Below, piece by piece: positions 1 to 64,000 of a DNA stretch of 64,000 nt (positions within the stretch are counted from its first letter, which is position 1; each line of letters begins with the position of its first letter). The stretch comes from Alphaproteobacteria bacterium. Its GTDB lineage: Bacteria; Pseudomonadota; Alphaproteobacteria; Micropepsales; Micropepsaceae. The notes beneath the pieces are model-generated. The model did no database searches. It saw nothing but the letters and a program-made list of their open reading frames with translations, and was not told the origin of the DNA. Position numbers and translations under genes: made by a program. The DNA lies in the NCBI GenBank assembly GCA_947467345.1, contig CANIHD010000002.1, positions 1 to 64,000 of the forward strand, in the 5' to 3' direction.

Positions 1-63
1 GGCGGCAAGAGCCACCTTCGCCTTAAATGCCGGTGTGTGGTTCCGGCGTGGTCGTTTCTTCAT
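1..63 (-). CDS. IS3-family transposase OrfA, N-terminal 21 residues (cut by window edge)
   Basis: Reading the minus strand from the ATG at 63 gives a very basic start (MKKRPRRNHTPAF, then KAKVALAA), the typical N-terminus of the OrfA helix-turn-helix protein of IS3-family elements. OrfA binds the element ends and is normally joined to the OrfB DDE integrase by programmed frameshifting. An AGGAGA ribosome site lies just upstream. The rest of the element is outside the window. The element end should fall between about 64 and 160, but I could not identify its terminal inverted repeat. A 9-base direct repeat (GCTCGATTA at 156-164 and 176-184) lies between the element and tolB and spans the tolB stop codon; its meaning is unclear. 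Confidence 0.8.
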   Translation of the reverse strand, partial: MKKRPRRNHTPAFKAKVALAA

Positions 64-181
64 CGTCTCTCCTGTTCGCAAGCCATCATGGCTGCCATCA
101 GGCAAAAACTCCACTTATCGCCTTGTTCAATTTTGCCGAGCCAGCTCTGCCATAGGCTCGATTACCGGGTTTTAAGCTCGA

Positions 182-1528
182 TTATTGGATCAAAGGCGAC
201 CAGGCGGGGTCGGATGCGTCGGTCGGCGCCAGAACGCGGCGCTGATTGCGTCCCGTAATGTCGATCGACCAGATTTGCGAGCCGCCGCCCTGTCCGTTGG
301 CGCCGGATTGAAGGGTTCGGGTGAACATAACGGCCCGTCCATTGGGCGCCCAGGTGGGGCCTTCGTCCTGCCAGCCATTCGAAAGCACGCGCTCTCCCGA
401 CCCATCGGGGCGCATGACGGCAATGCCGAACACGCCACCATTGATCTTTGTGAAGGCGATCAAATCGCCGCGCGGGCTCCATACTGGAGTCCCGTTTTTG
501 CCGGCGCCGAAGCTGATTCGGCGCACGCCGCTGCCGTCCACATTCATCACATAGACCTGTTGCGAACCGCCGCGATTCGATTCGAACGTAATCTGACGCC
601 CATCCGGCGAGAAAGATGGCGCGGTATCGATGCTGGGATCATTGGTCAGCCGGCGCGAGGTGCGCGTCGCCAGATCCATTAAGTAGATGTCGGAATTGCC
701 GTTGGTCTCCAGCGCCATCACAACGCTGCGTCCATCCGGCGAGAAACGCGGGCTGAATGTCATGTTGGGAAAATTCCCCAGCACTTCCTGACGCCCGGTC
801 TCCATGTCGAATATGTAAACGCGCGGCCGTCCGCCGATATACGACATATAGGCGATCATCTGCGCCGTCGGATTGAAGCGCGGCGTCAGCACCAAATAAT
901 CGCCCTGCGTCAGAAACACTGGGTTGGCGCCGTCCTGGTCCATCACCGCTAAGCGCTTGCGCCGATTCAGTTTCGGGCCGGTTTCGCTGATGAAAACGAT
1001 GCGGGTGTTGTAATAGCCCTTCTCGCCGGTGATCCGCTCATAGATCGCATCGGAAATGGCGTGGGCGATGCGGCGCCAATTCTCAGGCGCCGTGCCGTAT
1101 TGCAGGCCGACCATTTGCTGTTCGCCGAAAATATCCCAGAGGCGGAATTCGACACGCAGGCGCCCATCCGCTTCACGCGTCGCTTGGCCTGTGACCAGAC
1201 CTTGCGCCTGGATGGTGCGCCAATCACCGAAACGCGGCGGCACGTTGATGTCGGAGATTTGCTCGATATAGGACGCCGGGTTCAGCGGGCGAAAAAGCCC
1301 AGAGCGCTCCAAATCGGCGCGCACTACATTGGCGATATCGCGCCCCACCGCGCCGGCAGCAGGATTGGCGCCAAGAAAATCAGGAATAGCGATGGGCAGA
1401 GGTTCGGTAACGCCCTGGTCAATGCGAATTTGCAATGCCGCGCGCGCCGGCGCTGCCGCGCCAAGCGCGACAAAAACGACGAAAGCAGCGGCAATGCCGC
1501 GGAAAATTCCCACTTTGACACCAAGCAT
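182..1528 (-). CDS. tolB: Tol-Pal system beta-propeller protein TolB
   Basis: Periplasmic protein that binds Pal and TolA and helps keep the outer membrane attached during constriction. The protein is 448 residues. It opens with a signal peptide ending near PARA, then an N-terminal TolB domain, then repeated WD40-like PD40 units (SPDGR, WSPRGD, WAPNGR). It closes with the usual alphaproteobacterial tail ([11 protein letters not shown]). The open frame reaches back to 1588 inside tolA. I chose the ATG at 1528 because it starts exactly at a normal signal peptide and avoids a 29-base overlap. It is the last gene of the tolQRAB run. pal, the usual next gene, is not seen before the IS3 element. 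Confidence 0.95.
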
Positions 1529-1559
1529 TTGAATCACCGTCACATCAAAAAATGGCAAC

Positions 1560-2384
1560 TTAACGGCCAGCCAATTGCTTGGGATCAAAAGTCATAACGA
1601 TCTCACGCCATGAATCGTATCGGTCGGTCGGCAAATTTCTATAGGGTGCGCAGATATACACCGCTCGAATTGCCGCTTCACTGGCGCTGCGCAAATAAGG
1701 ATTCGTTCTCGCCCCGGCTAACGATTCGGGCGTGAGACTTGCCTGCAGGAGATTGCCATCGCGCGCAAGCAGGATGCGCACCTGAACAATCAACTGCTCC
1801 GGATTCGGGGCACCTGCGGGAAAATTCCAGCACTCGCGCATTTGCGTTTTCAGCGCGGCTTCGATGTCCAACGTCATCGCGTTGCGCGCGCCGATGCCGG
1901 CGGTGGCTTGCGTCGCCACGGTCGCATTTGGCGGTGGCGGTGCCGGCGTCCGCTTGTCGAGCAGCGCGATGACCGAATCGAGATCGAAGTTCTGGCGCGG
2001 CTGTTCGGCTTGCGGGCGAGGGCGCGTCAGCGCCGGGCGTACCGGCGCGCGGCTCTCAGCCACTTGCGGCTCTGGCGGTGGGGGTGGCGCCACTTCTGGT
2101 GGCGGAGGCTCGGGCCCAGGTTCAGGTTCTGGCGGTGTCGGCTCCGGAACAGATTCTGGCGGCGGAGGTTCAGGAAGGGCTTCCGCAACGGGCTCGGGCT
2201 GCGTCGGCTCGGGTTCGGTCACCGTCGGCGCGACATTGTTCATCTCGGCCACGGTGACGAGCTCGATCGGGATATTGGGCGGCGTCTCATCCGGCGCGAC
2301 GTCCAAAGCGCGCGGCCAGGAAATCACGGTGGCGATCAACACCCCCGCATGGAGGAGCGCCGAGAGGACGACTCCCTTTCGCAC
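1560..2384 (-). CDS. tolA: TolA, inner-membrane to periplasm coupling protein
   Basis: Transmits proton-motive force from TolQR to TolB and Pal. The 274-residue protein has one N-terminal membrane helix (about residues 5-23). A long periplasmic stretch very rich in Pro and Glu (about 55-130, many PEP and PPPP runs) replaces the Ala/Lys-rich helix of enterobacterial TolA. The C-terminal TonB/TolA-like domain starts near residue 165 and has a cysteine pair (REC and YIC). It lies 5 bases after tolR in the same operon. Its identity rests on position and architecture, because the Pro-rich linker carries little family signal. Confidence 0.9.
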
Positions 2385-2389
2385 GGGCG

Positions 2390-2851
2390 CTACCTGCGCC
2401 TGCGGGTGACGGTCTCGTTAACGAGACCGATGCGGTTGAATCCCGCGGCGCTAAGAAGACCCATCACCTCCGCCACCTTGCCATAGGGCACGGTCTGATC
2501 GGCGCGCACGAAAATGCGCTGCTCGTAACCGTTCTCGGCGATGGCTTGCAGCTTGGGCACCAAATCCTGCGCGGTGATCAGCGTGTCCTGCAGGAATATT
2601 TGGCCGGTTTTATCGATGCTCACAGCCAACGGCTCGTGATCCTGACCCAGCGCGCGTGCTTGTGTGCGCGGCAAATCGATGGGGACGCCGACGGTAAGAA
2701 GCGGTGCCGTCACCATGAACACGATCAAGAGCACCAGCATGACGTCGACAAAAGGCGTGACGTTGATTTCCGCCATCGGCGGCGTGCGCAGGCGCCCACT
2801 GCGGCTCCCACGTCCGCTACGCCCAGAACTGCGCTTTACGGCAAATGCCAT
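2390..2851 (-). CDS. tolR: TolR, ExbD/TolR-family proton channel subunit
   Basis: Partner of TolQ in the inner-membrane proton channel that energises TolA. The 153-residue protein has a short basic N-terminus, then INVTPFVDVMLVLLIVFMV, a single membrane helix carrying the conserved Asp that moves protons. A periplasmic domain follows, ending in the typical G-KVAEVMGLL-AAGF segment. The start codon overlaps the tolQ stop by one base (TAATG), implying translational coupling. Confidence 0.96.
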   Translation of the reverse strand: MAFAVKRSSGRSGRGSRSGRLRTPPMAEINVTPFVDVMLVLLIVFMVTAPLLTVGVPIDLPRTQARALGQDHEPLAVSIDKTGQIFLQDTLITAQDLVPKLQAIAENGYEQRIFVRADQTVPYGKVAEVMGLLSAAGFNRIGLVNETVTRRRR

Positions 2852-3753
2852 TAGCGCGCCCTCTCTTCGATCTGGCGCGAGAGGAAGGCGGAGAACTCAT
2901 CGGCGAATGTGTCGAGGCGCCCCGAGTAGCGCGACAATTCATTGACGAAGCGGTTATAGGCGATCACCGCCGGAATGGCGGCGAGGAGGCCGAGAGCTGT
3001 GGCGAACAAGGCCTCGGCGATGCCGGGCGCAACCACTGCGAGTGTCGTGTCCTGACGAACCGCGATGGCTTGGAATGCATTCATAATGCCCCACACCGTG
3101 CCGAAGAGACCAACAAACGGCGCTGTCGAGCCGACCGTCGCGAGATAGCCGAGGCCGTTCTCGATCTTTTCGGTTTCGCGCTGGATGGAGACGTTCATCG
3201 CTTTGTCGACACGCTCCTTCACGCCGGCAATCGATGCCTCGCGCGTTGTGGTGGAGTTTTTCTCCATCGAGCGGCGCCATTCGCGCAGAGCGGCGACAAA
3301 TAACGACGCCATCGGCTGATCGGGCTTGGCGGAATATTGCGTGTAAAGATCGTCAAGCGAGCGGCCCGACCAGAAATTTTCCCCGAACACGCGGGAGCGG
3401 CGCTTCAGCGACGAGAAGGTCAGGGCCTTGTCGATGATGATGACCCATGACCAGAACGATGCGGCCACAAGCATCAGCAGCACGGATTTCACTACCAGAT
3501 CGGCCCGCATGAAGAGGCCGAGCGGCGTGAAGGCCGCTTCAATATCGCTCTGTTCTTCCGCAGCAAGCTCTTCTTCGGTCCCTTCGGGAGCCGCGAGAGC
3601 ATTGCGCTCCGGCGCGGCCCCCGTGGGCGCGGCAATGGGCGCGCGTCCGCCCTGCGGGGCCTGCCGCTGAATTTGGGCGTCGGCAGTCACACTGCCTATG
3701 GCCAGTGCAATCAACGCCACCAGCATCACGGCGAAACTACGCATCACCTTCAT
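2851..3753 (-). CDS. tolQ: TolQ/ExbB-type proton channel protein with extended N-terminus
   Basis: MotA/TolQ/ExbB-family channel subunit. The core from about residue 75 has three membrane helices and the family signature around TVGSTAPFVGLFGTVWGIM. Classical TolQ is about 230 residues. This one is 300 because it carries a signal-peptide-like start (MKVMRSFAVMLVALIALAIG) and a Gln/Pro/Ala-rich periplasmic stretch, as in the long alphaproteobacterial ExbB type. I used the ATG at 3753: AGAGG lies upstream, and the extra 24 codons back to 3825 look non-coding. The gene sits in a complete tol operon, so I name it tolQ, but its shape is ExbB-like. Confidence 0.85.
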   Translation of the reverse strand: MKVMRSFAVMLVALIALAIGSVTADAQIQRQAPQGGRAPIAAPTGAAPERNALAAPEGTEEELAAEEQSDIEAAFTPLGLFMRADLVVKSVLLMLVAASFWSWVIIIDKALTFSSLKRRSRVFGENFWSGRSLDDLYTQYSAKPDQPMASLFVAALREWRRSMEKNSTTTREASIAGVKERVDKAMNVSIQRETEKIENGLGYLATVGSTAPFVGLFGTVWGIMNAFQAIAVRQDTTLAVVAPGIAEALFATALGLLAAIPAVIAYNRFVNELSRYSGRLDTFADEFSAFLSRQIEERAR

Positions 3754-3891
3754 TCGTATACCTCTTGCATCCTGGGCCCCTTGTTTTGCGTTCGGAAAAC
3801 GGCCGGATCGCACAATCGTTCGCATTAACCCCTCGAATATGGCTGAATTTTGACCCTGCCAATGAGACCGGCTGGCGATTTTCCGCCCATC

Positions 3892-4347
3892 TCAATGGGT
3901 TAGGAATTCGTCAAGCTTGGCTCGCATTTCCTGAGGAACCCTACGGGGGCGGCCCTTCAGGGTTACGACGCACACCTCCACACCCGCCTCGATTAACATC
4001 TCGGTATCGCGGAGGACGCTCTGTTTCAGATGCAGCCGCGCGCCTTCCATGGCGGTGAAGCGCGTGCGGACCAAAAGCGCGTCTTCGGCCCGGGCAGGTT
4101 TGCGAAAGTCGATCTCCATGCGCCGAACCACCCAAACCAGCGGCTCAGCGGCCGCGAGTAATCCACGATGACGAACCCCGATCAGGCGGAGGAATTCGCT
4201 GCGGCCACGCTCCATGAAACGCAAATAGGAGGCGTGATAGACGACGCCTGAAAAATCCGTGTCCTCGTAATAGACGCGCAAAGGAAAGACGTGGGTGCGG
4301 TCTTCAAACCATCCCGGATTTGGTTCCTGCGAACTATTCATCGTCAT
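3892..4347 (-). CDS. ybgC: YbgC-type acyl-CoA thioesterase (tol-pal associated)
   Basis: Hot-dog-fold 4HBT thioesterase of 151 residues that hydrolyses acyl-CoA or acyl-ACP. The active-site signature [22 protein letters not shown] contains the catalytic Asp and the Tyr-His pair, and [10 protein letters not shown] follows. It is conserved upstream of tolQ in many Proteobacteria and is thought to link phospholipid metabolism to the Tol system. The start overlaps the ruvB end by 14 bases; a second in-frame ATG two codons later (4341) is equally possible. It bridges the ruv and tol gene sets. Confidence 0.93.
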
Positions 4348-5401
4348 CGCTGAACAACGGATTTTGCTTCGTGTCGGACGCGGTTGGAAGGCCGAGATGG
4401 GTGTAGGCTTGGCCCGTCACCACGCGTCCGCGCGGCGTGCGCTGCACGAGGCCCTGCTGAATGAGGAACGGTTCGACGATTTCTTCAATCGCATCGCGCG
4501 GTTCACCAAGGGCTGCTGCAATCGTTTCGACGCCCACGGGCCCGCCGTTAAAGCCTTCGGCAATGAGGGCGAGATAGCGCCGATCAAAAGCGTCGAGGCC
4601 TTTTTTGTCCACTTCCAGCCGTGACAAGGCCGCGTCGGCGATGATGGCATCGACTTCGAGTTTTCCTGCGACGGCGGCAAAATCGCGAACGCGCTTGAGC
4701 AGCCGCCCGGCAATACGCGGTGTGCCTCGCGAACGTTGCGCGATTTCGCGCGCGCCTGCTTCCGTGAGATTGAAGCCGAGTACGCGCGCACCGCGCGTGA
4801 CGATGTGAACGAGCTCATGTGTCTCATAAAAATTCAGACGCACGGGAATGCCGAAGCGGTCGCGCAACGGCGTGGTGAGAAGACCAGAACGCGTGGTGGC
4901 GCCGATCAGCGTGAACGGCGCCAGTTGAATTTTCACCGAACGCGCGGAGGGTCCTTCGCCGATGATGAGATCGAGTTCGAAATCCTCCATCGCTGGATAG
5001 AGAATTTCTTCCACCGCCGGATTGAGGCGATGGATTTCATCGATGAAGAGCACGTCGCGCGGCTCGAGATTGGTAAGCAGCGCCGCGAGATCGCCGGCGC
5101 GCGCGAGGACGGGTCCTGACGTCGAACGAAATCCGACGCCGAGTTCGCGTGACACGATTTGCGCCAAGGTGGTTTTGCCAAGCCCGGGCGGCCCGGAAAA
5201 CAGCACATGGTCCAGCGGTTCGCCGCGCGCCTTAGCGGCGGAAATGAACACCGACAAATTCTCGCGCGCCTGCTGCTGCCCGACGAACTCGGACAGATGC
5301 TTCGGCCGCAGCGATGATTCCAACGTGTCCTCGTCGCGCTTTTCGGGCGCGATCAGGCGGTCGGGTTCGGCTGCTGCTTGCTTAGGTTTGGCTGTGGCCA
5401 T
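4334..5401 (-). CDS. ruvB: Holliday junction branch-migration helicase RuvB
   Basis: AAA+ motor that drives branch migration with RuvA. The 355-residue protein shows Walker A (GPPGLGKTT), Walker B (DEIHRL), sensor 1 (GATTRSG), the arginine-finger segment (PLRDRFGI) and the C-terminal winged helix ([13 protein letters not shown]). The start at 5401 (MATAKPK) is preferred over 5425 because the eight extra codons lack a ribosome site. It follows ruvA by 88 bases. Confidence 0.97.
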
Positions 5402-5489
5402 GGAACGACTCAATTTCTCGCGCACATTGCGTTAGTTCGGCCACGGATTGAAGACGTGCGGGCTGCGATGCGGACGCGCGGCAACGCCG

Positions 5490-6107
5490 TTAACGCGCCA
5501 ATTGGCGCAACGATTCACGAATTAGAACGTCGAGAGGTGCGCTGTCGGCTGTCGGACCCAGATTATGGGCGGCACGCGCCACCGTTTCAGAAGCCACCAT
5601 TTGCGAATAACCGAGATTGACCAAAGCGGCGATGGCGTCGCTTTCCACCGGACGTGGCGCTTGGAGCGCTGCCGGTTCGCCGGTTTCGGCCTGACGCTGC
5701 AACAGGATTTGCGGTGCCTTGTCTTTTAGCTCCACAACAATCCGGGTCGCGAGTTTCGGCCCCACGCCTTGCGCGCGTCCGACCACGGCTTTGTCGCCCA
5801 GCACGATGGCGCGCTCCAGCTCAGGGATTTTGATCGCGCTCAAAATCGCCAGCGCCACGCGGGCGCCGACGCCTTGCACGGTCTGCAGCAGACGAAACCA
5901 ATCGCGCTCATCAGAAGCAAAAAAACCATAAAGGCGGATAGCGTCTTCCGACACCTTGGTTTCGATGGCCAGACTCACATGCGCGCCGGTGCTAAGCCGG
6001 GCCAAGGTGGTGGAAGGGCAGTGCACCAGATAGCCGACGCCGCCGACATCGAGGATCGCGTGGTCGCTCGCCACGGAATCGATCCGCCCCGAGAGTTTGC
6101 CGATCAT
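5490..6107 (-). CDS. ruvA: Holliday junction-binding protein RuvA
   Basis: Tetrameric junction-binding protein of 205 residues that recruits RuvB. It has the N-terminal OB-fold (MIGKLSGRIDSV), two helix-hairpin-helix motifs (QGVGARVALAIL and QGVGPKLATRIV) and the C-terminal UBA-like domain III (AIAALVNLGY) that contacts RuvB. The start at 6107 overlaps the ruvC stop as ATGA, indicating translational coupling. The frame stays open 22 codons further upstream inside ruvC, but that part does not resemble RuvA. Confidence 0.97.
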   Translation of the reverse strand: MIGKLSGRIDSVASDHAILDVGGVGYLVHCPSTTLARLSTGAHVSLAIETKVSEDAIRLYGFFASDERDWFRLLQTVQGVGARVALAILSAIKIPELERAIVLGDKAVVGRAQGVGPKLATRIVVELKDKAPQILLQRQAETGEPAALQAPRPVESDAIAALVNLGYSQMVASETVARAAHNLGPTADSAPLDVLIRESLRQLAR

Positions 6108-6616
6108 GACGCTAGCGCTGCCGCGATGCGGCCGGCGCCGCTCCCGGCCAGATGCGCGTGCGCGATGGCGCAAGCGAGCGCATCGGCGGCATCGGCGGTT
6201 TCGAACCGCGCCGTCGGCAGCATGCGGCGCACCATGGCCTGAACCTGATCCTTGGAGGCATGGCCGACGCCGACCACCGATTTCTTAATGTGATTGGGCG
6301 CATATCCGCACAGCGCGATTCCGGCTTGCGCGGCGGCCAAAAGCACAATCGCCCGCGCTTGCCCCAGTTTCAGCGCGGCGGCCGGATCTTTCGCGACAAA
6401 GCCTTGCTCTACCGCGACGGCGTCAGGCGCGTGGGCTTTGAGAACCTGATGAATGCCGACATGCAGAAGCGCCAAGCGCTCGCCCAGCTCCAGGTCGGCC
6501 TTGGTCGCGATGGCGCCGTTGGCGACGTGGCTCAGCTTCGAGCCCGAAACCACAATCACGCCCCAGCCGGTGCGCGCGAGGCCCGGATCGAAGCCGGCGA
6601 TGCAGAGTGTGCCCAT
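6104..6616 (-). CDS. ruvC: Crossover junction endodeoxyribonuclease RuvC
   Basis: Resolvase that cuts Holliday junctions bound by RuvAB. The 170-residue protein keeps the RNase H-like acidic residues: Asp in FDPGLARTG near residue 10, Glu in VEQGF near 70, and the two Asp in TADAADALA near 141-144. It also has the NHIKKSVVGVGHASKDQV segment for DNA contact. First gene of the ruvCAB order, downstream of yebC. Confidence 0.97.
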   Translation of the reverse strand: MGTLCIAGFDPGLARTGWGVIVVSGSKLSHVANGAIATKADLELGERLALLHVGIHQVLKAHAPDAVAVEQGFVAKDPAAALKLGQARAIVLLAAAQAGIALCGYAPNHIKKSVVGVGHASKDQVQAMVRRMLPTARFETADAADALACAIAHAHLAGSGAGRIAAALAS

Positions 6617-6692
6617 AAATCCCTTGGCGCGAATCGTGTGCCCTAGTGTCCGCCAAGCGGCACGGGCGGCGCAACTCGCGCGGCCATAGGCT

Positions 6693-7445
6693 TTAAGCCG
6701 CCGACAATTTTTCCATCAGCGCGTCGGACATTTCATAATTGGCGTAGACGGTCTGCACGTCGTCATGGTCGTCCAACGTGTCGAGCAGCTTGGTAAGCGT
6801 CATGCCGCTGTCTTCTTCGTCCACAGCCACCATCACCTGCGGCCGCCACACGATCTTCGCGCCTTTTGCTGGGCCAAGCTTCGCTTCCAGCGAAACGCGT
6901 ACGGCCGCAAAATCCTCGACGCGGGAGAGGAATTCGTGGCCGTCGGCGCTGGAAAGCACCTCGTCGGCGCCCGCATCGATGGCGATTTCAAGCATGGCGT
7001 CGGCAGTGCCGGCCTCGGCAGGGTAGGTGATCTGGGCGACGCGGTTGAACTGAAACGACACGGAGCCGGTTTCGCCCATGGCACCGCCGAATTTCGAGAA
7101 CGCGGCGCGTATGTCGGCGGCGGTGCGGTTACGATTGTCGGTCAGCGCCTCGATGATGATGGCGACCCCGCCCGGGCCGAAGCCCTCATAGCGGACTTCT
7201 TCGTAGTTTTCGGCGTCGCCGCCCTGGCTTTTGCGGATGGCGCGCTCGATGACGTCCTTGGACATGCTCTGTGCGCGGGCGGCGATGATGGCGACACGCA
7301 GGCGCGGATTGTGGTCGGGGTCGGGCAGGCCCTGTTTGGCGGCGACCGTTATTTCGCGGCTGAGCTTGGAAAAGAGCTTGGACCGCTGGGCATCCTGCTT
7401 GCCCTTGCGGAACATGATGTTCTTGAACTGTGAATGGCCGGCCAT
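6693..7445 (-). CDS. YebC/PmpR-family DNA-binding transcriptional regulator / translation factor
   Basis: A 250-residue, full-length member of the YebC family, recognised from the start [18 protein letters not shown] and the segments [38 protein letters not shown] and GSVSFQFNR. Family members have been described as transcription regulators. More recent work links some to relief of ribosome stalling, so the exact role here is open. It lies directly upstream of ruvC, the usual alphaproteobacterial order, supporting a shared transcript. Confidence 0.94.
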
Positions 7446-7529
7446 GGCGCGCTCTCGGCGGAAATCCGCCCGTGGAATAGCCGGGGCGGCGGTCGTTGTT
7501 CAAGGCCGCCTTTGCTGGCGGCGGGTCGA

Positions 7530-8345
7530 TCAGGCCGGTGGCAGAGCCGGAGAGAGCCTTCCGCCGACTCGGACCGGGGCAATGGCGCGTGCGAGGCCCG
7601 TCCGATCGTCGGTTTCGACAAAAATCCCGCAAAGCGTGGCCGGGCCGGTGGCCGGCGAGAAGCGCCCGCTGGACATTTTCCGGGTGAAACGCTGCACGGG
7701 CTCGAATTTCTCCATGCCAATGACGGAATCATAATCGGCGCAGGCGCCGGCATCGGTCTGGTAGGCGGTGCCGCCGGGGAAAATCTGCGCGTCCGCCGTT
7801 GGAATGTGGCTGTGGGTGCCGACCACCACGCTGGCGCGCCCGTCGCAGAAATGGCCCATCGCCATTTTCTCGCTGGTCGCCTCGGCATGAATGTCGATCA
7901 AAATCGCGTCCGCGACCTCGCGCAAAGGACATGCCGCCAGCTCGGCTTCCACCGACGCGAAGGGATCGTCGAGAGCGTCCATGAACACGCGGCCCATCAC
8001 ATTGATCACCAGAATGCGGGCGCCGTTTTTGGCCTGATAGAGATTGGCGCCGCGCCCCGGCGTTCCTGGCGGATAATTGCGCGGGCGTAAAATGCGGTCG
8101 TCTTCTTGAATGAGGCCGATAATCTCGCGCTGATCCAGCCAGTGATTGCCGGTCGAAATCACGTCCACGCCTGAAGCATAGAGTTCATTGGCTGTTTCGC
8201 GCGTCAGACCAAATCCGCCGGCAGCGTTTTCACCGTTCGCGATGACGATATCGATCCGAAAATTTTCGCGCAGCGACGGCAATTCGGCGCCGATCACCTC
8301 GCGCCCCGGCCGTCCCACCACATCGCCCAGAAAAAGTATTCTCAT
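7530..8345 (-). CDS. YmdB-type metallophosphoesterase (TIGR00282 family)
   Basis: Binuclear-metal phosphodiesterase of 271 residues. YmdB of Bacillus hydrolyses 2',3'-cyclic nucleotides. Metal-ligand motifs appear in order: LFLGDVVGRPGR, ANGENAAGG, GNHWLDQ, DIHAEATSEK and VGTHSHIPTAD. The YQTDAGACADYDSVIGM motif is also present. The start ATG abuts the stop of the preceding cyclo-ligase gene, so the two are cotranscribed. The substrate in this organism is inferred from the family only. Confidence 0.9.
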   Translation of the reverse strand: MRILFLGDVVGRPGREVIGAELPSLRENFRIDIVIANGENAAGGFGLTRETANELYASGVDVISTGNHWLDQREIIGLIQEDDRILRPRNYPPGTPGRGANLYQAKNGARILVINVMGRVFMDALDDPFASVEAELAACPLREVADAILIDIHAEATSEKMAMGHFCDGRASVVVGTHSHIPTADAQIFPGGTAYQTDAGACADYDSVIGMEKFEPVQRFTRKMSSGRFSPATGPATLCGIFVETDDRTGLARAIAPVRVGGRLSPALPPA

Positions 8346-8924
8346 CTAGCTCTCGAATTTCCGTGAAGCTGTTTCGGTGACGACCCAATCGAGTTTTTGA
8401 TCATTGGTGTCGGCGGGAAGCGCATCCACTTCCTGGCCGGCAAAGGCGATGCCCACAGCCAACACCGTACCGGAGGCGCGCAAGGTACTCAGTGTACGGT
8501 CATAATAGCCGCCGCCATAGCCGAGGCGGTGACCTTTCGCGTCGAAGGCGAGAAGCGGCACCAGAATGACGTCCGGCGTGACGTCCGGCCAATCGGGCGC
8601 CGGCTCCGGCAAGCGATAGCTGCCTTCCATCGGCGCTTTATTTTCCGGCCATTCGTGAAAATGCAGCGGCTGGTTTTTTTCGTGAATGCGGGGCAGAGCG
8701 ATTTTATGCCCTTTTGCCCGAAGCTTCCGCACCACGCTCAGGCTATCGGCTTCGCTGCGGATGGGAACATAGACCCCAACGATTGCCGAGGCGGGAATGG
8801 GAATGGTTGCGAAGTGCGCGGCGATGGAAATGCCGGCCTTTGCTCCGCCCACATGCAACAGGTTTCGCTTTGCCTCTGCCTGTCGGCGAAGCTCGGACTT
8901 TGCGGCGGCGAGAGCGTCACGCAC
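8346..8924 (-). CDS. 5-formyltetrahydrofolate cyclo-ligase
   Basis: Converts 5-formyl-THF to 5,10-methenyl-THF using ATP. The 192-residue protein has the N-terminal basic segment (AKSELRRQAEAKRN) and the phosphate-binding C-terminal motif LAFDAKGHRLGYGGGYYDRTL characteristic of the 5-FCL family (ygfA/fau). It lies just downstream of the 6S RNA on the same strand, the arrangement seen widely in Proteobacteria, so it may be read through from the 6S promoter. Confidence 0.93.
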   Translation of the reverse strand: MRDALAAAKSELRRQAEAKRNLLHVGGAKAGISIAAHFATIPIPASAIVGVYVPIRSEADSLSVVRKLRAKGHKIALPRIHEKNQPLHFHEWPENKAPMEGSYRLPEPAPDWPDVTPDVILVPLLAFDAKGHRLGYGGGYYDRTLSTLRASGTVLAVGIAFAGQEVDALPADTNDQKLDWVVTETASRKFES

Positions 8925-8974
8925 GCCGCGTCATAGACAATTTCCCCGGAAAAGGAAGCAGTTCGAAAAAAGGA

Positions 8975-9147
8975 AAGTGGGCGGAACCACCCGGCCGTTG
9001 GAGTTGGATCCTCACGGGCCTGCATGTGCAGGTGGGCGCCATATGACCAAGACCACGGTCCTGGCCAGGGACAGCTCCCGGTGAGTACCATTAAGGCCCC
9101 TGGGTATCGCTTTCCTGACGTGCGGCGCAGTATCCGCCCAGGGACTA
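8975..9147 (-). ncRNA. ssrS: 6S RNA
   Basis: The gap between zapA and 5-FCL is the classical 6S locus. On the minus strand the two ends pair perfectly: TGGGCGGA (9140-9133) with TCCGCCCA (8985-8978). This closing stem encloses about 150 nt with more inverted stretches, including CACCTGCACATGCAGGCC and CCTGGCCAGGACC, consistent with a long rod with a central bubble. A T-run follows the 3' arm at about 8965-8971. 6S binds sigma-70 RNA polymerase in stationary phase. The ends are estimates from the stem. Confidence 0.8.
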
Positions 9148-9149
9148 AT

Positions 9150-9500
9150 CTAGGAGCGCGCGACCTGATCGGCAATGGTCTCAATCCTGGCGGCAGCTTT
9201 TTCCAGGATTTCCGCTAAGGAATCGTCGTGTCCGTTATGCGCCGCGCCGTTGCCGCGTAAGGCTGCGAGTTCCTTTTCCAATTCGTCGACCCGTGTCATG
9301 GATTCGGAAAGCTCGTCGGAAATGATCAGGCCGGCCATCAGCAAAAGGCGGCTCTCGCTGGCTTGGCCGCCAACAGTGCCAGCCAATTCGCGCACCCGCT
9401 TGTCCAGGAATTGGCCGAGTTCCCGCAGATGCGGCTCTTCGCCGTCATCGCAAGCGACGGTGTAAGCACGGCCATTGATCAGGACATTTACCAGGGGCAT
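9150..9500 (-). CDS. zapA: Cell division protein ZapA
   Basis: Small FtsZ-ring-associated protein that bundles FtsZ. The 116-residue protein begins MPLVNVLINGRAYTVACDDGEE, the ZapA globular head, followed by LRELGQFLDKRVRELA. A helical coiled-coil follows (SMTRVDELEKELAALR and the C-terminal EILEKAAARIETIADQVA). I chose the ATG at 9500 because AGGAGG precedes it; the open frame continues 34 codons upstream without ZapA character. It lies immediately before the 6S RNA. Confidence 0.93.
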   Translation of the reverse strand: MPLVNVLINGRAYTVACDDGEEPHLRELGQFLDKRVRELAGTVGGQASESRLLLMAGLIISDELSESMTRVDELEKELAALRGNGAAHNGHDDSLAEILEKAAARIETIADQVARS

Positions 9501-9534
9501 GCGCGCTCCCCTCCTAATTGAGAAAATGGGTCGC

Positions 9535-9798
9535 TCAGCCGCGTCCCAGCACGGCGCGGATTTCAGCGATGGCGCCATCCAGGCGCGTTTCCACGGCTTC
9601 ACTTACGCCAGCCAAGGTCGAAGATTCCTCTTCCAGAATCGTCAGCCTGGCAAGCAAATGATCGCGTTCCTGCCTGAGCTCGCTGAGCTCGACGCCAATC
9701 TCCGCCGGGACCGTGTGTTCGCCGCGCTCCTCGAGCTTGGCTTCAAGCAGGTCGAGCGCTGCGGAGAAACGGGCTAAAGCCGCGTCTAACCTTGCCAT
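9535..9798 (-). CDS. DUF4164 coiled-coil protein
   Basis: An 87-residue, almost entirely helical acidic protein. Heptad-like leucines run through LDAALARFSAALDLLEAKLEER and VELSELRQERDHLLARLTILEEES. It matches the small DUF4164 family found next to zapA in Alphaproteobacteria. No enzymatic motif is visible. Its location 34 bases upstream of zapA suggests a role linked to the division ring, but that is inference. Confidence 0.8.
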   Translation of the reverse strand: MARLDAALARFSAALDLLEAKLEERGEHTVPAEIGVELSELRQERDHLLARLTILEEESSTLAGVSEAVETRLDGAIAEIRAVLGRG

Positions 9799-9888
9799 TG
9801 CTCTCTCCTTTAAGCGGACACCTTAGGCGGGGATCGAACAGAGTCAACGGAAGGACTTGTTTTCCCCGTTGGAGTCGGGTCCCAGACC

Positions 9889-9917
9889 TTGACGGGGTGG
9901 TACCCCCTTTGTACGCA
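9889..9917 (+). promoter_or_regulatory. Putative sigma-70 type promoter for the tkt operon
   Basis: TTGACG at 9889-9894 and TACGCA at 9912-9917 are separated by 17 bases in the divergent gap before tkt. The predicted start would give a short leader of about 20 bases containing AGGG before the tkt ATG at 9943. The -10 is a poor match, so this is only a candidate. Confidence 0.35.
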
Positions 9918-9942
9918 CACGCTGCTCCATAGGGCTCTTTAT

Positions 9943-11997
9943 ATGACGAGTGCATCCACCTCTCCGGTGGCGACCGCCGCTCCGGCACACTCTCCTTCCG
10001 TGCTTGGCCTTACCGAAACCACGGCTGGCCAAAGGCTCATGGCGAACGCCATACGCGTGCTGGCCATGGATGCCGTCGAAGCCGCGAAAAGCGGGCATCC
10101 CGGCATGCCGATGGGCATGGCCGATGTCGCCACCGTGCTGTTCACCAAATTTCTGAAGTTCGATCCGTCGGCGCCCCATTGGGCCGACCGCGACCGCTTC
10201 ATTCTGTCGGCCGGTCACGGCTCGATGCTGCTCTATTCTTTGCTTCATCTCACCGGCTACGAGGGGATGACGCTTGGCGACATTCGCAATTTCCGCCAGC
10301 TCGGCAGCCCGGCAGCCGGCCATCCCGAATATGGCCATGCGCCAGGCATCGAAACCACAACCGGCCCGCTCGGTCAGGGCATCGGCAATGCGGTCGGTTT
10401 TGCTCTTGCGGAACGCCTGCTGAATGCGCGGTTCGGCGACGCGCTGGTGGATCATCGCACCTATGTCATCGCCGGCGACGGCGATCTGATGGAAGGCATC
10501 AGCCAGGAAGCTTGCAGCCTGGCCGGTCATCTCAGGCTCAATCGCCTCATCGTGCTTTTTGATGACAACGGTATTTCCATCGACGGTGCCGTGAGCCTGT
10601 CGGATTCCACCGATCAGTTGAAGCGCTTCGAATCCATGGGCTGGCGCACCCTCCGCGTCGACGGTCACGATTCCGCCGCGGTCGAACGCGCATTGGCGAG
10701 CGCACAAAGCTCCGACCGTCCGGTGTTGATCGCGTGCAAAACCGTGATCGGTTTTGGCGCGCCGAAGCGGGCGGGCACATCGAAATGTCACGGCGAACCT
10801 TTGGGCGCCGAGGAAATTGCCGGCGCGCGCCTTGGGCTGGAATGGCCGCATGTGCCGTTCGAAATTCCCGAAGAGATTAGCGCAGCATGGCGTGAGGCCG
10901 GCGCGCAGGGCGCGGACGTCCGCAAATCTTGGGAAACGCGTCTGCGCCAGAGCGAGGCGAAACAATCTTTTGAAGCAGCGATGTCGGGTGAAATTCCGAC
11001 AGCGCTGAACGACGCCATGACCGCGTTCAAGGCGAAGCTCGCGAACGACAAGCCGAGCGTTGCGACACGCAAAGCCTCGGAAATGGCGTTGGATGTCATC
11101 AATTCCATTGTGTCCACGACGGTTGGCGGTTCCGCCGATCTGACCGGCTCCAATCTCACGCGCACCAAAGACACCGCGATCGTCGGGCCCAGCAAATACG
11201 ACGGCCGCTTCATCCATTACGGCATTCGCGAGCACGGCATGGCGGCCGCCATGAACGGCATGGCGCTACATGGCGGGCTCATTCCCTATTCGGGAACCTT
11301 TTTGGTGTTCTCCGATTATGCGCGCCCGTCTATCCGCCTAGCAGCTCTTATGGGCCAGCGCGTTATCCATGTGATGACGCACGATTCCATCGGCCTCGGC
11401 GAAGATGGTCCGACGCATCAGCCGGTGGAGCATTTGGCAAGCCTGCGCGCGATTCCCAATCTCCTGGTCATGCGGCCGGCCGATGCCATCGAGACGGCGG
11501 AATGCTGGGAAATCGCTCTTAAGGAGGCGGCACGCCCGTCGCTCCTGGCGCTGTCGCGCCAAAATCTTCCTACGCTCCGCCATGACGGCGACGAAAATCT
11601 TTGCGCCCGTGGCGCCTATGTCCTGCGCGAGGCGGACGGAGATTTACGCGTGGTTCTTATGGCCACCGGTTCAGAAGTCGAAATCGCCGTCAAGGCGCGC
11701 GACATTTTGCAAGCGCGAGGGATCGGCACCCGCGTGGTATCGATGCCCTGTTGGGAATTGTTCGACGAGCAGCCGAGTTCTTATCGTGCCGCCATCCTCC
11801 CGCCCGGCGTTGTGCGCGTGGCGGTCGAAGCGGCCGGCCCCATGGGTTGGGACCGCTTCATTGGCGAAAATGGCGGCTTTGTCGGCATGAATGGTTTCGG
11901 CGCCAGCGCGCCCGCTAAGGATTTGTACAGGCATTTTGGCATAACCGAGGAGGCCGTCGCGGAGGCGGCAGTGTCGCGGATTTCGAAGAAGGGATGA
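9943..11997 (+). CDS. tkt: Transketolase
   Basis: Thiamine-diphosphate enzyme of 684 residues moving two-carbon units in the pentose phosphate or Calvin pathways. Visible motifs: [12 protein letters not shown] near the N-terminus, the [13 protein letters not shown] cofactor-binding GDG motif, [11 protein letters not shown], and in the second half [19 protein letters not shown] and [18 protein letters not shown]. The ATG at 9943 (MTSASTSP) has AGGG upstream; the 18 codons back to 9889 lie over the likely promoter. First gene of a tkt-gap-pgk-fba run. Confidence 0.97.
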
Positions 11998-12002
11998 GTG
12001 GT

Positions 12003-13010
12003 ATGGCCTTGCGTGTTGCGATCAATGGGTTTGGCCGTATCGGCCGCTTGGTGTTGCGTTCGATCGTAGAATCCGGCCGTAAGGACATTGTCGTCGTCGG
12101 TATCAACGATCTCGGCCCCGTCGAAACCAACGCACATCTTTTGCGCTATGACTCGGTGCATGGACGCTTCCCGGCCGACGTGAAGGTCGATGGCGACAGC
12201 ATCGTGGTCGATGGCCATCGCATCAAGGTCACTGCGATCAAGAATCCCGCCGAATTGCCGCATAAGGAATTGAGCGTCGACATCGCGTTCGAATGCACGG
12301 GCATTTTCACATCGAAAGAAAAAGCGTCCGCGCATCTCACCGCCGGCGCCAAGCGCGTCCTCATCTCCGCGCCGGCCGACGGCGTCGAAATGACGGTGGT
12401 CTATGGCGTCAACCACAAGGCGCTGACCAAAGACCACATCATCGTCTCCAACGCCTCGTGCACGACGAATTGCCTCGCGCCGGTCGCGAAGATTTTGAAC
12501 GATGCGATCGGCATCGAAAAAGGCTTCATGACGACGATTCATTCCTACACGAATGATCAGCCGTCGCTCGACCAGATGCATAAGGACCTCTACCGCGCCC
12601 GCGCTGCCGCGCTGAACATGATTCCGACCTCGACCGGCGCCGCCAAGGCGGTGGGGCTGGTGATTCCGGAATTGAAGGGCAAGCTGGACGGCGTCTCCAT
12701 CCGCGTGCCGACACCGAATGTGTCATGCGTCGATCTCAAGATCGTTGCGAAGCGCCCCACGACGGTCGAAGAAGTGAACAATGTCATGATCAAGGCCGCC
12801 AATGGCGACATGAAGGGCATCCTTGTCATCGTCACCGAGCCGCTGGTGTCGAGCGATTTCAATCATAATCCAGCCTCGGCCTCCTTCGCGCTGGATCAGA
12901 CCAAGGTGATCGACGGCAATCTGGTCCGCGTCATGAGCTGGTACGACAATGAGTGGGGTTTCTCGAACCGCATGGTCGATACGGCTCTGACGATGGCGAA
13001 ATTCCTCTGA
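12003..13010 (+). CDS. gap: Type I glyceraldehyde-3-phosphate dehydrogenase
   Basis: NAD(P)-dependent glycolytic or gluconeogenic enzyme, 335 residues. The Rossmann start is [15 protein letters not shown]. The catalytic Cys is residue 153 in [23 protein letters not shown] and [13 protein letters not shown] are also present. Two ATGs are possible: 11994 overlaps the tkt stop, while 12003 has AAGGG at better spacing and gives a normal N-terminus, so I use 12003. Tightly packed between tkt and pgk. Confidence 0.96.
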
Positions 13011-13022
13011 CGCATTGCGCAG

Positions 13023-14228
13023 ATGGCTTACCGGACGCTTGACGATCTTGACGTAAAGGGAAAGCGCGTCCTCGTACGCGTCGATCTCAATGTCCCCATG
13101 AAAGACGGCAAGGTGTCCGATGCCACGCGCATCGAACGCCAGGCGCCGACCATTCGCGAGCTCGCCGATAAAGGCGCGCGTGTGGTGGTGCTGTCGCATT
13201 TCGACCGCCCGAAAGGGAAAGTCGTTCCTGAGATGTCGCTGAAGCCGGTGGCCGAGCCGCTGGCTAAGGCGATCGGGCGCAACGTCGTTTTCGTCGACGA
13301 TTGCATCGGCAAGAAAGTGCAAGACGCTGTCGCTGCATTGAAAAACGGCGAAGTCGCGCTTCTCGAGAATACGCGTTTTCATGCCGGCGAAGAGAAGAAC
13401 GATCCAGCCTTCGCGCGTGAGATTGCTGCGCTCGGCGATATTTTCGTCAACGATGCGTTCTCCGCCGCGCACCGTGCCCACGCCACCACGGAAGGTGTTG
13501 CACATCTGTTGCCGTCCGCTGCGGGACGTTCGATGCAAGCGGAATTGGAACATTTGACGCAGGCGCTGGAAAAGCCGACGCGCCCCTTGATGGCGGTTGT
13601 CGGTGGTGCAAAGATTTCAACGAAGATCGCACTTCTGGAAAATCTTATTTCCAGAGTCGATGTACTTGTGATTGGCGGCGCCATGGCCAACACGTTTCTT
13701 GCGGCCGAGGGTCATCTGGTCGGCAAATCTCTGGTCGAAGCCGATCAGTTCGAAACCGCGCGCAGAATCGTCAAAGCAGCGTCAGGCTCCGGTGCGGCTA
13801 TTCTCTTGCCGGTCGATGTCGTGCTCGCCAAGGAATTCAAGGCGGGCGCGGCCAGCCGTGTTGCCGACATCGACGGCGTAAAGCCGGATGAAATGATCCT
13901 GGATGTCGGCCCGAAATCGGTGGCCGCCTTTGTCGCCCGCCTTCAACATGTCGCGACAGTGGTGTGGAACGGACCGTTCGGCGCGTTCGAGCATTCACCA
14001 TTCGACGCGGGAACGGTTGCCGCGGCCCGCGCTGTGGCTGATCGTACGCGGGCCGGCAAGGTTTTGTCGGTTGCGGGAGGTGGCGATACGGTCGCGGCCT
14101 TGGCGCATGCGCAAGCGATCGACGACTTTACCTATGTCTCGACCGCCGGCGGGGCATTTCTGGAATGGTTGGAGGGGCAAGAGCTGCCAGGTGTGGCCGC
14201 CCTTCGTATGGATGAGACGAGGAGCTAG
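13023..14228 (+). CDS. pgk: Phosphoglycerate kinase
   Basis: Full-length 401-residue enzyme converting 1,3-bisphosphoglycerate and ADP to 3-phosphoglycerate and ATP. Signatures: [15 protein letters not shown] near the N-terminus, [23 protein letters not shown], the interdomain [17 protein letters not shown], and the nucleotide-binding [14 protein letters not shown] and [12 protein letters not shown]. It starts 13 bases after gap and ends 3 bases before fba, so one transcript is likely. Confidence 0.97.
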
Positions 14229-14231
14229 ACG

Positions 14232-15263
14232 ATGTACGCCGATGAACTGAAGAAGACCGCAAAAGCGATGGTTGCACCGGGCAAAGGCCTTCTTGCCGCT
14301 GATGAAAGCTCGGGCACGATCAAGAAGCGGTTTGACGCAATCGGCGTTGAATCCACTGAAGATTTGCGCCGCGACTATCGCGAGATGCTCTTCCGCAGCG
14401 CCGATGCGATGACCAAGAATATCTCCGGCGTCATTCTTTATGACGAAACGCTCCGCCAAAAAGCCAAAGACGGCACGCCGCTGTCGAAGCTCATCGCCGC
14501 TGCTGGCTCCATCCCAGGCATCAAGGTCGACAAAGGCGTTGTTCCGCTGCCTGGCTGCCCTGGTGAAGTGATCACAGAAGGCCTCGACGGCTTGGGCGAA
14601 CGCATGAAGGAATACCGCGCCCTTGGCGCACGCTTCGCCAAATGGCGCGCGGTCATCGATATCGCCGCCCACATTCCGACCTTCGCGGGTATCTACACCA
14701 ATACGCATGCACTGGCGCGCTATGCGGCCATTTGCCAGCAAGAAGGCATTGTGCCGATCGTCGAGCCGGAAGTCCTAATGGATGGCGCGCATGACATCGA
14801 CACCTGCGAAGAGGTCGCGACCCGCGTTCTGAAGCAGCAATTCCAGGATCTCTATCTGCAGGGCGTGATGCTGGAAGGCATCGTGCTGAAGCCGAGCATG
14901 GTCATTGCGGGTAAGAAAAGCGCGAAGCAGGCGTCAGTTCAGGAGGTCGCCGCCGCCACGCTGCGCGTGCTCAAGAATTGCGTGCCGCCGTCAGTTGCCG
15001 GCATCGCCTTCCTCTCCGGCGGGCAGTCCGACGCAGACGCCACGGCGCATCTCGATGCGATGAACCGCATGGGTCCGCTGCCCTGGCCGGTGACCTATTC
15101 TTACGGCCGCGCTCTTCAGCACGAGCCGCAAAAAGTGTGGGCCGGTAAGGCCGAAAATGTGACTGCCGCTCAGGCCGCCTTTTCACGTCGCGCGCATCTG
15201 AATGGGCTAGCCAGTCTCGGCAAATGGAGTCCGGAGTTGGAGAAGGCCGGCAAAGCGGCGTAA
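14232..15263 (+). CDS. Class I fructose-bisphosphate aldolase
   Basis: Schiff-base (metal-independent) aldolase, 343 residues, of the animal/plant-like class I family. AADESSGTIKKRFDAIG near the start and LEGIVLKPSMVIAGKK, whose Lys220 is the Schiff-base lysine, identify the family. FLSGGQSDADATAHLDAMN and PWPVTYSYGRALQ complete it. There is no metal-binding pattern of class II Fba. The 3-base gap after pgk supports cotranscription. Confidence 0.96.
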   Translation: MYADELKKTAKAMVAPGKGLLAADESSGTIKKRFDAIGVESTEDLRRDYREMLFRSADAMTKNISGVILYDETLRQKAKDGTPLSKLIAAAGSIPGIKVDKGVVPLPGCPGEVITEGLDGLGERMKEYRALGARFAKWRAVIDIAAHIPTFAGIYTNTHALARYAAICQQEGIVPIVEPEVLMDGAHDIDTCEEVATRVLKQQFQDLYLQGVMLEGIVLKPSMVIAGKKSAKQASVQEVAAATLRVLKNCVPPSVAGIAFLSGGQSDADATAHLDAMNRMGPLPWPVTYSYGRALQHEPQKVWAGKAENVTAAQAAFSRRAHLNGLASLGKWSPELEKAGKAA

Positions 15264-15297
15264 GGCTTGGCTCTTTCACCAGAGCGCGCCAATTCCT

Positions 15298-15921
15298 ATG
15301 CCGAAGCACCATTGCCGTCTTTATCTCATCACGCCCGAGCGCATCGACCCGAAACCCTTCGCGGAGAGTCTGCGCGGGGCACTTGGGGCGGGCGACGTCG
15401 CCACCGTTCAATTGCGGCTCAAGAACGTCTCCGATGACGAAATCCTGCGCGCCGGCGACATGCTGCTGCCAATCGCGCAGCGCGCGGGCGTGGCGTTTCT
15501 GATCAATGACCGTCCTGACCTGGCAGTAAAACTGGGCGCCGACGGCGCTCATATCGGTCAGGACGACATGTCCTACAGCGATGCGCGGGGCGTGCTAGGC
15601 AAAGACCGGATTATCGGCGTCACGGCTCACGATTCTCGCCACCTCGCCATCGAGGCGGCCGAAGCCGGGGCGGATTACATCGCGTTCGGTGCATTTTACG
15701 CGACCACCACCAAAGAGCCGAAATCGCGCGCCGACGTGGCGCTTCTCTCCTGGTGGGCGAACATGATGGTGGTTCCGGTGGTCGCCATCGGCGGCATCAC
15801 GGTCGAAAATGCGCGCCCCCTGGTTGAAGCCGGCGCCGATTTCCTGGCCGTTTCCGCCGGGGTTTGGGATTACCTCGAAGGTCCCGCCGCCGCGGTGAAG
15901 GCTTTCAACGCCCTCTTTTGA
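15298..15921 (+). CDS. thiE: Thiamine phosphate synthase
   Basis: TIM-barrel enzyme of 207 residues joining the thiazole and pyrimidine moieties of thiamine. Visible are LYLITPERID, VQLRLKN, FLINDRPDLAVKLGADGAHIGQDD with the pyrophosphate contacts, GVTAHDSRH and PVVAIGGITVENARPLVEAGADFLAVSAGVW. The motif VTAHD replaces the commoner VSxH. It lies between fba and efp on the same strand. A thiE next to transketolase, a ThDP enzyme, is suggestive but other thi genes are absent. A ThiE-like paralogue of different role cannot be excluded. Confidence 0.85.
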   Translation: MPKHHCRLYLITPERIDPKPFAESLRGALGAGDVATVQLRLKNVSDDEILRAGDMLLPIAQRAGVAFLINDRPDLAVKLGADGAHIGQDDMSYSDARGVLGKDRIIGVTAHDSRHLAIEAAEAGADYIAFGAFYATTTKEPKSRADVALLSWWANMMVVPVVAIGGITVENARPLVEAGADFLAVSAGVWDYLEGPAAAVKAFNALF

Positions 15922-15977
15922 CTGCTAGAACCCGCCCGCTCTTTCCACCTTGAACCTATTTCGCCGGGAGCTCCCGC

Positions 15978-16547
15978 ATGGGCAAAGTCGCAGGTAATGA
16001 AGTCCGTCCCGGCATGGTGATCGAGCTGAACAATCAGCTCTGGTCGGTCGTGAAGACGCAGGCCGTAAAGCCGGGCAAGGGCGGCGCGTATAATCAAGTC
16101 GAACTTAAGAACATCATCAGTGGCGGAAAGCTCAATGAGCGTTTTCGCTCCGCCGAAACCGTGGACGAGGTGCAGCTCGAACGGCGCGATTTCCAGTTTC
16201 TCTACGCCAGCGGCGACATGCTGACTTTTATGGACATGGAGACCTACGACCAGATCGAAGTCGAAGCCGATTTCGTGGGCGAGGACCGCGTGCCGTTTTT
16301 GGCCGACGGCATGAAAGTTATTATGCAACTGCATGAAAGCCGCCCCATCGGCGTTTCCCTGCCACAGCACGTTGTGCTGACCATTGCGGAAGCCGATCCG
16401 GTCACGCGCGGGCAGACGGCGACGTCATCTTACAAAACCGCCATCCTCGAAAACGGCATTCGCACCCAGGTGCCGCCGTTCATCGAAGCGGGCACCAAAG
16501 TCATCGTCTCCACCGACGATGGCTCTTACGTGAAGCGCGCGGAATAG
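15978..16547 (+). CDS. efp: Translation elongation factor P
   Basis: Rescues ribosomes stalled at polyproline. The 189-residue, full-length protein has three domains: KOW-like N-terminal, central OB ([22 protein letters not shown]) and C-terminal OB (GASYKTA-type segment followed by [17 protein letters not shown]). Lys34 in KPGKGGAY is the position modified by beta-lysine in the EpmA pathway; epmA/epmB are not in the window. Proline-rich TolA and TonB proteins encoded nearby are plausible clients, by inference. Confidence 0.97.
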
Positions 16548-16586
16548 ACGCGGCTCTTCGGCACGGCGACAAGATCGGATTTGCAT

Positions 16587-17399
16587 ATGCCCTATTTATC
16601 GCCTGCGCTGAACGTGATGACGGCCGCCGCGCGCAAAGCCGGCCGTCCTTTGATCCGTGATTTCGGCGAGCTTGAGAATTTGCAGGTCTCGCGCAAAGGG
16701 CCGGCGGATTTCGTCACCAATGCCGACGAGCGCACCGAAAAAATTCTGGTCGAAGAATTGAAGAAGGCGCGGCCCGGCTACGGATTTCTGGCGGAGGAAG
16801 CCGGCGAGATCGAAGGGCCCGACAAGACGCACCGCTTCATCATCGATCCCATCGATGGCACCACCAATTTCATGCATGGCATTCCGCAGTTCTGCATCTC
16901 CATCGCACTGGAGCGCGAAGGGCAGGTTGTTTCGGCGGTGGTGTTCAATCCGGTGAGCGACGAAATGTTTGTCGCCGAGCGCGGTCATGGCGCCTTTCTC
17001 AACGACAAGCGCTTGCGCGTGGCGCAGCGTTCCAACCTGCCCGATACGCTGATCGCGTCGGGCGCGCCCTTTATGGGTCGCGACGGTCAGGATTTGTTCC
17101 TGGACGAACTGCGCATGGTGATCAATTCGACAGCCGGCATGCGCCGTCTGGGTTCGGCGGCGCTCGATTTGGCATGGGTGGCCGCGGGCCGCTTCGATGC
17201 TTTTTGGGAGCGTCATTTGCGGCCCTGGGATATCGCCGCAGGGCTGCTTCTGGTCAAGGAAGCGGGCGGCGTTGTGAGCGATCTGGACGGGCGCGAACGC
17301 ATGTTGGAGACCGGCGATGTCCTCGCCGCCAACGAGGCCTTGCACCGGCCGCTGATGGATCTCTTGCGTAAAGCAAAAGCTGGCCATTCCGCCGCTTAA
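16587..17399 (+). CDS. suhB: Inositol monophosphatase family protein (SuhB-like)
   Basis: Mg-dependent phosphatase of 270 residues. Metal-binding motifs: GPADFVTNADERTEK, FLAEEAG with the Glu, IIDPIDGTTNFMHGIPQFCISIAL and the C-terminal WDIAAGLLLVKEAGG. Members hydrolyse inositol phosphates or related sugar phosphates; E. coli SuhB also acts in rRNA antitermination. I use the ATG at 16587; a TTG two codons earlier is possible. It follows efp closely, as often seen in Alphaproteobacteria. Confidence 0.93.
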   Translation: MPYLSPALNVMTAAARKAGRPLIRDFGELENLQVSRKGPADFVTNADERTEKILVEELKKARPGYGFLAEEAGEIEGPDKTHRFIIDPIDGTTNFMHGIPQFCISIALEREGQVVSAVVFNPVSDEMFVAERGHGAFLNDKRLRVAQRSNLPDTLIASGAPFMGRDGQDLFLDELRMVINSTAGMRRLGSAALDLAWVAAGRFDAFWERHLRPWDIAAGLLLVKEAGGVVSDLDGRERMLETGDVLAANEALHRPLMDLLRKAKAGHSAA

Positions 17400-17518
17400 C
17401 TATCCCTTCCGCTTGGATTGGCGCATCGCGCGAATGTCATTAACGTGACAGGTGGCGGCGAACCGTTCTCGCGCGATGATGCGCATTCGTCTTCACAGTA
17501 AGACCTATTGGGGCGCAA

Positions 17519-18844
17519 TTGGCGAAGCGAGTGAAACCAGATCCGGCGCGCATCGAATCCATAACAAGAATGCTCCGCGACAAAAGCGGGCGCTTGGAAT
17601 TCGCCGCCGAGCTCGAAGCAATGCTCTTCCGCGATGCGCTCGACGCGCACTGGCCGGCGACGCTCGACAAGGAATGCGGCGGCTTCCTCACCGATCTCGA
17701 TCGTCGGTGGCGGCCGAACGGAGAGCATAAGAAATCATTGGAATTTCAGACGCGGTAGACATGGGCTTACGCCCGCGCGGCGGCGCTCTATCCGGGGCGG
17801 GGGTATGACGAGGCGGCGCGTCAAGGATTCACGTTTCTAACTGAAAAAATGTGGGACCCTGTGCATGGCGGGTTCTTCACCGTGACAGATCGCCGGGGCG
17901 CTCCGTTGGAACAGGGGCGCAAGCACCCCCACGGACATACCTATGTGCTGCAAGCTTTTGCCGAGTTGGCGCCAATGATTGGCGAAGATACGGCGAAGCA
18001 ATGGGCGCGGCGTAGCTTGGATTGGTTGGAGAATGTCGCGTGGGATCATCAGCACGGTGGTTATTGGGGCTATTACCACCGCGACAATAGCCGCGTGCGC
18101 CGTGAAGATATGCCGGAAGGGGCGGCGTTGGATTGGCTCGGCACGCCCATCGGCCTCAAGGATCTAAACGTTGTGGTCGATATGCTCGGCACGCTCACAA
18201 ATCTCGTCTCCAAGAACTGGGATGAGCGCGTGAAGCCGCGGTTCGATTGGCATGTGCAGCACCATTTCGACGCCATGACCGGCGCATTCGACTTGCTGCC
18301 ATATTACTACGGTGCAGACTGGAAGCCGGCTCCTGATGTGCCGCGTTCAGGACAATCGGTGCAACTCATTCGAATATTTCTGCAAGCGACATCCGGCACA
18401 GAACGTGCGGAGAGGGCTCTCGCCGCGAGCAAATCGCTGTATGATTCCTGCAAGCGTTTCTTCAAACACGAAGACGGCGGTATCTGCTTTTCGCGTTCGA
18501 TTTCCATTTGGGCGGTTCGTGGCGTCGATTTGCGCGTGCCCGAGCGCTCCTGGTGGGTTCAGTGCGAAGCGATCAGAAGCGGTTTAATTTTGTCGCTGTT
18601 GTCGCCGGACGACGAGAAACGGCGGCAGGATTTTGCGCGCCTTTGGAGCTTTGTCGAACGGCGCTTGATCGATCACGCTCATCACGGGTTTTACGAAAGC
18701 GCGGAAGATGGTGACAAAGCGCGGCGCTGGACCGGGCGCGTGAACAAAACCCACATGTGGAAAGATGTTTCGCACGAAGCCCAGCTTCTAATAGATGCGG
18801 TGGGTTGGTTGCGCAATGGTCCGGATTTCCAACTCACGCCTTAG
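17519..18844 (+). pseudogene. N-acylglucosamine 2-epimerase (AGE) family gene interrupted by an in-frame amber codon
   Basis: Two open stretches in the same frame, 17519-17758 and 17759-18844, are separated only by TAG at 17756-17758. Read through, the product is an (alpha/alpha)6-barrel AGE-family protein of about 440 residues: LDKECGGFLTDLD, KKSLEFQTR-stop-TWAYARAAALYPG, WDPVHGGFFTVTD, HPHGHTYVLQAFAEL, and the C-terminal RWTGRVNKTHMWKDVSHE. The family usually has Gln where the stop stands (QxRQxW), so a CAG to TAG change explains it. The first start is probably TTG at 17519. The substrate is unknown. An internal start at 17849 could still make a fragment lacking one barrel helix pair. Base composition resembles the neighbours. 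Confidence 0.8.
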
Positions 18845-18853
18845 AGGCGGAAA

Positions 18854-20662
18854 TTAAACCGCCAGCGCGCGCGCTTCGTTGAATTGCAGCGCTGCGAGGC
18901 GGGCATAGAGGCCGCCATTGTTGACCAATTCGGCGTGGCTGCCCTCGGCGACAATACTGCCTTGATCCAGCACCACAATGCGTTTCAGGCGCTGAATGGT
19001 AGCAAGGCGATGCGCAATGACAATGGTGGTGCGTCCCGCCATCAGATTGGCCAGACCCTGTTGCACCAGGCGTTCGTTCTCCGCGTCCAGAGCGGAGGTC
19101 GCTTCGTCGAGCAGTAGAAGCGGCGCGTCGCGCAAGATCGCACGCGCAATAGCAATGCGCTGGCGTTGCCCACCCGACAGCGTCACGCCGCGTTCGCCAA
19201 CAATCGTGTTGTAGCCATCCGGCAATTGGCGGACGAATTCGTCCGCCGCCGCGGCTTCGGCGGCGCGCGCAATGTCGGAATCGTCTGCATCGAGCCGCCC
19301 GTAGCGAATATTGTCCGCTATGGAGCCCGCGAATATCACCGGCTCCTGCGAGACAACGGCCAAATTGGCGCGATAGGCGCGCGGCTCGGTTGTCGTGATG
19401 TCGACGCCGTCGAAGAGTATTCGCCCTACTTGCGGGTCGAAGAAACGGTGCAGCAATTGAAACACGGTGGATTTGCCGGCGCCGGAAGGGCCGACCAGCG
19501 CGACCGCTTCGCCCGGATTCACCACAAGCGAGAAATCCCGCAACGCTTTGTGCTCGGGGCGAGCGGGATACACGAAGGAAACATGTTCGAAGCGCACCGC
19601 GCCCTTTGCCGGCTTCGGCAACAGGGTGGGTTGCGCCGGCGATGTGATGTCGGGCTCGGTGCGCAAGATTTCCACCAGCCGCTCGGTGGCGCCGGCAGCG
19701 CGCTGTAAATCGCCCCACAATTCCGACAAGGCGCCCACCGAACTTGCCAGCAGCACCGCATAGAGAATGAATTGACTTAGCTCGCCGCCGGTCATGGCGT
19801 TGTCCAACACGTCGGCGGCGCCGGCCCACAGCACGCCGACGACCACGCCGCCGACCAACGAAATGACCAGCGCCGTCATCACCGCCCGCATACGCGTGCG
19901 TTTGATTGCCGAGCGGAATGAATCTTCCACCGCGTCATGGAAAATCTTGCGGCTGCGGTCTTCATGGGTGAAGGCCTGCACGGTCTGCACCGCATTGATG
20001 ATTTCGCCGGCCATCGCCGAGGTGTCAGCGATGCGGTCTTGCGACTCGCGTGAAAGATTGCGCACGCGCCGTCCGAACAGAATGATCGGTGCCAGAACCA
20101 GCGGAACGCCGATCACCGAAAGCCCTGCAAGCTTGGGGCTAGTGACGAACATCATCACGAGGCTGCCGATCGCCATCACCAGGCTGCGCAACGCGAATGA
20201 GGCTGACGAACCCACCACGGTTTGAATCAGAGTCGTGTCGGCGGTCAGGCGCGACAGTACTTCACCCGTACGTGTCGTTTCAAAGAAGCGCGGCGAGAGG
20301 CTGAGCACATGGCTGAAGACTTTGTCGCGCACATCGGCGACGACGCGCTCACCCAGCCAGCTGACGAGATAAAATCTCGTGGCCGAGGCAAATCCCATGA
20401 ATACGACCACGGCCATCAGGGCGAAGAAATAACGCCCGATATTGCGCGCGTCCTCGGTGGAAAATCCGTGGTCGATGACGCCGCGCACGGCCACCGGCAT
20501 AACCAATGTCGCCGCCGCGGCCAGCACCAGCGCCACGCCGGCCGCTGCAATGGTGGCGCGATAGGGTGCGATGAATGGCTTCAGGGCGCCAAGAGGCGAC
20601 AATTTGCGGGATTTCTCGCGGCCCAGATCACTGCCGGACAAGCGATGCGAGTCTTGCGCCAA
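18854..20662 (-). CDS. ABC exporter, fused permease and ATPase (MsbA-related)
   Basis: Half-size exporter of 602 residues: about six membrane helices in the first 330 residues, then a nucleotide-binding domain with Walker A (GPSGAGKST), Q-loop (VVSQEPVIF), signature LSGGQRQRIAIARA, Walker B (LLLLDEATSAL) and H-loop (IVIAHRLATI). It resembles the alphaproteobacterial MsbA_rel group, whose substrate is not firmly known; lipid or multidrug export is inferred. The 3' end lies 9 bases from the convergent AGE gene. Confidence 0.92.
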   Translation of the reverse strand: MAQDSHRLSGSDLGREKSRKLSPLGALKPFIAPYRATIAAAGVALVLAAAATLVMPVAVRGVIDHGFSTEDARNIGRYFFALMAVVVFMGFASATRFYLVSWLGERVVADVRDKVFSHVLSLSPRFFETTRTGEVLSRLTADTTLIQTVVGSSASFALRSLVMAIGSLVMMFVTSPKLAGLSVIGVPLVLAPIILFGRRVRNLSRESQDRIADTSAMAGEIINAVQTVQAFTHEDRSRKIFHDAVEDSFRSAIKRTRMRAVMTALVISLVGGVVVGVLWAGAADVLDNAMTGGELSQFILYAVLLASSVGALSELWGDLQRAAGATERLVEILRTEPDITSPAQPTLLPKPAKGAVRFEHVSFVYPARPEHKALRDFSLVVNPGEAVALVGPSGAGKSTVFQLLHRFFDPQVGRILFDGVDITTTEPRAYRANLAVVSQEPVIFAGSIADNIRYGRLDADDSDIARAAEAAAADEFVRQLPDGYNTIVGERGVTLSGGQRQRIAIARAILRDAPLLLLDEATSALDAENERLVQQGLANLMAGRTTIVIAHRLATIQRLKRIVVLDQGSIVAEGSHAELVNNGGLYARLAALQFNEARALAV

Positions 20663-20928
20663 GGTTCATGGCTCCAAAGGAGGCGGAGCTATACAGCAAG
20701 TGAAGCTGGGGGGAAATTCGCGGGTGCCGCCAATGGCCCAAGCCGCTTTCGCCACAGTCTTGCCGCGATGTGGCATGGCAAATCGCAAATCCCGGGACTT
20801 ATGCGAGGCAGCTCCAAAATTGATTGGTGCCCGAAGATGAAATGCGCGCAAGGATTCGGCAGGGGCATAGAGCTGGGTTGCTAGATCGGCGGCCAAACCG
20901 CCGAGTTCACACTCGGGGAGTACGCTCT

Positions 20929-21570
20929 ATGTATCTTCAGCAGGCCCATATTCCGCGGCCAAGGACAGTGGTCAGACGTAATCGCGGTTCGGCCATCACC
21001 GTCATTACGCTTCTGCATGTCGCCGGAATCTATGCTTTCGTGACGGCAATTCACCCCATCAAGATAGAGGCGCCTAAAGGGCCGATAGACGTGAGCTTTT
21101 TGCCGAATGTGGAGCCGACCGTCCTGCCTCCACCTCCGCCGACGTTTAAGCCCTATGCGCCGCCAATTCCTGTGCCGATCGATCCTGTCATCGAGTTCAC
21201 GATGCCCAGTGAACCCAATGCGGCCATTGCCGTGCCTCGTCCGCCGGATGTTGCGCAGCCGCCTGCGGTCCTCGTCGTGCCTGCGCCGGTTCTCAGCCCG
21301 GCGCGCACCATTCCGGGCACGCATAAGCGGCCGGAATATCCGGCACTTTCACGCCGTTTGGGCGAAGAGGGCTCGGTGCGCCTGGCACTGACCATTGCCG
21401 AAGACGGTATGGTGATCGACGCGGTTGTCGTGAAATCTAGCGGTTTTGCGCGGCTCGATGCCGCCGCCATTGAGTGGATCAAGGGACATTGGCGCTACAC
21501 GCCGGCCATGCGCGGCAGAATGCCGATAAAAGCCACGGCTGAAACAACGCTGACTTTCAAATTGGAATAA
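20929..21570 (+). CDS. TonB-family energy transducer
   Basis: 213-residue protein with an N-terminal basic stretch, one membrane helix (ITVITLLHVAGIYAFVTAI, about residues 20-38), a Pro-rich periplasmic spacer (PPPPPTFKPYAPP and more) and a C-terminal TonB domain (YPALSRRLGEEGSVRLALTIAEDG, then SSGFARLDAAAIEWIK and HWRYTPA). The ATG at 20929 follows GGGGAG at good spacing; a longer frame to 20824 lacks support. There are no exbB/exbD or receptor genes beside it. A small GC hairpin (CGGCGG/CCGCCG, about 20887-20903) lies in the leader. Confidence 0.88.
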   Translation: MYLQQAHIPRPRTVVRRNRGSAITVITLLHVAGIYAFVTAIHPIKIEAPKGPIDVSFLPNVEPTVLPPPPPTFKPYAPPIPVPIDPVIEFTMPSEPNAAIAVPRPPDVAQPPAVLVVPAPVLSPARTIPGTHKRPEYPALSRRLGEEGSVRLALTIAEDGMVIDAVVVKSSGFARLDAAAIEWIKGHWRYTPAMRGRMPIKATAETTLTFKLE

Positions 21571-21708
21571 TTGCCTAAGAACGCATCATCGCCGCGGTTT
21601 CGACGCTCCGGAGCCGCGGCGAATTTACGAAGTCTTAATCGCAAATTTCGTGTTCCACTCGCGTATTGTTTCAAGGCGAATTAACGCCTCTCGCCTAGGA
21701 TTTCTCCC

Positions 21709-21870
21709 ATGGGAAGGCGTGGGGGCGACGGACTTGTCGCTGAGCACGTCGGATGCCGGAGCTCTGAGTGCGGCGAAGCGGGCGTGATTTCGAACATAAA
21801 GCGGCAGCCGAAACCCGGCGCGCCGTTGCGATCAATCTGTCCGCCCTGTGGTGCGGCTGATGCGTTCTGA
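21709..21870 (+). CDS. Possible small ORF upstream of the histidine kinase
   Basis: A 53-codon frame beginning ATG GGA AGG, with AGGA 8 bases upstream, runs to a TGA overlapping the kinase start region. The product contains four Cys ([12 protein letters not shown] and ICPPCGAAD). I recognise no family. It may be a leader peptide, or chance coding in a 289-base gap that otherwise shows nothing. Confidence 0.2.
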
Positions 21871-23506
21871 GTCGCAAGCCTTGAACCCGCAGACCGGAAA
21901 TGACGGAAGCTCTGCGCATTTCGCATTCTTCACGCATTTGCGCGGCGCCGTTCCAGGCCACGCTTCTTCGCGCGAACTCGCCGCAGCGCTCACGCGCTTC
22001 GCCGATCTCGAAATCGCCGAGCGTCATTCTGAATTCCCGGCGCTCTATCTGTTGTGGGAACGCGACGCGATCGCGGCCGGCGATTCGATGGAGCAAGTCC
22101 GCGGCCGAGTTTCAGCTTTGTTGAAGGTCGAGTTTTCCGCTTTGCTTGAGAACCATGATTTCGCGCTGATTTTTGAACGCCGCCGCCCGCAAGAGCGCCA
22201 TCTCTGTCAGATGCTGTTGGCGGACACTTTGGGACGTGCAGCCGCTTCGATGGATGCAGCCGACGATACGCGCGTGGCGCGTATGCAGGAATGGGTGAGC
22301 AGCATACCCAATGTTACGCTGCCGGTGCCCTTCGAATTGCGCTCGAACCTGCCGACGCATAATAGCGAATGGACGGCGTTGATCTTCCGCTTGGCGCATG
22401 TGTTCTACAGCACCTGCGAAGCGAGACTGGGCGAAGCGGCCGCCTGCTCGTTCTTTGAACAGGCCTATGACCGCATGTTGAATCGCTACGGGCAACTGGA
22501 CACGTTTCCCGCTGTCGTCAACATGCTGCCGCCGAGCCTTCTCGACTCCGATAAATTGGCGAAGTTGAACCGCAGCCAGATTCAGCAAGTGCTGCATTCC
22601 ACGCTGGCGGATCTCGGCGCCATCAACACACGGCTGGCTGAGAAGAACCGCACGCTCGATAAGGTCCAGCGGGAATTGGTGAAGACCCAACAAGGTCTGG
22701 AACAACGCGTGGCGGAACGCACGGGCGAATTGTTGCGCCTGAACGAAGAGTTGCGCCTCGCGAAAGAACAGGCCGAAGTCGCCGACCGGGCTAAGAGCGA
22801 ATTCGTTGCCAATATGAGCCACGAGCTGCGTACACCGCTCAACGCCGTGATGGGATTTTCGGAAGTCATTCGCGATGCGCTGCTTGGTCCCGTGTCTGAA
22901 CGCTATCGCGGCTATGCCGGCCATATCCATGAATCGGGCCGCCATCTTCTGGCGATCGTGAATGACATTCTCGATCTGACCAAGCTGGAGAATGGAAAGT
23001 TTGAGCTGAACGAAGAAGAGGTCGATCTTCCGGCGATCATTCATGCCTGCCGCGAAATGGTGCAGGGCCGCGCACGCAAATCCGGGGTCAAACTTGTCGT
23101 CGAATTGACGCCGGACCTGCCGCCGATTTACGCGGACCCGCTGCGGCTAAAGCAAATCGGCATCAATCTTCTCACCAATGCCGTCAAATTCACGCCCAAT
23201 GGCGGTACGGTTGTTGCGGCCGTGCGCCGCAATGCCAAAAAAGGCGACATCCTGATCGAGGTGCGGGACACTGGCATCGGCATGCGGAGCGAAGACATCG
23301 CTGTCGCGCTGGAACCGTTCCGCCAGATTGCGAGTCAAATCACGCGCAGCGCCGAAGGCACGGGTCTTGGTCTGCCGCTGGTGAAGCGGCTGACGGAGCT
23401 TCATAACGGTACGCTTGAAATCTCCACCGAGCTCGGCGTCGGCACCACGGTGATCGTGCGCCTGCCGGGTGAACGCATCAGGCCGCGCGAGAATATGGCG
23501 AGCTGA
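21860..23506 (+). CDS. Sensor histidine kinase (cytoplasmic, HisKA/HATPase)
   Basis: 548-residue kinase with no clear membrane helix. Residues 1-240 form an unrecognised helical input domain. A coiled coil follows ([21 protein letters not shown] to about 305), then HisKA with phospho-acceptor His321 in [20 protein letters not shown], and the HATPase_c domain with N box ([14 protein letters not shown]), G1 (VRDTGIGM) and G2 ([12 protein letters not shown]). The start is uncertain: ATG 21860 or GTG 21848. There is no response regulator beside it, so its partner lies elsewhere. The H-box resembles PleC/DivJ-type cell-cycle kinases, but the input domain gives no signal. Confidence 0.88.
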
Positions 23507-23527
23507 ACGTCGGTATTTCGCTACGTT

Positions 23528-23622
23528 CTCATCCTTCGAGACGCGCGCGTTGTGCGCTCCTCAGGATCAGGGGGAGTTGTCCTCATGGTGAGGAGGCCGC
23601 TTGCGGCCGTCTTGAACCATCA
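23528..23622. repeat. Family A palindromic repeat, copy A1
   Basis: Two tandem nested hairpins. The left one has outer arms CTCATCCT/AGGATCAG around a GCGC core. The right one has outer arms CTCATGGT/ACCATCAG around GGCCGC/GCGGCC. It fills the convergent gap between the kinase and prs, and its last bases overlap the prs stop codon. Confidence 0.85.
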
Positions 23623-24552
23623 GTCGAACAGGCTCGACACCGATTTTTCGTGACTGATGCGCTCGATCGCTTCGCCGAGAAGCGGTGCGATCGAGATGCG
23701 CCTGATATTCTTGCACTTGGCGATCTCGTCCGTCGCGGCAATGGAGTCGGTGATCACCACCGATTTTAGTTTGGAATCGCGAATGCGCGCCACAGCGCCG
23801 CCGGAGAGCACGCCGTGCGTGACATAGGCATACACCGCCTTGGCGCCTTTTTGCAGCAGCGCATCGGCGGCGTTGCACAACGTGCCGCCGGAATCGACGA
23901 TGTCGTCGACCAAAAGGCAGGTGCGCCCCGTAACATCGCCGATGATGTTCATCACTTCCGATTCGCCGGCCCGCTCGCGCCTCTTATCGACAATCGCGAG
24001 ATCCGCATTGATGCGTTTGGCCAAAGCGCGCGCGCGCACCACGCCACCGACGTCGGGCGAAATGACCATCAAATCTTCGCCGTCGAGATAGTCGATGATG
24101 TCTTTGACCATCACCGGCTGGGCGTAAAGATTGTCGGTCGGTATGTCGAAGAAACCCTGGATCTGGCCGGCATGGAGATCGACCGTCAGCACGCGGTTGG
24201 CGCCGGCTTCGGTGATGAGGTTGGCCACCAGCTTGGCGGAAATCGGCGTGCGGGGACCGGGTTTGCGGTCCTGCCTTGCGTAGCCGAAATAGGGCAGCAC
24301 GGCGGTGATGCGGCGGGCGGATGAGCGGCGCAGCGCGTCGATGATGACCAGCAGCTCCATCAGATTGTCGTTGGCGGGAAAGCTCGTCGACTGAATGACG
24401 AACATGTCTTCGCCGCGAACATTTTCCTGAATCTCGACAAACACCTCATTGTCGGCGAAACGCCGCACAGAAGCCTTGGTGAACGACAGCTTGAGATGCT
24501 GGCCAATGGCCTCTGCAAGCGCGCGGTTGCTGTTGCCGGCCAGCAGCTTCAT
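23620..24552 (-). CDS. prs: Ribose-phosphate pyrophosphokinase (PRPP synthetase)
   Basis: Makes PRPP from ribose 5-phosphate and ATP for nucleotide, His and Trp synthesis. The 310-residue length is standard. Motifs: [26 protein letters not shown], the flexible loop [25 protein letters not shown], the [14 protein letters not shown] segment, and the PRPP-binding [21 protein letters not shown] 24552 (MKLLAGNSN) is the family start; 18 further upstream codons are open but non-conserved. The stop codon lies in the end of repeat A1. Confidence 0.97.
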
Positions 24553-24724
24553 GAATTTTGCCCCCACTCGCCATTCATGTGGCCGGTTCGAATCCGAAAA
24601 CCACACAAGAAAATCAATTGCTTGCCCGCATTGCCCCGTCGCCCTGCCAGCGCGGGTCTTCTAGCAAGCTGGGGGAGGGCCGTAAACACAAAGCGCGAGA
24701 GGAGTCACAGGCGCGCCAAAATGC

Positions 24725-25498
24725 TCAGCGACGCAGCAGAATCGCGGAAATCTGCCGTCCATAATCCGCCTGTTTTTGATGCGTTGTGCGCCGAAACGAG
24801 AAGAAATCGGTTTCGCGCGTATAGGTGTCGGTCCCAAGCCTATTAACCGTACCCACTCCGGCCTCGGTCAGGCGTGAGGCGACATAGGCTTCGAGGTCGA
24901 ATTGCCAGTGGCCTTCGCGCAGCGAGGGAATGAAGAAGCGCCGCGATGTCGAGTCGTGGGCGGCGAAGCGCTGCTCGAACTCGGGACCGACCTCATAGGA
25001 GGCTTGTCCGATGCAGGGGCCGATGGCGGCTATTATACGCGTTCGCTTTGCTCCCAAGCGCGTCATGGCGGCAACCACATTTTCGATGACGCCGCCAAAG
25101 GCGCCGCCCCATCCGGCATGGGCGGCCCCGATCACATGCGCTTCCGGATCGGCGAGCAGCACAGGCGCGCAATCCGCCGCCAGAATGCCGAGCGCGATGC
25201 CGGCGTGGGTGGTCACCATAGCGTCGGCTTTAGGGGCAGAGCCCATGGGCCATGGCTCGGTCACAGTCACGACGTCTGCGCTGTGAATTTGCGCAACGGT
25301 CACGAGGTTTGATTCCGCGCCATCGGCAAGCGCCGCGAGAACGCGGCGACGATTTTCGGCGATACGAATTTGGTCGTCGCCGGAGCCTGGTCCGCAATTC
25401 AGTGACGCGTAAATTCCTTCGGACACGCCGCCGCGCCGGCCGAAGAAACCATGCGCGATCTCCGGCGCATCCAAATTTGTGGCGCGCAGAATCAGCAT
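24725..25498 (-). CDS. pgeF: Laccase-domain protein PgeF/YfiH family
   Basis: 257-residue cysteine-histidine zinc enzyme. Family members act on adenosine and other purine nucleosides, and E. coli PgeF removes mis-incorporated L-Ser from peptidoglycan precursors. Zn/active-site motifs: VAQIHSADVVTV, GILAADCAPVLLADPE and GAAHAGWGGAFGGV. C-terminal TYTRETDFFSFRR is typical. It starts two bases from the end of the methyltransferase gene, forming lgt-midA-pgeF, a common alphaproteobacterial order. Confidence 0.92.
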   Translation of the reverse strand: MLILRATNLDAPEIAHGFFGRRGGVSEGIYASLNCGPGSGDDQIRIAENRRRVLAALADGAESNLVTVAQIHSADVVTVTEPWPMGSAPKADAMVTTHAGIALGILAADCAPVLLADPEAHVIGAAHAGWGGAFGGVIENVVAAMTRLGAKRTRIIAAIGPCIGQASYEVGPEFEQRFAAHDSTSRRFFIPSLREGHWQFDLEAYVASRLTEAGVGTVNRLGTDTYTRETDFFSFRRTTHQKQADYGRQISAILLRR

Positions 25499-25499
25499 C

Positions 25500-26582
25500 C
25501 TACTCGGCCCTTGCCGGCAGCCCGGGCAACGGCGCTATGCCAACGCTCGCGATGCCCATGACTTTGAACAAAGTGCCCATCTGATCCGGATCGGTGAGAC
25601 GGAATAAAGCTTCGTCCATCTCGCCAGCTTTGGACGGGTTGGAATGGGCCAGTTTGGCCGTGCGCAGGCGGATGCCGAGGGCTTCGAGAAAGGCGCCTTG
25701 CGTCGTCGGACCCAACACGCGCGCACCCGCTTCGGTTGCTACCTCTGCAAGCGCGCCGAAATCCACATGCGCGGTGAGGTCGGCCAGTCCCGGTTCGGCG
25801 AGCGGATCGACAAATTGGTGGCGTTGCACGGCCTGCAGCGTGTCGCCCCAGCCGCTTTCCTCATGGCAATAATCGATGAGAAGTGCGAGGCCACCATCGG
25901 AGGCAATCCGCGCTGCGAGATCACGAGTCGTTTCAATGCCTTCGCGGCAATGCTCGAAATATTCGCCTTCCGGCGCGTCGCGCAAATGCTCCGGAATGAA
26001 AGATGTCGGCACGCTGTCTGGCGTCAGCGCGAAAGCGAGGTCGTCGCCATCAAGCGTAATCATATGCTCGTGCCAGCCACGGGCGCCTCGCACGAATTGG
26101 CGGATGGGAAGCGCGTCAAAGAATTCATTGGCGATTACAAAGATCGGTCGGCCACGCGGAACATCCGACAGGTGACTAGTCCATGTCACATCATAGGCCG
26201 CGAGTTTCGCCGTTTGTACGGCGCGTAAAGCGGGGCTCGTTTCGACCAGGGTGACACGCGCAGCGCTAACAAATGCGCGGCGCGCTCGCTCGGCAGCGCG
26301 CAGCGCATCGGACATCAGCGTGCCTCGACCCGGACCCAGCTCCACCAGATCGAACTCTTCTGGCGCGCCGCTATCTTCCCAGGCTTGCGCGAGCGCGAGG
26401 CCGATGAGTTCGCCGAACATCTGGCTGATTTCAGGCGCGGTGATGAAATCGCGGCCCAGCGGATCGGAGATCGCGTAATAGCCGTGGTCGGGATCGCTGA
26501 GCGCAGCTTGCATGTACTGCGCGACGGTCATGGGACCCGAGGCGCGTATATGCCGGATGAGTTTTTCTTTGAGGGCGTTCAC
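25500..26582 (-). CDS. Class I SAM-dependent methyltransferase, NDUFAF7/MidA family
   Basis: 360-residue member of the family whose eukaryotic protein methylates an Arg of complex I subunit NDUFS2. Visible are SDPDHGYYAISDPLGRDFITAPEISQMFGELIG, the SAM-binding VELGPGRGTLMSDALR, and FVIANEFFDALPIRQFV. The start is GTG at 26582, overlapping the lgt stop by four bases, so translation is probably coupled. The target in this bacterium is inferred. Confidence 0.9.
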   Translation of the reverse strand: MNALKEKLIRHIRASGPMTVAQYMQAALSDPDHGYYAISDPLGRDFITAPEISQMFGELIGLALAQAWEDSGAPEEFDLVELGPGRGTLMSDALRAAERARRAFVSAARVTLVETSPALRAVQTAKLAAYDVTWTSHLSDVPRGRPIFVIANEFFDALPIRQFVRGARGWHEHMITLDGDDLAFALTPDSVPTSFIPEHLRDAPEGEYFEHCREGIETTRDLAARIASDGGLALLIDYCHEESGWGDTLQAVQRHQFVDPLAEPGLADLTAHVDFGALAEVATEAGARVLGPTTQGAFLEALGIRLRTAKLAHSNPSKAGEMDEALFRLTDPDQMGTLFKVMGIASVGIAPLPGLPARAE

Positions 26583-27472
26583 TTCGCTGGTTTCGCCGCC
26601 GGTGTGCGAAGCGCATACCAGTAGAACAAAGCTGCCGCCGTAAGCATGGGCAGGCTCAAGAGCTGGCCCATGCTGAACCAGCCATAGATCACCGATTCCG
26701 AATCGCGCACGAATTCCACCAGGAAGCGGAAGAGACCGTAAAGCGCGAGAAACAATGCGGTCACCATTCCCGGTCGGCGATGAATCTGAAAACGCTTCAC
26801 GGCGATGCGAAGAATGATGAACAGCAGCACGCCTTCCATCAACGCTTCATAGATCTGGCTGGGATGCCGCGGCACGCCGAAGGGTTGCGCGTTGGGAAAG
26901 ATCACCGCCCAGGGCACATCAGAAACTTTTCCCCACAATTCCGAATTGATGAAATTGGCGATACGTCCAAAGAACAATCCGATGGGCGCGGCGGCGGCCA
27001 CGAGATCGGACACCGCCAAGAGATTCAATTTGTGACGGCGGCAAAATAAAATCGTGGCAATGATCACGCCCAGAAGCCCGCCATGGAAGGACATGCCGCC
27101 TTCCCACGCGGCGATGATCTTCAGCGGATTGGTGAGATAGGCGCCGGGCAGTCCCTCACATGAGGGGCCCGCACCGCCGGAAAAGCCGCAATAGCCAATG
27201 CCGTAAAAGAGGACGAAGCCGAAGCGGCCGCCGAGGATGACGCCCAGCGTGATCCATACGAAAAGGTCGCCGATATTGTCAGGGGTCGCCGGCGCCTTTC
27301 CCTTAAACGGCTGGCCGTTCCACAGCGCGGCGTCCTTGAGACGGCGCACGATGAAGTTCCAGCCGAGCAGCAGCCCCGCAATATAGGCAAGCGCATACCA
27401 GCGTATCGCCAACGGTCCGATCTGAAAGATGACCGGGTCGATATTCGGGAAGGGCAGTACGGCGGGGACCAT
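26579..27472 (-). CDS. lgt: Prolipoprotein diacylglyceryl transferase
   Basis: Polytopic inner-membrane enzyme of 297 residues that attaches diacylglycerol to the lipobox Cys of prolipoproteins. Key segments: IRWYALAYIAGLLLGW, GGMSFHGGLLGVIIA, the Lgt signature GRIANFINSELWG, RHPSQIYEALMEG and C-terminal GYGLFRFLVEFVRD-type region. First gene of the lgt-midA-pgeF operon, divergent from ubiK across about 210 bases that must hold both promoters. Confidence 0.96.
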   Translation of the reverse strand: MVPAVLPFPNIDPVIFQIGPLAIRWYALAYIAGLLLGWNFIVRRLKDAALWNGQPFKGKAPATPDNIGDLFVWITLGVILGGRFGFVLFYGIGYCGFSGGAGPSCEGLPGAYLTNPLKIIAAWEGGMSFHGGLLGVIIATILFCRRHKLNLLAVSDLVAAAAPIGLFFGRIANFINSELWGKVSDVPWAVIFPNAQPFGVPRHPSQIYEALMEGVLLFIILRIAVKRFQIHRRPGMVTALFLALYGLFRFLVEFVRDSESVIYGWFSMGQLLSLPMLTAAALFYWYALRTPAAKPAK

Positions 27473-27684
27473 GGCTCAACCTTGTGGCGCCATCATTGCT
27501 GGTGAATGGCGGCGTCTAGGTCGCGCGAGTGTTCCTTAGCTGTCAAGACGAGCGGGCCAAGGTGCCTGTTAACCTCGAATGGGACTTGCCACCACGCGAG
27601 CATTGGGGTTGATCACCTTGTATGCTTGGGGTTCGGAGCTCATATCCGAACTGCCGCCAGAATTCGCTGTCAGGGACCGACCAG

Positions 27685-27999
27685 ATGCAAACCGACAATC
27701 GCGTTCTTGATTCGATGGCCCGCTTCTTCACCAACGCTGCCGGCGCGGCGCAAGCGTTCCGCACCGAAGTGGAGAACATCGTCAAATCCCGACTCGAGAA
27801 AATGGTGGGCGATCTCGATTTCGTGCCGCGCGAGGAATTCGACGCTGTCAAATTGATGGCCGCCAAAGCGCGCGAAGAGAATGAACGTCTGGCGGCGCGC
27901 ATCGTGGCGCTTGAAGGTAAGCGCGACGCGAAACCCAGTCAGTCATCGCCGCGTCCGAAGCGTGTCGACGCTAAGAAGCGGTCGAAGGGAAAGCTGTGA
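27685..27999 (+). CDS. UbiK-family (BMFP) accessory protein
   Basis: 104-residue small protein of the BMFP/UbiK family. An amphipathic N-terminal helix (RFFTNAAGAAQAFRTEVENIVKSRLEKM) is followed by DFVPREEFDAVKLMAAKAREENERLAARI, a coiled coil, then a basic tail rich in Lys and Pro. UbiK helps ubiquinone biosynthesis in enterobacteria; related BMFPs have membrane-fusogenic activity in vitro. The ATG at 27685 is the family start. The earlier frame from 27622 is leader. Confidence 0.82.
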   Translation: MQTDNRVLDSMARFFTNAAGAAQAFRTEVENIVKSRLEKMVGDLDFVPREEFDAVKLMAAKAREENERLAARIVALEGKRDAKPSQSSPRPKRVDAKKRSKGKL

Positions 28000-28107
28000 A
28001 TTGCAAATCGGTACACACAACAGGTCGGTGCGCGGGCTTGTAACGAATCAAAATCTTGTTCAGTTTGACGGGGAACTGCTTCGTTTTTCCCCCGGAGATG
28101 CGTGTTC

Positions 28108-28608
28108 ATGAAACTTGCCGTACCCCACGAAGTGCCAACGCTCGACCATCCGCTCGATATGCTCGAGAACGCGGTGGAAGATAATGGCTGGCCTTTCGAA
28201 CGTTTGACGCGTGATGAGATCAACCTCACCGTTGCCGGGCGCTGGTGCGATTATCATTTCTGCTTCACATGGCGCGAAGAGCTGCAATCGCTGCATGTGT
28301 CGGTCAGTTTCGACATGCGCGTTTCGAAAGAGCGCCGCCCGGAAATTGCCGAGCTGCTCTTGGCGATCAATGCGCAATTGTGGCTGGGGCATTTCGATCT
28401 GTGGCCGGACGACGGCATCGTGCTGTTCCGCCATGTGCTGATCTTCCCGGATTCGAATGTCAGCGCGGCGCAATGCGAAGCCATGCTCCAACTCGCCGTC
28501 GAAGCCTGCGAGCATTATTACCCGGCGTTTCAATTCGTCCTCTGGGCCGGCAAGACGGCGCAGGAAGCATTGAAGGCTGCCGTGCTCGAAGTCGCCGGTC
28601 AGGCGTGA
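28108..28608 (+). CDS. YbjN domain-containing protein
   Basis: 166-residue cytoplasmic protein of the YbjN/DUF1790 family, resembling type III secretion chaperone folds: DMLENAVEDNGWPFER, then alternating beta strands with many aromatic residues (WCDYHFCFTWREELQSLHVSVSFDMRV) and LLLAINAQLWLGHFDLW. Conserved in Alphaproteobacteria immediately upstream of proC, with no known activity. ATG 28108 has GGAG 10 bases upstream. It ends one base before the proC start. Confidence 0.85.
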   Translation: MKLAVPHEVPTLDHPLDMLENAVEDNGWPFERLTRDEINLTVAGRWCDYHFCFTWREELQSLHVSVSFDMRVSKERRPEIAELLLAINAQLWLGHFDLWPDDGIVLFRHVLIFPDSNVSAAQCEAMLQLAVEACEHYYPAFQFVLWAGKTAQEALKAAVLEVAGQA

Positions 28609-28609
28609 C

Positions 28610-29452
28610 GTGAGCCCCGCCAGCGCTGCGGGAGGCGAGGTCCTTCTCGTCGGTGCCGGCCGCATGGGCGGAGCCCTTCTCAAAGGCTGGCTCGCGGGCG
28701 GGCGCTTCTCCGCCATCCGAGTTATCGAACCCAACCCAAGTTCCGAACTGCGCGATCTCGCGGCGTCGAAACGTATTGTGTTGGAACAGCACTTCACGGC
28801 GGCGCCGAAGCTTGCCGCCATTGTGCTGGCGATGAAACCGCAAGTGATCAAGGCCGAGCCGGGTCTTTTGCCCGAGCTGGGGCAGGCGGGGGCGCTGGTC
28901 GTTTCCATCGCTGCCGGAATCGGAACCGGGCTTTTGGGTTCGCTTCTCGGTGCCTCGCGCATCGCCCGCGCCATGCCCAATACCCCCGGTGCCATCGGCA
29001 AGGGAATCACCGCGCTATATGGCGGGCCGTCACTTTCCACCGCCGACCGCGACCTGGCGGAACATTTGATGTCGGGCTTGGGCGACACGCTCTGGGTGGC
29101 AGACGAAAGCCTGATGGATGTCGTCACAGCCGTGTCCGGCTCGGGGCCGGCCTATCTTTTCCTAATGGCCGAGGTGCTGGCGGCAGCTGGCCGCGCCCAA
29201 GGGCTGGACCCGGCCTCCGCCGACCGTCTGGCCCGGGCCACGGTTTCGGGCGCCGGCGCGCTTCTGGCCGCCGATCCACGGGCGGCTTCTGAGCTGCGGA
29301 AGGAAGTGACCAGCCCGGGCGGCACCACCGAGGCTGCCCTGAAAGTGCTGATGGGTGAGGGTGGGCTTGACGCGCTAATGGCGAAAGCTGTCGATGCCGC
29401 CACGCGCCGGGGCCGCGAATTGGGCGCCCCATCGGAAAAGCCGAAGGGATAG
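28610..29452 (+). CDS. proC: Pyrroline-5-carboxylate reductase
   Basis: Last step of proline synthesis, reducing pyrroline-5-carboxylate with NAD(P)H. The 280-residue protein has a Rossmann start (EVLLVGAGRMGGALLKGWL), the AMKPQVIK segment, ARAMPNTPGAIGKGITAL, and the P5CR signature VSGSGPAYLFLMAEVL with the downstream TSPGGTTEAALKVL. The start is GTG at 28610, one base after the YbjN stop, so the two are likely coupled. Confidence 0.95.
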   Translation: MSPASAAGGEVLLVGAGRMGGALLKGWLAGGRFSAIRVIEPNPSSELRDLAASKRIVLEQHFTAAPKLAAIVLAMKPQVIKAEPGLLPELGQAGALVVSIAAGIGTGLLGSLLGASRIARAMPNTPGAIGKGITALYGGPSLSTADRDLAEHLMSGLGDTLWVADESLMDVVTAVSGSGPAYLFLMAEVLAAAGRAQGLDPASADRLARATVSGAGALLAADPRAASELRKEVTSPGGTTEAALKVLMGEGGLDALMAKAVDAATRRGRELGAPSEKPKG

Positions 29453-29455
29453 TAA

Positions 29456-29947
29456 GTGGACGATCTTGGAGAGTTCGACGCCGCCGGCACGGTGCGGTTT
29501 CAACGCCTGTTGTCGGCGCCGCCTGAACGCGTGTGGGAATATCTGACCGAGGCGGAATTGCTGCCGGAATGGCTCGGCAACGGCTACATCTCGGAAGAGA
29601 TTGGCGGCAAGATCGAGCTGCGGTCCGGCGGTCCGGTGGTGCGCGGAATCGTTTTGGCGCGCGAACCTCTGAAGCATCTCTCTTATAGCTGGATCGTCTA
29701 CATGCTGGGCGACGACGTTCCGGCGGTGACGGAGGCCATCATCAATTTCGATCTGGAGCCGGTGGACGAGGGCACGAGGCTCACCCTGACGCAGGGGCCG
29801 ATTGATCCCGAATATCGCGCACGCGCCGCCGGCGGCTGGCATGCATTACTGGCCGTGTTGCAGGGCGCGTTGAGCGAAGATTCCTCTGCCGATTTCATGG
29901 AAACATTCCAGCGCGTCTATCCGGAATACGAAAAGCGTTACAGCTGA
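29456..29947 (+). CDS. SRPBCC (AHSA1-type) domain protein
   Basis: 163-residue START-like protein. FQRLLSAPPERVWEYLTEAELLPEWLG is the typical opening, with GGKIELRSGGPVVRGIVLAREPLKHLSYSW and FDLEPVDEGTRLTLTQGPI following. Such proteins bind hydrophobic ligands or act as HSP90 co-chaperone domains; the ligand is unknown. It starts with GTG four bases after proC. Its 3' end faces repeat A2. Confidence 0.82.
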   Translation: MDDLGEFDAAGTVRFQRLLSAPPERVWEYLTEAELLPEWLGNGYISEEIGGKIELRSGGPVVRGIVLAREPLKHLSYSWIVYMLGDDVPAVTEAIINFDLEPVDEGTRLTLTQGPIDPEYRARAAGGWHALLAVLQGALSEDSSADFMETFQRVYPEYEKRYS

Positions 29948-29955
29948 ATAAAACG

Positions 29956-30067
29956 TCGTGCTGAGGCGCGTCCCTCGAGACGCGCGCTGCGCGCGCTCCT
30001 CGGGATGAGGACATTGTTTTACTCCTCATGGTGAGGAGGCTGCGAAGCAGCCGTCTCGAACCATGAG
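29956..30067. repeat. Family A palindromic repeat, copy A2
   Basis: Both A hairpins are present, with the left half weakened (TCCCTCGAGACGCGCGCTGC, then CTCCTCGGGATGAGG). The right half is perfect in its outer arms (CTCATGGT/ACCATGAG) around GGCTGC/GCAGCC. It fills the convergent gap between the SRPBCC gene and the kinase gene. Confidence 0.85.
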
Positions 30068-30075
30068 GCCCGCGC

Positions 30076-31464
30076 CTATCCCGGCAGACGCACAATCGCT
30101 TTAAGACCGCCGAGCGGGCTGCGCTCCAAGATCACGTCGCCGCCATGCGCGCGCGCAATGTCGCGCGCAATGGCCAGGCCCAAGCCCACACCGCCAGCCT
30201 GGAGATTGCGCCCTTGATCCAGCCGCGTGAATGGGCGGAAGGCTTCTTCACGGCGCTCTTCGGCAATGCCATGGCCGTCATCATCAACCGAAATTTCCGC
30301 GCCGCGCGGCGTTTGACGTAGCGCGACTTCGACACGCTTGCCGTAGCGCAGCGCATTGTCGATGAGATTGATCAGGCAACGCTTCAGCGCGTTTCTTTTG
30401 ATGGCGATCACGGCGCTGTCGGCGGCAGTGACGGTGATGCGCTCGGCGCCGCGCTTTTTTGCGCGCGCGGAATCAGAGACGGCTTCTTCCACCAGAGAAC
30501 GCAACTCGGTTTCCACCGGCGCCTCGCCGCCTTCGCCGCGCGCGAACTCCAGATACTCATTGACCATGCGTTCCATTTCGTCGACGTCCGAAGACATCGC
30601 GTCATGGTCGGCATCCCTCGGCATCATCGCCAATTGCAGGCGCATGCGCGTCAGCGGCGTTCTGAGATCATGGCTGACGCCGGAGAGCATGTTGGTGCGC
30701 TGCCGCACATGGCGTTCGATGCGCTCGCGCATCTCGATAAAAGCTTGCGCTGCACGCCGAACTTCAGCGGCGCCCGATGGTTTGAAATCGGGCAAGTTGC
30801 GCCCTTTGCCGAAGCTCTCCGCAACGAGCGCCAGCCGTTCGATCGGCTTGACCTGATTGCGCAGAAACCACAGTGCAATGCCGATCAGAAGCGCCGATGA
30901 ACCCAACATCCAGAGAACGAACACACGCGCATCCGCGGCTTGCAATCGACCGCGCGGAACCTGGAACACAAGCACGCCATCGGGAAGCTGCACCTGAACT
31001 TCGACAACATCTGCGTTGCGGCCAGTGTTGAAACTGGCCTCTTCCGGAATTTTTGTCGCCAGGATGTAAAGGAGTTGGCGGTCCAGCACGTCGGCGGGCT
31101 GCGACACGGTGCGCTCCAGCCGCACTCCGGGGCGGAACGCGGCGTTAAGACCGAACGAAGCCGCAGCATTACGGCGCGTGGCGTCGCGGGCCGCTCCCTG
31201 CGGCGCGCCGGTTTCCAACGTCACCATGTAGCCGATTTCATTGGCGACGCCGCGCGTCAGCGTTGCTGTTGTGATGCGATAATTGCGGTCGAAGAAAACC
31301 AACGCGATGACAATCTGCAACAGCAGAATCGGCGCCACGACAATGATGAGCGAGCGATAAAAAAGGTGCCGGGGCAGGAATCGCTTCAGCGCGCGTAACG
31401 GGTGAAAATTCGCGGCGCCCAAAGCGCGCCGCGAATTATTCAACGCGGTCTGGGACCAGGACAT
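30076..31464 (-). CDS. EnvZ-like membrane sensor histidine kinase
   Basis: 462-residue two-pass kinase: TM1 near residues 36-58 (LIIVVAPILLLQIVIALVFF), a periplasmic sensor of about 120 residues, TM2 (VLWMLGSSALLIGIALWFL), HAMP, HisKA with MLSGVSHDLRTPLTRMRL, then HATPase with NLIDNALRYG, VDDDGHGI and GGVGLGLAIARDIARAHGG. Start at 31464 (or 31473) lies inside the end of the response regulator gene, an overlap of 29-38 bases suggesting coupling. Order MarR-RR-HK; an osmotic or envelope role is by analogy. Confidence 0.92.
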   Translation of the reverse strand: MSWSQTALNNSRRALGAANFHPLRALKRFLPRHLFYRSLIIVVAPILLLQIVIALVFFDRNYRITTATLTRGVANEIGYMVTLETGAPQGAARDATRRNAAASFGLNAAFRPGVRLERTVSQPADVLDRQLLYILATKIPEEASFNTGRNADVVEVQVQLPDGVLVFQVPRGRLQAADARVFVLWMLGSSALLIGIALWFLRNQVKPIERLALVAESFGKGRNLPDFKPSGAAEVRRAAQAFIEMRERIERHVRQRTNMLSGVSHDLRTPLTRMRLQLAMMPRDADHDAMSSDVDEMERMVNEYLEFARGEGGEAPVETELRSLVEEAVSDSARAKKRGAERITVTAADSAVIAIKRNALKRCLINLIDNALRYGKRVEVALRQTPRGAEISVDDDGHGIAEERREEAFRPFTRLDQGRNLQAGGVGLGLAIARDIARAHGGDVILERSPLGGLKAIVRLPG

Positions 31465-32131
31465 AGCCGACACCGCGCACGGTCTGAATATAAAGGGGGA
31501 TTTTGGGATCCTCTTCGATCTTACGGCGCAGCCGCGTCATTTGCACGTCGATGGAGCGTTCCAATGGAATATTGAGTTTCTCGCACAATTGCGCGCGGCT
31601 GAAAGAGCGCCCCGCATGGGCGGCAAGAAGCTTCAGCAATTGCGCTTCGGAGCCGGTGAGGCGCACCGGCTTGCCGCCGCGCTTCAACTCGCTGCGTTCG
31701 AGATGGAATACCACCTCGCCCATATGAACGCTGTGATGGGGAATGCGTTTGCCGCCGGAGCGGCGCAGCAGCGAGCCGAGGCGCAGCATAAGCTCGCGCG
31801 GCTCAAAGGGCTTGGCGAGATAATCATCGGCGCCGCGTTCAAGGCCGGCAATGCGGTCTTGCGCTTCGCCACGCGCGGTCAACATCAGAATCGGAACCTC
31901 CGAGTGTCCGCGCAAATCGGCGGCGAAATCCAAACCGCTTTCGCCCGGCATCATTACGTCCAGCACCAGCGCGTCGAAGGTGAGCCCTTTCATCAATGTG
32001 CGCGCTTCGGCGGCGTCTGCGGCAGCAGACACGCGAAAACCGTTGGTGCTTAAATAGCGCTGCAGCAGGTCACGCAGCCGCGCATCGTCATCGACGACGA
32101 GAAGATGAGGTTGATCGGAAGCGCCAATCAC
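31436..32131 (-). CDS. OmpR-family response regulator
   Basis: 231 residues: receiver domain with acidic pocket DDD near residue 14-16, phospho-acceptor Asp58 in LVLDVMMPGESGL, the Thr and Lys switch residues in MLTARGE and YLAKPFEPREL, then a winged-helix DNA-binding domain (VRLTGSEAQLLKLLAAHAGRSFSRAQL, SIDVQMTRLRRKIEEDP). Its start overlaps the MarR stop by four bases and its end overlaps the kinase start, so the three form an operon. Confidence 0.95.
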   Translation of the reverse strand: MIGASDQPHLLVVDDDARLRDLLQRYLSTNGFRVSAAADAAEARTLMKGLTFDALVLDVMMPGESGLDFAADLRGHSEVPILMLTARGEAQDRIAGLERGADDYLAKPFEPRELMLRLGSLLRRSGGKRIPHHSVHMGEVVFHLERSELKRGGKPVRLTGSEAQLLKLLAAHAGRSFSRAQLCEKLNIPLERSIDVQMTRLRRKIEEDPKIPLYIQTVRGVGYVLVPDRVE

Positions 32132-32631
32132 GCGCGGTCCGTCCCTGGTTTGCCGGCAAAGCGTTTCAAGACTTTACGAAACCCGGCGGCCGCTTCCGGC
32201 CCCACCTCGTGGAAAGCCTCTGCCAGGCGAGCGCGGCTGTCTTGCCACAGCGCTTCGTCGAGTTTCTCGCCCTTCGCGGTCAGGCCGAGCAGCCTTTTGC
32301 GGCGGTCGGCGGGCGAAGCCTGTTGCTCGACATAGCCGCCTGCCATCAGCTCTGCCAACACGCCGCTCAGGCTCTGTTTGGTCACCCGGAGCTGGAAGAG
32401 GAGGTCGGCCACGGAAAGCCCCGGCGCCCGGCCGATGGCCGAAAGTGCTCGCCCGTCAGCGCGGCCGAGGCCCTCCGCCTTTAGTCTTGGATCGATGTCG
32501 TCGTTCAAATCGCGGACGGCAGCCAGCAAAAGGTCGAGGCCCTGTTTGGGGTCTTCGGAGCGGGTGGATGGCGGGAGCGTGGGTTGATGCAGGGCATCTC
32601 CCCGAATCGGCGCGTATTTTATGTCAGCCAT
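32128..32631 (-). CDS. MarR-family transcriptional regulator
   Basis: 167-residue winged helix-turn-helix protein: LSAIGRAPGLSVADLLFQLRVTKQSLSGVLAELMAGGYVEQQASPADRRKRLLGLTAKG contains the recognition helix and the wing, flanked by dimerisation helices. The ATG at 32631 sits inside a perfect inverted repeat, with no clear ribosome site, so the mRNA may be leaderless. The longer frame to 32667 starts with TTG. It heads the MarR-RR-HK operon and is divergent from ilvE. Confidence 0.9.
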   Translation of the reverse strand: MADIKYAPIRGDALHQPTLPPSTRSEDPKQGLDLLLAAVRDLNDDIDPRLKAEGLGRADGRALSAIGRAPGLSVADLLFQLRVTKQSLSGVLAELMAGGYVEQQASPADRRKRLLGLTAKGEKLDEALWQDSRARLAEAFHEVGPEAAAGFRKVLKRFAGKPGTDRA

Positions 32632-32640
32632 GTTGACATA
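32620..32640. promoter_or_regulatory. Putative MarR operator overlapping its own start codon
   Basis: TATGTCA (32620-32626) and TGACATA (32634-32640) form a perfect 7-base inverted repeat with a 7-base spacer, and the MarR start codon lies in the spacer. MarR dimers usually bind 16-21 bp palindromes like this in their own promoters, so autoregulation is likely. It may also affect ilvE, which starts 120 bases away on the other strand. Confidence 0.6.
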
Positions 32641-32759
32641 TTTAGGCCCCTCGTCGGCCTGAGGCAACGGTCTTGGACGGCTAGCAAGTCGCCCGTTGCC
32701 TTGGCAACCACCCCATAGCTATATCCCCCACCGGTTCGGCTCTATCCCACAAGGTTGCT

Positions 32760-33635
32760 ATGGCTGTTCTTCCCTTCGACGATCGCGACGGTTCGCTTTG
32801 GTATGACGGCAATCTTATGCCGTGGCGTGATGCCAAGACTCATGTCCTGACCCATGGGCTGCATTACGCGTCCTGCGTGTTCGAGGGCGAGCGCGCCTAT
32901 TCGGGCAAGATCTTCAAGCTGGAAGAACATACCACCCGGCTCTTCGACTCCGCCAAGCTACTCGGCATGAAAATCCCTTTCACGGAAGCCGAGATCAATG
33001 CGGCCTGCGTGCAGGTGCTGGAGGCCGAAGGGCATCGCGACGCCTATGTGCGCCCGGTCGTTTTCCGCGGCAGTGAGATGATGGCCGTGTCGGCGCAGGC
33101 GACGAAGATTCACGTTGCCATCGCGGTGTGGCAGTGGCCGTCTTATTTCGATCCGAAAGAGAAGCTGAAAGGCATCCGCCTCGATATTTCCGAGTGGCGC
33201 CGTCCGGCGCCGGACACCGCGCCGACACGCGCGAAGGCGGCGGGTCTTTATATGATCTGCACGCTGTCCAAACACGCGGCGGAAGCCAAAGGCTATGCCG
33301 ACGCGTTGATGTTCGATTATCGCGGGCTCGTCGCCGAAGCGACTGGCGCCAATGTCTTCTTCGTCAAAGACGGCACGGTGCACACGCCGATTCCAGATTG
33401 CTTTCTGGACGGCATCACGCGCCGCTCGGTGATCGCTCTTGCCCACGCGCACCAGATTCCGCTGGTCGAACGTCACATCAAGCCGGAAGAGATGAGCGGC
33501 TTCAGCGAATGTTTCATCACCGGTACCGCGGCGGAAGTGACGCCTGTGTCCGAGATCGGTCCCTATCGCTTTAGCCCGGGTAAGATCACCGAAACGCTGA
33601 TGAACGCCTATTCGGATCAAGTGCGGAAGGGCTAG
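32760..33635 (+). CDS. ilvE: Branched-chain amino acid aminotransferase
   Basis: Fold-type IV PLP enzyme of 291 residues that interconverts Val, Ile and Leu with their 2-oxo acids. The PLP lysine is Lys159 in RAKAAGLYM. Other signatures: LTHGLHYASCVFEGERAY, AYVRPVVFRG, LVAEATGANVFFVKDG, FLDGITRRSVIALA and CFITGTAAEVTPV. A D-amino-acid transaminase-like substrate range is the main alternative, but the HGLHYAS-VFEG region fits IlvE. Confidence 0.93.
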   Translation: MAVLPFDDRDGSLWYDGNLMPWRDAKTHVLTHGLHYASCVFEGERAYSGKIFKLEEHTTRLFDSAKLLGMKIPFTEAEINAACVQVLEAEGHRDAYVRPVVFRGSEMMAVSAQATKIHVAIAVWQWPSYFDPKEKLKGIRLDISEWRRPAPDTAPTRAKAAGLYMICTLSKHAAEAKGYADALMFDYRGLVAEATGANVFFVKDGTVHTPIPDCFLDGITRRSVIALAHAHQIPLVERHIKPEEMSGFSECFITGTAAEVTPVSEIGPYRFSPGKITETLMNAYSDQVRKG

Positions 33636-33641
33636 TCGCCC

Positions 33642-34085
33642 CTACTTCCAGCGCTGCGCGGCTTCGTCGTCAGTGCCGCGCGGCTCTACCCAATTCGCGC
33701 CGCTGGATTTTTCTTCCAGCTTCCAAAAAGGCGCGCGCGTTTTCAGATAATCCATGAGAAATTCCGCGGCGCGGAAAGAATCGCCGCGATGCATCGACGC
33801 GACGCCGACAAACACAATGCGCGCGCCGGGTGTCAGCCGTCCGGCGCGATGAATCACCGACACATCCAAAAGCGGCCAGCGCAGTTTCGCCTCCGCTACG
33901 TGCGCGGTGATCTCGCGCAAGGCGAAGGATTCGTAGGCCTCGAGGGTCATCGCCTCCAGCGCATCGTCGCCGCGCACAATGCCGACAAAACTGGCGACGG
34001 CGCCGACATCTGTTCGCCCCTGCGTCAATGCAGCTATTTCGACTCCTGGATCGAAATCTTCCAACTGAATGCGAATGGCGCCCAT
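33642..34085 (-). CDS. moaE: Molybdopterin synthase catalytic subunit
   Basis: Large subunit of 147 residues that with MoaD inserts two sulphurs into precursor Z (cPMP) in molybdenum cofactor synthesis. Motifs: VGAVASFVGIVRG, LTLEAYESFALREI (in this protein MTLEAYESFA), VIHRAGRLTPGARIVFVGVASMHRGDSF, and PFWKLEEKSSGANWVEP with the catalytic Lys. It follows moaD by 9 bases. Confidence 0.95.
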   Translation of the reverse strand: MGAIRIQLEDFDPGVEIAALTQGRTDVGAVASFVGIVRGDDALEAMTLEAYESFALREITAHVAEAKLRWPLLDVSVIHRAGRLTPGARIVFVGVASMHRGDSFRAAEFLMDYLKTRAPFWKLEEKSSGANWVEPRGTDDEAAQRWK

Positions 34086-34094
34086 GGCCTTATT

Positions 34095-34346
34095 CTACCC
34101 GCCGGTCACAGGCGGGAAAAAGGCGATTTCGTCGCTGTCCGTGATGGTCGCATCGAACCCGCCATGGATCTGATTTACTGCGGTGCGCAGGCGTGACACG
34201 TCGTTGAAGGCTGCCGCATATTCCGGTCCACGCTTGACCAGCATGTCCATCAACGCGCCGACCGTGGAGATATTCGCAGGTAGGGGGATGTCTTCCTCCG
34301 ACCGCCCGATCTTCTGGCGCACCCAAGCGAAGTAAAGAAGCTTCAC
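34095..34346 (-). CDS. moaD: Molybdopterin synthase sulfur carrier subunit
   Basis: 83-residue ubiquitin-like protein ending in the essential Gly-Gly (FFPPVTGG) that is activated as a thiocarboxylate. It starts MKLLYFAWVRQKIG. It overlaps the upstream phosphatidyltransferase gene by four bases and precedes moaE, so all are on one transcript. Confidence 0.95.
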   Translation of the reverse strand: MKLLYFAWVRQKIGRSEEDIPLPANISTVGALMDMLVKRGPEYAAAFNDVSRLRTAVNQIHGGFDATITDSDEIAFFPPVTGG

Positions 34347-34942
34347 GCCGCGCGGTCGCTTATGGCCACGTGCCGAATGGCGTAGGCCGCGTGATCGACC
34401 ACATAAGCAATCGAAGCGATCACTGCGACGCCGAAAGCAAAGGCTGCGATGAGCGGATCGGGTGTCACTCCCGATCCCACAAGGGCGCTGCCGATCAGAA
34501 CGATTTGCGCAATCGGATGCACGGTCGTTTTGACCTTAGCGCTCCAGCGCACGTCGAAGGGATGGCCGATCTGTTTGCTGAAAGCGCCGAGATACGGAAC
34601 CACGATTTCGGCGAAATAGACCAGCGTGAACAACAGCACCGGCATCCAGCCTGTCGCCAGAAAACCGAGAAACACCGCGAGATTGAAAATAGCGTCGCAG
34701 GCGCCATCGACGTAGCGTCCGTACCCTGAAGCTGAGCCTTGGCGGCGCGCCAAATACCCATCCGCTATGTCCGATACGCCGGCCATGCAGGCAATCGCGA
34801 AGGCGGCATAAAGCGCTTCGCGGGTTTCCGCGGCCAGCAACAACAGGATGATGGGCGCCAATACCACACGCCCCAGGCTGACCAGATTGGCCGCCGAGAA
34901 AAGATCGGCGGCACCCAGATTGGTTTGCACGCCCTTGGTCAT
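34343..34942 (-). CDS. CDP-alcohol phosphatidyltransferase family protein (second copy)
   Basis: 199-residue membrane protein. The family active site is DIADGYLARRQGSASGYGRYVDGACD, shown here as D..DG..AR...G...D...D, with several membrane helices. Compared with the neighbour it has a longer spacing and an altered GYGRYVDGACDAIFN segment, so it may use another acceptor alcohol. It overlaps the upstream paralogue by one base and moaD by four. Confidence 0.85.
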   Translation of the reverse strand: MTKGVQTNLGAADLFSAANLVSLGRVVLAPIILLLLAAETREALYAAFAIACMAGVSDIADGYLARRQGSASGYGRYVDGACDAIFNLAVFLGFLATGWMPVLLFTLVYFAEIVVPYLGAFSKQIGHPFDVRWSAKVKTTVHPIAQIVLIGSALVGSGVTPDPLIAAFAFGVAVIASIAYVVDHAAYAIRHVAISDRAA

Positions 34943-35514
34943 CAGCCGGCCCGCACCATTTTCTGCAGCACGCCCACCGTGTAATCGACCAGCGAATAGG
35001 CGGTGACCGCGGTAGCGATCAACAGGAGCACATGCGCGGTCATCTCGAAGGCCGGAAAATCAGCCGTGCCGAAAAGGGCGGCGAGGCCGACAATGATGAT
35101 CTGCGCCGCGCCCTGGACGATGGCCTTCCATTTGCCGCTGACGCGCGCGGCCAAGGTTTCGGAACGAAGCTCGGCGATCTCACGCAAATAAGAGACGGCG
35201 AGGTCGCGCCAGATGATGATGGCGAGCATCCACACCGCCATCCATCCGTTCAGCACGAAGGCGATGAAGACGGAGCCGCGATAGAGCCCGTCGGCCATGG
35301 GGTCCAAAAGCTTGCCGAAATTGGAGACGCGCTTGGAATAGCGCGCGACATAGCCATCGGCGAGGTCGGACAGCTCGGCCACGATCATGATGATGAGCGC
35401 TGCCCATAAGGCACGGGGCGTGCCGATCAGGAGCAGCCACATGCTGGCCGGCCCCATCACCAGCCGGCTGGCGGTGATAGCATTGGCGGGAGTCCAGAGC
35501 TGGTTCTGCGACAT
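34942..35514 (-). CDS. pgsA: CDP-alcohol phosphatidyltransferase, probable PGP synthase
   Basis: 190-residue membrane enzyme that probably transfers the phosphatidyl group from CDP-diacylglycerol to glycerol 3-phosphate. It begins WTPANAITASRLVMGP, the usual PgsA N-terminus. The active site is split as SDLADGYVAR and FGKLLDPMADG. Position near uvrC and before moaD/moaE is the standard alphaproteobacterial pgsA place. I assign pgsA to this copy rather than to the one downstream. Confidence 0.8.
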   Translation of the reverse strand: MSQNQLWTPANAITASRLVMGPASMWLLLIGTPRALWAALIIMIVAELSDLADGYVARYSKRVSNFGKLLDPMADGLYRGSVFIAFVLNGWMAVWMLAIIIWRDLAVSYLREIAELRSETLAARVSGKWKAIVQGAAQIIIVGLAALFGTADFPAFEMTAHVLLLIATAVTAYSLVDYTVGVLQKMVRAG

Positions 35515-35735
35515 CTACCGTATCCAACTCCACCGCCCGGCAACGGAAATCCGAGCGCTCGGCGGTAGAGGCTGAGTAAGCACGAGAGGTGAACAAGGTG
35601 CAATCCTCGGCGCCGCCTTCAGGTTCCCACCGGTTCCTATTCCTGGGCAAATCCTAGGCAAACCCAACCCTTGCCTGGATCGGCTCACCTCTCTATCGCT
35701 GGCGGCCTCGTTTTTGACCCACGCGACGGATTCTC

Positions 35736-36584
35736 ATGAAAAGCCTGCAGGAGTTCGATGCCACGCTGACGCGCGAGATTGATTTCGTGCTGAGCGACCT
35801 CGACGACACCCTGACCGATTCCGGCCATTTGCGCGGCGCCACCTATGCCGCGCTTGAGAAACTGAAGGCCGCCGGAAAACGCATTGTGATCGTCACGGGG
35901 CGCCCGGCCGGCTGGTGCGATATGATTGCGCGGTTCTGGCCGGTGGACGGCGTGGTCGGCGAGAACGGCGCTTTCTATTTTCGTTACGACCATGACAAGG
36001 CCGTGATGGTCCGTCATTTTCTGCAAAGCGAGGAGGAGCGCGCCCGCAACCACAAGGCGCTGTTCGGTTTCTTCGACGACGTGCGCAACGCGCATCCGGA
36101 TATTCGCCTTTCCGCCGACCAGGCCTTCCGGGTCAGCGATATCGCCATCGACATTTGCGAGGATGTGCAGCGCCTCGGCAAGGATGAGGTCGCGGATATT
36201 GTCGCCCGGCTCGCGGCGCTCGGCGCGACCGTGAAGGTCAGCTCCATTCACATCAATGCGTGGATCGGCCATTTCGATAAATTGACGATGATCCGGAGCT
36301 TCCTGAAAACCGAATTTGATGTCGATGCGGAAGCCGCGAAACAACGCGTGGTCTATGTCGGCGATTCGCCGAATGACGAACCGATGTTTGGCTATTTTCC
36401 GCACTCGGTCGGCGTCGCCAATGTCGAAGAGTTTTTGCCGGACATGGTGTCCAAGCCCGCCTATGTCGCGCGCGGACGCGGCGGCGTGGGCTTTGTCGAA
36501 TTGGCAAATCTGCTGATTCCTGCGGGCAAGCCCGCCATCAGCCGCGGAAATAATCGAAGATCTTCTTCGCCAGCCCGGCGCTGA
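35736..36584 (+). CDS. HAD-IIB family hydrolase
   Basis: 282-residue phosphatase-like protein. Motif I is [14 protein letters not shown] with the nucleophile Asp; motif II is [11 protein letters not shown]; a lysine lies in the cap region; motif IV is [17 protein letters not shown]. It resembles sucrose/trehalose/mannosyl-phosphate phosphatase-like HADs, but the sugar is unknown. Its last 47 bases overlap the convergent uvrC 3' end; the final 15 or so residues ([13 protein letters not shown]) are an unstructured basic tail. Confidence 0.85.
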
Positions 36585-38430
36585 CGCCGTCCACCTTTTG
36601 CAGATCGGCGAGGCTGGCTGACGCCACTTCGCGCGACGAGCCGAAATGCGCCAGCAGCGCTTTCTTGCGCGCTGCGCCGATGCCGCCGATTTCATCCAAC
36701 GGATTGGCGCCGATGGCGGATTTGCGGCGGGCGCGGTGGCTGCCGATGGCGAAGCGATGCGCTTCGTCGCGTAGGCGCTGCAAATAATACAGAACCGGAC
36801 TTTTGGGCTCGAGCCGGAATGGCTCATGGCCCATGCGGAAGAAATGTTCGCGGCCCGCTTCACGCTCGATACTTTTGGCGACGCCGACAATCACCGCGTC
36901 AATGACGCCGACTTCTTCCAGCGCGGCATGAGCGGCGGCGAGCTGCGCTGCGCCGCCGTCAATCAGCACAAGGTCAGGCCATTTGGTCCATTTGTCGGAT
37001 TCGCCATCGTCGCTGCTCTCCCGCATCAGGCGCCCAAACCGGCGCGTCAGAACTTCGCGCATCATGGCGGTGTCGTCGCCGGGCGTCAGCTCGGTCGATT
37101 TGATGTTGAATTTGCGGTATTCGCCCTTCTGAAAACCGTCCGGCCCAGCAACGACCATAGCGCCCACGGCGTTGGTGCCTTGGATATGTGAATTGTCGTA
37201 GATCTCGATACGGCGCGGCGGCGTCTCAAGACCAAATGTTTCCGCGACACCGTCCAGCAATTGCAGCTGCGTCGCGCTTTCCGCTTGCGTGCGCGCAAGC
37301 TGAGCGCGCGCATTGAGCAAAGCCTGCATGACGATTTCATGTTTCTCGCCACGCTGGGGCACCGCAATTTCCACTTTGTGACCGGCGCGCAGCGACAGCG
37401 CCTCGGCCAGAAGTTCGCTCTCAGGGAGCGGCTCGCTGAGCAGGATGAGTGGCGGCGGCGGGCGCGAATCGTAAAATTGTCCGAGAAACGCGGTCAGAAC
37501 CTCGCCGCTTGAAACATCCTGTGTGTGGCGCGGGAAGAACGGCTTGTTGCCCCAGTTCTGTCCGGCGCGAAAGAAGAACACCTGAACGCACGAATCGCCG
37601 CCTTCTTGATGAATAGCGAAGACATCGGCGTTGCCGAAGGTGGCCGGATTGATGCCCTGGCGCGATTGAATATGGCTCATGGCGCGAATGCGGTCGCGCA
37701 ATTGTGCGGCGCGTTCGAATTCCATCGCTTCGGCGGCGTCGTGCATGTCCTTCGCCATCGCTTCCTGAACCGCGCGGCTTCGCCCGGTGAGGAAATCTTT
37801 GGCTTGGTTTACCAGCGTGGCGTAGCCCGCTTCGTCCACCTTCAAGGTGCAAGGCGCGCTGCAGCGCTTGATTTGATAGAGGAGGCACGGGCGGGTGCGG
37901 CCGTCGAACACCGCATCAGAGCAGGAGCGCAAAAGAAACGCACGCTGCAGCGTGTTGAGGGTGGAATTCACCGCGCCTGCGGACGCAAAGGGGCCGAAAT
38001 AGATTCCATCCCGCGATTTCGCGCCGCGATGTTTCACAATCTGCGGAAACGGATGATCCATCCGCACGAGAATATTGGGAAAGCTTTTGTCGTCGCGGAA
38101 CGTAACGTTGTAACGCGGCTTGAGACGCTTGATCAGATTGGCTTCAAGCAGCAAGGCCTCGGTTTCCGAAGCGGTCGAGATGAAGATCATCTCGGCGGTC
38201 TCGGAAACCATGCGGGCGATGCGGTGGGCGTGGGCGACGCCCCGCGCATAGGAAGCCACCCGCTTCTTTAGATTTTTAGCCTTGCCGACATAGAGCACTT
38301 CGCCCTTCGCATTGAGCATGCGATAGACTCCGGCCGAATCTGGCAGCGTCTTGAGATAGGCGGCGATCCGCTCGGTGCCCTTTAGAACTGGCGGTTCTTC
38401 GCCGTTCCCGGGCAATGTTTTGTCATCCAT
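36538..38430 (-). CDS. uvrC: Excinuclease ABC subunit UvrC
   Basis: Makes both incisions in nucleotide excision repair. The 630-residue protein has the GIY-YIG nuclease ([26 protein letters not shown]), the cysteine segment [13 protein letters not shown], the UvrB-interacting UVR motif ([18 protein letters not shown]), the RNase H-like endonuclease ([16 protein letters not shown] and LVLIDGG) and C-terminal helix-hairpin-helix motifs ([19 protein letters not shown]). uvrB lies about 11 kb away. Confidence 0.97.
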
Positions 38431-38476
38431 GGGTGTGATTATACTACGTGCTCAGCAAACGAGAGTATGGCCAGTC

Positions 38477-39562
38477 ATGATCGTCTTCCGGCAATTGTTC
38501 GATACGCAATCGGGGACCTACACCTATCTCCTTGCCGATCCGGTTACCGGCGAAGCGGTTCTGATCGACCCCGTGTTCGAACAGGTGCGCCGCGACGCCG
38601 CCATGATTGCGGAACTTGAATTGAATCTCATCTATACGATCGAGACTCATGTTCACGCCGACCATGTTACCGGCGCGGCGCTTTTGCGTCGCCGCCTCGG
38701 TAGCAAAATTGCGGTTCCGGAAGCCGGCGGCGCCGAACGTGCCGATCTTTATCTGAAGCCGGGGGAGCGGATCAAATTCGGCGCGCGCTATCTCGAAATG
38801 CGCCCCACACCGGGCCATACTTCGGGCTGCTCCACCTATGTGCTGGACAACGAAACCATGGCCTTTACCGGGGATGCGCTGTTGATCCGCGGTACCGGGC
38901 GCACCGATTTCCAGCAAGGCAGTTCGCGCACCCTCTATCGTTCGGTCAAGACGCAGATTTTCACGCTGCCGGACGATTGTCTGCTCTATCCGGCGCATGA
39001 TTATCGCGGCCTCACGGTCACCAGCGTCGCTGAGGAGAAGCGTTTCAATCCGCGTTTGGGCGGCGCGTTGTCTGAGGATGATTTTGCCGGCTATATGGAA
39101 AACCTGAAGCTGGCACATCCGAAAAAGATCGACATTGCGGTGCCCGCAAACCTTAAAAGCGGCGAGCCGCCAGATGGACAGAACATGACCGACACCTCGC
39201 AAGATCCCGATTGGGCACCGCTCACCATCAATTTCGCCGGCATTTGGGAAATGCAGCCCGAATGGCTGGAGGAAAACCCCCGCGCCGATATTCAGGTTCT
39301 GGATGTAGGTGAACCTGAGGAATTCTCCGGGCCTATGGGCCGCATTCCGGGCGCGGTTCTCATTCCGCTGGGTGAGCTCTCGGAACGTAATGGCGAGCTG
39401 GATAAAACCCGGCCCGTGGTTGCGGTGTGCCGCGCGGGCGGACGCTCGGCGCAAGCGACCTTGATCTTGCAGCAGGCCGGTTTCCCGCGCGTGGCCAATC
39501 TGTCCGGCGGCATGCTGCGCTGGCGCGCTGAGGGCCTCACCGTCGAAGGCGGCGCCAGCTAG
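38477..39562 (+). CDS. Persulfide dioxygenase-rhodanese fusion protein
   Basis: 361 residues. The N-terminal metallo-beta-lactamase-fold ETHE1-like domain has FRQLFDTQSGTYTYLLAD, the iron-site motif THVHADHVTGA, PTPGHTSGCSTYV and FTGDALLIRGTGRTDFQ. The C-terminal rhodanese domain starts near residue 260 with IQVLDVGEPEEFSG and the active-site loop CRAGGRS. This arrangement oxidises glutathione persulfide to sulfite and passes sulfur to or from thiosulfate. The ATG at 38477 starts the domain; the frame back to 38375 runs into uvrC's 5' end. Confidence 0.9.
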   Translation: MIVFRQLFDTQSGTYTYLLADPVTGEAVLIDPVFEQVRRDAAMIAELELNLIYTIETHVHADHVTGAALLRRRLGSKIAVPEAGGAERADLYLKPGERIKFGARYLEMRPTPGHTSGCSTYVLDNETMAFTGDALLIRGTGRTDFQQGSSRTLYRSVKTQIFTLPDDCLLYPAHDYRGLTVTSVAEEKRFNPRLGGALSEDDFAGYMENLKLAHPKKIDIAVPANLKSGEPPDGQNMTDTSQDPDWAPLTINFAGIWEMQPEWLEENPRADIQVLDVGEPEEFSGPMGRIPGAVLIPLGELSERNGELDKTRPVVAVCRAGGRSAQATLILQQAGFPRVANLSGGMLRWRAEGLTVEGGAS

Positions 39563-39909
39563 TTCCGTTTCAGTTCGACTTGCACCGCAGCGGCGTGGGC
39601 GCCGACCAAAGCTTGCAGCTTGTCAACGCGCACGCGGGCGCTGAGCACACGGCCGTCTTCAAGACAGGAGGTGGCAATGCGCTGCGCCAGCGTCTCGGCG
39701 AGGTTGACATGGCCCGCCGCGACGATAGCGCGAATGTTGTTGGCAACAGCCTCGTAATCGACAACGCCGTCCAAGCGGTCATTGTCGATAGTCACGTCGG
39801 TTTCCAATTCGACATTGATGCGAATGGGCTGCGGCGTGCCTTGCTCATGGCCGTGAATGCCAATACGCGCCAAGAGTTCGAGATTGCAGATGAAAATACG
39901 AATGAGCAT
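39559..39909 (-). CDS. folB: Dihydroneopterin aldolase
   Basis: 116-residue FolB with I-CNLELLARIGIHGHEQGTPQPIRINVE, the catalytic Glu/Lys region ALVGAHAAAVQVE, and VVDYEAVANNIRAIVAAGHVNLAETLAQRIA. It converts dihydroneopterin to hydroxymethyl-dihydropterin in folate synthesis. It starts directly at the end of the SDR gene and overlaps the convergent dioxygenase by four bases. Confidence 0.92.
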   Translation of the reverse strand: MLIRIFICNLELLARIGIHGHEQGTPQPIRINVELETDVTIDNDRLDGVVDYEAVANNIRAIVAAGHVNLAETLAQRIATSCLEDGRVLSARVRVDKLQALVGAHAAAVQVELKRN

Positions 39910-40674
39910 CTACTCCATGACTCCGGCGACATCCGGCGTGCGCCAGATTAGATGTTGGCCACCATCGACGGCGATCATCTGCCCCGTGACGGCGGGCGCG
40001 TCCAACAAATAGCGCACCGCGCCGGCAACGTCGGCGGGTGAGCCGCCCCGGCCCAAAATGGTGCTGGTCACCTGCCGCTGAAAATGCGCCTCGCTCTGCC
40101 GCGAATTTCGCAAAGTTGGACCCGGCGCTACCGCATTCACGCGCACGCGCGGCGCCAGAGCTTGGGCGAGGGTCAGCGTCAGCCAATGCAGACCGGCTTT
40201 GCTGACGCCGTATGAAAGAAATTGTGGGGTGGGCTTCAAGAGGCGCTGATCCAGCAGATTGACGATGGCGCCGTCCGCGCCCGCGGGAAGCTGTTCCGCG
40301 AAGGCCTGCGATAGCACCAGCGGCGCACGCAGATTCACCTCAATGTGCTTATCCCAGGATGCGCGCGTTAGCGTGCTGATCGTGTCGTCCTCGAATACCG
40401 AGGCGTTATTCACCAGGGCTGTCAGCGGACCCACCGCTTCATGCGCGCGTTCGACCAGGCGCTGCGTGTCGTCTTCCATGGAAAGATCGGCATTCAGCGC
40501 CACCGCGTGAACGCCGTTCCGGTGCAGCTCCGCCACCACCTCGTCGGCGTCGGCCTCCGAGGCGTTGTAATGCACGGCCACCGACCAGCCATGGGCGCCA
40601 AGATCGAGCGCAATGGCGCGCCCCAGCCGTTTGGCCGCGCCGGTCACCAGAACGGATTTTTTTGAAGGTTGCAT
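39910..40674 (-). CDS. SDR family oxidoreductase, FolM/pteridine reductase-like
   Basis: 254-residue classical short-chain dehydrogenase: NAD(P)-binding VLVTGAAKRLGRAIA with basic residues favouring NADPH, NNASVFEDD in place of NNAG, Ser-independent active-site YGVSKAGLHWLT (Tyr and Lys), and VAPGPTLRNSRQSEAHF. Its close pairing with folB supports a pteridine reductase (FolM-type dihydromonapterin reductase) role, by context. Confidence 0.85.
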   Translation of the reverse strand: MQPSKKSVLVTGAAKRLGRAIALDLGAHGWSVAVHYNASEADADEVVAELHRNGVHAVALNADLSMEDDTQRLVERAHEAVGPLTALVNNASVFEDDTISTLTRASWDKHIEVNLRAPLVLSQAFAEQLPAGADGAIVNLLDQRLLKPTPQFLSYGVSKAGLHWLTLTLAQALAPRVRVNAVAPGPTLRNSRQSEAHFQRQVTSTILGRGGSPADVAGAVRYLLDAPAVTGQMIAVDGGQHLIWRTPDVAGVME

Positions 40675-40876
40675 CAGGCCTCTCTACACCTTCCAACGCG
40701 CCGTCGAAACCGTCTCGGGACCGCTGGTTAAGCGGCCCTTAGCCTTAAATTCTTGGTGCGTTGCAGCGGAACCCGCGTCGGTACGCCGCGCCCTTGAACA
40801 TGCCGCCCAGAGCGTTGCCCTTTGGAACCCTGCCGTCTGGATACTATGACCTCCCGGCATGGTAGTGTGGGAATCC

Positions 40877-43648
40877 ATGAGCATCGACATTTTGAAGGAT
40901 ATGCCGCGCGGGCCGGCGCGATTGCCGGAAGGCGCCGCCCTGCTTGATGGCGACGGGTTGTTGCGCAATCTGGCCTCGCTCGCGCGGGCGTCGTCAGGCG
41001 ACAAACCCAAGATGCGGAAAGACGCGCTGGTTTATATCCGCGCCGCTTTCACCGACGCGCGCGAAAGCGTGCACCAGCGTCTCGATTCCGGCGTTGCGCA
41101 AGGCCAAGCGGCAGCGCGCGCGCTGTCGGCCATCCAGGACGTCACCATTCAGGTGCTCTGCGAATTCGCCACGCGAAATATCTATTACGCATCCAATCCG
41201 ACGGAGTCCGAACGCATCGCCGTCATCGCCACCGGTGGCTACGGGCGCGGGCTTCTGGCGCCCGGATCGGACATCGATCTTCTTTTCCTCTGCCCCTTCA
41301 AGCTGACGTCGTGGGGCGAAAGCGTCATCGAATTCGTCCTGCACACGCTGTGGGATCTGGGCCTGAAAGTCGGCCACGCCACGCGCTCGATGGCGGAATG
41401 CGTGCGCCTCGGCAAACAAGACATGACGATCCGCACCTCGCTGCTGGAGGCGCGCTATCTCTGGGGCGACCGCGGCCTGTCCGATGATTTGCGCAAGAAA
41501 TTCTGGAGCGAAATCGCCACCGGCAGCGGGCAGGATTTCGTGCAAGCCAAATTGGCCGAACGCGACGTGCGGCATGTCCGCCACGGCGAGAGCCGCTATC
41601 TGGTCGAGCCCAACGTCAAAGACGGGAAGGGCGGCTTGCGCGATCTGCAGACGCTGTATTGGATCGGGAAATATCTTTATCGCGTCGGCGATGTCGACGA
41701 TCTGGTCGAGCACGGCGTTTTCAGCAAAGAAGAATTCAACACGTTCCAGAAGGCCGAAGCCTTTCTCTGGACCGTGCGCTGCCATTTGCATTATCTCACC
41801 GGCCGTTCCGAAGAGCGCCTCTCTTTCGACGTACAGCCCGAAATTGCCAAGCGTCTCGGCTATGCCGATGCCAATCCGCACCGCGCCGTCGAACGTTTCA
41901 TGCGCAGCTACTTCCTTGTGGCCAAAGATGTCGGCGATCTTACGCGCATTTTCTGCGCCGCTCTTGAAGAGCAGAATAAGAAGCCGGCTCGAAATTTGGG
42001 AAAGTTGCTTCCAGGCTTTTTGAAACCACGCACTGGCGATGAAGACTTCTTCATCGAGAATGGACGGCTCAGCGCGCGCGAAGGATTGTTCCGCGAAAGT
42101 CCAGTGAATTTGATCCGGCTATTCCAGATATCGGACGCGAAGTCGCTCGACATTCATCCGAAAACTTTGCGCACGGTCACGCGTTCGCTCGATCTCATTA
42201 CCGACACTTTGCGCAACGATCCGGTGGCGAACCGGCTGTTTCTCGACATATTGACGTCGCGCCGCGATCCCGAACGGGCGCTTCGCCGCATGAATGAAGC
42301 CGGAGTGATGGGCCGCTTCATGCCGGAATTCGGCCGCGCCGTGGCGCTGATGCAATTCAACATGTATCACCACTACACGGTGGATGAGCATTTGCTGTTC
42401 GCCGTGGGAAATATCGCGCGTATCGAGCGCGGCGAATTCCGCAACGAACATCCGCTCTCAACCGATCTCATCAAGCGCGTGAAATCACGCGAAGTTCTGT
42501 ATGTTACCACGCTTCTGCACGACATGGCGAAAGGGCTTCCCGGCGATCACTCGGAAGTCGGCGCCGAGCTTGCGGAAAGGGTGTGTCCGCGGCTTGGCCT
42601 CTCGGAGGCCGACACCAGCACGGTGGCCTGGTTGGTGCGCCACCATCTCATCATGAGCGACATGGCGCAGAAGCGCGATGTCTCCGATCCCAAGACGGTG
42701 CAAGATTTTGTCGCCGTGGTGCAGACGCCGGAGCGCCTGCGTCTCCTGCTCATTCTCACCGTTGCCGATATTCGCGCTGTCGGGCCCGGCGTGTGGAATG
42801 GCTGGAAGGGCCAGTTGCTGCGCGATCTTTATCTCGAATCCGAAACCTTCATGTCGGGCGGCGATTCCTCGCCGGCGCGCAATGCGCGCATCGGCTCTGC
42901 CAAGACGGCACTCGCGGAGAGCATCAAGGATCTGTTGCAAGTGGTGCGCGAGCGCGCCATCAACCGGCATTACGATGCCTATTGGCTTGCGTTCGATACG
43001 GCGGCGCATGAATTCCACGCGCGCATGATCGCGGCCGCCGATGCCAAAAAGGAAATGTTGGCGGTCGGCGCGCGCAATGATGTGCTTCCCGGCGTCACCG
43101 AATTGGTCATCTACGCAGGTGACCACCCCGGTCTGTTCTCACGCCTCGCCGGTGCGATTTCGATGTCGGGCGGCACGATTGTCGCGGCCAAGATTTTCAC
43201 CACGTCGGATGGTTTCGCGCTAGACGTGTTCCAGGTGCAGGACGCGGCCGGCGGCGTGTTCGGCGAAGAATCGCGCCTGGAGCGCTTGAAACAGACCATC
43301 GCCAAGACTTTGGCGGGGCAGGTTCTGCCGCGTAGCGTGTTTGCCCAGCGTCCATTGGCGCGGCGCGCGGCGGCGTTCCGCATCACGCCGAAAATCCTGT
43401 TCGACAATGAGGCGTCGGTGGTCTCGACCGTGATCGAGATTGAAAGCCTCGACCGGATAGGCCTGCTCTATGAAATCACGCGCGCGCTGTTCGAGATGGG
43501 CCTGACGATTTCATCGGCAATCATCGCCACCTATGGCGAGCTGGCAGTCGATACGTTCTATGTGCGCGACGGCTTCGGGCACAAAGTCATCCAACCGTCC
43601 CGCCTGGCGGCGATTGAAGTCCGGCTCATGAAGGCGCTGATCGGCTAA
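40877..43648 (+). CDS. glnD: Bifunctional uridylyltransferase/uridylyl-removing enzyme GlnD
   Basis: Glutamine sensor that uridylylates or de-uridylylates PII proteins. The 923-residue protein has the nucleotidyltransferase site (IATGGYGRGLLAPGSDIDLLFL), the linking helical region (NVKDGKGGLRDLQTLYWIG), an HD hydrolase domain (TTLLHDMAKGLPGDHSEVGAELA and WLVRHHLIMSD), and two C-terminal ACT domains (ELVIYAGDHPGLFSRLAGAIS and IEIESLDRIGLLYEITRALFEMGL). I use ATG 40877, preceded by GGGAA; ATG 40859 is six codons earlier. Divergent from the SDR-folB pair. Confidence 0.96.
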   Translation: MSIDILKDMPRGPARLPEGAALLDGDGLLRNLASLARASSGDKPKMRKDALVYIRAAFTDARESVHQRLDSGVAQGQAAARALSAIQDVTIQVLCEFATRNIYYASNPTESERIAVIATGGYGRGLLAPGSDIDLLFLCPFKLTSWGESVIEFVLHTLWDLGLKVGHATRSMAECVRLGKQDMTIRTSLLEARYLWGDRGLSDDLRKKFWSEIATGSGQDFVQAKLAERDVRHVRHGESRYLVEPNVKDGKGGLRDLQTLYWIGKYLYRVGDVDDLVEHGVFSKEEFNTFQKAEAFLWTVRCHLHYLTGRSEERLSFDVQPEIAKRLGYADANPHRAVERFMRSYFLVAKDVGDLTRIFCAALEEQNKKPARNLGKLLPGFLKPRTGDEDFFIENGRLSAREGLFRESPVNLIRLFQISDAKSLDIHPKTLRTVTRSLDLITDTLRNDPVANRLFLDILTSRRDPERALRRMNEAGVMGRFMPEFGRAVALMQFNMYHHYTVDEHLLFAVGNIARIERGEFRNEHPLSTDLIKRVKSREVLYVTTLLHDMAKGLPGDHSEVGAELAERVCPRLGLSEADTSTVAWLVRHHLIMSDMAQKRDVSDPKTVQDFVAVVQTPERLRLLLILTVADIRAVGPGVWNGWKGQLLRDLYLESETFMSGGDSSPARNARIGSAKTALAESIKDLLQVVRERAINRHYDAYWLAFDTAAHEFHARMIAAADAKKEMLAVGARNDVLPGVTELVIYAGDHPGLFSRLAGAISMSGGTIVAAKIFTTSDGFALDVFQVQDAAGGVFGEESRLERLKQTIAKTLAGQVLPRSVFAQRPLARRAAAFRITPKILFDNEASVVSTVIEIESLDRIGLLYEITRALFEMGLTISSAIIATYGELAVDTFYVRDGFGHKVIQPSRLAAIEVRLMKALIG

Positions 43649-43683
43649 GGCCCTAGGCCCGTCCCAGGATTGATTCTAGGGCC
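43649..43683 (+). terminator. Hairpin after glnD
   Basis: GGCCCTAG (43649-43656) and CTAGGGCC (43676-43683) form a perfect 8-bp stem immediately after the glnD stop. There is no T-run, so it may be a weak or Rho-assisted terminator or a processing site before trpS. Confidence 0.4.
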
Positions 43684-43728
43684 GCTACTGCCTATTCCCT
43701 GTCCCGCCACACGAAATCCGACCCGAAA

Positions 43729-44760
43729 ATGACCGACGCTCCGACCCCAGAACCCACCTACGAAAAGCTGGTTTTTTCCGGCATGCAGCCCACCAACACG
43801 CTGCATCTCGGCAATTATCTGGGCGCGCTGAAGAACTGGATTCGGCTGCAGGAGCAAATGCCTTGCATCTATTGCGTGGTGGATATGCATGCCATCACCG
43901 TGTGGCAGGACCCGGTGGAATTGCGCCGTGCCACGCGTGAAGTCGCTGCCGCCTATATGGCTGCCGGCGTCGATCCCAAGCGCTCCATCCTCTTCAATCA
44001 AAGCCAGGTTTTCGCGCATGCGGAACTGGCGTGGATCTTCAATTGCGTTGCGCGCCTCGGCTGGTTGAACCGCATGACGCAGTTCAAAGAGAAGGCCGGC
44101 AAGAACCGCGAGAATTCCAGCGTCGGTTTGTATGTTTATCCGAACCTGATGGCGGCTGACATTCTCGCCTATAAGGCCACGCATGTTCCAGTCGGCGAGG
44201 ATCAGAAACAGCATCTCGAATTGGCACGCGACATCGCGCAAAAATTCAATGTCGATTTCGGCGCGCCGGGATTCTTCCCGCAGCCGGAGCCTGTGATCAC
44301 GGGACCTGGCACGCGCGTGATGTCGCTGCGCGACGGCAGCCGGAAAATGTCGAAATCGGATGAGTCCGAATATTCGCGGATTAATCTCACTGACGATGCC
44401 GACACGATCCTGCAGAAGATTCGTAAAGCGCGCACCGATCCCGAACCTTTGCCGTCAGACGCGAAGGGGCTTGAGGGGCGTCCGGAAGCGGAGAATTTGC
44501 TGAACATCTATGCCGGGCTTGCCGACACAACGGCGGAGCAGGTTCTTTCCGAATATGCCGGCGCGCAATTCTCGACCTTCAAGAACGCGCTGGCCGATCT
44601 TGCGGTCGCGAAACTGACCCCAATTGCCGGCGAGATGCAGCGCCTTCTGGCACATCCCGACGAGATCGACGCGCTTCTGAAACGCGGCGCCGAACGCGCT
44701 GCCGAACGGGCGAGGCCGATCATGGCTGACGTCCGCCGCCTTGTTGGTTTCGTGGGCTAA
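43729..44760 (+). CDS. trpS: Tryptophanyl-tRNA synthetase
   Basis: Class I aminoacyl-tRNA synthetase, 343 residues. HIGH-like motif [14 protein letters not shown], the [12 protein letters not shown]-type segment ([34 protein letters not shown]) and KMSKS in [16 protein letters not shown] are all present. Position after glnD, on the same strand and 80 bases away, is a common alphaproteobacterial order. Confidence 0.96.
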
Positions 44761-44838
44761 AGCGGGACGGGCCAAGCTATTCCCGACTCATCAAACAGCC
44801 ACGGCAAATTCGTTATCTGGCCGCCGCGCGATTCACCG

Positions 44839-45498
44839 GTGTCGCTGGTCACCTGGGCCCGCGAAGTTGCGGCCCTCGCGCGCGTACAAGCATCGCCACC
44901 GCCTTTTCCAAGTGTGAGTGCACGCGGACGTGGCCGACCGGTTGTTGTCGTTCCCGGCTTTTTCTCGCCCGATATTTCGACGGCGCGCCTACGCGAGTTT
45001 TTGGATCTGCAGGATTTTCGCGCCTATTCGTGGGACCTTGGCGTGAATATCGGACCGACCGGTACAATCCTGAAGGGTCTCGAAAAGCGGCTCGCCGACA
45101 TCGCCGACGCGCATGGCGAAGCGCCGGCTTTGATCGGCCAAAGTCTTGGCGGCACGATTTCGCGCCATATCGCGACAGCGCGGCCCGATCTGGTCAGCCA
45201 TCTGATCACCATCGTCAGTCCCATACGCCTGCCCGTGCCGACGCCCTTGGCGCCGCTCGCGCGCGCGGCGTCACTGGTGTGGGATGAGGTTGCGCACTCC
45301 GCGCTCGACAGCATTGCCAATGCGCCGCCGGTGAAACTCACCGCCATCGTTTCGCGGCGCGATGGTCTCGTCGATTGGCGTGCTTGCGTGCCCGATCCGG
45401 CGCCGAATATCGAACTCATCTATGTCGACGGCGCACACACCACGATGGGCTCGAACCCCGATGTGCAACGCGTGGTAGCGGAGCGCCTGGCGCGCTGA
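44839..45498 (+). CDS. Alpha/beta-hydrolase fold protein
   Basis: 219 residues starting with GTG. VVVVPGFFSPDISTARLREFLD resembles the oxyanion region of lipases. IGQSLGGTISRHIA carries the nucleophile Ser elbow; IVSRRDGLVDWRAC supplies a likely acidic residue and VDGAHTTMGSNPDV a His. The pattern is that of PGAP1/lipase-like esterases that act on ester-linked lipids, but the substrate is unknown. Its 3' side is a repeat-rich convergent gap. Confidence 0.75.
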   Translation: MSLVTWAREVAALARVQASPPPFPSVSARGRGRPVVVVPGFFSPDISTARLREFLDLQDFRAYSWDLGVNIGPTGTILKGLEKRLADIADAHGEAPALIGQSLGGTISRHIATARPDLVSHLITIVSPIRLPVPTPLAPLARAASLVWDEVAHSALDSIANAPPVKLTAIVSRRDGLVDWRACVPDPAPNIELIYVDGAHTTMGSNPDVQRVVAERLAR

Positions 45499-45516
45499 AG
45501 AAAAATCAGGTGCGTC

Positions 45517-45558
45517 CATGGTTCGAGACGGCTGCTTCGCAGCCTCCTCACCATGAGG
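45517..45558. repeat. Family A repeat, right half in inverted orientation (A3)
   Basis: CATGGTTCGAGACGGCTGC and GCAGCCTCCTCACCATGAG form the nested hairpin that is the right half of family A. It begins 19 bases after the hydrolase stop codon. Confidence 0.8.
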
Positions 45559-45586
45559 GGGGAGTATTTTCTTCTCAGCACTTACT

Positions 45587-45730
45587 TGTCATGGCCCGCA
45601 CGGCGCTCTGCGCGCCAATTATTTGATTTGCGTGCGAAGCACGCTGGCGAGGCCATCCAGACGATCATAGACTCTATTGCTCACGCGGACGCGTAAGTGC
45701 TGGATGGCCCGATCAAGTCGGGCCATGACA
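45587..45730. repeat. Family B palindromic repeat, copy B1 (with a 45-base insert)
   Basis: Terminal arms TGTCATGGCCCG and GGGCCATGACA, inner arms GCCATCCAG/CTGGATGGC and the core CACGCGGACGCGTAAG match the other B copies. The first internal hairpin is enlarged by about 45 bases, which contain a further hairpin (GCGTGC/GCACGC). Confidence 0.8.
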
Positions 45731-45740
45731 ATGGGGGCAT

Positions 45741-45838
45741 TCTGAGGAGCGCGCGTGTCGAAGGATGCGACCTCCTCACCATGAGGAGGAATTTGCTACC
45801 CTCGTCCTGAGGAGCGCCGAAGGCGCGTCTCGAAGGAC
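45741..45838. repeat. Family A repeat fragments (A4), partly inside a coding region
   Basis: Pieces of A in inverted orientation: an inverted left half (45741-45767), part of the right half with the CTCACCATGAGGAG hairpin (45768-45790), and a complete left half (45800-45838, CTCGTCCTGAGGAG then CTTCGAGACG as read on the minus strand). The last overlaps the end of the minus-strand gene. Confidence 0.75.
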
Positions 45839-46306
45839 GCCGATTGTCTTGGCATAGACCTCGAAGCCGTAGAGGCAGCTCGATGCCTTGCACGTGGCCA
45901 TGGTGATGCGCAGGCTATAGGTCATTTTCCCGCCGACATTCAGGTCCAGTACCGGAACGTCGTCATCGCCATCATCCTTCACAATCTCCTTGCCTTCGCT
46001 GTTTGAAAGAAAGAGATCGAGATTGGTGCAGTCGCTGCCGCACACGCCGACGACCATATACCCCTTCGCGCCCGGCAGCGTGATTTCCAGCGTCTCGCTG
46101 GCGCCCATTTCCAAACGTCCTGTGTGGAGCGAGCCGCTCGGCGCAAAACCGTTGCGTTCGAAATCCCGCCCCGCCGCCACGATTTGCGCTTGCAGAACCG
46201 TCATCTCATCCTCTGTCTCGGCCGCGCGCGTGCTCGGAGAGATGATCAGCCCACCCGCAAAAGCAGCAGCGCAGGCGAAGACAGAAAAATGACGCGTCAT
46301 ATTCAT
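45776..46306 (-). CDS. Secreted protein with a pre-peptidase C-terminal (PPC)-like domain; C-terminus encoded by repeat
   Basis: 176 residues with a signal peptide ending near STRAAE. The body contains HTGRLEMGASETLEITLPGAKGYMVVGVCGSDCTNLDLFLSNSEGKEIVKDDGDDDVPVLDL, the beta-sandwich pattern of PPC-like domains (DLDLxL, DDxxDxxPxL), then YSLRITMATCKASSCLYGFEVYAK. The last 20 or so residues (after AKTIG) are read from repeat A4. ATG 46306 overlaps the cutA stop as ATGA. The function is unknown; export is inferred from the signal peptide. Confidence 0.7.
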   Translation of the reverse strand: MNMTRHFSVFACAAAFAGGLIISPSTRAAETEDEMTVLQAQIVAAGRDFERNGFAPSGSLHTGRLEMGASETLEITLPGAKGYMVVGVCGSDCTNLDLFLSNSEGKEIVKDDGDDDVPVLDLNVGGKMTYSLRITMATCKASSCLYGFEVYAKTIGVLRDAPSALLRTRVANSSSW

Positions 46307-46662
46307 CTCAGGACCACCTGCAATCGCTCTGTCTGCTGCCGCGCCCATTCCAGATAGTCAGCGTTACCGCATTCGATCGGCAGCACCAGGAAACACGGTG
46401 TTGAATACGGGTGCAATGGGCGTGCGGCGGCGATGACCTGATCGACCAGCGTCCGCCGCGTTTTGATGAAGACGGCCATCTCGGATGCCTCCTCGATTTT
46501 TTCCTGCCAAACATAGAGGCTGGTCATAGGCGGGTAGATATTCACGCAAGCCGCCAATTTTCTCTCGATCAGCACATGCGCGGCGACGCGCGCGGAGTCG
46601 GCATCCGGGAATGTGGAGTAGAGAAAGCAGAATTCGTCTGTCGCTTCCAACATGCTCACCAT
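46303..46662 (-). CDS. cutA: Divalent-cation tolerance protein CutA
   Basis: 119-residue trimeric CutA1-family protein: FLYSTFPDADSARVAAHVLIERKLAACVNIYPPMTSLYVWQEKIEEASEMAVFIKT is the full family core, with HPYSTPCFLVLPIECGNADYLEWARQQT at the end. It is named for copper tolerance; its biochemical role remains unclear. The start is ATG 46662 or 46653. It overlaps the GST stop by a few bases, so csp-proximal GST-cutA-PPC are one transcription unit. Confidence 0.92.
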   Translation of the reverse strand: MVSMLEATDEFCFLYSTFPDADSARVAAHVLIERKLAACVNIYPPMTSLYVWQEKIEEASEMAVFIKTRRTLVDQVIAAARPLHPYSTPCFLVLPIECGNADYLEWARQQTERLQVVLR

Positions 46663-47269
46663 GTCTCGCTTAACGGAATATGGCCCGGCTGCGCGGCGAC
46701 GCGAATCAACCAAGCGCTGAGGGCAGGATAGGCCGAAAGATCGAAGCCGCCTTCGTCGGCGCAATGCGTGTAGGCATAAAGCGCCACATCAGCGAGGCTG
46801 TAGCGATTGCCGGCAAACCAATCATGGCGCGCCAGATGCGTTTCCATCACGGCGAGGGCTGCGTTGCCTTTGGCGTGCCATTCAGGAATCAGCGCTCGCT
46901 TCGCCTCCAATTCTTCTTTCGACGCATAACCTAGCCAGAAGCGCGCCACCGCGACATAAGGCTCGTGGCTGTACTGCTCGAAAAACATCCATTGCAGCAT
47001 CTGGGCGCGGTCCCAGGATTCAGTGGGGATCAAGCGCGAGCCTTCGGCGAGGTGAAAAATGATCGCGCCGGATTCCACTAGGCAGCGACCATCGTCAAAT
47101 TCCAACATGGGCACGCGGCCATTCGGGTTCTTCGCCAGAAATGTCGCTTGGCGCGTTAGACCGCCATGCTCCGGATATTCCTTAAGCGCGATGGGGATGC
47201 CGAGTTGCCGCGCCACAAGCCGCACCTTGTAGCAATTGCCGGACATCTGCATTGGTGAAGCACGCGCAT
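46656..47269 (-). pseudogene. Glutathione S-transferase family gene with a frameshift at its N-terminus
   Basis: From 47252 inward the frame encodes a GST: SGNCYKVRLVARQLGIP, ATFLAKNPNGRVPMLEFDDG, LVESGAIIFHLAEGS with the glutathione-contact Glu-Ser, then the helical domain to 46656. The first beta strand is missing from that frame. It is found in the next frame from ATG 47269 (MRVLHQ), which has AAAGG upstream. Adding one base at about 47253-47256 would join them as MRVLHQMQMSGNCYKVRL, the family start. So this is either a one-base deletion or a sequence error. If translation starts at 47252 the product lacks strand 1 and is probably unstable. Confidence 0.7.
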
Positions 47270-47302
47270 GGCGAGGACCTTTCGTTCGAAGGCGCCGGAA
47301 AT

Positions 47303-47336
47303 AAAAAGGGCGGCGAAGCTTTCGCTGCGCCGCCCC
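47303..47336 (-). terminator. Rho-independent terminator of the cold-shock gene
   Basis: On the minus strand GGGCGGCG pairs with CGCCGCCC around a short AGCGAAAGCTT loop, followed by TTTTT. It lies 22 bases after the csp stop and before GST. Confidence 0.85.
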
Positions 47337-47358
47337 GAAAGCAAGAATTTTAGCGCTT

Positions 47359-47562
47359 CTATGAGGCGCGGAGATTGACCGCCTTGGCGCCGCGCGCGTC
47401 CGGCTGAACATCGAAGGACAGCTTCTGTCCCTCGTTCAGCGTGCGCATGCCCGCTGCTTCAACGGCTGTCGCATGGACAAACACGTCCTTGCCGCCGTCT
47501 TCCGGTGAAATGAAGCCGTAGCCCTTCACCGTGTTGAAAAACTTTACCGTTCCGATAGCCAT
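47359..47562 (-). CDS. CspA-family cold-shock protein
   Basis: 67-residue OB-fold RNA/DNA-binding protein: GTVKFFNTVKGYGFISPEDGGKDVFVHATAV contains both RNP motifs (KGYGFI and VFVHATAV), followed by LNEGQKLSFDVQPDARGAKAVNL. ATG 47562 follows GGGAG. The upstream region is long and may hold a regulatory leader; a strong terminator follows. Which csp paralogue it is cannot be told. Confidence 0.95.
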   Translation of the reverse strand: MAIGTVKFFNTVKGYGFISPEDGGKDVFVHATAVEAAGMRTLNEGQKLSFDVQPDARGAKAVNLRAS

Positions 47563-47953
47563 GTTCGCTCCCACTGAATCATGAACCCCCGCGGCGACAT
47601 TGCCGTGGCGCTTACGTTGGCGGTCCGTTTCAGAAGGAGCTGTCTCGTCCAGGCGCGCAGAGGCGGAATGGAGGCAAAAACAGGCGCGCTTCACCGGACT
47701 TAATTACCCTCGTGACAAGAACGGTGTCATAGAAACGCCGTTATTTCAATACTCCGGAAAGGTACGCGCCACCTTCGTTAGCGAGTCGATGCTCGCCCGC
47801 TAGGCATCGGAAATATTTACGAAAAATGCATTCGAGCGCACTGAGATATCGAACTTTCGCGCTAGTGGCACACGGTGTTCCGCTAGCGGTGGGTACGCGG
47901 AACGCACCCCACGTATGTTGCGCCGGCCTGTGGTATGGTTTGTGGAAAGACGA
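47563..47953. other. Intergenic region between the divergent csp gene and the paralogue pair
   Basis: 391 bases with no convincing gene. It must hold the promoters and leaders of csp (minus) and of the secreted-protein pair (plus). I see a GTTCCG/CGGAAC inverted repeat near 47877-47903 and an AT-rich stretch near 47695-47720. A cold-shock leader RNA on the csp side is plausible but unproved. Confidence 0.4.
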
Positions 47954-48448
47954 ATGGAGTTCAGTTTGCGCAGGTTCGTGACAGCCAAATTTCTGATGTT
48001 TCTTTCGAGCTTAACGCCAGCCGTGAGCGGGGAGGCGAGCGATGCGCAGCGCTTCAGCACAACAGACGACAGCGCCAATCCGTTCGGGCCGTTGCTCGCG
48101 CGCAATCGCGCCACCGACCTCGGCGGTGTGCAGGCGGTGTGTGGCGGCGCCGATACGGCGACACGCGGTGACGCGCGCTGGGAAACCTATCCTTTGAAAT
48201 TGGAATTCACCGGACCGGGCGATGCCTATCTTAGCTTCGCGCATGTCTCGCTCACCGATCTTAAGGGGCAGGGCGTGCTCAGCGTTCGTTGCCCCGGTGC
48301 TTGGCTGCTGCTCGGTTTGCCCGCCGGTGAATACAAGGCGTTGGTTGGAACGCCGGGCGCTATGGATCAGACAATCGGGTTCGTTGTACCGCCGACAGGG
48401 CAGAAGACTTTGGTGGTGCGTTTTCCAGCGGCGAATACGGGCCGCTGA
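47954..48448 (+). CDS. Secreted protein of unknown function, paralogue 1 of 2
   Basis: 164 residues. Signal peptide to about residue 26 (RRFVTAKFLMFLSSLTPAVSG), then a domain of about 120 residues: GGVQAVCGGADTATRGDARWETYPLKLEFTG, VLSVRCPGAWLLLGLPAGEYKALV and PPTGQKTLVVRFP. The last part resembles carboxypeptidase-regulatory-like beta-sandwich patterns (LPAGEYxV). Two cysteines (VC.. and VRC) are shared with the downstream paralogue. ATG 47954 starts the signal peptide and has GGAAAG upstream; ATG 47915 is possible. I recognise no named family. Confidence 0.7.
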   Translation: MEFSLRRFVTAKFLMFLSSLTPAVSGEASDAQRFSTTDDSANPFGPLLARNRATDLGGVQAVCGGADTATRGDARWETYPLKLEFTGPGDAYLSFAHVSLTDLKGQGVLSVRCPGAWLLLGLPAGEYKALVGTPGAMDQTIGFVVPPTGQKTLVVRFPAANTGR

Positions 48449-48461
48449 AAAGGGGGGGGAT

Positions 48462-48923
48462 ATGAACGCACGATTTTTTCATGCGGCGATGTTGGTTGTT
48501 GCATACGCAGTGCCCGCTCGAGCCGCCGAAATAAATGCGACGCCACTCACGCTTGATCGCCCCGCCATGGTCAACAACATTGAAGTGGTGTGTACGGGCA
48601 TAGGCCGCGAAGTGCGCGAAGACCCGCGCTGGAACGCCTATCCGTTACGCGTTGAAATCGCCGGCAACCAAGGTCAGCTGCTTGGCGATGTGCGCGTCAC
48701 GCTTAAGCGTGGTGAAGAAGCGTTGCTGAGCGTCATATGCGGTGGGCCGTGGCTTCTATCGAAGCTACCGCAAGGCGCCTATCGCGTGACCGCTGAAATC
48801 CAGGGCCGCGTCGTCAACGTGAACGCGAATGTTCCGGCGACTGGTCAGGGCCGCGTCATCGTCCGCTTTCCCGAATTGGGCGGTGCGATCAGTCCGGAAT
48901 ACACACCGCCAACGACGCCGTAG
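48462..48923 (+). CDS. Secreted protein of unknown function, paralogue 2 of 2
   Basis: 153 residues with a signal peptide ending ARAA. It aligns end to end with the upstream protein: IEVVCTGIGREVREDPRWNAYPLRVEIAG, LLSVICGGPWLLSKLPQGAYRVTAEIQG and VPATGQGRVIVRFPELGG. Shared features are the two Cys, RW..YPL, LSV.C.G.WLL..LP.G.Y and P.TGQ...VRFP. It starts 13 bases after paralogue 1 behind a G-rich ribosome site, so the two are cotranscribed. It ends in a Pro/Thr tail. The repeat cluster follows its stop. Confidence 0.75.
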   Translation: MNARFFHAAMLVVAYAVPARAAEINATPLTLDRPAMVNNIEVVCTGIGREVREDPRWNAYPLRVEIAGNQGQLLGDVRVTLKRGEEALLSVICGGPWLLSKLPQGAYRVTAEIQGRVVNVNANVPATGQGRVIVRFPELGGAISPEYTPPTTP

Positions 48924-48925
48924 TT

Positions 48926-49108
48926 CGTCATCCTTCGAGTACATTCCCAAAGTTGTTATGGTTCCCCATTGTCATGGCCCGGCTTGACCGGGCCATCCAG
49001 CGCTCACGCGTCCGCGTGAGCCATAGAGTCCATGATCACCTGGAGGGCCCGCTTTCGCGGGCCATGACAGAGACGAGACGCGCGCTGCGCGCGCTCCTCA
49101 GGATGAGG
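48926..49108. repeat. Family A repeat (A5) interrupted by a family B copy
   Basis: The left A start TCATCCTTCGAG (48926-48937) is separated from the rest of the left half (GAGACGCGCGCTGCGCG then CTCCTCAGGATGAG, up to 49107) by about 135 bases that contain the complete B2 element. The bases CGAG occur on both sides of the interruption, like a short target-site duplication. Confidence 0.7.
48970..49069. repeat. Family B palindromic repeat, copy B2 (100 bases)
   Basis: Ends are perfect inverted repeats (TGTCATGGCCCG/CGGGCCATGACA). Internal hairpins are GGCCCGGcttgaCCGGGCC, CTCACGCGtCCGCGTGAG and GGCCCGCtttcGCGGGCC. It is in the opposite orientation to B1 and B3. Confidence 0.85.
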
Positions 49109-49120
49109 GCGACCGCACCA

Positions 49121-51397
49121 TCAGCGCGCGAGAGGTGGCGTGCGCGTCGATTTGCTTTTCCCTTTGATCGACCGCGTGCCGCCGCGCCCCTTGGTCGAAC
49201 GCGGCTTGCCTTCGGCAAAGGCGGCATCGACAGCGCCGTCGACCGCCGACTGCCGCGCATAGGGATCGTCAGCAATGGCCAGCTCGGTCACCTGCAGGCG
49301 CTTGATCTCGTCGCGCAGCCGCGCCGCGTCTTCGAATTCGAGATCGCCTGCCGCCTGACGCATGCGCTTCTCCAACTCCGTGATGTGGGCGCGCAGATTG
49401 TGCCCGATCGGAACCGGATCGTCGGCGAAGCCACTTTCGACCAGCACATGATCGCGCTCATAGGTCGAGCCCATGATGTCGGCGATGCGATTCTTGATAC
49501 TGGACGGCGTAATATTGTGCTCGCGATTATAGGCTTCCTGCCGCGTGCGGCGGCGTGACGTCTCCGCCATCGCGCGCTCCATCGAGCCGGTGATGCGGTC
49601 TGCATAGAGAATGACTTTGCCGTCCACATTACGCGCGGCGCGGCCGATGGTTTGAATGAGCGAGGTTTCCGAACGCAGGAATCCTTCTTTGTCGGCATCC
49701 AGGATGGCGACCAGCGCGCATTCTGGAATATCCAAACCTTCGCGCAAGAGATTGATGCCGATCAGAATGTCGAAAGCGCCAAGCCGGAGGTCGCGGATGA
49801 TCTCGATGCGCTCCAGCGTTTCCACATCGGAGTGCATGTAGCGCACGCGGATGCCGTGCTCGTGCAGATATTCCGTCAGGTCTTCAGCCATGCGCTTGGT
49901 CAGCGTCGTCACCAGCGCGCGATACCCGGCCTTCGCGATGCGTTTGCATTCGGACAACAGATCATCGACCTGATGTTCAACTGGGCGGATTTCCACCGGC
50001 GGATCGATCAGCCCGGTGGGGCGGATCACCTGCTCGGTGAACACGCCGCCGGTGCGTTCCAATTCCCAGCGCCCGGGTGTCGCCGAAACCGAAACGGTTT
50101 GCGGCCGCATCATATCCCATTCCTCGAATTTCAGCGGACGGTTGTCGATGCAAGACGGCAGGCGGAAACCGAATTCCGCCAGCGTTGCTTTACGCCGGAA
50201 GTCGCCCTTAAACATGGCGCCGATTTGCGGAACGGTGACATGGCTTTCATCGACGAATACCAAGGCCTCATCGGGCAGATATTCGAACAAAGTCGGCGGC
50301 GGTTCGCCCGGTTTGCGCCCCGTGAGCCAGCGCGAATAGTTTTCGATGCCGGCGCAAGAGCCGGTGGCTTCGATCATCTCGAGATCGAACAATGTACGCT
50401 GCTCCAGACGCTGCGCTTCCAGAAGCTTGCCGTTGGCGCGAAACCAATCGAGCCGCTGACGCATCTCCTCGCGCAGGCCTTTTACCGCCTGCGCCAGCGT
50501 GGGACGCGGCGTCACATAATGCGAATTGGCGTAAATCTTCACCGATTCCAACTCGGCGGCTTTTTTCCCCGTTAGCGGATCAAACTCCGAGATCATCTCG
50601 ACTTCGTCGCCGAACAGCGCGATGCGCCAGGCGCGGTCTTCATAGTGGGCGGGAAAGAGATCGATGGTGTCACCGCGCGCGCGGAAAGCGCCGCGCGTGA
50701 AAGCATCGTCATTGCGCCTGTATTGCAGCGCCACCAATTGCTGCAGCAGATCGGCGCGGTTGAGGCGTTGCCCGCGTGAAATCGTGATGGCGGTGCCGGA
50801 ATAGGTCTCCACCGACCCAATGCCGTAAATGCACGACACCGAGGCTACGATGATGACGTCGTCGCGTTCCAGAATCGCCCGCGTCGCGGCGTGGCGCATG
50901 CGGTCGATCTGTTCGTTGATGGAGGAATCTTTTTCGATATAGGTGTCGGTGCGCGGTATATAGGCTTCCGGCTGGTAGTAATCGTAATAGGAGACGAAAT
51001 ACTCCACCGCGTTTTCCGGGAAGAAACTTTTCATCTCGGAATAAAGCTGCGCCGCAAGTGTTTTGTTCGGCGCCAGAACGAGTGCCGGGCGCTGCAATTC
51101 TTCAATGACTTTCGCCATCGTGAAGGTCTTGCCGGAGCCGGTGACGCCGAGAAGAACCTGATCGCGTTCGCCGCCGCGCGCGGCCTCGACAAGTTCCGCG
51201 ATCGCGGTCGGCTGGTCGCCGGCGGGTTTGTACTCGGACACGAGCTTGAAACGGCGTCCGCCTTCGCTCTTCTCCGGGCGGTCAGGGCGATGCGGTACGA
51301 ACGCCGTCAGCTCGGCGCCGCTCAGCCCGCGGAAAGCCGCTGGTGCTTCTTCCATGCCCGAAACCGGCCGGAATGCAGGTCCGTTATTGTGTCCCAT
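49121..51397 (-). CDS. uvrB: Excinuclease ABC subunit UvrB
   Basis: Damage-verifying helicase of nucleotide excision repair, 758 residues. Walker A is [18 protein letters not shown]; the beta-hairpin region is [27 protein letters not shown]-like motif is [10 protein letters not shown]; motif VI is [11 protein letters not shown]. The C-terminal UVR motif ([16 protein letters not shown]) is followed by a basic Lys/Ser/Thr tail common in Alphaproteobacteria. I use ATG 51397 (MGHNNGPAF); the frame to 51607 upstream runs through another gene. Confidence 0.96.
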
Positions 51398-51447
51398 GAG
51401 GCCAATATAGGTGGGATTCGGCCAGTGCCAATGTTCCGCGGCGGTGT

Positions 51448-52058
51448 CTAACGGGCGAATTGCCGGTAGAGCGCGCGTGTCACCCAGCCCAGCGCGAAGG
51501 CACCTAAGGCGCCGCCGCCCGCCGGCAGCAAATAGCCGAAGACGAGTGTTTTTGCGGTGTCGGCCCGGCCGAAGCTTTGTTCCATGGCGCTGCCCCATAG
51601 GGCGCAAGGCGTTGCGGCGGTTTCCACGGCTGCGACGCAGACATCTGGACGGTCGCCATCACCAGCAGAATCGGCAGCAGCAAAGCGATCAAGGGAAGAA
51701 ACAACGCACTGATGCCGGCGCGTAAGGGTCGTGCCGCTAACGCTGCGGCCAGCGCAGCGATGGTCGTGAGAGTCGGTGTCAGTACGAAGCCCGCGCCGAC
51801 CAGCCAGGAAAGGTCCAGAAAATCCTTGAGCGCGGGTCCCAGCCCGTTATCGAACAAGGTGTCGAAACATGCCGTGGGTCCAGGTTGGCAATCCGTTGCG
51901 AAGGCAGCGGCGCGTACTACCCAAGCCAGAAGCACGGGCGCGATCATCAGGCTCGCAGCTGCCCACCAAACACGGTCCATGGCGAAAGTGAACGGACCCT
52001 GCGGCACAGGTTCCGGCCCAGACTCTTCAGGCGGAGATGAATCCTGCTTATCGCTCAT
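51448..52058 (-). pseudogene. Small polytopic membrane protein gene, apparently frameshifted
   Basis: The first frame from 52058 gives MSDKQDSSPPEESGPEPVPQ, a helix (WWAAASLMIAPVLLAWVVRAAAF), a Cys-containing loop (TDCQPGPTACFDTL) and two more helices ending [11 protein letters not shown]. It then continues into an unlikely tail (stop at 51504). The neighbouring frame from about 51650 gives [19 protein letters not shown], then [26 protein letters not shown], a convincing last helix and basic end, with a stop at 51448. One missing or extra base near 51645-51655 would restore the reading. I recognise no family. Confidence 0.6.
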
Positions 52059-52181
52059 ACGGACAAATCGAGTCGGACGGAGCTTCCGTCCGCTGTCTAC
52101 GACAGAGCGGCGATTTGCGCGAGATGGGACCAGAACTCTAAGTCTGGAACTTTGAGTCTGAAACTCTGGGCTACAAAACGA

Positions 52182-52210
52182 AAAGCCCGCGTTCGTTAGA
52201 ACGCGGGCTA
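52182..52210 (-). terminator. Rho-independent terminator of the porin gene
   Basis: A perfect 11-bp stem (AGCCCGCGTTC/GAACGCGGGCT) with a 4-base loop, followed on the minus strand by TTTTCGTTTT. It lies 31 bases after the TorF-like stop codon. Confidence 0.88.
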
Positions 52211-52241
52211 CTCGATAGGCCAGTCAGTCTAAGTCAGTAAA

Positions 52242-52919
52242 TCAAGGTACGCTGAACTTCGCGGTCAGCATGCCGACAAAGCGTTCTTTGCTGCCCGGAA
52301 GGTCGTTGCCGACCACCATGCCGGTCAGCGTCAAGAACTCATACGACGCTGCCAAACCAATATTCCAATCCGTGTAGTCCCGGATGCCGCTGTCAGAATC
52401 GCTGTAACCGACATTGGCGGAGGCGCTGAGAATGCCCGCGAACGGAATAGAGATGCCGCCGGTCCAATACATCGAACCCAAGCCGCCGCCGAATTCCGGC
52501 GAGTAATAAAGGCGACCCGTGACCGACGCGATGCCGAGGGTGAAGTTCGGGCCGGCGTAGAATTCGACGAAATCAGAGTCAGCGCTGCCCGGCGCGTCCG
52601 GATAGACGTAGCCGATGACGCCAAACGTCGCGCCTAAGTTTTCGGTGAACGATGTCGTGTAGCTGCCGTAAATGTCCCATTCCAGCGATGCACCGGCGGA
52701 ATCGACGGTCGAGGCCCAGGTTCCAACGGCCAGACCATTGCCGAAATCATAGTCGAGGCCGCCCTGCAGCGCCGGATCGTTCGACGACTGCGAAATGCCA
52801 CGCCACATATAATTGGTAGTGCCGGTGATATTGGCGCTGAATGTTTGCGCCATAGCCGGAGACACTGCGACTACGGCCAATCCGGCCGCTACGATAATGC
52901 TCTGAAGAATCTTGTTCAT
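52242..52919 (-). CDS. TorF-family putative outer-membrane porin
   Basis: 225-residue beta-barrel protein. The signal peptide ends AMAQ, then SANITGTTNYMWRGISQSSNDPALQGGLDYDFGNGLAVGTWAS, the hallmark opening of the family. Many alternating aromatic strands follow (DIYGSYTTSF, YYSPEFGG, YTDWNIGLAASYEF), and it closes with FVGMLTAKFSVP. ATG 52919 has AGAGGG upstream. The permeant is unknown. Its own terminator and AT-rich upstream region indicate a separate, probably well expressed gene. Confidence 0.88.
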   Translation of the reverse strand: MNKILQSIIVAAGLAVVAVSPAMAQTFSANITGTTNYMWRGISQSSNDPALQGGLDYDFGNGLAVGTWASTVDSAGASLEWDIYGSYTTSFTENLGATFGVIGYVYPDAPGSADSDFVEFYAGPNFTLGIASVTGRLYYSPEFGGGLGSMYWTGGISIPFAGILSASANVGYSDSDSGIRDYTDWNIGLAASYEFLTLTGMVVGNDLPGSKERFVGMLTAKFSVP

Positions 52920-53361
52920 ATTGTTGCCCTCTTCGTTACTCTCCCGCATGCAGATCCGCTGCGGTTTCCATATTCCCGGCCGGGGGGGCCTCGAACACGA
53001 AAATAATAAGTATAATAACCGCATGGGAAAGCAATTACGCAGCATCGCAAAATTACGACATTTCAGCAACAAGTGACAAGAAATTGCGTCATAAGCACCA
53101 TTCCAGGCCTTTAAGTGCCACTAAATAGGTCAAGTGACTAAAATATATGCACCCTAAATGAGAGTCATATTGTGCTGCAACCAGGCGGCTGCTGCAGCTG
53201 CGAAGTTGATGGCCATAGGAGAGTGATCCCCATTTGGACCTGTGCGCCGTCCAGAAATCTTTTCCTTGGCCGCGAACGCTTGCGTATAAGGAACCGGCGC
53301 ACACCAAAAAGTCATACAGAACTCCGATGATTTCACCGTCGCGGTTGGCCCCCGGAGTCCA
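52920..53361. other. Gap upstream of the porin gene, AT-rich in part
   Basis: 442 bases with no gene I can support. Positions 52998-53170 are clearly more AT-rich than the surroundings and hold the likely porin promoter (ATTATACTTATTATTTTC on the minus strand). The 8-mer CAAGTGAC occurs twice, near 53069 and 53132. A run of seven G lies near 52983. The remainder looks like leader for the phosphatase gene. Confidence 0.4.
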
Positions 53362-54057
53362 ATGACCATCGCTTTGCGCGATCCTCAAAATTCAGACGTG
53401 CTCGTGCCCGCCATGGTGCGCCCTTTAAGGGTCATTCTTGTCCGTCATGGGCGTCCGGCGATCCCGCTTGCTATCCGTACCAGCCATGACGGTTTTCGCC
53501 GTTACATCGATGCGTATGAGGAGGCTGGGCTCGATCCCGCGAGCGCGCCGCCGGAAGAGCTGCTGGATCTGGTCCGCGGCCTCAACGAGGTGCACACAAG
53601 TTTCTCGCCGCGTGCGCAAGACAGTGCGCGCACCTTGATGCCGGAAGCGGATGTAATCGCCGACCCGCTTTTCGCCGAAGCGCCGCTGGCGTCGCCCCGC
53701 ATTCCGCTGCTGAAAATGAAAGTTCCGGTATGGGCGGTGATGGCGCGTATCATGTGGCACGCCGGCTATCATCCCGAGATCGAAGATTATCGCCGCGCCA
53801 AAAATCGCGCCGGTGCGGCCGCCGATATTTTACTGCAGCGTGCGGAAGAGAATGATGGCGAAGCCATTCTGGTCGCGCATGGTTATTTCAATGCCATGAT
53901 TGGACGCGTGTTGCGCAAGCGTGGATTTCACCGCACCGGCGCGCATCGCGTGCGCCATTGGAATGTCGTCATTTACGAGCAAGACATTCCCGGCGTAACG
54001 GCGCCGCGCCCCAGCCGCGTCGCGCGCCTTCGCCGCAAGCTTAGAGCTGTTAAATAG
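53362..54057 (+). CDS. Histidine phosphatase superfamily protein
   Basis: 231 residues. The catalytic RHG motif is LRVILVRHGRPAIPL, and the second His is in AILVAHGYFNAMIGRVLRKRGF. The region between (SPRAQDSARTLMP) matches the S..RA..TA pattern of phosphoglycerate mutase-like phosphatases. The C-terminus is basic (RVARLRRKLRAVK). The substrate is unknown. Its stop is followed immediately by repeat A6. Confidence 0.85.
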   Translation: MTIALRDPQNSDVLVPAMVRPLRVILVRHGRPAIPLAIRTSHDGFRRYIDAYEEAGLDPASAPPEELLDLVRGLNEVHTSFSPRAQDSARTLMPEADVIADPLFAEAPLASPRIPLLKMKVPVWAVMARIMWHAGYHPEIEDYRRAKNRAGAAADILLQRAEENDGEAILVAHGYFNAMIGRVLRKRGFHRTGAHRVRHWNVVIYEQDIPGVTAPRPSRVARLRRKLRAVK

Positions 54058-54062
54058 CATCC

Positions 54063-54161
54063 CTCATCCTTCGAGACGCGCCTTCGGCGCTCCTCAGGAT
54101 GAGGATGTATTTTTCAACATCATGGTGAGGAGGTCGCGAAGCGACCGTCTCGAACCATGAG
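54063..54161. repeat. Family A palindromic repeat, copy A6 (most complete)
   Basis: Left hairpin: CTCATCCT/AGGATGAG outer arms around GACGCGCCttcgGGCGC-like core. Right hairpin: CATGGTG.../..ACCATGAG outer arms around GGTCGC/GCGACC. It lies between the convergent phosphatase and nitroreductase genes. Confidence 0.88.
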
Positions 54162-54173
54162 GGCAATAGTGAA

Positions 54174-54761
54174 TTAGAACCGCGTCGTAATGCTTTCGAC
54201 GTCCGGGCGCGGACGGTCTTCGAGGACTATTGTGGACTGACCAAAATAAATGAAACCGGCGATACGCTCTCCGACGGTGAGCCCGAGCCGTTCCATCACC
54301 ACCGGGTGGTAGGCGCCCCATTCGGTCAACCAATTGGCTACGAAGCCCATCGCATGCGCGGCGATCAACGCGGTCTGACACACGGCACCTGCCGAGAGCT
54401 GCTGCTCCCATACCGGAATCGGCAGGCCTTCGCGCGCGCGGCTGACCACGGCGACAACCACCGGCGCGCGGAGAAAGCGGTTCCGCTCCTGTTCGATGCG
54501 GTCAGGCGAGGCATCGGGCGGTAGGACTTCGACAAGCACTTCGCCGAGGCGGTCGCGCCCGTCGCCCTCAATGAGAATAAAACGCCAGGGGGCCAGCTTG
54601 CCATGGTCCGGCACCCGGACGGCCGCTGCCAATATGCGCGCCAGCTGATCCGGGGTGGGGCCAGGGCCGGTCATGGCCTTGGCTGAGCCCGAGCGCCGGC
54701 TGAGCAGAAGGTCCAGTGCCTCAGGAACGCGCAGATTCAAGGTGGTGGGGTAGGGCAACAT
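54174..54761 (-). CDS. Nitroreductase family protein (YdjA-like)
   Basis: 195-residue FMN oxidoreductase: LLSRRSGSAKAMTGPGPTPDQLARILAAAVRVPDHGKLAPWRFILIEG is the FMN-binding start of the short YdjA-type nitroreductases, and WEQQLSAGAVCQTALIAAHAMGFVANWLTEW the middle. The physiological electron acceptor is unknown. Confidence 0.88.
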   Translation of the reverse strand: MLPYPTTLNLRVPEALDLLLSRRSGSAKAMTGPGPTPDQLARILAAAVRVPDHGKLAPWRFILIEGDGRDRLGEVLVEVLPPDASPDRIEQERNRFLRAPVVVAVVSRAREGLPIPVWEQQLSAGAVCQTALIAAHAMGFVANWLTEWGAYHPVVMERLGLTVGERIAGFIYFGQSTIVLEDRPRPDVESITTRF

Positions 54762-54914
54762 TCAGGCACCCATGGGGTTTTATCAATAGTCAGGCAGCTA
54801 ATGGTCGGGTTGGCGGGCTTGCGGAGAGGGCTTTAAGAACCGAGATAGAAAGGCGGGCGTAGCCTGCCGACCGGTCCCAGCCTAGACTATACCCTGTCAC
54901 GGAGAGGCGCGAAT

Positions 54915-55754
54915 ATGAGCGACGACAGAAAATTGCGCCCCGTTGCGGAGCGCCTCGCGAGCGTCGACCCCATTTGGGCAGCGCTCAAAGCCCAGGCTGA
55001 CGAGCTGGCGATGAACGAGCCCGAGTTGGCCAGCTTCGTCCATGCGACGATCAGCAAGCACGATAGACTCGAGCAAGCGCTTTCCTATCACCTCGCGCGC
55101 AAGATCGGCGGGGACGACATCAGCCCCATGCAGGTGCGCGAAATCTTACAGGAGGCGTTTGCCGCCGAGCCGGCATTGGGCGCTGCCGTGCGGGCCGATC
55201 TTTCGGCTGTGTTTCAGCGCGATCCGGCCTGCCATTCTTACGTGCAGGCGTTCCTATTCTTTAAAGGCTTCCACGCCCTGCAATCCTATCGCGTAGCGCA
55301 TCTTCTATGGACGCAGGGGCGCAAATGGATGGCGCTTTATCTCCAGAGCCGTATTTCCGAAGTGTTCGGCGTGGACATTCATCCAGCGGCGCGCCTGGGC
55401 CGCGGGATCATGATGGATCATGCGACGGGAATCGTGATCGGCGAGACGGCGGTGGTGGAAGACGATGTCTCCATGCTCCACGACGTCACGTTGGGCGGAA
55501 CCGGCAAAGCGGAAGAGGATCGGCACCCCAAGGTGCGGCGCGGCGTGCTGCTGGCAGCCGGGGTAAAGGTGTTGGGCAATATCGAAATCGGCGAATATAG
55601 CCGCGTCGGTGCCGGCAGCGTCGTGCTGAAACCGGTGCCTCCCCGAACCACTGTTGCCGGCGTGCCCGCGCGCGTTATCGGCAAGGCGTCACAGCGCCCG
55701 TCCCAGGATATGGATCAGTGTCTTGCCGACTGCACCGGTGAACCGCTCGAATAG
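54915..55754 (+). CDS. cysE: Serine O-acetyltransferase
   Basis: Makes O-acetylserine for cysteine synthesis. The 279-residue protein has the N-terminal helical SATase domain (DPIWAALKAQADELAMNEPELASFVHATI) and left-handed hexapeptide repeats: VDIHPAARLGRGIMMDHATGIVIGETAVVEDDVSMLHDVTLGGTGK with catalytic His and Asp, then RHPKVRRGVLLAAGVKVLGNIEIG. The C-terminal tail normally binds cysteine synthase and mediates feedback. It is followed by a DUF3126 gene, as in many Alphaproteobacteria. Confidence 0.96.
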   Translation: MSDDRKLRPVAERLASVDPIWAALKAQADELAMNEPELASFVHATISKHDRLEQALSYHLARKIGGDDISPMQVREILQEAFAAEPALGAAVRADLSAVFQRDPACHSYVQAFLFFKGFHALQSYRVAHLLWTQGRKWMALYLQSRISEVFGVDIHPAARLGRGIMMDHATGIVIGETAVVEDDVSMLHDVTLGGTGKAEEDRHPKVRRGVLLAAGVKVLGNIEIGEYSRVGAGSVVLKPVPPRTTVAGVPARVIGKASQRPSQDMDQCLADCTGEPLE

Positions 55755-55837
55755 GTCTGGGGCCGATGGCTTCGAAATACGATTGACCGGCGCGGCAACG
55801 TCATGCGACGTGAGATCGTTATAAAAGGAATTCCACT

Positions 55838-56065
55838 TTGACCCGTGGCGAAATCTGGCGCGTTGAAAAATATATGCGCAACCTTTTCCGTCTGGACACC
55901 ATCACGCTCATCGAGCGGCAGAAATCGGACTCCGTCGAAGTTCATGTCGGCGGCGAGTTCATCGGTGTGGTTTTCAAGGACGAGGAGGACGGCGAAGTCT
56001 CCTATTCATTCACCATGGCGATTCTTGAAATGGATTTGCCGTCGGCTCCAGCGCCGCGCGGCTAG
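55838..56065 (+). CDS. DUF3126 family protein
   Basis: 75 residues: VEKYMRNLFRLDTITLIERQKSDSVEVHVGGEFIGVVFKDEEDGEVSYSFTMAILEMDL matches the small alphaproteobacterial DUF3126 family. It probably starts with TTG at 55838, which has AAAAGGA upstream; ATG at 55874 is the alternative. Its place after cysE is conserved in the lineage, but no function is known. Confidence 0.85.
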   Translation: MTRGEIWRVEKYMRNLFRLDTITLIERQKSDSVEVHVGGEFIGVVFKDEEDGEVSYSFTMAILEMDLPSAPAPRG

Positions 56066-56169
56066 TATCCATGCCGGGCGGCGACAGTGGCGCAGCCCGG
56101 GATTAGAATGCACGCGACGACGAGATTCGCACCGTCACTGCGCAACAAGCTGCCGCCAGTTCCGGTGCA

Positions 56170-57408
56170 TTGTTTCAAGAACATCCGCGTCTGTTGCTGG
56201 CTGCCTGCGGCATCGTCAGTTTCATGGCGCTTATCGGCGTCGTTTCCGATGTCCATGAAGCCTTTCCGCGCCTGCTTCCCTTTATCGGGATTGGCTTAGT
56301 TATCATTCTAGGCGCCGCCTATCTGGTTGCCCTGTCGCTTGCTCTTGCCATTTGCGCTTCTGCCGGATTGGCAATGGCTGTGATCTGGGCGTTGGGGTTT
56401 ATCGCGGCCTTCGGCGTCCCTTTCAGCTATGCAGTCCTCGGCGCGATCATCGTGATGGCGGGCATTGCGGCAATCGGTATTGGACATCAAATCCACAGCG
56501 CAGCATTGGAAATGGCGCACGGAACCGGCGCGGTTGCGGCGAGTCACAAAGCCATCCGCGATTGGGCATGGCCACTGGTTGCCGGCACCACCGCCGTGTT
56601 GCCGGGCCTCATCGCGATGCCGCCTTATCCGAAAGGTCCTTGGCTCGACGTATTGCTGGCCGGCGTAGCGTTCCTCTTGGCATTGTTTCCCATCGTCTAT
56701 GTCATGGTGCCGTCTGTCGCGAGCCGGATCGCGCCGGACGAGCATTTCTTCGCGCGCGGTAATCGCGTACGCGAATGGCGCGAAAATTTCGCCGCGTGGC
56801 TTGCACGCTCGGCGACGCCGCGCTGGTCCCGCGTGTTGGTCGGCGTGGCGTTCGTCTTTTTCTTGCTTCCGGTTTTCGACGCGACGGCCCGCGTTGGTGT
56901 CGGAATCCCTTTGCCATCGTCTGTTGCTGCATCGCGATGGGCGGTTTCCGGCTGCATCAGCGGCGCGATCTGCGCGCTTGCCTGCCGCGATTTGCGCGCG
57001 TTTTTCGTCTGCACCGTTCCGCCCTTCGCGCTAGGGACGGCGGCAAGTTGGATTTGCTTCTATACGAGAATCGCGCCGCCCGAAATTCTGGCGCAGATAT
57101 TCCTGGCAGGTGCCTGCGCCGGAATAGGCGCGGCGCTACTGCTGATGACGGCGATAGCGTCGCATCGCGTGCATGGCGACGAGATCGGCGCCGCTTACGG
57201 ATCCGCGGTGAACGATAGCGGCATCGTCATATTCATTGTGGGCGCGATGTTGTTTCTAGCCGCTGCCGCTTTTGCGATGGAGTTCGATGCCGGAATGGCT
57301 GCCGCCATCATGGTGCCGGCGCAATTGATCGCGGTGTTGGTTTTCGTGCCCGCCTTCGCGGTGATCTTCGAAAGATTGTTTCCACGGCGAATGTCCGTGG
57401 CGGGTTAG
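56170..57408 (+). CDS. Polytopic membrane protein of unknown function
   Basis: Up to 412 residues with about 10-11 predicted helices: two blocks of long Ala/Ile/Val/Leu helices (residues 8-110 and 130-180), a cytoplasmic segment (RIAPDEHFFARGNRVREWRENFAAWLARS), then a second block to residue 400. The spacing in the last 150 residues (IGAALLLMTAIASHRVHGDEIGAAYGSAVNDSGIVIFIVG) recalls the C-terminal membrane half of RND/MMPL proteins, but I cannot confirm it. The start is unclear: TTG 56170, ATG 56224, or an upstream non-standard codon (the frame is open from 56107). Its 3' end overlaps the next gene by four bases. Confidence 0.6.
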   Translation: MFQEHPRLLLAACGIVSFMALIGVVSDVHEAFPRLLPFIGIGLVIILGAAYLVALSLALAICASAGLAMAVIWALGFIAAFGVPFSYAVLGAIIVMAGIAAIGIGHQIHSAALEMAHGTGAVAASHKAIRDWAWPLVAGTTAVLPGLIAMPPYPKGPWLDVLLAGVAFLLALFPIVYVMVPSVASRIAPDEHFFARGNRVREWRENFAAWLARSATPRWSRVLVGVAFVFFLLPVFDATARVGVGIPLPSSVAASRWAVSGCISGAICALACRDLRAFFVCTVPPFALGTAASWICFYTRIAPPEILAQIFLAGACAGIGAALLLMTAIASHRVHGDEIGAAYGSAVNDSGIVIFIVGAMLFLAAAAFAMEFDAGMAAAIMVPAQLIAVLVFVPAFAVIFERLFPRRMSVAG

Positions 57409-58130
57409 GTCCGGTCCATGAACGCGCCGATCAGCGCGCGTATACCGGTGTCGATGTCGTTCCAGTGTTCAAGCTGCAGGCGTTTGAAGCGATAGGTAAG
57501 CGACAAATGTTCGGCGACAGGAACCGTTCGCAGGCAGGTGGGTGCCGGCACCAGCTCCGAGGGCTTGAAGCATAGGAAGAGTGCCTGCCCGGTGGGTGTT
57601 GCACTGACGAAAAGCACCTGATCGCGGTAGCCGGAGTCGGCGTTGAAATCATATTGCGTCAGCCCATAGGGCCCCTGAGCGCCGTCGGGGTTGGTGATGT
57701 AGGGCATGTAGATGCGGTCGAGACGCTCACCATCGGATATCGCCAGCCCGTTGCTGCCGAGTGAAAGACTTACCACCGGAGAGTTCGATTCGTCGGATGA
57801 GAAGGCGTCCGCGGAACCCAGCGTGTAACCTTGCAGATCGGGCAATAGCGCGACCATGTCGAGCTTTTCCACGCTTCCGCCTTTGCGGGCGCTCGCGAAC
57901 AAAATATAGTTCGCCGGTATGTGAAAACCTGTGCCGTGCACTTCGAGAGCAACGGGTTCGACGGAATCGGTAGGGGCGGGCGGTTCGGCGCCGAGAAGGC
58001 GTGGGCCATAGAGATAATAGGCGAGGAACAGGCTCGTGAGAGCGGCCGTGATGACGAACACGGCAAGCGGAATCAGCCAGCCCGAGCGTTCCTTCGCCGG
58101 TCCGCCAAATTCATTTCCGATGCGGCTCAT
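57405..58130 (-). CDS. Membrane-anchored protein of unknown function
   Basis: 241 residues from ATG 58130 (an upstream ATG at 58154 is possible). One N-terminal membrane helix (GWLIPLAVFVITAALTSLFLAYYLYG, about residues 17-42) is followed by a periplasmic domain of about 190 residues: VALEVHGTGFHIPANYILFASARKGGSVEKLDMVALLPDLQGYT and ALFLCFKPSELVPAPTCLRTVPVAEHLSLTYRFKRLQLEHW, with one Cys pair. The tail reaches TGIRALIGAFMDRT. I recognise no family. It converges on the preceding gene with a four-base overlap. Confidence 0.65.
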   Translation of the reverse strand: MSRIGNEFGGPAKERSGWLIPLAVFVITAALTSLFLAYYLYGPRLLGAEPPAPTDSVEPVALEVHGTGFHIPANYILFASARKGGSVEKLDMVALLPDLQGYTLGSADAFSSDESNSPVVSLSLGSNGLAISDGERLDRIYMPYITNPDGAQGPYGLTQYDFNADSGYRDQVLFVSATPTGQALFLCFKPSELVPAPTCLRTVPVAEHLSLTYRFKRLQLEHWNDIDTGIRALIGAFMDRT

Positions 58131-58406
58131 CCACGCTCCGCCCCAACACATCAAAGTCCCAATGGCGGCCAGTATTTGGAGACGGGGGTCGCCGCGCGTC
58201 TTGTATCATGCCAAGGCGCCGGGAACAGCGCGCGAGGCGCCGGCAAAGGCCCCTAGAATGGGAGTGTTCCATCTCCGGTCAGCGCTCGCCGCCGGGTCTC
58301 AAGCGACGAGGTGGTTTGGGGTGATTTGCCTCAAACCGGCACAGAATTCCCCCGGAATCCGGGCATGAGCTCTGCAATTCCCGACACATCGTCGGGAGTC
58401 TGGCCC

Positions 58407-58703
58407 ATGAAATCTCTATTGCTGTTCATGTTCGCTACGACGGCGGGGTTCACCGCCTCCGGCATCGTGGCCAGCCTCTAGAGAATCGCCGGCTTCGAAG
58501 GCAGCAATACGAACGCGCAAATCCTGCGCGCGATTGTCATGATCGTTGCCGGCCCGACCGTGCTGTTCGAAACTGCCGTGCGCGGCTATCTCGCCAAAAA
58601 ATGGAGCCCGTTATTCTTCTGGTTCGTGGCAGCGGGACTCGCCTATTGGAGCCTGGCCATTGGTCTTCTCGTGCTCGATATCGCCCTGAAATTCAGAGAG
58701 TGA
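58407..58703 (+). pseudogene. Small membrane protein interrupted by an in-frame amber codon
   Basis: The 98-codon frame starts ATG 58407 with GGGAG 8 bases upstream. It runs MKSLLLFMFATTAGFTASGIVASL, TAG (58479-58481), then RIAGFEGSNTNAQILRAIVMIVAGPTVLFETAVRGYLAKKWSPLFFWFVAAGLAYWSLAIGLLVLDIALKFRE. Read through, it has three membrane helices in a typical small-protein layout with no other stop, so the TAG looks like a nonsense change, perhaps from Tyr. It is too short in its pieces to appear as a gene by length. I recognise no family. The 276 bases before it (58131-58406) hold nothing else I can support. Confidence 0.65.
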
Positions 58704-58704
58704 A

Positions 58705-58753
58705 CTCATCCTCATGGTGAGGAGGTCACGAAGCGACCGTCCCGAACCATGAG
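58705..58753. repeat. Family A repeat, right half (A7)
   Basis: Outer arms CTCATGGT/ACCATGAG around GGTCAC/GCGACC. It starts two bases after the stop of the amber-interrupted gene. Confidence 0.82.
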
Positions 58754-58791
58754 CCCGGTCTGAGTGCCTACCCGGCACACCGATCCCTTAA

Positions 58792-58892
58792 TGTCATGGC
58801 CCGCAAAAGCGGGCCATCCAGGCGATCACAAACTCTATTTCTTACGCGGACGCGTAAGTGCTGGATGGCCCGGTCAAGCCGGGCCCATGACA
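58792..58892. repeat. Family B palindromic repeat, copy B3 (most complete)
   Basis: Outer stem TGTCAT/ATGACA. Hairpin 1: GGCCCGCaaaaGCGGGCC. Inner stem ATCCAG/CTGGAT encloses CTTACGCggaCGCGTAAG. Hairpin 2: GGCCCGGtcaaGCCGGGCC. The whole can fold as a cloverleaf-like shape. Confidence 0.85.
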
Positions 58893-58902
58893 AGGAAGTA
58901 AC

Positions 58903-58926
58903 GCGAAGGCGCTGCTCAGGATGAGG
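58903..58926. repeat. Family A repeat fragment (A8)
   Basis: GAAGGCGCTGCTCAGGATGAGG matches the right part of the left A hairpin. It ends 10 bases before the phoH stop codon. Confidence 0.65.
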
Positions 58927-58935
58927 AATTAAATT

Positions 58936-59682
58936 TCACAGCACCGTCAGCATTCCCGCCACCAGCGGATGGCGAACGATATCCGCCTCACCCAGACGAA
59001 CGACGCCGATGCCTTCGACGCGCTCCAGTCGTTCCGCAATGTCTCGCAGTCCTGACAGGCCGGACAGAAGATCTGTTTGATCGGGATCGCCGGTCAGCAC
59101 CATGGTTGAGTGCCAACCGAGTCGTGTCAGCAGCATTTTGATCTGCCCATAGGTGCAGTTCTGCGCTTCGTCGATGACGATGAAGCAATCGCTCAGCGTG
59201 CGCCCGCGCATGAAGGCGACAGGCGCGATTTCGATCACGCCTTCAGCCAACAGCGCCTTCAAGCGTTTGGTGCCCAATCTTTCGGTGAGTGCGTCATAGA
59301 GCGGGCGTAAATACGGCGCCAATTTCTCGCCGAGATCGCCGGGCAGAAAACCAAGACTCTCGCCGGCCTCTACCGCCGGGCGCGAGAGCACGATGCGCGA
59401 GACATGCCCGGCATCGAGCGCGTCTACGGCTTTGGCGATGGCGAGATAGGTTTTGCCGGTACCGGCGGGGCCGAGCGCCACAACCACCGATCGTTCGGTG
59501 ATGGCGTCGATCAGTGTTTGCTGCTGCGGGCTAAGGGCCCGGACATTCTTTACATATTTGCGTTCGCGGTTTTCTTCCTCGAGCGGGTTCCAATGGCGCT
59601 CGCGCGGAAAGAGAGAATGAACATTCGCACCGTCATCTTGATTGCGGTCACGCACTTTGTAACGCGCAGAACGCCTGGCCAT
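58936..59682 (-). CDS. phoH: PhoH-like ATPase
   Basis: 248-residue P-loop protein of the PhoH family: RALSPQQQTLIDAITERSVVVALGPAGTGKTYLAIAKAVDAL has Walker A, and FIVIDEAQNCTYGQIKMLLTRLGWHSTMVLTGDPDQTDL the Walker B and later motifs. Related proteins are ATP-binding and phosphate-starvation-inducible in enterobacteria; PhoH2 types have RNA helicase activity. ATG 59682 (MARRSARYKVRDRN) follows AGGGAGC. The longer frame to 59844 lacks a ribosome site and similarity. Confidence 0.9.
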   Translation of the reverse strand: MARRSARYKVRDRNQDDGANVHSLFPRERHWNPLEEENRERKYVKNVRALSPQQQTLIDAITERSVVVALGPAGTGKTYLAIAKAVDALDAGHVSRIVLSRPAVEAGESLGFLPGDLGEKLAPYLRPLYDALTERLGTKRLKALLAEGVIEIAPVAFMRGRTLSDCFIVIDEAQNCTYGQIKMLLTRLGWHSTMVLTGDPDQTDLLSGLSGLRDIAERLERVEGIGVVRLGEADIVRHPLVAGMLTVL

Positions 59683-59996
59683 AAATGCTCCCTGGGTTGA
59701 CGCAACACGAAAGAGGTATGGGAAGAGGGTGGGTTCAGTCGGAGCGCGCGAGGCGCGTACGCGGCAGCGTATGAAGGGATACGCGGTGATCGGGGTGGGC
59801 CAAAAAAATTCGGCACGGGGATTATTTCCCCCCTCGCGACTCAAGTTACCGAATCAGAGCGTATCGGGTTTTGACCGCATCGTCGCGAGCTTCATACGGT
59901 GTCACAAAACTTTGCCATTGCGACGAATGTACTCATGCTTCTCGCGCGTGCGCACCGGGCCTGACATGATGCGCGAGCACGAAACAGGGAGGCCAC
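59683..59996. other. Divergent intergenic region between phoH and the carbonic-anhydrase-like gene
   Basis: 314 bases with no gene I can support. It must contain two promoters. No repeat or clear regulator box was found, and I do not see a Pho-box-like pair of direct repeats. Confidence 0.4.
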
Positions 59997-60533
59997 ATGC
60001 CGATCTACGGATTGGATTCAATGGCGCCGGAGCTTCCGGCAGATGGCAGCTTCTGGCTGGCGCCCAACGCCACGCTGATCGGCAAGGTGCGTTTGGCGCG
60101 CAATACCAGCATCTGGTTCGGCGCGGTGTTACGCGGCGACAATGATTGGATCACCATCGGCGAAGGCAGCAATGTGCAGGATGGTTCGGTGTTTCACACG
60201 GACGCGGGAATCCCTGCGAATGTCGGGCGCAACGTCACCATCGGTCATGCCGTCGTCTTTCACGGGGCGACGATCGGCGACAATTGCATCATCGGCATGG
60301 GCGCCACGCTTCTGAACGGTGCGCGTGTCGGCGCCAATTCCATCGTCGGCGCGCATGCGCTTCTTCCCGAAGGCAAGGATTATCCGGAACGTTCGCTTAT
60401 TGTGGGCGTTCCTGGGCGCGTGATGCGCACGCTGACCGACGCTGAGGTTGCGATGCTGCCGCGTTCGGCGGAGAATTATGTCGCGAATGCGCAGCGTTAT
60501 AAACGCGGCTTAAAAGTAGTAGGAAATTTCTAG
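59997..60533 (+). CDS. Gamma-carbonic anhydrase family protein
   Basis: 178 residues of left-handed beta-helix hexapeptide repeats: FWLAPNATLIGKVRLARNTSIWFGAVLRGDNDWITIGEGSNVQDGSVFHTDAGIP and NVTIGHAVVFHGATIGDNCIIGMGATLLNGARVG. The three zinc His (VFHTD, GHAVVFH) of the gamma-CA fold (YrdA/CaiE type) are present. Actual carbonic anhydrase activity varies in this group. ATG 59997 follows AGGGAGG. It ends two bases from the convergent GYF gene. Confidence 0.9.
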   Translation: MPIYGLDSMAPELPADGSFWLAPNATLIGKVRLARNTSIWFGAVLRGDNDWITIGEGSNVQDGSVFHTDAGIPANVGRNVTIGHAVVFHGATIGDNCIIGMGATLLNGARVGANSIVGAHALLPEGKDYPERSLIVGVPGRVMRTLTDAEVAMLPRSAENYVANAQRYKRGLKVVGNF

Positions 60534-60535
60534 AA

Positions 60536-61123
60536 TTACGAAGCCTTCTGCCAAACGTGGCGGATGCGCGCTTCGGTTTCCGGTCCAAGATTGTGCCAGA
60601 TGACTTTGCCGCGCGCGGCATCGATGATGAAGAACGAGTCGCGCTTGCCCATTTCCGGCAACAGAATATTGCGGATGCCGTTGATCGTCTGGTGTGTTGT
60701 GACAATCCAAACACTCGGTTGAAGTTCGAAAGCGTGTCCGATTGTGTTGATCAGTGTGTTGAGGTCGTGCCCCGATCCGAGTTTCATATCGATAAAAATA
60801 ACGAACTGGGATCGTTCGCCGACCTCGTGACTCGCGACAGGTTTGGCGAATGGCGTTTCAGCGATTGGCGTCACCTCAACCGGAGCGGCAACAGGAATGG
60901 GTCCGGGCGTGGGAAAGAGATCGGAAAATTCTGTTTCCGTGGCGGCTTCACACCAAAGTCCGGCACCTTCGCGTGCGATCAGTGAACGCGGCCCCAGCCG
61001 GCCCTCACTCACGAAGGCGCGCATGCGCCGCAGCCTATACGGTCCGTATACGCTTCCGCCAACATTCATCCTCCACGAGCCGGAATCGGGCACGCGGTCT
61101 CCCTCACTGTGACGTGAGAACAC
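60536..61123 (-). CDS. GYF-domain (GYF_2) protein of unknown function
   Basis: 195 residues. The N-terminal GYF_2 domain covers about 17-70: WRMNVGGSVYGPYRLRRMRAFVSEGRLGPRSLIAREGAGLWCEA with YGPY and the Trp of the family. A Pro/Glu-rich linker follows (about 70-105), then an alpha/beta domain FVIFIDMKLGSGHDLNTLINTIGHAFELQPSVWIVTTHQTINGIRNIL and DSFFIIDAARGKVIWHNLGPETEARIRHVW. That C-terminal domain is not recognised. The start could also be M19 at 61069, but this would remove the domain's first Trp. Confidence 0.72.
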   Translation of the reverse strand: MFSRHSEGDRVPDSGSWRMNVGGSVYGPYRLRRMRAFVSEGRLGPRSLIAREGAGLWCEAATETEFSDLFPTPGPIPVAAPVEVTPIAETPFAKPVASHEVGERSQFVIFIDMKLGSGHDLNTLINTIGHAFELQPSVWIVTTHQTINGIRNILLPEMGKRDSFFIIDAARGKVIWHNLGPETEARIRHVWQKAS

Positions 61124-61193
61124 TATTCGTAATTGGTTAGCGAGACGCTGAATTTGGCAGGGGAACTCGGTTCAACTGCTTTAACAGTGCGTA

Positions 61194-61229
61194 AAAAATG
61201 CAAACGCCCCCGAAATTTTCGGAGGCGTT
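61194..61229 (-). terminator. Rho-independent terminator after the glycine-zipper gene
   Basis: On the minus strand AACGCC pairs with GGCGTT and CCGAAA with TTTCGG (with one-base bulges), followed by TTTGCATTTTTT. It starts 40 bases after the stop codon. Confidence 0.8.
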
Positions 61230-61268
61230 CGCGAAACATCTTCAAAACCTAACAATAGACTAATGCGC

Positions 61269-62072
61269 TTAATCGACGATCACCCAGTTGCCGTCGGGTT
61301 GGCGGCACGCGTGACCATTGGCCGGAACGGGCCGGCCACGTACCCAGATCGTCTGCGTGTAGGTGGCGCAGCGATAACCGCGGGGACCTTGATAGTAATC
61401 ACCCACATAGAACGTGCCGTAATTGCCGCTGCGGGCATTGCGCCAACGATACTCACGGCGTGGCACGTCGCGTTCAAAGCCATCGTAATACGTGTTGTAG
61501 ACGTAGTTCCGATCGTCGCAATTCAGCTGTCCACCAACACTGGCGCCCAGCGCACCGCCGAGGATAGCGCCGATGGCCGTGCCGCCGCCGCGCGCCGGTC
61601 CGCGCGCAACCGTGCTACCAAGACCGGCGCCCAGAAGGCCGCCGATGATCAAACCGGCAACCTGATTGCCCTGCCGACGCTGCTGACATTCGCGATAATA
61701 CGGATCGTCCTGCACGCGATAGTTTTGCGGCGGCGGTCCATATTGGTTGCCGTATTGCGGGGCATTGTTATTGTACTGGTCACGTGCCGCTTGCGCGCGA
61801 TCATATTCTTCACGCTGGCGCTCATAATTTTCGCGGTCGCGTTGATACTGATCCAAGGTGTTGGAATAAGGTTGATTCGCATACGGATCATTCGCCGGAG
61901 CGCCGGCATAGGGTGCGTTTTGATCGCGCTCATAATACGGATCGCCGGAAACATAGCCGGGCGCTTGATTGTCGTAGGGTCCGTATTGTGCCGCCACGGG
62001 CTGAATGGCCATGGCCGAGGCCAGCAAGGCCGCCGTCGTCGCGGCAAGATACCTCTTCGTTTTTATCGTCAT
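61269..62072 (-). CDS. Glycine-zipper surface protein with coiled coil
   Basis: 267 residues: signal peptide to VAAQ; a Tyr/Pro/Asn/Gln-rich segment (QYGPYDNQAPGYVSGDPYY, PYANQPYSNTLDQY); a charged coiled coil (QRDRENYERQREEYDRAQAARDQY); a glycine zipper that can insert in membranes (VAGLIIGGLLGAGLGSTVARG, GAILGGALGASVGGQL); and a C-terminal domain with GNYGTFYVGDYYQGPRGYRCATYTQTIWVRGRPVPANGHACRQPDGNWVIVD, as in RT0821/Lpp0805-type surface antigens. Start choice: ATG 62072; the duplicated sequence ATGACGATAAAA also offers ATG 62084. Confidence 0.85.
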   Translation of the reverse strand: MTIKTKRYLAATTAALLASAMAIQPVAAQYGPYDNQAPGYVSGDPYYERDQNAPYAGAPANDPYANQPYSNTLDQYQRDRENYERQREEYDRAQAARDQYNNNAPQYGNQYGPPPQNYRVQDDPYYRECQQRRQGNQVAGLIIGGLLGAGLGSTVARGPARGGGTAIGAILGGALGASVGGQLNCDDRNYVYNTYYDGFERDVPRREYRWRNARSGNYGTFYVGDYYQGPRGYRCATYTQTIWVRGRPVPANGHACRQPDGNWVIVD

Positions 62073-62303
62073 TTTTATCGTCATTCCTTTCCGATGTCAG
62101 CGCGGCGCGTTGGAAGTCCAACTAGCCCAGCATTATGCGTATTTTAGGTGCGCAGGCTGAACCCAAACTGAACGGGGCGTAGGCGGTTTCGTTCCGTGTC
62201 TTCGTAAACGCCGGAAGTCCCCAGGGAATCATTGGGTTTTCGTGCACACGGCTAAAGCCGGCGCGGGGCCTTCAATGAGAAGATCTAAGGCAGTCGGGGA
62301 CGG

Positions 62304-64000
62304 CTAGTAGGTCCGCGCCTTGGGCGGAATGTACTGCACGTCGTTCGACAGCGTGTAATTGTGCACCGGACGGTATTCCACCGTCGTGGCGCCGTTCTTG
62401 GGGTCCCACCAGGCGAGCGTGTGCTTCATCCAATTCTGGTCGTCGCGGTCGGGGTAATCTTCGCGTGCATGCGCGCCCCGTGATTCCGTGCGGATGGCGG
62501 CGCCGTCGATGGTGACAATGGCCTGGCCGAGCAGATTGTCGAACTCCAGCGTTTCCACCAGATCCGTATTCCAGATCATGCCGCGATCGGTTACGCCGAT
62601 ATCCGGCACGCCTTTGAACACTTCGCGAATGGCCTTCTGGCCGTTCGACAAGGATTCGCCAGTGCGGAACACGGCGGCGTCGTTCTGCATCACCATCTGC
62701 ATTTTCAAGCGCAGCGCGGCAGTCGGCGTGTGTCCCTTGGCGAAGCGGAATTTGTCGAGCCGCGCGAGAGATTCGTCGCCGGCGCTCTTTGGCATTTCGG
62801 CGTGTTTCTCGCCCGGCTCCATGTCATGGGCGCAGCGCGCGCCGGCGGCCTTGCCGAACACGACAAGATCGACCAGCGAATTCGAGCCCAGGCGGTTGGC
62901 GCCGTGCACGGAAACGCATGCCGCTTCGCCAATAGCAAACAGGCCCGGCACGATGGAATCTGGGTTGCCGTTTTTCAACGTCAGCACTTCGCCGAGATAG
63001 TTCGTGGGAATCCCGCCCATATTGTAGTGTACGGTCGGCAGCACCGGGATCGGCTGCTTGGTGACGTCGACACCGGCGAAGATTTTCGCGCTTTCGGAAA
63101 TGCCGGGCAGGCGTTCGTGCAAAATCTTCGGATCGAGATGCGAGAGATGCAGATAGAGATGGTCTTTGTTGGGGCCGACACCGCGGCCTTCGCGGATTTC
63201 AATCGTCATAGCGCGGCTGACCACGTCGCGTGACGCCAGATCTTTGGCGTTGGGCGCGTAGCGCTCCATGAAACGTTCGCCGCTGGCATTGGTCAGATAG
63301 CCGCCTTCGCCGCGCGAACCTTCGGTGATCAAAACGCCAGCGCCGTAAATGCCGGTCGGGTGGAATTGCACGAATTCCATGTCCTGCAGCGGCAATCCGG
63401 CGCGGAGCACCATGGCGTTGCCGTCGCCGGTGCAGGTATGCGCCGAGGTGCAGGAGAAATAGGCGCGGCCATAGCCGCCGGTGGCGAGCACCACACGATG
63501 CGCGCGGAAGCGGTGAATGGTGCCGTCGTCGAGCTTCCACGCCATTACGCCGCGGCAAACGCCGTCATCATCCATGATGAGATCGAGCGCGAAATATTCG
63601 ATGAAAAACGCTGCGTCGTGGCGCAGGCATTGGCCGTAGAGTGTGTGCAAAATGGCATGGCCGGTGCGGTCGGCGGCGGCGCAGGTGCGCATCGCCTGGC
63701 TCTTACCGTAATTAAGCGTCATACCACCAAACGCGCGCTGGAAGATTTTCCCGTCTTCGGTGCGCGAGAACGGCACGCCGAAATGTTCCAGCTCGTAAAC
63801 GGCTTCCGGCGCCTGGCGGCAGAGAAATTCAATCGCGTCCTGATCGCCCAGCCAGTCCGAGCCTTTGACGGTGTCGTACATATGCCAGCGCCAATCGTCC
63901 TCGCTCATATTGCCGAGCGCAGCCGAAATACCGCCTTGTGCCGCCACCGTGTGGCTGCGGGTCGGGAAGACTTTCGTTAGGCACGCGGTCTTCAGGCCGA
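62304..64000 (-). CDS. sdhA: Succinate dehydrogenase flavoprotein subunit, 5' end beyond the window
   Basis: Oxidises succinate in complex II and the TCA cycle. About 565 C-terminal residues are visible. The frame enters at 64000 with [30 protein letters not shown], whose His covalently carries [24 protein letters not shown], the FAD/substrate loop [30 protein letters not shown] with catalytic Arg, [16 protein letters not shown] and [21 protein letters not shown] follow, with the usual C-terminus (PPKARTY). No sdhB follows within the 220-base gap and the next gene is the glycine-zipper protein; that gap shows nothing else I can support. Confidence 0.97.

Follow-up and report, generated by a model that had tools for sequence, protein, structure and literature searches.

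A TGTC-tagged REP pair among A-type palindromes in the spacer between uvrB and a convergent gene in a Micropepsaceae genome

A spacer made of repeats

The window considered here, meaning the whole stretch of 64,000 nucleotides that was analysed, comes from an alphaproteobacterial genome of the family Micropepsaceae and contains, between two convergent genes, a spacer occupied almost wholly by repeat elements. Two kinds of element, here called A and B, make up most of it, and a search of Rfam gave no match for either of them. The features are the following:

48222-48923, plus strand: ORF flanking the spacer on the left and ending at 48923
48924-49120, no strand assigned: intergenic spacer of 197 nt
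48928-48939, plus strand: 5' arm of an A-type palindrome, TCATCCTTCGAG, lacking the ACGCGC continuation of other copies
48944-48961, plus strand: TTCCCAAAG tract and TTGTTATGG, remnant of a second B-type REP head (compare the A-arm/B junctions of L007 and L002)
48962-48969, plus strand: C-rich, G-poor tract TTCCCCAT, which precedes the head in most B copies
48970-49069, plus strand: B, an inverted pair of TGTC-tagged REPs, tags outward, with a spacer that has its own hairpin
49070-49077, plus strand: purine-rich tract GAGACGAG 3' of B, its final four bases being the right CGAG copy
49074-49108, plus strand: rest of the A-type palindrome, with the inner hairpin and the 3' arm CTCCTCAGGATGAGG and without a 5' arm of its own
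49121-51607, minus strand: uvrB, flanking the spacer on the right, with UvrB domains found

Outside the spacer, the Rfam search also matched the cspA thermoregulator at 47305-47742 on the minus strand, weakly (26 bits, against a gathering score of 78) and in overlap with a cold-shock-like ORF.

The B element is 100 bp long and runs from TGTCATGG to CCATGACA. Its REPs are laid out as TGTC-ATGGCCCGG-CTTGA-CCGGGCCAT-CCA, that is, a terminal tag followed by a stem starting with AT, its terminal inverted repeats read TGTCATGGCCC/GGGCCATGACA, and an internal hairpin lies within the REP pair (DNA fold z = -6.5). About 17 copies with the same ends occur in the own genome and the copies of its relatives share them, and ends and heads are constant in nearly all of the 53 copies gathered from five genomes of the genus; the copy at the site is whole and shares 96% identity with the own-genome consensus. 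The 106 flanks of these 53 copies, taken together, carry a C-rich, G-poor tract outside the TGTC tag on either side of B, 4-8 nt away from it, with G at 2-9% and C at 39-59% over positions -8 to -4, and a CT cleavage motif within this tract did not significantly exceed base composition (p 0.06). At L010, L012, L014 and L015, B takes a long form, extended by some 50 nt, in which a further hairpin segment (CGCCAGCGTGCTTCGCACGC) precedes the last head. The B copies of L002 and L003 match across ~245 bp, including an upstream hairpin resembling a transcription terminator, which points to a possible duplication of a larger block.

The A element, in turn, is a palindrome of ~43 nt, CTCATCCTTCGAGACGCGC..GCGCTCCTCAGGATGAGG (DNA fold z = -4.2), which exists alone in many copies and frequently pairs with its inverted form, A'. 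When up to 2 mismatches were allowed, its 5'-arm pattern matched at 75 sites in 2.49 Mb and the reversed control pattern at none, and TCATCCTTCGAGACG is read exactly at 25 sites of the genome.

The CGAG pair, the left junction and other mosaics

The original prediction held that a complete B copy had interrupted an A element and might have duplicated CGAG in doing so. The split of the A arm is indeed there, since TCATCCTTCGAG (at 48928-48939, two nucleotides to the right of the 48926-48937 first given) is followed after 134 nt by CGAGACGCGCGCTGCGCGCGCTCCTCAGGATGAGG at 49074-49108, in other words CGAGACGCGCGC...CTCAGGATGAGG, and both copies of CGAG were found, with the same 134 nt between them. 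An uninterrupted A would read TCATCCTTCGAGACGCGCGC...GGATGAGG, whereas the 5' arm at the site continues with TAC instead of ACG. B is whole within this interval, as described, but the insert is more than B alone, with 30 extra nucleotides on the left (TACATTCCCAAAGTTGTTATGGTTCCCCAT, 48940-48969) and GAGA on the right (49070-49073). On this right side, an internal tandem repeat, GAGACGAGAC, lies at 49070.

The reading of the CGAG pair as a target-site duplication of B was rejected, because the pair abuts neither of the B ends and because the 53 copies show no such duplication usefully above permuted pairs. The mean length of direct matches within a copy was 1.5, compared to 1.3 for permuted pairs (nominal p 0.05), 4-mers were shared across B in 40% of cases within a copy against 47% between copies, and in 6 of the 53 copies a CGAG lay no more than 12 nt from B's right end. 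Neither copy-specific palindromic similarity of the flanks nor extended flank palindromy rose above permuted pairs over all 53 copies. As regards the usual marks of a MITE, B shows the terminal inverted repeats but no target-site duplication at its ends, and the CGAG duplication is poor evidence for past mobility of the element.

A closer view of the 30 nt on the left shows that they read TACA-TTCCCAAAG-TTGTTATGG-TTCCCCAT and hold a second TGTYATGG head. The reverse complement of L007 reads CATCCTTCGAGATGCGCG-TTCCTAAG-TGTTATGG, where TGTTATGG is B's own end, the junction of L002 is arranged alike (TTCCTAAAG-TGTCATG), and a junction of A arm, TTCCYAAAG and TGTYATGG is similar in L001, L007 and L002 and weaker in L003. 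When the A arm was included in the match, no shuffle out of 2000 came up to the level of L007 and 0.05% of them came up to that of L002, and the 30 nt alone gave a best p of 0.006, not significant after ~33 comparisons. On these letters, the simplest reading is that the 30 nt would derive from a second REP head, of which a remnant adjoins an A arm, in a type of junction that other loci also have. With a left junction like that of other mosaics and a second REP head within it, the site lends no support to B having moved once, cleanly, into an intact A.

Such combinations of A and B recur elsewhere. Most B copies of the own genome have A arms no more than 100 nt away, and reading the loci by eye placed B between inverted 5' arms (L002, L003 and L004), inside an A (L007 and L010) or between the A and the A' of a pair (L012). 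As A arms accompany most B copies of this genome and the A-arm/B junctions recur, the site is one of several A/B mosaics and not one clean insertion. Exact nesting of B in A was found, within the family, at 2 sites, both of them in the own genome; a contig pattern scan for independent A-B nestings returned 30 loci, and the 11 that were read were mostly matches without repeats. At L187 (Xanthobacteraceae) and L190 (Bradyrhizobium), half an A arm stands beside a CGTC pair and the other half is missing. In the 3' regions of the uvrB orthologues of G002 and G004, too diverged for empty sites, neither A nor B was seen by eye.

Other palindromes are also involved. Seven B copies of G002 are central in a different, conserved palindrome (ATACCAACGGCC..GGCCACTGGTAT), moved or copied along with B, of which no clean copy empty of B was found in that genome, L246 retaining one arm only. 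At L140, L144, L148, L152, L160, L163 and L164 of G002, B centres a palindromic composite of ~160 bp whose ends read ATACC..GGTAT and whose arms are conserved; this is a candidate composite mobile unit, possibly adjoining TA. In the same genome, a short GC-rich hairpin (CCCCGCACGTGATGCGGGG) sits within the loop of a B REP hairpin at L258/L263 (C19, ~81100-81280), which is another palindrome nested at a hairpin tip.

Spread of B and origin of the site

With one genome per species compared, the nearest neighbour of a B copy lay in the same genome for 11 of 11 copies in G000, 15 of 17 in G001 and 16 of 17 in G002, and B identity was 88% within G000 and 72-74% to the other two. This clustering by genome indicates lineage-specific spread or homogenisation of B, and gene conversion could also produce it. 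The proposal that B is or was mobile keeps much of its support in the constant ends, the dispersed copies, the clustering and the positions in or beside A palindromes at several loci, and loses the part that leaned on CGAG; B, or units that carry it, were probably mobile in the past.

Mobilisation by a RAYT, another suggestion of the original prediction, has no visible enzyme. The Y1/RAYT transposase family PF01797 had no match in G000, G001 or G002, the own genome and its two most B-rich relatives, whose completeness was scored at 96% for the own genome and only 63% for G001. Y1 enzymes occur in 32 of the 96 genomes of the family. Among transposase loci, those of the Y1 type (PF01797) were the ones examined, and none of 30 in the family lies between two B ends; as a Y1 gene framed by B ends, the best candidate, L213, proved to have a lone B-like dimer ~400 bp off. 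The spread of B would correspond to transposition in trans rather than to gene conversion, with an enzyme that may have been lost or may be unrelated.

Taken as a whole, the most probable explanation is in our opinion that B, with its two inverted TGTC REPs of the CGTC superfamily and their tags facing outward, is a small, non-autonomous palindromic repeat that probably spread in the past of the lineage. It would have gathered at gene 3' ends, frequently within A-type palindromes or next to them. The stretch 48924-49120 would be a mosaic in which the 5' arm of an A is followed by a decayed additional REP head, a complete B and the remainder of an A palindrome, presumably built by one or more REP additions and small rearrangements, and the two-sided CGAG would be A sequence overlapping B's own purine-rich flank, with no insertion duplication. 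Against such a mosaic, the two A pieces follow each other in an order and orientation that fit one interrupted A, a 4-nt overlap would be rare without duplication, and the junction homology over the 30 nt alone is modest. The first two points are also what recommends a single insertion, in which a unit of ~134 bp (B, the 30 nt to the left of it and GAGA to the right) entered an intact A and duplicated CGAG in the way of a DDE-moved MITE: the A pieces are complementary, in the right order and orientation, and overlap by exactly 4 nt, which without duplication would happen by chance in about 2% of cases (in 1.8% of simulations of a single uninterrupted A, the pieces seemed to overlap by 4 nt or more). 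This figure is the best argument for the original prediction, yet it concerns one site chosen by eye. A unit with these ends appears in no other copy, B is not abutted by CGAG, target-site duplications are lacking throughout the 53 copies, the 30 nt hold a second REP head as at other junctions, and no linked transposase had been noticed in the window, so we regard a single insertion as unlikely.

An origin without any transposition at the site, with independent, decayed A and B fragments joined by deletion, slippage and recombination between repeats, would suit the abundance of both kinds of fragment near gene 3' ends, the lone A arms beside CGTC REPs at L187 and L190 and, in the own genome, at L003 and L009, and the internal tandem repeat at 49070. 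We consider it rather unlikely, since a B that is complete and so close to its consensus must have arrived, or been renewed, fairly recently. It is also conceivable, albeit quite unlikely, that pairs of CGTC REPs travelled in the form of single-stranded hairpins, entering the hairpin tips of other palindromes (A, or the ATACC palindrome of G002) at single-stranded, C-rich tracts and leaving no target duplication, by means of an enzyme now absent from these genomes. The mosaic explanation remains the one that we prefer.

Relation to known REP families

REPs of the CGTC type are typical of alphaproteobacteria and have no known transposase (PMC3733652). Both the mobility of these REPs and the enzyme responsible were questions left open at their first description, for which the genome-specific B families, the constant ends without target-site duplications, the C-rich tract and the recurrent placement in palindromes offer testable marks; the single site at 48924-49120 by itself adds little.

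B resembles the systems described in REPIN/RAYT work (GTAG REPs; Bertels and Rainey 2011, PMC3116915) in having inverted REP pairs that spread within a genome, but it does not belong to them: its tag is TGTC and not GTAG, and its genome has no cognate RAYT. The likeness is much closer to the CGTC-tagged REP superfamily (Di Nocera et al. 2013, PMC3733652), with which B shares the TGTC tag, a 9-bp stem starting with AT, a loop of 4-5 nt and the CCA tail, as well as multicopy inverted dimers downstream of genes, an alphaproteobacterial host and the lack of a dedicated or linked transposase. It differs from that superfamily as a 100-bp version with a genus-specific spacer hairpin, in the C-rich tract outside both tags, and in dimers lying among A-type palindromes.

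REP dimers lying within palindromes have also been published (PMC3733652), as in CGTC-1 of Halothiobacillus neapolitanus and GTAG-15 of Anabaena variabilis (section 7 of the same work), where the dimer is inside a longer palindrome as it is here; in our case, the outer palindrome A also stands alone in many copies and the break is off the exact centre. Both this nesting and the missing CGTC transposase are already in the literature. The kind of element is likewise already known; what is added to it, modestly, is the C-rich tract outside the tags and the position within other palindromes.
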